Source: a virus
Reading direction: 5' to 3' (one strand)
DNA length: 23,382 nt
Virus record (IMG/VR): IMGVR_UViG_3300047459_000104
Span: 1-23,382 of that record
The translations under genes and the position numbers were made by a program. The notes below the pieces were generated by a model. The model searched no databases and had not been told where the DNA came from. It was given only the letters and a program-made list of their open reading frames with translations. Shown here in pieces: positions 1-23,382 of the stretch. Position 1 is the stretch's first letter, and every line of letters begins with the position of its first letter.

Positions 1-1263
1 AAAGATCTTGCAAAAGGTGCAGCCAGAGACGTGGAACTTATATCCTATGCTCTAGATGCATTCATAGAATCTAATCTAAAACTTAATAAGTTTGTAGATG
101 ACTATGTGCAAGGTGATCTTTTTGTAGGAGTAGAAGAACTACGTAAAGTAAATGTGAATTGGGCTTCACCAAAACAAGTGTTAGATGTATTTAAAACCTA
201 TGGCCTTGACGTGGAAGATGTAAATGCTAAAAATTTACACGTACACAGCAAGGATAAATTTATTAGTACATACATCAGATACAAAGAGCAATCAAAGCTT
301 GCTACAAGTTACGGTGATAAGTTCTTAGACAATGTAGATAGTGACGGTAGAATCCGTACGAACTTCAAACAAATACTAAACACAGGTAGAGTTGCATCAG
401 GTAAGCCTAACATGCAGCAGATACCTGCAGACAACAGCTATCGCAACTGCTTTGTTAGTGGTTACGATGACTGGGTATTTGTATCAGGTGACTACAGCTC
501 ACAAGAACTATGTATTATAGCCACAGGGAGTAAAGATCCAGTGTGGCTTAAAGCGCTAGAGAATGGAGAGGACCTTCATAGCGTGTGTGCACAACTAGTG
601 TATGGCGATGAGTGGAGCGATGCAACTGAAGCAGGCTGTGAGTACTATGCATTCAAGACATTGGGTGGTGGTACAGAGATAGCCAAGCAGAAATGTAATT
701 GTCCAGGACACAAGAAGCTGCGCACAAATGTAAAGAGTATTAACTTCGGTTTAGCCTATGGTATGGGCCCACACAAACTAGCTGATACATTGCTTATCAG
801 TATCAAGGAAGCAGAGAAATTGATTAAGAAATACTTCACAGCATTTCCCGCAATCAAAAATTTTCTAGAGTCTCTTGGTAACTATGGTAAGCACAACGGA
901 CATATTAAAACATATGCACCGTACAGACGTATCAGATGGTTTGAAGATTGGGACGGTATAAATACAGACAACACTGTAATGGGTAAGATAGAGCGTGCTA
1001 GCAAGAACACACCAATACAAGGTAGTGGCGCTGACATGTGTAAATCTGCACTTATTATGGTAAGAGACTTTATATACAAGAACAATCTGCCTGTTAAAAT
1101 AGTGATGACAGTTCATGATCAAATCGACACTGTTGTGCATGCATCATATGCAGATATGTGGTGCACACAGCTTAGAGAGCTTATGGAAAAGTCAACACTA
1201 GATATTATACCATCAGGACTATTAAAATCAGAGACAGAAATTTCAAACGTATGGAAAAAGTAG
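1..1263 (+). CDS. polA: Family A DNA polymerase, C-terminal polymerase domain (5' truncated by window)
   Basis: This is the replicative or repair DNA polymerase of the phage. The reading frame is open to base 1, so the start and any 3'-5' exonuclease domain lie outside the window; the GTG at 31 is internal. Numbering from base 1, the template-binding block TGRVASGKPNMQQIP is at about 128-142. Motif A is DYSSQEL at 164-170, with the metal-binding Asp. Motif B is R241-xxx-K245-xxx-F249-xxx-Y253 with FGLAYG. Motif C is H372-D373-Q374. The position equivalent to E. coli Phe762 is Phe, the state usually seen in virulent phages. Two oddities: motif C is HDQ instead of HDE, and a Cys/His-rich insertion (C213, C232, C234, H237) lies between motifs A and B and could bind zinc. 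The next gene starts inside its last 13 bases. Confidence 0.95.
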   Translation, partial: KDLAKGAARDVELISYALDAFIESNLKLNKFVDDYVQGDLFVGVEELRKVNVNWASPKQVLDVFKTYGLDVEDVNAKNLHVHSKDKFISTYIRYKEQSKLATSYGDKFLDNVDSDGRIRTNFKQILNTGRVASGKPNMQQIPADNSYRNCFVSGYDDWVFVSGDYSSQELCIIATGSKDPVWLKALENGEDLHSVCAQLVYGDEWSDATEAGCEYYAFKTLGGGTEIAKQKCNCPGHKKLRTNVKSINFGLAYGMGPHKLADTLLISIKEAEKLIKKYFTAFPAIKNFLESLGNYGKHNGHIKTYAPYRRIRWFEDWDGINTDNTVMGKIERASKNTPIQGSGADMCKSALIMVRDFIYKNNLPVKIVMTVHDQIDTVVHASYADMWCTQLRELMEKSTLDIIPSGLLKSETEISNVWKK

Positions 1264-1538
1264 AAGACACATCAGGACAAAAGCTGCGCGTAGGAGACTA
1301 CGTCACAATATGCAGCTACAACTCAATAGAGTTTGCACAAGTGTACAAGTTTACAGAGTCATGTATGTTATGTGAGTACACTAGTTTAATGTGGAACGGG
1401 CAAGAATATAAGGCTAGATTACAACCTTATTTGCCTGGACATCCTTTAAAAGCAATTAATAAAAAGTACCCAAACAGGATGCTTAACGTGCACAAGATAA
1501 CTAAGGATCAATACGATAACTACCACAATAGCTTATGA
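1251..1538 (+). CDS. Small protein of unknown function between polymerase and helicase
   Basis: This is a 95-residue protein that I do not recognise. The ATG lies inside the end of the polymerase gene (13-base overlap), and its stop overlaps the helicase start as ATGA, so it is almost certainly translated with its neighbours. The first half is a run of short alternating hydrophobic stretches (LRVGDYVTICSY, FAQVYKF), which suggests a small beta-barrel such as an SH3-like fold. The second half is basic with a conserved-looking HPLKAINKKYP segment. Position in the replication operon suggests a DNA-replication accessory role, but that is inference from context only. Confidence 0.8.
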   Translation: MEKVEDTSGQKLRVGDYVTICSYNSIEFAQVYKFTESCMLCEYTSLMWNGQEYKARLQPYLPGHPLKAINKKYPNRMLNVHKITKDQYDNYHNSL

Positions 1539-2719
1539 GTGCTACAAAGATAACAGGTAGAACAGAGAGACAACTAGAGATTGTTCAGAAGTTTGCAGAC
1601 AGTAAAGGTAAAGGTACCTTACTAGCAGCTACAGGTTTTGGTAAAACATTTACAGCTATCATGGTTATTATACGTCTAGTTAAGTCTAGGCCTAATGCCA
1701 AGGTTGTTGTAGTTGTGCCTACTATAAACCTAAAAGCACAGTGGAACAAGGAGCTCAAACAGTACAAGCTTAACAAGAATTGCGAGGTGATTGTAATTAA
1801 TACAGCCTACAAAAAGAAAACAACTTGTGATATGCTTGTGTGTGACGAGATACATGCTTACGGTGCAGAACAATTTATTAAGGTGTTCGATAAGATCAAG
1901 TATGAGTATATATTTGGCCTTACAGCTACAATAGAGCGTGCAGACGGTATGCATGAGATACTGTTAAAGTATGCACCAGTGATTGATGAGGTTCCTATCG
2001 AGGAATGTCACGAGAACGGATGGGTTAGTAACTATCTTGTGTATAACCTTGCAGTTCCTATGGAACAAGATGAGCAAGATGCATATGATAAAGCTAACAA
2101 GAAATTTAGATATGCTGCCAGTAGAATTGGTTATGGTGGGGCACAGTCTTTTAACAATGCTAGGAAGTATTTAAACGACAAGAGTGCATCTCCTGAAATG
2201 CGTGCTATGGCAGCTATTTACTACAACTCTATGCGTGAGCGTGGGGACATATGTAAAAATTCTAGAGCTAAAATACCTGTAATTAAGCAAATTTTAGATA
2301 AATTTGCCGATCGCAAGGCGTTATTGTTCAGTGCGTCAACTAAATTTGCTGACGATGTGCAAGAAGAGTTGGGGGATGTTTGCCTCAGCTTTCACAGCAA
2401 GCGTACTAGGAAACAACAGACAGAAATACTTAAGAAGTTTAAAGATAACAGGACTAAACAAAGAGTTATTAGTTCTGTTAAAGCACTGAATGCAGGCTTC
2501 GATGTCCCTGACTGTTCTCTTGGTATTGTTGCTGCTGGTAACTCTCGTAAGTTGGATAACATACAGCGTACGGGCCGTATCATTAGATATGTACCAGGCA
2601 AGACAGCAATTATTATTAACTTGTATGCACCAAACACACAAGAAGTCTCTTGGCTTAACAAAAGACAAGAAGGACAGAGTGTGAGTTGGGTGGAAACTAT
2701 AGACGAAATAACAATATGA
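1535..2719 (+). CDS. SF2 DEAD/DEAH-box helicase
   Basis: This is an ATP-dependent DNA helicase or translocase of superfamily 2, with both RecA-like domains present in 394 residues. Visible motifs are: Q-like R10-Q13 (TERQLEIV), motif I ATGFGKT (32-38), motif Ia VVPTINLKAQW (60-70), motif II DEIH (104-107), motif III LTAT (129-132), motif V NAGFDVPD (319-326) and motif VI QRTGRIIR (344-351). DEIH with a short compact domain 1 resembles the UvsW/RecG-like and type III restriction-like helicases that phages use for fork remodelling and recombination-dependent replication; the exact subfamily is not decidable by eye. It starts by ATGA overlap with the 95-residue gene and ends in an ATGA overlap with the next one. 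Confidence 0.92.
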   Translation: MSATKITGRTERQLEIVQKFADSKGKGTLLAATGFGKTFTAIMVIIRLVKSRPNAKVVVVVPTINLKAQWNKELKQYKLNKNCEVIVINTAYKKKTTCDMLVCDEIHAYGAEQFIKVFDKIKYEYIFGLTATIERADGMHEILLKYAPVIDEVPIEECHENGWVSNYLVYNLAVPMEQDEQDAYDKANKKFRYAASRIGYGGAQSFNNARKYLNDKSASPEMRAMAAIYYNSMRERGDICKNSRAKIPVIKQILDKFADRKALLFSASTKFADDVQEELGDVCLSFHSKRTRKQQTEILKKFKDNRTKQRVISSVKALNAGFDVPDCSLGIVAAGNSRKLDNIQRTGRIIRYVPGKTAIIINLYAPNTQEVSWLNKRQEGQSVSWVETIDEITI

Positions 2720-2898
2720 GTGTAGATGAATTTCAACAGGCGCAAATACAAGCGCTGCAGAAAAAAGTAAAAGAGTTAGAGTCAGAAAACAAGTCTCTAA
2801 AACAACAGAAAGGTAACGAGAGTACCAAGCGTGAGTTGGGCACAGCAAGTCCTGTGAAAGCAGGCATCAAATCAATTAGATTTGAAAATCAGCAATGA
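2716..2898 (+). CDS. Short coiled-coil protein
   Basis: This is a 60-residue protein of unknown function. Residues about 5-38 (from EFQQAQIQALQKKVKELE onward) are a charged, Gln/Lys/Glu-rich heptad pattern typical of a coiled coil. The tail is Ser/Thr/Lys-rich and ends in FENQQ. The ATG at 2716 overlaps the helicase stop (ATGA) and is preferred over an upstream TTG at 2686, which would add ten low-complexity residues overlapping the helicase. It is the last gene before the terminator at 2904. It could be a small oligomeric partner of the helicase; nothing in the sequence proves this. Confidence 0.75.
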   Translation: MSVDEFQQAQIQALQKKVKELESENKSLKQQKGNESTKRELGTASPVKAGIKSIRFENQQ

Positions 2899-2903
2899 GA
2901 ATC

Positions 2904-2934
2904 GAGGGGACTGTGGGAGTCCCCTCATTTTCTA
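2904..2934 (+). terminator. Rho-independent terminator after the polymerase-helicase operon
   Basis: A perfect 9-bp stem GAGGGGACT / AGTCCCCTC (2904-2912 with 2918-2926) has a 5-base loop and is followed by ATTTTCT. It begins 5 bases after the stop of the coiled-coil gene and closes the first plus-strand operon. The stem is nearly symmetric, but the minus strand has no good T-tract after it. Confidence 0.85.
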
Positions 2935-3065
2935 CAACATAATACCTATGGTGTAGAATATTATCATTAGTGATGCGTATATAATCTTTGTGAATCCGTT
3001 CATAGGACTAATATACTTCTATCAAATCTGATAAACGTTAAACTACTATTAAAAAAAGATTAATT
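2935..3065 (+). promoter_or_regulatory. Intergenic region, likely holds the promoter of the accessory operon
   Basis: This is the longest plus-strand gap (about 130 bases) and it follows a terminator, so the downstream genes need a new promoter. TATAATCTTTG at 2980-2990 resembles both a sigma70 -10 box and the Bacteroidota -7 element TAnnTTTG, though with one extra spacer base; no convincing -35/-33 box is visible. An A-rich leader (AAAAAAAGATTAATT) immediately precedes the ATG at 3066. The placement is reasonable, but the exact promoter is uncertain. A 23-codon hydrophobic minus-strand ORF also lies here (see findings). Confidence 0.3.
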
Positions 3066-3251
3066 ATGGCACAGATCAGTATGAAACAAAGCGAGAAACT
3101 AGATGGAGTTATCGAGCTACTAAGCTTGCAACAGGGGCAGCTTTCTAACATAGACAAACAACTTGAGTTATTAACTAGAATGTGTAATGAGAACGCTAAT
3201 GCAATTAATTCGCTTGAAGCTGAACTCGAAGAGATTAAGACTAGACTATGA
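3066..3251 (+). CDS. Small coiled-coil protein
   Basis: This is a 61-residue protein, almost entirely helical. A heptad-like pattern runs from about residue 10 to the end (LDGVIELLSLQQGQLSNIDK, then INSLEAELEEIKTRL), typical of a short dimeric or trimeric coiled coil. It has no membrane segment or signal peptide. It is the first gene after the intergenic promoter region, with an A-rich leader before its ATG, and its stop overlaps the next start as ATGA. Function is unknown. It resembles the many small phage coiled-coil proteins that act as adaptors, but no homology is recognised. Confidence 0.75.
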   Translation: MAQISMKQSEKLDGVIELLSLQQGQLSNIDKQLELLTRMCNENANAINSLEAELEEIKTRL

Positions 3252-3649
3252 GAATATTAATTGTATGCTTGTTCCTACTAGGGAGTGTAGTGCAAGCACA
3301 GGACTACTACAAATCTTCAGAGTGGTCTATTTATAATTACGATAGAATTACTAAGGAATTTTCTAAGGTAGGAACTAAAAAATCAGATACTAGAGTTATT
3401 ATAAGTACAGATTACTTTGCTCTTGAGAAAGAAGATGGTAAATTTATAATGGATCTTTGGGAGTATGTACATACAGATACATTAGGTCAGTGGTTTGTAC
3501 CAAAAAATCAAGATGGTAGTATATGTGTAGGTACTCAAGACAGTACAATATATGTATTCTCTCATTATGATGAGACTATAGAGAAATTTACTGCAGTTAC
3601 TGCATTACGTAAGATTAGAATTGTAGAACCTTTTAAAGCAATACCATGA
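3248..3649 (+). CDS. Secreted/periplasmic protein with signal peptide, paralog A
   Basis: This 133-residue protein starts with a textbook type I signal peptide: MRILIV, a hydrophobic core, and VQA|Q at 15-18. The predicted mature protein begins QDYYKSS. There is no lipobox cysteine, so it should be soluble in the periplasm or released. The mature part is beta-rich, with KEDGKFIMDLWEY at about 57-69 and GSICVGTQDSTIYVF at about 83-100. The next gene is a diverged tandem copy with the same layout (signal peptide, KEDG...W.Y, ICV...). Function is unknown. Phage-encoded secreted proteins of this kind are candidates for superinfection exclusion or envelope alteration, which here is inference from export and position. 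Confidence 0.85.
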   Translation: MRILIVCLFLLGSVVQAQDYYKSSEWSIYNYDRITKEFSKVGTKKSDTRVIISTDYFALEKEDGKFIMDLWEYVHTDTLGQWFVPKNQDGSICVGTQDSTIYVFSHYDETIEKFTAVTALRKIRIVEPFKAIP

Positions 3650-4035
3650 GACTATTAACTATTTGCCTGTTACTGTTAGGATATACAGTGCAGGCACAAT
3701 ATTACAAAACTAGCTTAACAACAGTATACACTTGGTCTGAACTAGAACAAAAACTTATAGAAACATCTGTAGATTGGGAAGGTACATTAGTAGATGTAGA
3801 CAAAGAGTATATTAAGATTAAGAAAGAGGATGGAGAAGTAATTAAAGAGTGGTGGGTATATTACAAAGAAGACGGCAAATTAGGAGACTGTTACATTACA
3901 GAAACTGAAAGCAAGATCTGTGTAAGTTCTGACTACAATAGTATCTTTATTTATTACAAACACGATGAAGAGTTAAATAGATTCTTACATCTAATTAGAC
4001 TATCACACATAGTTAAAGCAAAACCTTGGAAATGA
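3646..4035 (+). CDS. Secreted/periplasmic protein with signal peptide, paralog B
   Basis: This 129-residue protein is the tandem paralog of the preceding gene and is coupled to it by ATGA. The signal peptide MRLLTICLLLLGYTVQA|Q is cut after residue 17. The mature part begins QYYKTS, like QDYYKSS in paralog A. Shared blocks are KEDGEVIKEWWVYY at about 66-79 and SKICVSSDYNSIFIYY at about 91-106, followed by a D-E...F pattern. Identity outside the blocks is low, so the duplication is old or the copies have diverged under selection. No lipobox and no membrane span are seen after the signal peptide. Function is unknown. Confidence 0.85.
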   Translation: MRLLTICLLLLGYTVQAQYYKTSLTTVYTWSELEQKLIETSVDWEGTLVDVDKEYIKIKKEDGEVIKEWWVYYKEDGKLGDCYITETESKICVSSDYNSIFIYYKHDEELNRFLHLIRLSHIVKAKPWK

Positions 4036-4112
4036 TGCATTTAGTTTTATTTGTAGCCACTATACTAGCAGTGCTAGTTATTTGTATTGTATCTTACAAC
4101 ACTAAAGACTAA
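4032..4112 (+). CDS. Single-membrane-span micropeptide (26 aa)
   Basis: ATGATG at 4032-4037 overlaps the stop of secreted paralog B. The frame encodes MMHLVLFVATILAVLVICIV followed by SYNTKD and a stop. About 18 uninterrupted hydrophobic residues make one membrane helix with a short polar C-terminus. It fills the space to the next gene with only 3 bases left over, which supports its being a real gene. The second ATG could be the start (25 residues). It sits with two exported proteins, so an inner-membrane partner role is plausible but not shown. Confidence 0.65.
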   Translation: MMHLVLFVATILAVLVICIVSYNTKD

Positions 4113-4115
4113 ACT

Positions 4116-4292
4116 ATGGATAGATTAGAAAGACGAGGAGTATTAGAACTAGTGGAAATACTAGACGATCTTACACTTAAGTTAGCCTATGAGGATCTAA
4201 CTAAGCTTAGACAACAAGGCCATAAGGGCCCTAACGTACAAGGATATATTTACATAATAGAAGACGAGATGAAATCTAGATCAAAGTTGTAG
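4116..4292 (+). CDS. Small protein of unknown function (58 aa)
   Basis: This is a 58-residue cytoplasmic-type protein that I do not recognise. The first 34 residues form an amphipathic helical region (LERRGVLELVEILDDLTLKL and onward). A GHKGPNVQGYIYIIEDE stretch and a basic C-terminus follow. It begins 3 bases after the membrane peptide and ends 1 base before the radical-SAM gene, so it is packed in the same operon. It has no signal peptide or metal-binding cysteines. Confidence 0.7.
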   Translation: MDRLERRGVLELVEILDDLTLKLAYEDLTKLRQQGHKGPNVQGYIYIIEDEMKSRSKL

Positions 4293-4293
4293 T

Positions 4294-5148
4294 ATGATAC
4301 AGAAAGTAAAACGTAAGACTTTTACTATCAGACCATCAGGACGCAGCACAGATTTTATATCACCATCATTCGGTTATGGTTGTTTATACGATTGTTCTTA
4401 TTGTTACATGAAGCGACACAAGCCAGACGGCTTATCAGTTGCAACAAACACCGGGGACATACTAACAGAGATAAACAACCATTCTTATTTTACACCGGTA
4501 GACAAACCCAACCAGACACATGCAGAGTACACTACCTACGACATTAGTTGTAACGAAGACTTTGCACTGCATGCTAAGTATCACGATTGGGAAAGGATCT
4601 TTGAGTTCTTCAGAGATCATCCGGTTGCCATGGGCAGCCTTGCTACCAAGTATGTAAATCGTAGTCTATTATTATTTAATCCTGAAGGTAAGATACGCAT
4701 CAGATTTAGTTTGATGCCACAGTACATGTCTGACATACATGAGCCATACACATCTAAAATTATTGATAGAATCAAAGCTATTGATCAGTTTATAGATGCA
4801 GGCTATGATGTGCATGTAAACTTTAGTCCAGTCATTGTAGAAGATAACTGGCTAGAGGATTATGAAGACTTGTTTAAGTTACTTGACAAACATGTGAGTA
4901 ACAAAGACAAGGTGCTAGCTGAAGTAATATTCCTAACACACAACGAGAAGAAGCATCAGGAGAATCTAACAAGACATCCCGAGGCAGAGCCACATTTGTG
5001 GAATCCCGCTGTGCAAGAAGAGAAGACATCTCAGTTCGGAGGTACTAACGTAAGGTATGCGCGACATTTGAAGAGTTTGTACATAGATGCATTCACAGCT
5101 CTACATGGTCGTATAATACCTTGGAACACAATTAGATACATATTTTAA
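4294..5148 (+). CDS. SPL-family radical SAM enzyme (spore photoproduct lyase-like)
   Basis: This 284-residue radical-SAM protein should bind a [4Fe-4S] cluster through C30-xxx-C34-xx-C37. By memory of Bacillus subtilis SplB (about 342 residues, C91/C95/C98), it aligns along most of its length. Y36 and Y38 match SplB Y97 and Y99. C86 in TYDISCNEDF matches catalytic C141 in its ASCTSD context. The block RIRFSLMPQY is followed by a DAGYDVHVNFSPVIVEDNW block like the SplB barrel, and the C-terminus reads RYIF. It lacks the roughly 60-residue SplB N-terminal extension. SplB splits the thymine dimer of UV-damaged spore DNA. A phage with a non-spore-forming host would need another target or use, so DNA photoproduct repair is a good hypothesis, not a fact. 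It is in an operon with secreted and unknown small genes. Confidence 0.85.
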   Translation: MIQKVKRKTFTIRPSGRSTDFISPSFGYGCLYDCSYCYMKRHKPDGLSVATNTGDILTEINNHSYFTPVDKPNQTHAEYTTYDISCNEDFALHAKYHDWERIFEFFRDHPVAMGSLATKYVNRSLLLFNPEGKIRIRFSLMPQYMSDIHEPYTSKIIDRIKAIDQFIDAGYDVHVNFSPVIVEDNWLEDYEDLFKLLDKHVSNKDKVLAEVIFLTHNEKKHQENLTRHPEAEPHLWNPAVQEEKTSQFGGTNVRYARHLKSLYIDAFTALHGRIIPWNTIRYIF

Positions 5149-5149
5149 G

Positions 5150-5440
5150 ATGAGTAAAGATTGGTGGGACGATAGTCCCCTACACCCAGCAAACCAAAAT
5201 GACGATGACTCAGAAAGAGAAGACGAGATGTTAGACAGTCTCGAGCTTGACAGAGAAGGCGTTGAAGCACTTGTGCATGTCGTACTATCTTACTATGATC
5301 TAGAGAAACAAGATCAAAAAGATTGTGGCTGCCAAGACCATCTATTCCATAAACTAGATTCTTTAAAAGAATGCCTAGAGATTGCAGGAGTAGACATGGA
5401 TCAAGAGTTAAAAGACTATAGAGAGATGTTAAACGAGTAA
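5150..5440 (+). CDS. Acidic protein of unknown function
   Basis: This 96-residue, very acidic protein (many Asp/Glu, especially residues 17-35) starts 1 base after the SPL gene. An N-terminal WWDD segment and disordered acidic stretch are followed by a helical part (VEALVHVVLSYYDLEKQDQK) with CGCQDHLFHKL at about 59-69 and a helical acidic tail. C59, C61, H64 and H67 could bind a metal, but the spacing is not a known finger. The charge could mimic DNA; this is speculation. Confidence 0.75.
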   Translation: MSKDWWDDSPLHPANQNDDDSEREDEMLDSLELDREGVEALVHVVLSYYDLEKQDQKDCGCQDHLFHKLDSLKECLEIAGVDMDQELKDYREMLNE

Positions 5441-5452
5441 AACAAGTAAATT

Positions 5453-5662
5453 ATGCCAAGTAAAAAGTATTTAGACTATGTTCCGTTGGAACCAAAGAAG
5501 AAAAAGGTAGTAAAGAAGAAAGATACTACTGGATTAGTTACAAAAAGTACATTTGAGTTGATGTTTGGATTTAATTATCCTACAGTAAACACAAATTACA
5601 TTGCAAAACATTTAAAATCATTTAAAAACCCTTATTATAACGTAACAAAATGGCAAAAGTAG
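5453..5662 (+). CDS. Small lysine-rich basic protein
   Basis: This 69-residue, strongly basic protein has a lysine cluster (PKKKKVVKKKD, about 14-24) followed by a more hydrophobic aromatic part (FELMFGFNYP; HLKSFKNPYYNVTKW). Such composition suits nucleic-acid binding. An A-rich leader precedes the ATG. Its last 13 bases overlap the DUF932-like gene, whose ATG is at 5650. The function is not recognised. Confidence 0.7.
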   Translation: MPSKKYLDYVPLEPKKKKVVKKKDTTGLVTKSTFELMFGFNYPTVNTNYIAKHLKSFKNPYYNVTKWQK

Positions 5663-6417
5663 TAGATTTTAGCGAGTTGGGCCTTATCAAAGTGCCTGAG
5701 AAAACAGAGACTTACGTACCAGTAAGTCACCAGGAATTAGTTACAAAGATAACTGAAGCTGGTAACCAACATTACGGAAGAGAAGCTTCACAGCATAACT
5801 ATGAAGTAAATCAAAGAGGACAGCAGTTGTTTGGCTCACTAGTATGGGAGGGAGATAACAACAGCATGACTAAATCCATAGGATTCCGTAACTCTTACGA
5901 CAAGACATTACCTGTAGGTGTGTGTGGTGGAGCACAAGTAACTGTATGTTCTAACCTAATGTTCGTAGGTGATATTATTAAGATGCGTAAACATACGCAG
6001 AATGTAGAAGAAGATCTTGATAAACTTATACAAAAGTTGTTTGAAGATGTAGACAACAGGTATGAGTTAGCAAGAGAAGATGCTTCTTTTATGAGTGATA
6101 TACCTTTTAGCGATAAGCAAGTAGCAGATTATTTTGGACAGTTGTTTGTAAATGAAGGAGTTTTAAACAGTCCTCAGCTTACAAAATCAACTAAAGAATG
6201 GTTTGAATCCCCTGTGTTTACTGGAAGAACGTTGTGGTCTGCTTATAATGCATGTACTGAAGCACTTAAGTCTGCTCACCCATCTAATGCTTTGGAAAAG
6301 TATACAAAATTACATACTTTTACAAAAGAGTATGTACTAGATGAGTACAAAGAAGACTTCCAAAGCGGTATAGATTCGTATGATGCATACAATGATTACC
6401 CGCCTTTAGGATATTAA
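5650..6417 (+). CDS. DUF932-like phage/plasmid protein
   Basis: This 255-residue protein carries the hallmark block of the DUF932 family found in phages and plasmids: GFRNSYDKTLPVGVCGGAQV (78-97), then VCSNLMFVGD (99-108) and MRKHT (112-116). An N-terminal NYEVNQRGQQLFGSLVW segment is a predicted beta region. The C-terminal half is helical and more variable. The biochemical role of the family is unknown; it is often near replication genes, as here. The start overlaps the previous gene by 13 bases. Confidence 0.75.
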   Translation: MAKVVDFSELGLIKVPEKTETYVPVSHQELVTKITEAGNQHYGREASQHNYEVNQRGQQLFGSLVWEGDNNSMTKSIGFRNSYDKTLPVGVCGGAQVTVCSNLMFVGDIIKMRKHTQNVEEDLDKLIQKLFEDVDNRYELAREDASFMSDIPFSDKQVADYFGQLFVNEGVLNSPQLTKSTKEWFESPVFTGRTLWSAYNACTEALKSAHPSNALEKYTKLHTFTKEYVLDEYKEDFQSGIDSYDAYNDYPPLGY

Positions 6418-6427
6418 ATAATATAAT

Positions 6428-6655
6428 ATGAAGAACAGTCCGTACAACGGTAAAGAGGTAGATGTATTTGAAATACAACATATTTATCAAGTGTTAAAGT
6501 TCTATTACCAAGAGCTAGAATCGTTACCAGTTGAAGCGGTGGTTGATATAATTAGGATGGAATTTGGTTGTAAAATTAAGCCAAATGACGTATATTTATA
6601 TCTCCTTATTTCAAACCACTGGGACTGCGATGGTAATTTTAAAGAAAATGACTGA
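6428..6655 (+). CDS. Small helical protein of unknown function
   Basis: This 75-residue protein has two or three helices (VFEIQHIYQVLKFYYQELES; VEAVVDIIRMEFG; NDVYLYLLI) in an arrangement that could be a helix-turn-helix, although no confident match is seen. It starts 10 bases after the DUF932-like gene. Its stop overlaps the start of the Cys-rich gene by 8 bases, so it is coupled. Function is unknown. Confidence 0.7.
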   Translation: MKNSPYNGKEVDVFEIQHIYQVLKFYYQELESLPVEAVVDIIRMEFGCKIKPNDVYLYLLISNHWDCDGNFKEND

Positions 6656-6824
6656 TTGTATAGAATGTGACGATGGAATGAGATGTATGTCAGATGATGC
6701 TCTGATGTGCCTAACTGAAGAGGAACTAGATAATTATTTAAACTGCAATGAAAGTGTCTTTAAACTTAACCAAGTTGAAGGGCAACAAGTTGACACCGAG
6801 CGAATTCGTATACTTGCTTATTAA
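6648..6824 (+). CDS. Small acidic cysteine-rich protein
   Basis: This 58-residue protein begins MTDCIECDDGMRCMSDDALM. Cysteines at 4, 7, 13, 21 and 33 include a CxxC pair, so metal binding is possible. It is acidic throughout. The ATG at 6648 overlaps the upstream stop and is preferred over the ATG at 6564 in the same frame, which would put 28 extra residues inside the upstream gene. Its last 77 bases overlap the next ORF in another frame, an unusually long overlap that makes either this C-terminus or the next start less certain. Confidence 0.55.
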   Translation: MTDCIECDDGMRCMSDDALMCLTEEELDNYLNCNESVFKLNQVEGQQVDTERIRILAY

Positions 6825-7293
6825 AAGTGAGAACGCTAAACAGCTTACTAAGTACCTAGAAATCCTACCTATTGACGAGACTAAATTACAAGATCGTGGC
6901 TTTGTGAAAATAATGCCCGACAGGACTCTTACTCTCCGTCAAAAAGCGTTGGATTTATTTACGGTCAGAGGATGCGAGGATTGCTGGAATCAATTTGTAG
7001 TTGCCTATCCTATTAAGGATCAAGGCAGGCCTTTACACAACGACAAGAAGCGTAATAAACTAAAGTATATTGCGCTTATTACAAAAAGTCCAGATCTGCA
7101 CGAGACTATCATGAAAGCTCTAGATAACGAGAAAGAAGATAGAAAGCGTGCTAATTGGTCTGGTGAATTTCGCCCACGTTGGAAGATGATGTCATCGTAC
7201 ATAAACCAAGAAGCTTGGACTATGTATGAAGGCATGGAATTCGATACTCCAACAAGTACTAACCAACCTAATTACGGAGAAGATCTAATATGA
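6748..7293 (+). CDS. Unknown protein upstream of DnaB-type helicase (possible loader/accessory)
   Basis: This 181-residue protein has a predicted N-terminal winged-helix-like part (LTPSEFVYLLIKSENA; DRGFVKIMPDRTLTLRQKA, about 16-68). A basic middle follows (GRPLHNDKKRNKLKYIALI), then a helical, Trp-rich end (NWSGEFRPRWKMMSSYINQ). It is joined to the DnaB-type helicase by ATGA. Winged-helix proteins beside phage helicases are often loaders or replication initiators, but no family motif proves this. The ATG at 6748 overlaps the Cys-rich gene by 77 bases. GTG at 6754 or TTG at 6775 or 6790 would shorten the overlap. Confidence 0.7.
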   Translation: MKVSLNLTKLKGNKLTPSEFVYLLIKSENAKQLTKYLEILPIDETKLQDRGFVKIMPDRTLTLRQKALDLFTVRGCEDCWNQFVVAYPIKDQGRPLHNDKKRNKLKYIALITKSPDLHETIMKALDNEKEDRKRANWSGEFRPRWKMMSSYINQEAWTMYEGMEFDTPTSTNQPNYGEDLI

Positions 7294-8261
7294 GCGAGGA
7301 ACACAAGGCTTTACCTTGGCGCCATATTTCTCAATCATCTACTGCAGCCTTGCGCTACATTGATGGTAGGAGGAAAGGTGAGATCAAATCTCTTACTACC
7401 CCATGGAATAAGTTTAACAACATATCTATGGGAGGTATAGAGTGGCAGACTATCACAACTATTGCTGGTATGTCTGGTAGCGGGAAAACTGCAGTTCTTG
7501 GTCAATTGGAAACAGGTTTAAAAGATCTGAATCCAGACGAAGATTTTGCAATACTATCATTTAACTTCGAGATGTTATCCTCAAGGCTTGTCGCCCGCAA
7601 GCTTAGTAACAAGATGAAAATTACTACACAGCAGTTGTATAGTGCGTCAGAGAATTTTAGTCTCAACGACAACTACTATATGAATGCAGTACAGGAATCT
7701 CGTAAGTTGAATAAGTATGATATATACTATGTCGATATACCGGGTAGTGTCAAAGCTTTAGAAGCAACAGTAATAAAATTTTCTAAAGAAATAGGCAAAC
7801 CGGTTATCGTTATGTTAGATCATACTCTACTTGTAAAGAAGGCAGGTGGTGCGCAGGATAGAGATTTACTCTATGATCTGATGGCTATGTTTAACGGTCT
7901 CAAGAAGCTAATCAAGGTAGCATTTATCTTGATCTCGCAGATGAACCGTAACATCGAAGCATCAGAGCGTATCCAAAATCCAGATTTACACTACCCTAAG
8001 AAGCAAGACATCTTCGGTGCAGATGCATGTTACATGTACTCTGACATTGTGGTGGTAACACACCGCCCAGAGATGCTTGGTATTAGGGCATACGGACCAA
8101 AGAGATGGCCTACAGATGATGCTATATTTTGGCACTATCTAAAGGTTAGGGAAGGTGAGCCTTGCATAGCTCTTATGCAGAATAATCTAGCTCATAACGA
8201 AATATTGGACGCAGTTTCAATGTACTCAAGTAATCAAGAACCTAAAGAAACAGAAGACTAA
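7290..8261 (+). CDS. DnaB-type replicative helicase (C-terminal RecA domain only)
   Basis: This is a superfamily 4 hexameric helicase that unwinds the phage fork. It is 323 residues long, so it lacks the N-terminal helical domain of bacterial DnaB (about 470). Motifs are: H1/Walker A GMSGSGKT (60-67), H1a FNFEM (91-95, versus FSLEM), H2/Walker B VIVMLDHT with D177, H3 ISQMNR (215-220), and a C-terminal KVREG block (H4, KNRxG-like). The lack of the primase-interacting N-domain suggests a separate way of contacting the primase encoded at 9526. It follows the winged-helix-like gene by ATGA and touches the Sak4-like gene by TAATG. Confidence 0.9.
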   Translation: MSEEHKALPWRHISQSSTAALRYIDGRRKGEIKSLTTPWNKFNNISMGGIEWQTITTIAGMSGSGKTAVLGQLETGLKDLNPDEDFAILSFNFEMLSSRLVARKLSNKMKITTQQLYSASENFSLNDNYYMNAVQESRKLNKYDIYYVDIPGSVKALEATVIKFSKEIGKPVIVMLDHTLLVKKAGGAQDRDLLYDLMAMFNGLKKLIKVAFILISQMNRNIEASERIQNPDLHYPKKQDIFGADACYMYSDIVVVTHRPEMLGIRAYGPKRWPTDDAIFWHYLKVREGEPCIALMQNNLAHNEILDAVSMYSSNQEPKETED

Positions 8262-8938
8262 TGGCACAAGAAGTATTAATAGTTGGCGCTAGTGGAACAG
8301 GGAAATCCACCTCAATTGAGAATCTAAACCCTGAGTCAACATTCATTGTAAACGTAGCCCGTAAGGCGTTACCATTCAAAGGATGGAAGACTAAGTACCC
8401 TTCATTCACTAAAGAAAATCCTGACGGTAGATTCTATTCTAGCGATGTACCCCAAGAGATTCTAAAGTGTTTGAATTACATTAATGAGAAACGTACTGAT
8501 GTAAAGACGATTGTCATTGATGATTATCAATACACTATGGCTAATGAGTACATGCGTAGAGCTAACGAGACTGGCTTCAAGAAGTTTACTGAGATTGCTC
8601 AGAATGCTTGGAGTATAGTCAATGCAGTTAAATCTATGCGTGATGATTTATTAGTTGTGTTTATGATGCACTCGGAAGTTACCTTTGATGCACATGGTAA
8701 CAAAGTAACAAAAGCAAAGACCATCGGTAAGATGATGGACAATGTGGTTACTCTCGAGGGTATGTTTACAATTGTATTGTATACAGACGTCACAAAGGGA
8801 GAAAAGGGTATGGAATATTCGTTTATCACACAAAACGATGGGACTAACACCGGTAAATCCCCAAAGGACATGTTTGAATCTGTTAAAATATCAAACGATT
8901 TACAATTGGTAGCGGATGCTATCGTAGCTTATCAATAA
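8261..8938 (+). CDS. RecA-fold ATPase, Sak4-like
   Basis: This 225-residue P-loop ATPase has Walker A GASGTGKS (9-16) and Walker B TIVIDDYQY (83-91). Residues about 132-137 (VVFMMH) are the beta strand after Walker B with a sensor-like His. Size and layout match the phage AAA_24/Sak4 group of minimal RecA paralogs, which promote single-strand annealing and work best with their own SSB; an SSB-like gene follows directly. Expected role: recombination and recombination-dependent replication. A non-Sak4 AAA ATPase such as a helicase loader is the main alternative. Confidence 0.8.
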   Translation: MAQEVLIVGASGTGKSTSIENLNPESTFIVNVARKALPFKGWKTKYPSFTKENPDGRFYSSDVPQEILKCLNYINEKRTDVKTIVIDDYQYTMANEYMRRANETGFKKFTEIAQNAWSIVNAVKSMRDDLLVVFMMHSEVTFDAHGNKVTKAKTIGKMMDNVVTLEGMFTIVLYTDVTKGEKGMEYSFITQNDGTNTGKSPKDMFESVKISNDLQLVADAIVAYQ

Positions 8939-8968
8939 TTTAGTAATTAATTCTTAAAAAGAGAGAAA

Positions 8969-9526
8969 ATGTACGGAACTAACGTAGAAAGTAACAACAC
9001 AGGTGGTGTAATGCCACAAGTAGGTATCGTAGAGAACTGCGAATTAGTAAGTGTGACTATGAACACAGACAAAGGCGGAAGACTAGACTTTGAGTTTAGA
9101 CAAGGCAATGGTTCAACAGTTAAGCATGCAGAATTTCCTGCTAACCCAGATTATGGTGATGTAGAGAAGCAGGCTATGGATGTATCACGCCGTGTTAAGC
9201 ACATTGCAACCAAATGTATGGCTGAGTCAGAGTTTGTCATTACAGATGTAACTAGCTTTGAGCAGTATGGTCACAAAGTTGTAGATTTATTTGGACAAAA
9301 ATTCCAAGGTAGAAAGTTTAGAATGCTATTCATCTACCGTGGTAAATATGCGTCTTTACCTAAGTACCCTAACTTTATCGAAGGTATGGAGATACCTGCA
9401 GATAAAACTAATATCTATATCTCAGACTGGAACAAGAAGAAACTTGTTAAGCCTGAGCCAGATGCAAAAGTTGAATTAGCTGCTACAGTTGTAGCCTCTA
9501 CAGGAGGAGCTGACATGCCGTTCTAA
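8969..9526 (+). CDS. Single-stranded DNA-binding protein (SSB-like)
   Basis: This 185-residue protein is probably the phage SSB. The first 130 residues are beta-rich with an OB-like pattern (ENCELVSVTMNTDKGGRLDF; HKVVDLFGQKF; RKFRMLFIYRG). The tail is low-complexity and ends GGADMPF, the SSB signature of a flexible linker with a terminal acidic/hydrophobic tip that docks partner proteins. It sits after the Sak4-like ATPase and before the primase. It is one of few genes here with a real gap (30 bases) and a purine-rich AAAGAGAG leader, consistent with high expression. The primase start overlaps its stop as TAATG. Confidence 0.75.
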   Translation: MYGTNVESNNTGGVMPQVGIVENCELVSVTMNTDKGGRLDFEFRQGNGSTVKHAEFPANPDYGDVEKQAMDVSRRVKHIATKCMAESEFVITDVTSFEQYGHKVVDLFGQKFQGRKFRMLFIYRGKYASLPKYPNFIEGMEIPADKTNIYISDWNKKKLVKPEPDAKVELAATVVASTGGADMPF

Positions 9527-10602
9527 TGTATGGTAGTACAGTAGTAGAATTAACAGATGAAGAGATTCTAGGCAGAATTAACTGCCTAGATATCTTTTCA
9601 TATTATATAGGTAAAGATTTTAAATATGGTAGAGCTATGTGCTCTCCACTTCGTAAAGATAAATCTCCTTCCTTTACAATTTTTAAGCACAACAGTGGTA
9701 AACATTTCTTTAAAGACTTTAGTAACGGTGATACAGGCGATTGCTTTACATTTCTAACCAAGCTCTATGGGCTTCGTAGATTTGACACGTATCGACTCGT
9801 TGATAATGACTTTCAACTAGGAATATCTACTACTAGCTTTTTAGCACCTACTAAGAAATATGTAGGCGTGCATAACAAAGAGCTTAAAGATTTGGAACCG
9901 TCTACTACTACTATACAAATCAAATCACGTCCTTGGAACGCCCAAGAAGATAAATCATTCTGGTCTAAGTTTGGTATTGACTGTCACATACTTACTAAGT
10001 ATAACGTTAAGGCTGCACAACATGTGTGGGTTAACGATAATCTTATTGTAAGCAGTAACAAATACAATCCTATCTATGCCTATGATTTTGGTGGTAGTAA
10101 AATGAAGATATATCAACCGTATAACAAAGCACATAAGTGGCTTAGTAATACCAGTGGATCAGACTTGCAAGGTTACAGCCAACTGCCCAAGAGTGGTGAT
10201 ACACTAGTAATTACTAAATCATTAAAAGATGTGATGTGCCTTGATATATGGAGTATACCTTCAGTGGCACCAGCTTCTGAGAGCTGTGTCATTCCTGCAG
10301 ATGTTGTCAAAGATTTAACTGACAGATTTGCAAGGATATACATATTATATGACTTTGATTACACTGGCATATCTTTTGCCAATAAACATAAAAAGTTATA
10401 TGGGTTTATACCTCTATTTTTTACTAACGGAAAATTTAATACCTTTGATTACAAAGTAAAAGACTTTTCCGACTTTATAGCTCTTAACGGAGTTAGAGGG
10501 GCGGCTGAACTAATAGAATATGTATGCCAAGAGGAATATTTATACCAGGGAACGTCCCGTCAAGCAAGAACGGTAGAAGATGGACAGGGAGATACTTTAT
10601 AG
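9526..10602 (+). CDS. Divergent DnaG-type primase
   Basis: This 358-residue primase has a DnaG-like order of parts. The N-terminal zinc-ribbon-like region (CSPLRKDKSPSFTIF, 39-53; FKDFSNGDTGDCFTF, 62-76) keeps the scaffold of the CHC2 fold but only one of four metal ligands. The TOPRIM domain has VITKSLKDVMCLD (228-240) in place of the EGxxD motif, so the catalytic Glu is Lys231, and a YDFDYTG motif (275-281) supplying the DxD metal site. KDFSDFIALNG (312-322) matches the usual post-TOPRIM KDxxDxL block. Similar 'TKSxKD' primases are known to me in phages of Bacteroidota. The last 79 bases overlap the RusA gene in another frame. The cognate helicase is at 7290. Confidence 0.8.
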   Translation: MYGSTVVELTDEEILGRINCLDIFSYYIGKDFKYGRAMCSPLRKDKSPSFTIFKHNSGKHFFKDFSNGDTGDCFTFLTKLYGLRRFDTYRLVDNDFQLGISTTSFLAPTKKYVGVHNKELKDLEPSTTTIQIKSRPWNAQEDKSFWSKFGIDCHILTKYNVKAAQHVWVNDNLIVSSNKYNPIYAYDFGGSKMKIYQPYNKAHKWLSNTSGSDLQGYSQLPKSGDTLVITKSLKDVMCLDIWSIPSVAPASESCVIPADVVKDLTDRFARIYILYDFDYTGISFANKHKKLYGFIPLFFTNGKFNTFDYKVKDFSDFIALNGVRGAAELIEYVCQEEYLYQGTSRQARTVEDGQGDTL

Positions 10603-10898
10603 TATCCAAACAAACCCAGCGTTATTACAAAGAAAGTAAAGATGCGTGGACAGATAACAAGAAGGAGTTTATTAAAATGATCAAAGGCAAATCTAAGCCC
10701 TACAGAATATCATTTAAATTTGTACGTAAGAGCAAACATAAGTTTGATTATATCAATCCTGCTCAGACAATACAAGATCAAATGGTAAAGTATGGTTGGA
10801 TAGACGATGATAATGCAGATGAAATGCTTCCAATATTTGTAAAATTTGAATACAGTAAAGAAGAACCCGGAGTTTATATTAACGTTTTAAAATCTTAG
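10524..10898 (+). CDS. rusA: RusA-type Holliday junction resolvase
   Basis: This 124-residue endonuclease resolves branched DNA formed during replication and recombination. The N-terminus IFIPGNVPSSKNGRR (5-19) is the RusA nucleotide-binding signature. The acidic catalytic set is D75 (HKFDYIN) with N78, D85 (QDQMVKYGW) and DDDN (94-97), comparable to E. coli RusA D70/D72/D91. The conserved N-terminus requires the ATG at 10524, so the 79-base overlap with the primase is real and both frames are used. A small helical protein follows after 3 bases. Confidence 0.88.
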   Translation: MPRGIFIPGNVPSSKNGRRWTGRYFIVSKQTQRYYKESKDAWTDNKKEFIKMIKGKSKPYRISFKFVRKSKHKFDYINPAQTIQDQMVKYGWIDDDNADEMLPIFVKFEYSKEEPGVYINVLKS

Positions 10899-10901
10899 AT
10901 T

Positions 10902-11234
10902 ATGTCTAAACCTAAAATTCAATATCCAGAGGCGTTTGTGACTAAGTGTTTTAATCACCTTAGACACTTCATGGATATACGTTTGCTAACTTCTGCTATA
11001 GATAACGGTCATGACAGCATTGTTCGATACTTTCTCGAGCAAGCGCTTGAAGATGATGAGTTGTATCTTACAGATAAACTAGCAGACGATGGAGATCGTA
11101 CTATTGCAAATGCTAAAATACATGCGCATAAGGTACGGCAAGAGTTGTACAATGAATACATGGAATTACTAACACAAACACTTGATAAAGAAGATGTCAG
11201 ATCAAAATTATTACGCACGGGAAGAGATTTCTAA
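10902..11234 (+). CDS. Small helical protein of unknown function
   Basis: This 110-residue, mostly helical protein (CFNHLRHFMDIRLLTSAID; RYFLEQALEDDELYLTDKL; KVRQELYNEYMELLTQTLD) has no recognised family. It lies between the resolvase (3-base gap) and the exonuclease. Its last 41 bases overlap the exonuclease start at 11194, so the exonuclease is translated by coupling. A partner role for one of these nucleases is possible but not supported beyond position. Confidence 0.7.
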   Translation: MSKPKIQYPEAFVTKCFNHLRHFMDIRLLTSAIDNGHDSIVRYFLEQALEDDELYLTDKLADDGDRTIANAKIHAHKVRQELYNEYMELLTQTLDKEDVRSKLLRTGRDF

Positions 11235-12171
11235 CAGTGATCTAGGAGAACTAAAGGTATCTCCCCGCAGATTTGTAATGCGGAAACAAAGAGAAATGCA
11301 GACTAAAAGTGCTGCAATGGAACTAGGAACTCTTATTCACACTTTTGCTCTTGAGCCAGATAGATTTATCATGGCAGACATAGAGCCTGTAGGTGGTAAA
11401 ATGGGTGAGTATATCAAAGCTTATTTTGAATTAGAGAAATCTGGTATGGAAGAATCCAAGATACCAGATCTAGCTTATACACATTCTCAGTATAGCCCTA
11501 AGCACAGCAAGCCAGAGACTATTCTTAAGAGTTTTAAGAATAAGCCAGAAAACGTTGCATTTTATAATTTTCTTAAAGATGCTGATGGTAAAATTGCCGT
11601 TACGCAGAAAGATAGACAGATTATAGATGGATGCTTGATGTCTTTACGTACACACGTCGTATCTAATAGATTATTATTCTCAGAACAAGAAGATGTTACA
11701 GCTGAAGCTGAGAGAGAAATATTCTTTAGATTACATGATGTAAACTGTAAGTCTAAATTAGATAGAGTTATAGTAGATGACAAGAATAAAAAAGTAACTA
11801 TTGTCGATCTTAAAACTACTAGTAGTCAAGTTTACGGTGAGTGTATACCACTAGCTGAGAAGACTGGCCACCTAGTTAGAGATTGGCATGTTACAGGATT
11901 TATGTACTCTTGTTTGAATTACTCCTACTACAGACAGCTTGCTTTTTATAAGCAAGGTATGCAGGAGTTATACCCAGATTATGAAGTTGAAGCTTTTATT
12001 ATTGCTGTCGACACCAAAGGATCTTACGATGTAGCAGTTTATCAACTGCCGCAAGAGTGGATAGAAAGAGGTGAAGAAGAAATACAATGTCTATTGACAG
12101 AGTATAAGCACTATACAGAGACTAATAACTGGGATGTAAAACAAGGGTTTGAAGAAACAGTAACCTACTAA
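11194..12171 (+). CDS. PDDEXK-superfamily exonuclease (RecB/Cas4-like)
   Basis: This 325-residue nuclease of the PD-(D/E)XK fold probably makes single-stranded ends for the annealing step carried out with the Sak4-like protein and SSB. Motifs are: SDLGELKVSPRRF (15-27), MELGTLIHTFALEP (42-55) with H49, D190 in SKLDRV, D205-L-K207 in VTIVDLKTT, and the helical YRQLAFYKQ (246-254, Q248/Y252). Together these give the H-D-DxK-QxxxY pattern of the RecB-family phage exonucleases. The ATG at 11194 is chosen over the TTG at 11182; AAAGAAG lies just upstream. Confidence 0.85.
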   Translation: MSDQNYYAREEISNSDLGELKVSPRRFVMRKQREMQTKSAAMELGTLIHTFALEPDRFIMADIEPVGGKMGEYIKAYFELEKSGMEESKIPDLAYTHSQYSPKHSKPETILKSFKNKPENVAFYNFLKDADGKIAVTQKDRQIIDGCLMSLRTHVVSNRLLFSEQEDVTAEAEREIFFRLHDVNCKSKLDRVIVDDKNKKVTIVDLKTTSSQVYGECIPLAEKTGHLVRDWHVTGFMYSCLNYSYYRQLAFYKQGMQELYPDYEVEAFIIAVDTKGSYDVAVYQLPQEWIERGEEEIQCLLTEYKHYTETNNWDVKQGFEETVTY

Positions 12172-12183
12172 ATTTTTACGAAG

Positions 12184-12729
12184 ATGATGTTGAATAAATC
12201 TTACACTTATGTTTTACCAATGCTTTCTACTGAGATTGCATTGGTAAAGCAAGGGTTAGTTAATACATTTATTGGTGATAAAGACTACCCACAGTATGAT
12301 AATCACATCTTCCTTCTTTATAAATTTAATGGTTCTAAAGAATTTTTGGAATACGAGGATTTTCTAAGCAACACACATTTGTTTGTTGCTAAATATGATC
12401 CAGACGATTCACACGTTATGTTCGTACTTGATGTACCTGCCTTTTACCAAACAGATTATGATATGTTTAAACAAGGTAAGTATTCTGAAATGAATAGAGA
12501 TTACAAAGTAATCATCTTTGCATTTCATGACATCATGGATTATGAACATAGAGTTGCAAAAGTTCTATTTAAACATCCAGATTTACGTGAAGAGTGGGAA
12601 GAGAGAACAGGGACAGACATCCCTGAGAGCATGGAAGTATCTTCAGTTCCGGATTTAAACACAGAAGTTTATAATGAATCTATGAAAGTTATAAACAAAG
12701 TTAAACCACAAGAAAATCCATTTGACTAG
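12184..12729 (+). CDS. Conserved-looking phage protein upstream of rIIA (unknown function)
   Basis: This is a 181-residue protein of unknown function. It resembles a widespread but uncharacterised phage protein that I know by its LP...I...(I/V)NT(F/Y) opening, an IFLLYKF strand and a GKYS motif, here FKQGKYSEMNRDYKVII (95-111). The fold looks alpha/beta (VMFVLDVPAFY; YKVIIFAFHDIM). The C-terminus is acidic and ends NPFD. Two ATGs stand in tandem at the start. It ends directly before the rIIA-like ATG (TAGATG). Family recall is by pattern only and unverified. Confidence 0.7.
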   Translation: MMLNKSYTYVLPMLSTEIALVKQGLVNTFIGDKDYPQYDNHIFLLYKFNGSKEFLEYEDFLSNTHLFVAKYDPDDSHVMFVLDVPAFYQTDYDMFKQGKYSEMNRDYKVIIFAFHDIMDYEHRVAKVLFKHPDLREEWEERTGTDIPESMEVSSVPDLNTEVYNESMKVINKVKPQENPFD

Positions 12730-15129
12730 ATGAAACTACAACAACAACGGAACGTCGATGAAGTTATCGGAGTTCAACAACAACACAAGTTCAAAATCAC
12801 GGACGGATCACAGGCTATCATTATGGATAGCCTTATTAATTTATACTCGGACCCTATTGGTTCGATTGTCCGTGAGATCACTTCTAATTGTATTGATGCA
12901 AACCGTGAGCGAGTACTAAAGCTAGCTAAGAAAATTCCTATGGAAACAGGGGATGATACTAGCTACTGGAGCGACAAGCAAACAGTTTGCATTGAATACG
13001 TTGAGAAGAACACGATTCTAGGAGTAGATGAGTGTATTATGTTCCATGATTATGGTTGCGGCCTCTCACAAGATCGCGTACAAAATGTATTTACTACATT
13101 CGGTGCGTCAACTAAGAGAGATAATAACTATGAAATCGGGGGCTTTGGCCTTGGTGCGAAATCACCTTTGGCTTATGCAGATACCTTTTACGTATCTAGT
13201 AGACACAATGGTACTGAGACATATTACATGATTTATCGTAACAACGATAACGTGCCACATATGGACCAGGTATACCAGAGAGCTACAGATGAGAAAAATG
13301 GTAGCAGTGTAATTGTACCTATTAAAGATGGCTATTACGATAGGCGTAAATTTAGAGAGGCAATTAACGAACAGCTTTGTTTCTTTAAGAACTTAGTCTA
13401 CAAAAATGTAGAAGAAGCTCTAGGAGAAATAAAGAACTACTATACTTTACAGAATAGAGGTAAGGTAATAGAGGATACAGAAGACTATGTACTTACTAAC
13501 GATGGTAGAAATTTATTTCTATTAGTTGGAGATGTAGTATACCCTATTAACTGGGATTTACTAGATGATAATGAAAGCTCATACAAAGCTAGTGTAGGCG
13601 TAAGATTTGATATTGGTGTATTAGATCTTGTACCTTCTAGAGAAGAACTTCGTTATACTCCTACTACTATATCAGCTATTAAAACTAAACTGGCTACACT
13701 TAAAGCTAAGTTTAAAGCTGATGCTGCAGCTGATTATACTATGACAGACTATGTCGAGTATTTAATTGGTATAAGTAATTTGTCAAGCTCAGGAGGTAGT
13801 AGATATTATTCTTTAGAGAGTGATTGTCCTAAAGCTATTAAAGCTAGTATGGCTAATGTAGGTGCTTATGACATTCCTTTTGCTAGCAATGCTAACTTAA
13901 CTCCTGCAAAGTTTCATAGTGGTAATACTGCATTTCACCAACTATTTGACGGTGTGAGTGTATTTTATGGTAAGCTAATTACTAATAGTTCTGCTATTGG
14001 AGGTGAAACGATTACTTACAGAGAGATCAACACTTGGGATGACTTCTTTATGTTTGCTAGAAATCATAAACACTTGTATTATGTAGACGGTAATTTTAGT
14101 ACTCCTAAAAGCTATACTATTACTGATGAGGAAGAAAGTTTTATGGCTTTCAAGATAGACGCAGCTAAAAGAGGTGCTAGGATTAACGATAAGACTAACT
14201 TTGTTGATCCAAGAGCAGATTATTTAAAAGTTTCTACATTTAATACTGTATCAGCGCTTTTAAAGAAATCATCTTTTGTTAAATCTTATGCAGATGTAGA
14301 AGAAAAAGAACTTTCTGAAAGCTACGGAGATGTACTAGATAGTAAAACACGTCGTAAAGTAAACAAGCAAGTATTTGCTCGTAATGCTGAGATTAAGTCT
14401 GATAGTTACGATACTGAGATTAAGTATACCAACCAAGAGTATAGAATCTCAGATCTTCAAGACTTGTTATTATCTCATGGAGGCATGGCTCCTAACTTAA
14501 AAGCTGTTGTATACGCAGAGACTAAGGATGTAGATGAGTTAAATAAAGTTGTTAAAATTATATCTCATAATAAACATGAAACTACTGAGGCTTACCGTTA
14601 TAGTGCCCAGAAGTTTGAGAACCATTATCGAGTAGTAAAAGTATCTAAAGATGTTGCAAAGCAATTTAAAGACATTGAAGGATTTATAACAGCTAAAGAA
14701 TTTATGAAATCACCTACACACTTACAATCGTTTATGACGGCACAGAAAATCAAAGAATATAAAAAGTCTTTTGAGTTTCTTGAAAGTTTTGCGAGAAATA
14801 GCTCTGTTATTAGTAATCATCTTTATGATCTTTATAAAGATCTAAAGAACTATGATGATAATAATGGAGTAGACTCTTGCTGGAGATGTGACGATCAAAT
14901 AGGACCTATAGTTAAAGAAGTCTTACAGTTAGATATAGCCGATGAGGTTAGATATGACATGAAGATTATAAATAAACTAGAGGAAGTTGTTGAATATTCT
15001 CAAGGACTAGATCTTTTGAATCATGTACATTTTACTGATGACTCTAGGAAATCTGTAATAGATTTCTTATCTTTAAAGGACAAAACACCTGATTTTGAAC
15101 AAGTTAAACAATTAACACTAACCGCTTAA
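12730..15129 (+). CDS. rIIA: rIIA-like protein (GHKL ATPase)
   Basis: This 799-residue protein has an N-terminal GHKL (Hsp90/MutL-type) ATPase fold. The N box is REITSNCIDAN with E49, N53 and D56. The G1 box is HDYGCGL (106-112) and the G2 box is GGFGLGAKSP (137-146). About 600 more residues are mainly helical, with a middle low-complexity patch (SNLSSSGGSRYYS). T4 rIIA is a similar ATPase. With rIIB it affects membrane-associated events and blocks exclusion by the lambda Rex system. The directly following rIIB-like gene supports the name. No membrane span is visible. Confidence 0.85.
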   Translation: MKLQQQRNVDEVIGVQQQHKFKITDGSQAIIMDSLINLYSDPIGSIVREITSNCIDANRERVLKLAKKIPMETGDDTSYWSDKQTVCIEYVEKNTILGVDECIMFHDYGCGLSQDRVQNVFTTFGASTKRDNNYEIGGFGLGAKSPLAYADTFYVSSRHNGTETYYMIYRNNDNVPHMDQVYQRATDEKNGSSVIVPIKDGYYDRRKFREAINEQLCFFKNLVYKNVEEALGEIKNYYTLQNRGKVIEDTEDYVLTNDGRNLFLLVGDVVYPINWDLLDDNESSYKASVGVRFDIGVLDLVPSREELRYTPTTISAIKTKLATLKAKFKADAAADYTMTDYVEYLIGISNLSSSGGSRYYSLESDCPKAIKASMANVGAYDIPFASNANLTPAKFHSGNTAFHQLFDGVSVFYGKLITNSSAIGGETITYREINTWDDFFMFARNHKHLYYVDGNFSTPKSYTITDEEESFMAFKIDAAKRGARINDKTNFVDPRADYLKVSTFNTVSALLKKSSFVKSYADVEEKELSESYGDVLDSKTRRKVNKQVFARNAEIKSDSYDTEIKYTNQEYRISDLQDLLLSHGGMAPNLKAVVYAETKDVDELNKVVKIISHNKHETTEAYRYSAQKFENHYRVVKVSKDVAKQFKDIEGFITAKEFMKSPTHLQSFMTAQKIKEYKKSFEFLESFARNSSVISNHLYDLYKDLKNYDDNNGVDSCWRCDDQIGPIVKEVLQLDIADEVRYDMKIINKLEEVVEYSQGLDLLNHVHFTDDSRKSVIDFLSLKDKTPDFEQVKQLTLTA

Positions 15130-15139
15130 ATTAATTTTA

Positions 15140-16150
15140 ATGAACTACTTAGTAGCCAAAGTAACACCTACAGATGTTACTGTAATTATTGATGGAAAGC
15201 ACAAGAGAATCCGAAAGGATTCTCCTGATGCTGAATTAGTTATTGCGCTCGTAAAGCAATACAATTCGTGTAATATTCTAACTGAGAGAGTAGATATTAT
15301 CACAAAGATAGAAGAACTTTGTAACCCTGCAAAGAAAATCGAATTTAATTCTGATGGAAGATTTGAATTTGATGGGAACTCTGCTATGTACCTTAGAGGT
15401 ACTAGTGACCCTATACCTGAGTTTCTTGCTAAGAAGCTTTTGGAATACATTGCCAAAGGCCTTAACGTAGAAGCTCTTGTTAACTTCTGGAAGAACACAC
15501 TACTGAACCCTGACAAAGGGGTGAGACAACAGTTGTTTAGTTTTCTAGAACACAATGGCCACCCTATTACGGACAAGGGTTATTTCTTAGCTTACAAGGC
15601 TGTAGGAATTAAGCGTAAGTATGACGCTGAAACTGGCGAAGAAGTAATCAATGTTCGTTACGATGAGGATACAGGTGAAAGAATAGAAGAGAAGTTATCT
15701 CAATCTATGACATTCAAGCCTATCCACAATGGGCCATATGGTTCTACTATTAAGGTAGGGGAACCAATCACTATGCCAAGAGAAGAGTGCGACTCTGATC
15801 CTGAAGTAACTTGTTCTGCAGGTTTACACGTAGGTTCTATGGAGTATGTCCACGACTTTGGACATAGCGATAAAGTAATACTTGAGGTACTAGTTAGTCC
15901 TCGTAATGTTGTAGCAGTACCAACTGACTACAATAACACAAAGATGCGTACTTGTGAGTACTATCCAATCGCTGTTACTAATGGTGAGAATGAGAATGTC
16001 TACTTAGAATCTGATTACGCTGCCTTTGACCATGCTTGCATGGAAGATGACATTGTAAACTATGAGGAATCTAAGCGAGATGTTATCAAGCAGATTGAAG
16101 ATGAACTCACAGAGCGTAGAACTGTTGCAGACAGTATACTAACATCATGA
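15140..16150 (+). CDS. rIIB: rIIB-like protein
   Basis: This 336-residue protein has rIIB-like blocks: KGYFLAYKAV (146-155), the CSAGLHVGSMEYV block (225-237), VSPRNVVAVPTDYNNTKMRT (252-271) and an EYYPIAV end. The C-terminus is acidic and helical. T4 rIIB acts with rIIA. The protein starts 10 bases after the rIIA-like stop, which supports a pair. The next gene begins by ATGA overlap. Its molecular function is unknown. Confidence 0.8.
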   Translation: MNYLVAKVTPTDVTVIIDGKHKRIRKDSPDAELVIALVKQYNSCNILTERVDIITKIEELCNPAKKIEFNSDGRFEFDGNSAMYLRGTSDPIPEFLAKKLLEYIAKGLNVEALVNFWKNTLLNPDKGVRQQLFSFLEHNGHPITDKGYFLAYKAVGIKRKYDAETGEEVINVRYDEDTGERIEEKLSQSMTFKPIHNGPYGSTIKVGEPITMPREECDSDPEVTCSAGLHVGSMEYVHDFGHSDKVILEVLVSPRNVVAVPTDYNNTKMRTCEYYPIAVTNGENENVYLESDYAAFDHACMEDDIVNYEESKRDVIKQIEDELTERRTVADSILTS

Positions 16151-16833
16151 GTGAGTCCGCAGAAGTAAGCACACAGACTTACAATATTGCGGTAGATACT
16201 ATTGGAGAAACCTGGGCCCAGCATTTGGGCTCAGAGTTTTCCAAACAGTATATGAAAGATCTATCTGCTACAATAAAAAGTGAGAGAATGTCGCATGTAA
16301 TATACCCTGAACCACAGGATGTATTTAATGCATACTTGATTACACCGTACGACAAAGTGCGTGTTGTAATACTAGGCCAAGATCCGTATCATAACGGAGC
16401 AGCAGATGGTCTAGCTTTTAGCAGTAAGCGTGAGAACTTTATTCCACAATCACTGCGTAACATATTCAAAGAAATTGGATATGCAGCTGTAAAGTCACCT
16501 AACTTACAAAGGTGGGCAGAACAAGGAGTGCTACTTCTTAATACTTGCCTAACCGTACGTAAGGGATTGCCTAACTCGCATTCCAAAATAGGTTGGCAAG
16601 AGTTTACATTCAGAACTATACAATCTTTAAATGATAGAGAAGAGCCTGTTGTGTTTATCCTATGGGGTGCACACGCTCAGAAGTATCAGGAATACATAGA
16701 TAAAAAACACCCAATCTTAACGTCACCACACCCGTCACCATTCTCTGCGCACAGAGGGTTCTTCGGTAGTGGACACTTTAATTGGGTGAATCAGTATTTC
16801 AGAGATTTTGATAAACCAGAGATTAACTGGTAA
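16147..16833 (+). CDS. ung: Uracil-DNA glycosylase, family 1
   Basis: This 228-residue UDG removes uracil from DNA and begins base excision repair. Motifs are complete: water-activating GQDPYHN (77-83, D79), LLLNTCLTVRKG (129-140, Asn132), HSKIGWQEF (145-153), and the minor-groove loop HPSPFSAHRGFFG (195-207, His195). Length matches the E. coli enzyme (229). It is the last gene of the long plus-strand operon, with a hairpin terminator 64 bases after it. A phage UDG implies that thymine, not uracil, is the normal base here, and that it guards against deaminated cytosine or misincorporated dUMP. Start and overlap with rIIB (ATGA) are clear. Confidence 0.95.
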   Translation: MSESAEVSTQTYNIAVDTIGETWAQHLGSEFSKQYMKDLSATIKSERMSHVIYPEPQDVFNAYLITPYDKVRVVILGQDPYHNGAADGLAFSSKRENFIPQSLRNIFKEIGYAAVKSPNLQRWAEQGVLLLNTCLTVRKGLPNSHSKIGWQEFTFRTIQSLNDREEPVVFILWGAHAQKYQEYIDKKHPILTSPHPSPFSAHRGFFGSGHFNWVNQYFRDFDKPEINW

Positions 16834-16896
16834 AAATCAAGTTGGGTAGATTTGTGTTGTAAGCTTGTTGTTGTATACCCAGGTTGTTTCAGAGTG

Positions 16897-16926
16897 AAAG
16901 GGAGGCTAACGCCTCCCTTTTTTTTA
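16897..16926 (+). terminator. Rho-independent terminator at the convergent boundary
   Basis: The 10-bp stem AAAGGGAGGC / GCCTCCCTTT (16897-16906 and 16911-16920) has a TAAC loop and is followed by TTTTT. It ends the plus-strand replication operon. The minus-strand operon stops 3 bases beyond the stem (stop 16924-16926), so the same hairpin may help end it, but the minus-strand T-tract (TTTCAC) is weak. The 16834-16896 stretch between ung and the stem shows nothing else. Confidence 0.9.
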
Positions 16927-17055
16927 TTCCCAAATAAAATATAAGTATACAAAACCTAAATGCACTTGGAATTCATTGTATTCATACTCAAGTGAGGGCC
17001 CATAATACTTAATCCCTAATAAATACCCCGGTATAACACGAATTCCTATATCCAT
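16924..17055 (-). CDS. Tiny protein, member of a paralogous pair (43 aa)
   Basis: This 43-residue protein, starting MDIGIRVIPGYLLGIKYYGP, has an ATG that overlaps the stop of the virion-like gene as TAATG. Its C-terminal half (EYNEFQVHLGFVYLYFIWE) is aromatic and hydrophobic, either a short membrane-associating helix or a beta hairpin. It aligns with the 54-residue protein at 17491: 'LGIKYY.P' with 'FGVRHFKP', and YNEFQVHLGFVYLYFI with YYEIQIFLGLIQIYTI. It is the last gene of the minus operon, ending at the terminator. Function is unknown. Confidence 0.6.
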   Translation of the reverse strand: MDIGIRVIPGYLLGIKYYGPSLEYEYNEFQVHLGFVYLYFIWE

Positions 17056-17519
17056 TAGTCTGTAGATCCTAAAAAGTATTCAACTTGACAAGTTGCAGTG
17101 TCTGCGTCTGCGTATATAGTATTTATATTTGCTAGCGAGGCCGCTAAACTAGTCCCGGCTACATCTCTAGCAGGATCTACAGAGTCTTCATGGGCATCCA
17201 TTACTGTATTACCTAGTATAAAATGATCTTCTGGTTCTAGTTTTACAAAGTATTCTGCATCTGCCTGCTGAACTCTAAGTGTTACAAAATTACTAGCATC
17301 TAGGTTTGTAATACGTAGGTATTTTACTGTACCACTTTTAAATGTACCTGCACCATTATTGGCTCCAAATCTAAGAATTGCAACTTCAGTTGTAGTTATA
17401 TCCATGATACGGTGATCTACTTCATTTACTGTTACAGTTTGGGTATTTGTTGTCCCACGGTCTGTACTACCGTCTCCTAATGTAACTGCTTCAGTTACTG
17501 TTATCGTTAGTGTTGCCAT
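17055..17519 (-). CDS. Putative virion structural protein (beta-rich)
   Basis: This 154-residue protein begins MATLTITVTEAVTLGDGSTD and is rich in Thr, Val and Asn with short strands (DITTTEVAILRFG; KYLRITNLDASNFVTLRVQQ), typical of small phage head, decoration or fibre-related proteins. There is no Cys-rich site, signal peptide or membrane span. It is between two tiny paralogs in the late operon. The name rests on composition and position; an exact role cannot be assigned. The start ATG is in a clean AT-rich context overlapping the end of the 54-residue gene. Confidence 0.7.
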   Translation of the reverse strand: MATLTITVTEAVTLGDGSTDRGTTNTQTVTVNEVDHRIMDITTTEVAILRFGANNGAGTFKSGTVKYLRITNLDASNFVTLRVQQADAEYFVKLEPEDHFILGNTVMDAHEDSVDPARDVAGTSLAASLANINTIYADADTATCQVEYFLGSTD

Positions 17520-17655
17520 TGTCTATAATTGTATAAATTTGTATTAATCCTAAAAAAATTTGTATTTCGTAGTAGGGAGCGTGCTCCTCTGGCTTAAAGT
17601 GCCTAACTCCAAATACTAGGCCCTTAGCCCAATTTATTCCAAATTCTATCTTCAT
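17491..17655 (-). CDS. Tiny protein, member of a paralogous pair (54 aa)
   Basis: This 54-residue protein begins MKIEFGINWAKGLVFGVRHF and continues KPEEHAPYYEIQIFLGLIQI. It starts by TAATG overlap with the stop of the giant gene, and its last 29 bases overlap the start of the virion-like gene in another frame. It is paralogous to the 43-residue protein at 16924. The shared YYEIQIFLG/YNEFQVHLG block is an aromatic-hydrophobic segment. Both members use the same start-stop arrangement, which argues for real genes. Function is unknown. Confidence 0.65.
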   Translation of the reverse strand: MKIEFGINWAKGLVFGVRHFKPEEHAPYYEIQIFLGLIQIYTIIDNGNTNDNSN

Positions 17656-20600
17656 TAGTCTTTTTCTATTTGAGTTTCCATTAAGTAATCTATAGATCTA
17701 ATTGAGTTTCCAAATGGAACTACTTTCATCCATTTCTTACTCAAAGGATCTCTCCTACTATCTTCATATCCTTCTTTGTCTATTATGTAATCCTGCGTAG
17801 CGCTTATTGCATTAGTAGCATCTTTTATGGTTTTCATTACCGGCGCTGGGTTTCTTAATACTTCTGCAGCTGTTCCTGGATTCATGTAGAACTCACCATC
17901 TTGCTCTAGTCTAAAGAATGTATTTTGAAGTAATCTTAGAGTTTTCTCTGTATCTTCATCATCTTCATCTTCTCCTAAAGCTTTTAGAAGTGCTCCTGCT
18001 CCAGTTACAGCTAGATAGAATTTTACACCCGCCATATTCTTACGCATATTTGCAAAAGTAAGATCATCTTTTATGTCTCCTCTCATGCTAGCGTCAGAAA
18101 CTCCGTATCCTAAAGTCAATGTATTTAAAATACTTTTAATCAACATTTCTAAAGATCCTTTAAACCCTACTTTAGAGTAAGCTTTATACCTACCTTCAGT
18201 ATATCTTTCTAGTTGAGCGTTGTAAACTTTTTCTCCCCACCTAGTATTTATACCTTCAAATGCCCAGGTTCTAAACTGAGTACCAAGTCTACCCCAAATA
18301 GTTTTCTTAATTAGCAGGGCAGAGTTTGGATCATAGTTACCGTGGTTTACTTTATTCATTTCTATCGTAGCATCTCTAAACGCAGTAAATTTATTTTTAG
18401 TTTCTGCATCTAGCTTACTAGTCCACTCATCTGCTACATCTTTAAACTCAGGCTTGATGTTTGCATCATCGTCGTACATGTCATACAAAGTATTACCTTT
18501 ATCGTCAATCTTTGTGTTGTACATCTTTGCTACCATTGGAGCTACCTGGTTCATGTATTCCGTACTTGTTTGGAAATAGAATGGATCAACCTTAGATATA
18601 AACTTAAACCTAGTTCTATTTTTATTTTTACCATAGTAAGCATCTAACTGCTCAAATAATATTCCATATTTTTCTGCAAGTTTTTGAGCTTTACTAGCTA
18701 TTCCAGGCGCATGTTGTTTAAGTATAACCGCGTAGGCTTTTGTAAGTTGGGCTGTAGTGTAGTCTTCATTACCTGCCGCATGAACAAAGTTAGCTATCGT
18801 ACCAAAACTAAGGTTGTTTATCCCAGACATTAGGTTCCATCCTAATCCTTTTAACTGTGTATATTGAACTAATCTTTCTAAAGGCTTTTTTAAACTTTTA
18901 GGTTTTTTACCTAGTTTTTTAAGGCGCTCATCAAGAACTGATTTTTCTTGTAAATATGTACTATCATCTATTTCTCCAGCTGCAAGCTTAGTCTTGAGAT
19001 TTTCAAACTCTTGCTTGATTTCTGCAACTTCTCTAGAGAATACAATACCTTTTTCTGCTATATCTGTACTTACGCCATATAATTTAGAATCAATTGCGTA
19101 TTGTACAGCTGCTTGAGTAGTTTTTAAACCTCCTATTTTACTGTCTAGCTTAAGTTTTCTAGCCACTTTTCTTTTCATAGGATCTCCTTTAGAATCTAGC
19201 TGTATCTCTTCAGCCTCTCTAAGAACTCTTTGAAGTAACAAGATTTTATCTTCTACCTGAGACTTGTAATCATATGCTACAGACATTGCTGTAAACATCT
19301 TCATTACTTTCTCTATGTCATAAGACTTCTCCTTTGAATCTCCCTTTAACATTCTAACCGGTACATTCTTTTCTATCTCTCCAGTGTCAGGATTTCTAAC
19401 ACCTTTTGTAGCAATTTGAGGATCTAAAGTAATTTCCTGGTCTATATTAAACAAGTAATCTTTTATAGATGTTTTTTTCATTGCTGAAAATATTGCGTCA
19501 ACACCTTCGTTTGAAACTTGCTCTACAAACCCACGACGGGCATATGGGAAGAAGTTTTCCGGTAAAGTTGAAACTAACCCTTCAGGTAACAATGTCATTA
19601 AATCTTTCATTGTATTTGTATAGAAGTCATGAAACTTCTTAAGCTCAGGGTTATTCTGTATCTCCTGGTAGTTTTTATCGTAGTATTGTTTATTACCTAC
19701 AGGAGCAGATACTGTTGCTTTGTATCCTGTGTTTTTAGAAAGAGCTTTACCTCCACCATATCTAGCGTTTAAATAGTAAATAGGACTATGTCTTTCTTTA
19801 TACTGCCTTTGCTTACTATTTATCTCTTCTTGGAATTCTTGTAAGTTACCTGCAGCTCCAGATACTTCTAGCTCTATGTCTAGCATTCTTTGCTCTTCAG
19901 CTATCTTATACTTATTGTATTTTTTAATAGCCTTCTCTACCAACTCTTCTCTAGCTTCTGCACCTCCTACTTGACCGTCCAAGTATTCTATATACTCTTC
20001 CTTAGATTTAAACGGAGAGTTAAATTTACCCACTCCGTCTATAAACCATCTAATATCAACTGTTACTTCTATCTTATTCAGATCTCTGTACAGTAATGCA
20101 GTTGCTGTATTCTTAGCAGCTGGAGTTTTAGCATTTTGAAGTCTTTTGTAGTATCTAGCAAATGCTTTGTTTTTAACTGTATTATATTTTGAGCTGTAAG
20201 GAGATATAAAGTATCCTGTAAGTTCTCCTTTTTCATTCTTTTGGAAGAATATATTAGGGTCTTTTTTAAATGCAGGGTTATTTCTTATGTCGTCCATTGC
20301 AGACTCAATCTCCATAAATCTAGCTTGTATTTCAGAATCTGAGTTTCTATTAGCTGATTTTAAAAACTTGTCTAAAGTTCTTACGATTGGGTGCTGGAAT
20401 TTACTAAGATCTAAGAAAGAAGTTTTAAGAACATTCTCTCCTTCCATAGCTATTAAGTCTTCTCTAACTACTTGCTCTGTTTCTGGCATTTCTGCATTAA
20501 TAACCTCTACAGCCATGTCAACAAGATTGTCTAGAAGTCTTACTTTAATACCGCTAGCAACATCACTACTTTCTTTCAATAGATTATTGAATCTATTTCT

Positions 20601-23382
20601 TGTAGTTCTATCTTTTACATCTAGGTATTTACTAGTAACCTTTCCGTAGTCATACATGTCTACAATATTAAGAGCTTCCTTTAGCTCTACTTTTGTAGGG
20701 TTTTTAGCTGATGCAATATTTTGAGCAAACGCTAAATGAATAGATATTATTCTTTCTAAACTTCCAAAGGCCTTGTTAGATGACAATGTACTTATCTCAT
20801 CTTCGTATTTATTTAGACGCTCTTGCATCTTTTTACCTTCTTTGGTTGTAAGAACTTTATCAGTTAATTTACTTTTAAGTTTATCTGCTCTTTCTCTATA
20901 CACAGATAGCAACTCTTCTACCGTACTTATCTTAGCTTGCAAGTCAGGCTTTCTCCCAGTAAATACTGGAGACAACAATTGCTGATACCTATACTGTTGC
21001 ATTGCTTCTTTAAACTCTTCTTGAGTGTATTCCCCTGATTTTATTTTTTCGTAGCTAGCCAATACGTGGGCCGCCTCATCTAAATAAAGGTTAAGCGGTA
21101 GAACTCCTGCAGCATTATCCTCTGCTTTCTTTACAACTTGTTTAACCTCGTTAGAAGCAGAAGTCTCTGTTATAAAAGTCATAATATCATTAACAGCCTC
21201 TGCAAGTAAACTATCTTTGTTTATATCTATTCCTAGATCTATCCCAATGCTGTTTAAGAATTCTGTTACAAGTTCTTTGAACCTTGTAAATAGGTTCTTT
21301 TTAGCAGGCACTGTATTTAAGAAAGATTGCACCTGTGATTTAGTCATTACATTTGTAACAAACTCTTGAGGGTTGTTAAATGCATACTCTAGAATTTTAT
21401 ATTCTAAAGTTCCCTTTACAATATCTCCTCTTTTTACAGCTGCTTTAAAAGCAGTGTTTGCAGCTTTAGTTAGATATTTTATTTTTCTACTAAACTCACT
21501 GTCAGGATTAGCAATCTCTTCAACTAAGAATCCGTGTAGTATTTCGTGCAGTATGGTTTCTTGCAATTTGTGCGGGTGTCTAATAATGGTATCTCTGTCT
21601 AGAGAAACAGTACCGCTCTTAGGTCTGTAAGCCCCGTAGGCACCCTTGCCCTCTCTATTTTTTATACCATCCTCAATAACTATTTGCTTTATTGCACTAC
21701 CTTTTGTGTCTATATTAGATAGCAATATCTTACTTAGTAGAGCTTGTGTCTCAGAAGTAGTTTCTTCGCTAACTGCGTTAAGCACTTCTTTTACGCCAGC
21801 TCTACCAGGCGAAGAAACTGTCATAGATACAGGATCTAATCCTAGCACACTTTTATCTACAGGTGGTGTATCTTTAGATATTTGTGGTAATCTTGTACCT
21901 ACTTCTGATGGTTTAGGAACATTGTTCTGAGGGAGTACACTCTGCTCAGTGATCTTAATGCCATCTTTTGTAAACTTATCTACTCCTGCATACTCATTAA
22001 CTTTTACAAAGCTAGATGTCTGGAATCCTTTCTTACCTATTCTTCTAAATACAATATCACCATTCTCATCTACACCCATCTTTTGGAACAGCTCGTTCTC
22101 TGTCTTACCTTCAATAGCTATAACCTCTATATACCGTCTAGTACCTTCATCATCTGCATACAGAATTCTGTTTAGTTCTTGGCTAGCATCAGGCTGCTTA
22201 AGTGTAAACTCGTAGTTTATAGTTTTATTATTGTAATCTATTGTCTGCATTGGAGATACAGACATTTTCTTAAAGTCTTTTTCAGATAAAGTTACAGCTC
22301 TGTGAGGGTTGTGCTGTAAAAATTCTACCATTACCTCCATAATATTTAGAGCTTCTGGAGAAGTTGGAGAGTTTAGTAATCTCTCTTCTTGACGTAATGA
22401 GTCATAGAATCCTACCTGATCTAGATATGCAGTGTTCATGAACTTAGAGAAGTTACCTGCAGACTGTACACCGCCTGTAATGTAGGTATACTTAACAATG
22501 TCTTCAAACAATTCTCTGTGTCCTGGAATTACAGACTCGTATAATGCTACAAAGTCTACAGCCATTTGATCTGCAATATCATCCTGCTTAGAATTCACAT
22601 AACTAATACTAGCCGGTACACCTGCGTTAGCATTGATTGGTATCAATCTACTTATAAATAAGTTTCTCTTACCAAACTCTGTTTTTTGTATCTCAGCAAC
22701 TCTTGTTGCTATATTATTTTCAATGTTTGTTGTAAGTCTATGTCTAGCTTCTACAATATCCTCATTAAATGTTTTTTCAAATGCTCTTGAGAATGATTTA
22801 TTTAATAACGCATTAAACAATTCTTCTCTAGTCTTTTGGCTAACATTTTCTGCTCCAGTAAACTGTTGCCACAATGCTATCATCTGTTTGTGGCTTCTGT
22901 TACTAAACGGTAGTATAGAAGACAAGCTATCGTATACTTTTGCAAACTGATTGTACATTTCTTCTAGTTGCCCGCCTTGTAAGTTTTCTAGTCCTCCAAT
23001 ACTTCGTAATCCTTTGTCAAAGATTTCCTCCATATTGTCAATAGCTCTTTGAGCATCAAAAATTGTACTACCAATACCCTTAGTTCTTGGAGACATGATA
23101 CCTCTCTGTAGCTTTCTAATAGGGTCAGAAGAGTTCTGTAACTGTTTAAACCCTGCTAGTATAGCCATTTGAGTTCTATAGTAGCTTGGGTTTGGCTTAT
23201 TACTAGTTCTTAACTGATCTATAAAGTCTTGAGAGCTAAACGTTCTAAACTCTCCATCACTTCCTTTTCTATACTCATCTATAAAGTTAGTGTAATCTTC
23301 TTCCGCATCTATACCAGCTTTTTCTGCAAGCTTAGTCATAGTAGCATTAAAGGCATCATTTCTAATCTGTTCCTCAGATCTA
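17655..23382 (-). CDS. Giant polyvalent virion-type protein with zincin metallopeptidase motif (5' truncated by window)
   Basis: The frame is open to the window edge, so the start is missing; at least 1,908 residues are visible. Counting from the ATG at 23339, a metallopeptidase motif HEILH is at 598-602 (21534-21548), with a candidate third ligand E659 in NPQEFVTN. Before it come helical regions with Pro/Thr-rich linkers (about 470-520). After it come long charged helical stretches with coiled-coil character (about 800-1360). Two hydrophobic stretches are near 1497-1525 and at 1772-1788 (KFYLAVTGAGALLKALG). The C-terminal part has QFRTWAFEGINTRWGEK and a basic end. Giant multidomain proteins like this are carried in virions of many phages, sometimes ejected with DNA. 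No RNA polymerase DxDxD or lysozyme motif is seen. Confidence 0.8.
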   Translation of the reverse strand, partial: RSEEQIRNDAFNATMTKLAEKAGIDAEEDYTNFIDEYRKGSDGEFRTFSSQDFIDQLRTSNKPNPSYYRTQMAILAGFKQLQNSSDPIRKLQRGIMSPRTKGIGSTIFDAQRAIDNMEEIFDKGLRSIGGLENLQGGQLEEMYNQFAKVYDSLSSILPFSNRSHKQMIALWQQFTGAENVSQKTREELFNALLNKSFSRAFEKTFNEDIVEARHRLTTNIENNIATRVAEIQKTEFGKRNLFISRLIPINANAGVPASISYVNSKQDDIADQMAVDFVALYESVIPGHRELFEDIVKYTYITGGVQSAGNFSKFMNTAYLDQVGFYDSLRQEERLLNSPTSPEALNIMEVMVEFLQHNPHRAVTLSEKDFKKMSVSPMQTIDYNNKTINYEFTLKQPDASQELNRILYADDEGTRRYIEVIAIEGKTENELFQKMGVDENGDIVFRRIGKKGFQTSSFVKVNEYAGVDKFTKDGIKITEQSVLPQNNVPKPSEVGTRLPQISKDTPPVDKSVLGLDPVSMTVSSPGRAGVKEVLNAVSEETTSETQALLSKILLSNIDTKGSAIKQIVIEDGIKNREGKGAYGAYRPKSGTVSLDRDTIIRHPHKLQETILHEILHGFLVEEIANPDSEFSRKIKYLTKAANTAFKAAVKRGDIVKGTLEYKILEYAFNNPQEFVTNVMTKSQVQSFLNTVPAKKNLFTRFKELVTEFLNSIGIDLGIDINKDSLLAEAVNDIMTFITETSASNEVKQVVKKAEDNAAGVLPLNLYLDEAAHVLASYEKIKSGEYTQEEFKEAMQQYRYQQLLSPVFTGRKPDLQAKISTVEELLSVYRERADKLKSKLTDKVLTTKEGKKMQERLNKYEDEISTLSSNKAFGSLERIISIHLAFAQNIASAKNPTKVELKEALNIVDMYDYGKVTSKYLDVKDRTTRNRFNNLLKESSDVASGIKVRLLDNLVDMAVEVINAEMPETEQVVREDLIAMEGENVLKTSFLDLSKFQHPIVRTLDKFLKSANRNSDSEIQARFMEIESAMDDIRNNPAFKKDPNIFFQKNEKGELTGYFISPYSSKYNTVKNKAFARYYKRLQNAKTPAAKNTATALLYRDLNKIEVTVDIRWFIDGVGKFNSPFKSKEEYIEYLDGQVGGAEAREELVEKAIKKYNKYKIAEEQRMLDIELEVSGAAGNLQEFQEEINSKQRQYKERHSPIYYLNARYGGGKALSKNTGYKATVSAPVGNKQYYDKNYQEIQNNPELKKFHDFYTNTMKDLMTLLPEGLVSTLPENFFPYARRGFVEQVSNEGVDAIFSAMKKTSIKDYLFNIDQEITLDPQIATKGVRNPDTGEIEKNVPVRMLKGDSKEKSYDIEKVMKMFTAMSVAYDYKSQVEDKILLLQRVLREAEEIQLDSKGDPMKRKVARKLKLDSKIGGLKTTQAAVQYAIDSKLYGVSTDIAEKGIVFSREVAEIKQEFENLKTKLAAGEIDDSTYLQEKSVLDERLKKLGKKPKSLKKPLERLVQYTQLKGLGWNLMSGINNLSFGTIANFVHAAGNEDYTTAQLTKAYAVILKQHAPGIASKAQKLAEKYGILFEQLDAYYGKNKNRTRFKFISKVDPFYFQTSTEYMNQVAPMVAKMYNTKIDDKGNTLYDMYDDDANIKPEFKDVADEWTSKLDAETKNKFTAFRDATIEMNKVNHGNYDPNSALLIKKTIWGRLGTQFRTWAFEGINTRWGEKVYNAQLERYTEGRYKAYSKVGFKGSLEMLIKSILNTLTLGYGVSDASMRGDIKDDLTFANMRKNMAGVKFYLAVTGAGALLKALGEDEDDEDTEKTLRLLQNTFFRLEQDGEFYMNPGTAAEVLRNPAPVMKTIKDATNAISATQDYIIDKEGYEDSRRDPLSKKWMKVVPFGNSIRSIDYLMETQIEKD

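Follow-up and report, generated by a model that had tools for sequence, protein, structure and literature searches.

The lesion repaired by spore photoproduct lyase (SPL) is thought to belong mainly to spore DNA, yet SPL-like genes are found in many bacteria that form no endospores and in hundreds of phages. The locus studied here raises the question of what such an enzyme would do in a virus. The window (the whole stretch analysed, 23,382 nucleotides of IMG/VR record IMGVR_UViG_3300047459_000104) is a phage early or replication region, and one of its genes was described in a first-pass annotation as a phage-encoded radical SAM enzyme of the SPL family. Our preferred reading, to which we give a probability of about 0.6, is that this gene encodes a DNA-repair lyase that works like SPL and directly reverses a UV-induced thymine photoproduct in the dark.

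The gene and its reading frame

The open reading frame is confirmed to be present in the sequence. It starts with ATG, and it lies in an operon-like arrangement with two short genes:

4116–4292, plus strand: open reading frame of 58 amino acids, stop 1 nt before the SPL-like start (operonic; read from the sequence)
4294–5148, plus strand: SPL-family radical SAM enzyme, 284 amino acids, short form without the N-terminal extension (TIGR03886 313.7 bits; PF20903 82.8 bits; AlphaFold2 model against 4fhc/4fhf, Z 30.2)
5150–5440, plus strand: open reading frame of 96 amino acids with no Pfam or PHROG match, start 1 nt after the SPL-like stop

The start of the SPL-like gene is fixed, because an in-frame TGA lies seven codons upstream of the ATG with no possible start codon between them. 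The open frame upstream is also short (at most 18 residues) in all 121 of the closest viral loci. Together these observations rule out a hidden N-terminal extension upstream, and the extension already reported as missing in the first pass is indeed absent. Comparison of the window gene with its relatives gave dN/dS values of 0.035–0.09 (about 0.05). This is a real phage gene, strongly conserved and under strong purifying selection.

Family assignment and predicted structure

The best profile match was to TIGR03886 (‘spore photoproduct lyase family protein’ in NCBIfam), with 313.7 bits and an E-value of 1.5e-93 over model positions 62–346 of 346. The Pfam SPL family PF20903 matched residues 7–260 with 82.8 bits (E = 2.8e-23), above its gathering cut-off of 27 bits, and the profile for true SPL, TIGR04070, gave 83.1 bits. 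The phage protein thus falls under the equivalog cut-offs of both TIGR03886 (437.55 bits) and TIGR04070 (400 bits); true Bacillus SPL, used as a control, scored 516.9 bits on TIGR04070. The absent N-terminus does not by itself explain the low TIGR03886 score, since a Bacteroidota relative reaches 442.1 bits across the same core region. In sequence searches of the PDB (phmmer/hmmsearch), the only significant matches were Geobacillus SPL chains.

An AlphaFold2 model built from 34 sequences was confident (pLDDT 90.7, pTM 0.89). Six SPL entries matched it with Z-scores of 30.1–30.2 at 2.0–2.1 Å over 272–274 residues, and the next fold, RlmN, followed at Z 14.3. Foldseek concurred, with query-normalised TM-scores of 0.87–0.88 for SPL and at most 0.57 for the other chains listed. 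The alignment along the whole barrel that had been proposed by eye is borne out by the superposition on Geobacillus SPL (Z 30, 2.0 Å, about 272 residues). Residue 1 of the model pairs with Geobacillus SPL residue 62, which means that the phage protein lacks the N-terminal part of SPL. In the active SPL of C. acetobutylicum the conserved cysteine is residue 74 (PMC5368176), which by analogy suggests that the N-terminal part may be dispensable.

The protein has the CX3CX2C motif of radical SAM enzymes in a (partial) TIM barrel, and its best fold matches are radical SAM enzymes. The profiles, the confident model, and the fold search all assign it to SPL and to none of the other radical SAM families. 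The family named in the first-pass annotation therefore stands, with the refinement that TIGR03886, and not SplB itself, is closest. From its sequence we consider the protein a divergent sister of bacterial TIGR03886 rather than an orthologue of SplB. It adds a new viral variant to a known enzyme family.

The likeness to SplB (TIGR04070; PDB 4FHC/4FHD/4FHF from Geobacillus thermodenitrificans) covers the fold from end to end of the phage protein (Z 30.2, 2.0 Å), the cluster motif, the counterparts of Y97, Y99, C141, and K175, and the C-terminal hairpin. Differences include the low identity (about 20–24 per cent), the lack of SPL residues 1–61, the replacement of R305 by Q247 in the hairpin and of S143 by E88, and a phage gene without sporulation context. 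TIGR03886 proteins from Bacteroidota, Actinomycetota, Alphaproteobacteria, and Deinococcus share 40–50 per cent identity and the C-terminal end RYxF with the phage protein. Unlike the phage protein, they carry an N-terminal extension, most cellular members have Glu or Thr in place of Cys86, and nearly all have Cys in place of Asn278; the phage protein also scores below the family cut-off. TIGR03886 occurs mostly in bacteria that do not form endospores. We found no proven activity for any TIGR03886 protein, and no phage SPL in the part of the literature that our search covered. Being labelled ‘spore photoproduct lyase family protein’ in a database is no guarantee of SPL chemistry.

Catalytic residues

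Residues were paired in a 39-sequence alignment that included true Bacillus SPL, and the phmmer/hmmsearch comparisons with the PDB agree for Geobacillus SPL. The relevant positions are:

4381–4404, plus strand: cluster motif C30-x3-C34-x2-C37 with Y36 inside, aligned to SplB C91/C95/C98 and Y97 (invariant in 80 viral sequences)
4405–4407, plus strand: Y38, counterpart by alignment of SplB Y99, which relays the radical to SAM (PMC3742179)
4549–4551, plus strand: C86, counterpart by alignments of SplB C141 (Cys in 121/129 viral proteins; Glu or Thr in most bacterial TIGR03886)
4648–4650, plus strand: K119, an invariant lysine aligned to SplB K175
5014–5058, plus strand: C-terminal beta-hairpin, residues 241–255 (model strands 241–245 and 251–255), at the aligned site of the SPL hairpin R305/Y306 (Bacillus numbering), here Q247/F248

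All the cysteine and tyrosine correspondences first drawn by eye (C30/C34/C37, Y36, Y38, and C86 with SplB C91/C95/C98, Y97, Y99, and C141) were confirmed. None of the six catalytic residues varies among the 80 closest viral sequences. The SPL hairpin is said, in work attributed to Benjdia and colleagues in 2012, to be important for opening DNA.

In SPL, the roles of C141 as hydrogen donor, of Y99 in the relay, and of Y97 were experimentally tested (PMC3742179). C86 sits in the aligned column of this fourth cysteine (C141 in Bacillus, C140 in Geobacillus) and is the putative donor. Its orientation towards the cluster is inferred from the alignment with SPL: the model backbone superposes on SPL at 2.0 Å, and C86 aligns with the SPL cysteine.

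Both tyrosines, Y36 and Y38, are present in all of the 129 non-redundant viral proteins compared, whose residue at position 86 is Cys in 121, Glu in four, Thr in two, and Asn in two. Two members of the phage clade, L254:1234–2067 (YDIGTNSD) and L262:3211–4074 (YDIGTNED), have Thr in place of the catalytic cysteine, so C86 is not absolutely required. The relay described as conserved in the first pass is intact in the phage protein. Across the wider family only its tyrosines hold; the cysteine is replaced by Glu or Thr in many bacterial relatives, which makes C86 the informative residue.

The cysteine switch in cellular relatives

Position 86 was Cys in 30 and Glu in 50 of the best 80 loci of the genome collection. 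Most of the Cys86 loci belong to Bacteroidota; the others include two phage contigs in MAGs, a single Archangium, and a MAG labelled Williamsia. When genomes were drawn evenly from three phyla, TIGR03886-type members had Cys86 in 4/4 cases from Bacteroidota (one of them a short form), Glu86 in 6/6 from Pseudomonadota, and Glu or Thr, with no Cys, in Actinomycetota. What is new here is that the predicted hydrogen-donating cysteine is gone from most bacterial TIGR03886 proteins and is retained in the phage clade and Bacteroidota. The replacements show that Glu- and Thr-type members are unable to use the SPL hydrogen donor unchanged. We considered C278 as a replacement donor specific to Glu-type proteins and ruled it out, as cellular Cys-type proteins carry C278 too.

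We built a tree of 83 proteins (IQ-TREE, LG+C20 PMSF), in which the window protein clusters with viral sequences only. The tree requires three changes between viral and cellular carriers and six changes at residue 86. Cys is also the residue in true SPL and in the TIGR04070-like outgroup, so on the simplest reading Cys86 is the ancestral state and Glu/Thr are derived. A second set of viral proteins (L215, L216, L218, L220, L221, L223) is likewise composed of phage-borne TIGR03886 relatives, but it branches among the cellular sequences, retains the N-terminal extension, and carries Glu or Asn at position 86.

The compact 284-residue phage form has the complete SPL radical relay, whereas the better known SPL-family proteins of Deinococcus, Actinomycetota, and Proteobacteria have exchanged the cysteine for Glu or Thr. 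This is a natural comparison for asking what SPL-like enzymes repair outside spores and how a thymine radical is quenched without a cysteine.

The short chromosomal form from the even draw, at L341:1498–2379 in Bacteroidota genome G208, has 293 residues, Cys86, and 49 per cent identity to the phage protein. Its cluster motif is altered (GCLGGCRDSYC, CX3CX4C).

Viral distribution, host, and genomic context

The gene is widespread in viruses. In scans of IMG/VR, close patterns found 216 relatives, and a degenerate profile brought the number of viral contigs to at least 565. In an annotated phage collection of 50,697 records there were only two weak matches (H1 and H2), both gut phages. One of them (L092) sits on a very long branch in the tree and played no part in the conclusions. 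Two apparent cellular hits, L095 (Rickettsiales) and L094 (Bacteroidetes), are not cellular, since their contigs are phage. A TIGR04070 search of 18 records found one SPL-like place per record, with no second SPL-like gene in the carriers.

The host is probably a member of Bacteroidota, as tentatively indicated by three observations. A 99 per cent identical copy lies on a 5.2 kb contig binned in a Bacteroidetes MAG, the PolA of the window is nearest to polymerases of gut and crAss-like phages, and Bacteroidota supply the nearest Cys-type relatives among cellular genomes. Bacteroidota make no endospores, so a Bacteroidota host would be non-sporulating. Our results suggest that viruses of non-spore-forming bacteria may also repair UV damage in the manner of SPL.

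In the window the SPL-like gene belongs to an operon-like run with PolA, a UvsW/XPB-type helicase, a DnaB-like helicase, Sak4, primase, RusA, exonuclease VIII, and uracil-DNA glycosylase; RIIA/RIIB are encoded in the window as well. These replication genes recur as neighbours of the SPL-like gene across viral loci, and almost all of them share its strand. We used one downstream gene as a marker for counting phages with and without the SPL-like gene:

7290–8261, plus strand: DnaB-like helicase

Thirty related loci had enough sequence upstream of DnaB; the SPL-like gene was present in 22 and absent in 8 of them. Apart from the missing gene, two of the loci without it (L273 and L313) have a collinear module. 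The SPL-like gene is therefore an accessory insert.

Proposed role and alternatives

If the phage protein works like SPL, C30, C34, and C37 would hold a [4Fe-4S] cluster for the cleavage of SAM. A thymine–thymine photoproduct would be flipped out of the helix, and the 5'-deoxyadenosyl radical would abstract a hydrogen from C6 of its saturated thymine. The linking bond would then break, C86 would give a hydrogen to the resulting thymine allylic radical, and Y38 (with Y36) would return the radical, regenerating SAM. Because the gene lies among replication genes, this light-free repair of incoming UV-exposed phage DNA, and of host DNA, would take place before or during replication and would benefit the phage.

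Several lines of evidence count for this reading. SPL is the sole close fold and the sole significant PDB sequence match, and the radical relay and C-terminal hairpin are kept. The operon-like position among replication genes, the purifying selection, the spread over at least 565 viral contigs, and the lack of classical UV-repair genes in 13 large carrier contigs (described below) are also in its favour. In the non-spore-former Curtobacterium, UVC induces an SPL-family gene (PMC12029717), and LexA sites are predicted before splB homologues in alpha- and beta-proteobacteria (PMC3323433); both support a UV-repair role for the wider family. Counting against it are the 20–24 per cent identity to true SPL, the TIGR04070 score of 83 against 400, the change of hairpin R305 to Gln, the Thr in place of C86 in two members of the phage clade, and the 8/30 related phages without the gene; for TIGR03886 proteins in general we found no proven activity. 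In addition, the spore photoproduct is favoured in dehydrated A-form DNA (PMC3949526; PMC12029717).

Photolyase (PF00875) and T4 endonuclease V (PF03013) repair UV dimers in phage DNA, the purpose also proposed here, but their folds and chemistry are unrelated to the SPL-like enzyme. Neither a photolyase nor a T4-type pyrimidine-dimer glycosylase was found in 13 carrier contigs of 53–129 kb. This absence is suggestive only, because all of these contigs may be fragments. As controls in fourteen named genomes, the photolyase search was positive in eight and the glycosylase search in three. No photolyase took the place of the SPL-like gene in five relatives without it.

The strongest alternative is that an SPL-fold radical SAM enzyme reverses some other DNA lesion, such as a different crosslink within or between strands or a pyrimidine that is oxidised or saturated, and that UV thymine photoproducts are a minor substrate at most. 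The grouping of the phage protein with TIGR03886 and not with true SPL fits this idea, and the variation of the hydrogen-donor position across the family (Cys, Glu, Thr, or Asn) suggests drift in chemistry. Archaeal SplB-like proteins have also been proposed to repair other crosslinks (PMC4929162). However, the phage clade has the full SPL set of cysteine and two tyrosines (C/Y/Y), unlike the variable bacterial members, which makes SPL-type chemistry probable; we regard the alternative as a real but doubtful prospect. Cellular genomic context does not name the substrate, since no conserved operon partner was found among 28 Cys-type and 50 Glu-type bacterial loci.

It is improbable that the enzyme modifies or edits the phage's own DNA at a thymine-derived base instead of repairing damage. 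Base-modifying enzymes are often carried by phages, radical SAM enzymes are able to act on unreactive carbon centres, and the gene is located among replication genes. Yet the window showed no modification cassette of the hydroxymethylase, TET-like, glycosyltransferase, or nucleotide-kinase kind, and the gene is optional among close relatives with the same replication genes, unlike a genome-wide modification system. Marginally less credible still is a radical SAM enzyme acting on tRNA, a peptide, or a cofactor through an SPL-like barrel. The general fold is common to RlmN, PFL-activase, and viperin (Z 13–14), but the drop in Z from 30 to 14, the SPL-type cysteine and hairpin, and the DNA-replication neighbourhood speak against it.

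Within SPL-like repair, a more specific and rather unlikely extension is that uncultivated phages of a large clade have an enzyme of their own that needs no light and acts on a thymine photoproduct formed in the dense, partly dehydrated DNA of UV-exposed virions. If so, spore-photoproduct-type chemistry would be a general part of virus survival and not a peculiarity of spores.

Other genes in the window and beside cellular relatives

Positions 3248–3649 and 3646–4035 of the window encode a tandem pair of small proteins that are related to each other and begin like signal peptides (..VQAQ); relatives of them occur near the SPL-like gene in other contigs. The uracil-DNA glycosylase (16147–16833; PF03167, 70 bits) lies beside RIIA/RIIB and is also found in 5/16 related phage records. 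On the minus strand, 17655–23339 is an open reading frame of 1894 residues that has no match in Pfam and may encode a large virion protein.

Some bacteria have a TIGR03886 gene beside a second, TIGR04070-like SPL-family gene (L087:2299–4420; L168; L096, L097, L099, L104), a hint of paired enzymes; the two overlap in Roseomonas haemaphysalidis and are divergent in Rufibacter and Pontibacter. Three plasmids also carry SPL-family genes. In a Streptomyces plasmid (L085:3114–5870), a cryptochrome/photolyase-family gene lies directly upstream in the same direction. The regulator gene ddrOP3 is two genes upstream in Deinococcus deserti plasmid 3 (L083:3567–5855), and csx18 and cas1 are found about 2 kb past the SPL-family gene of a Gloeothece plasmid (L090:5874–6759).
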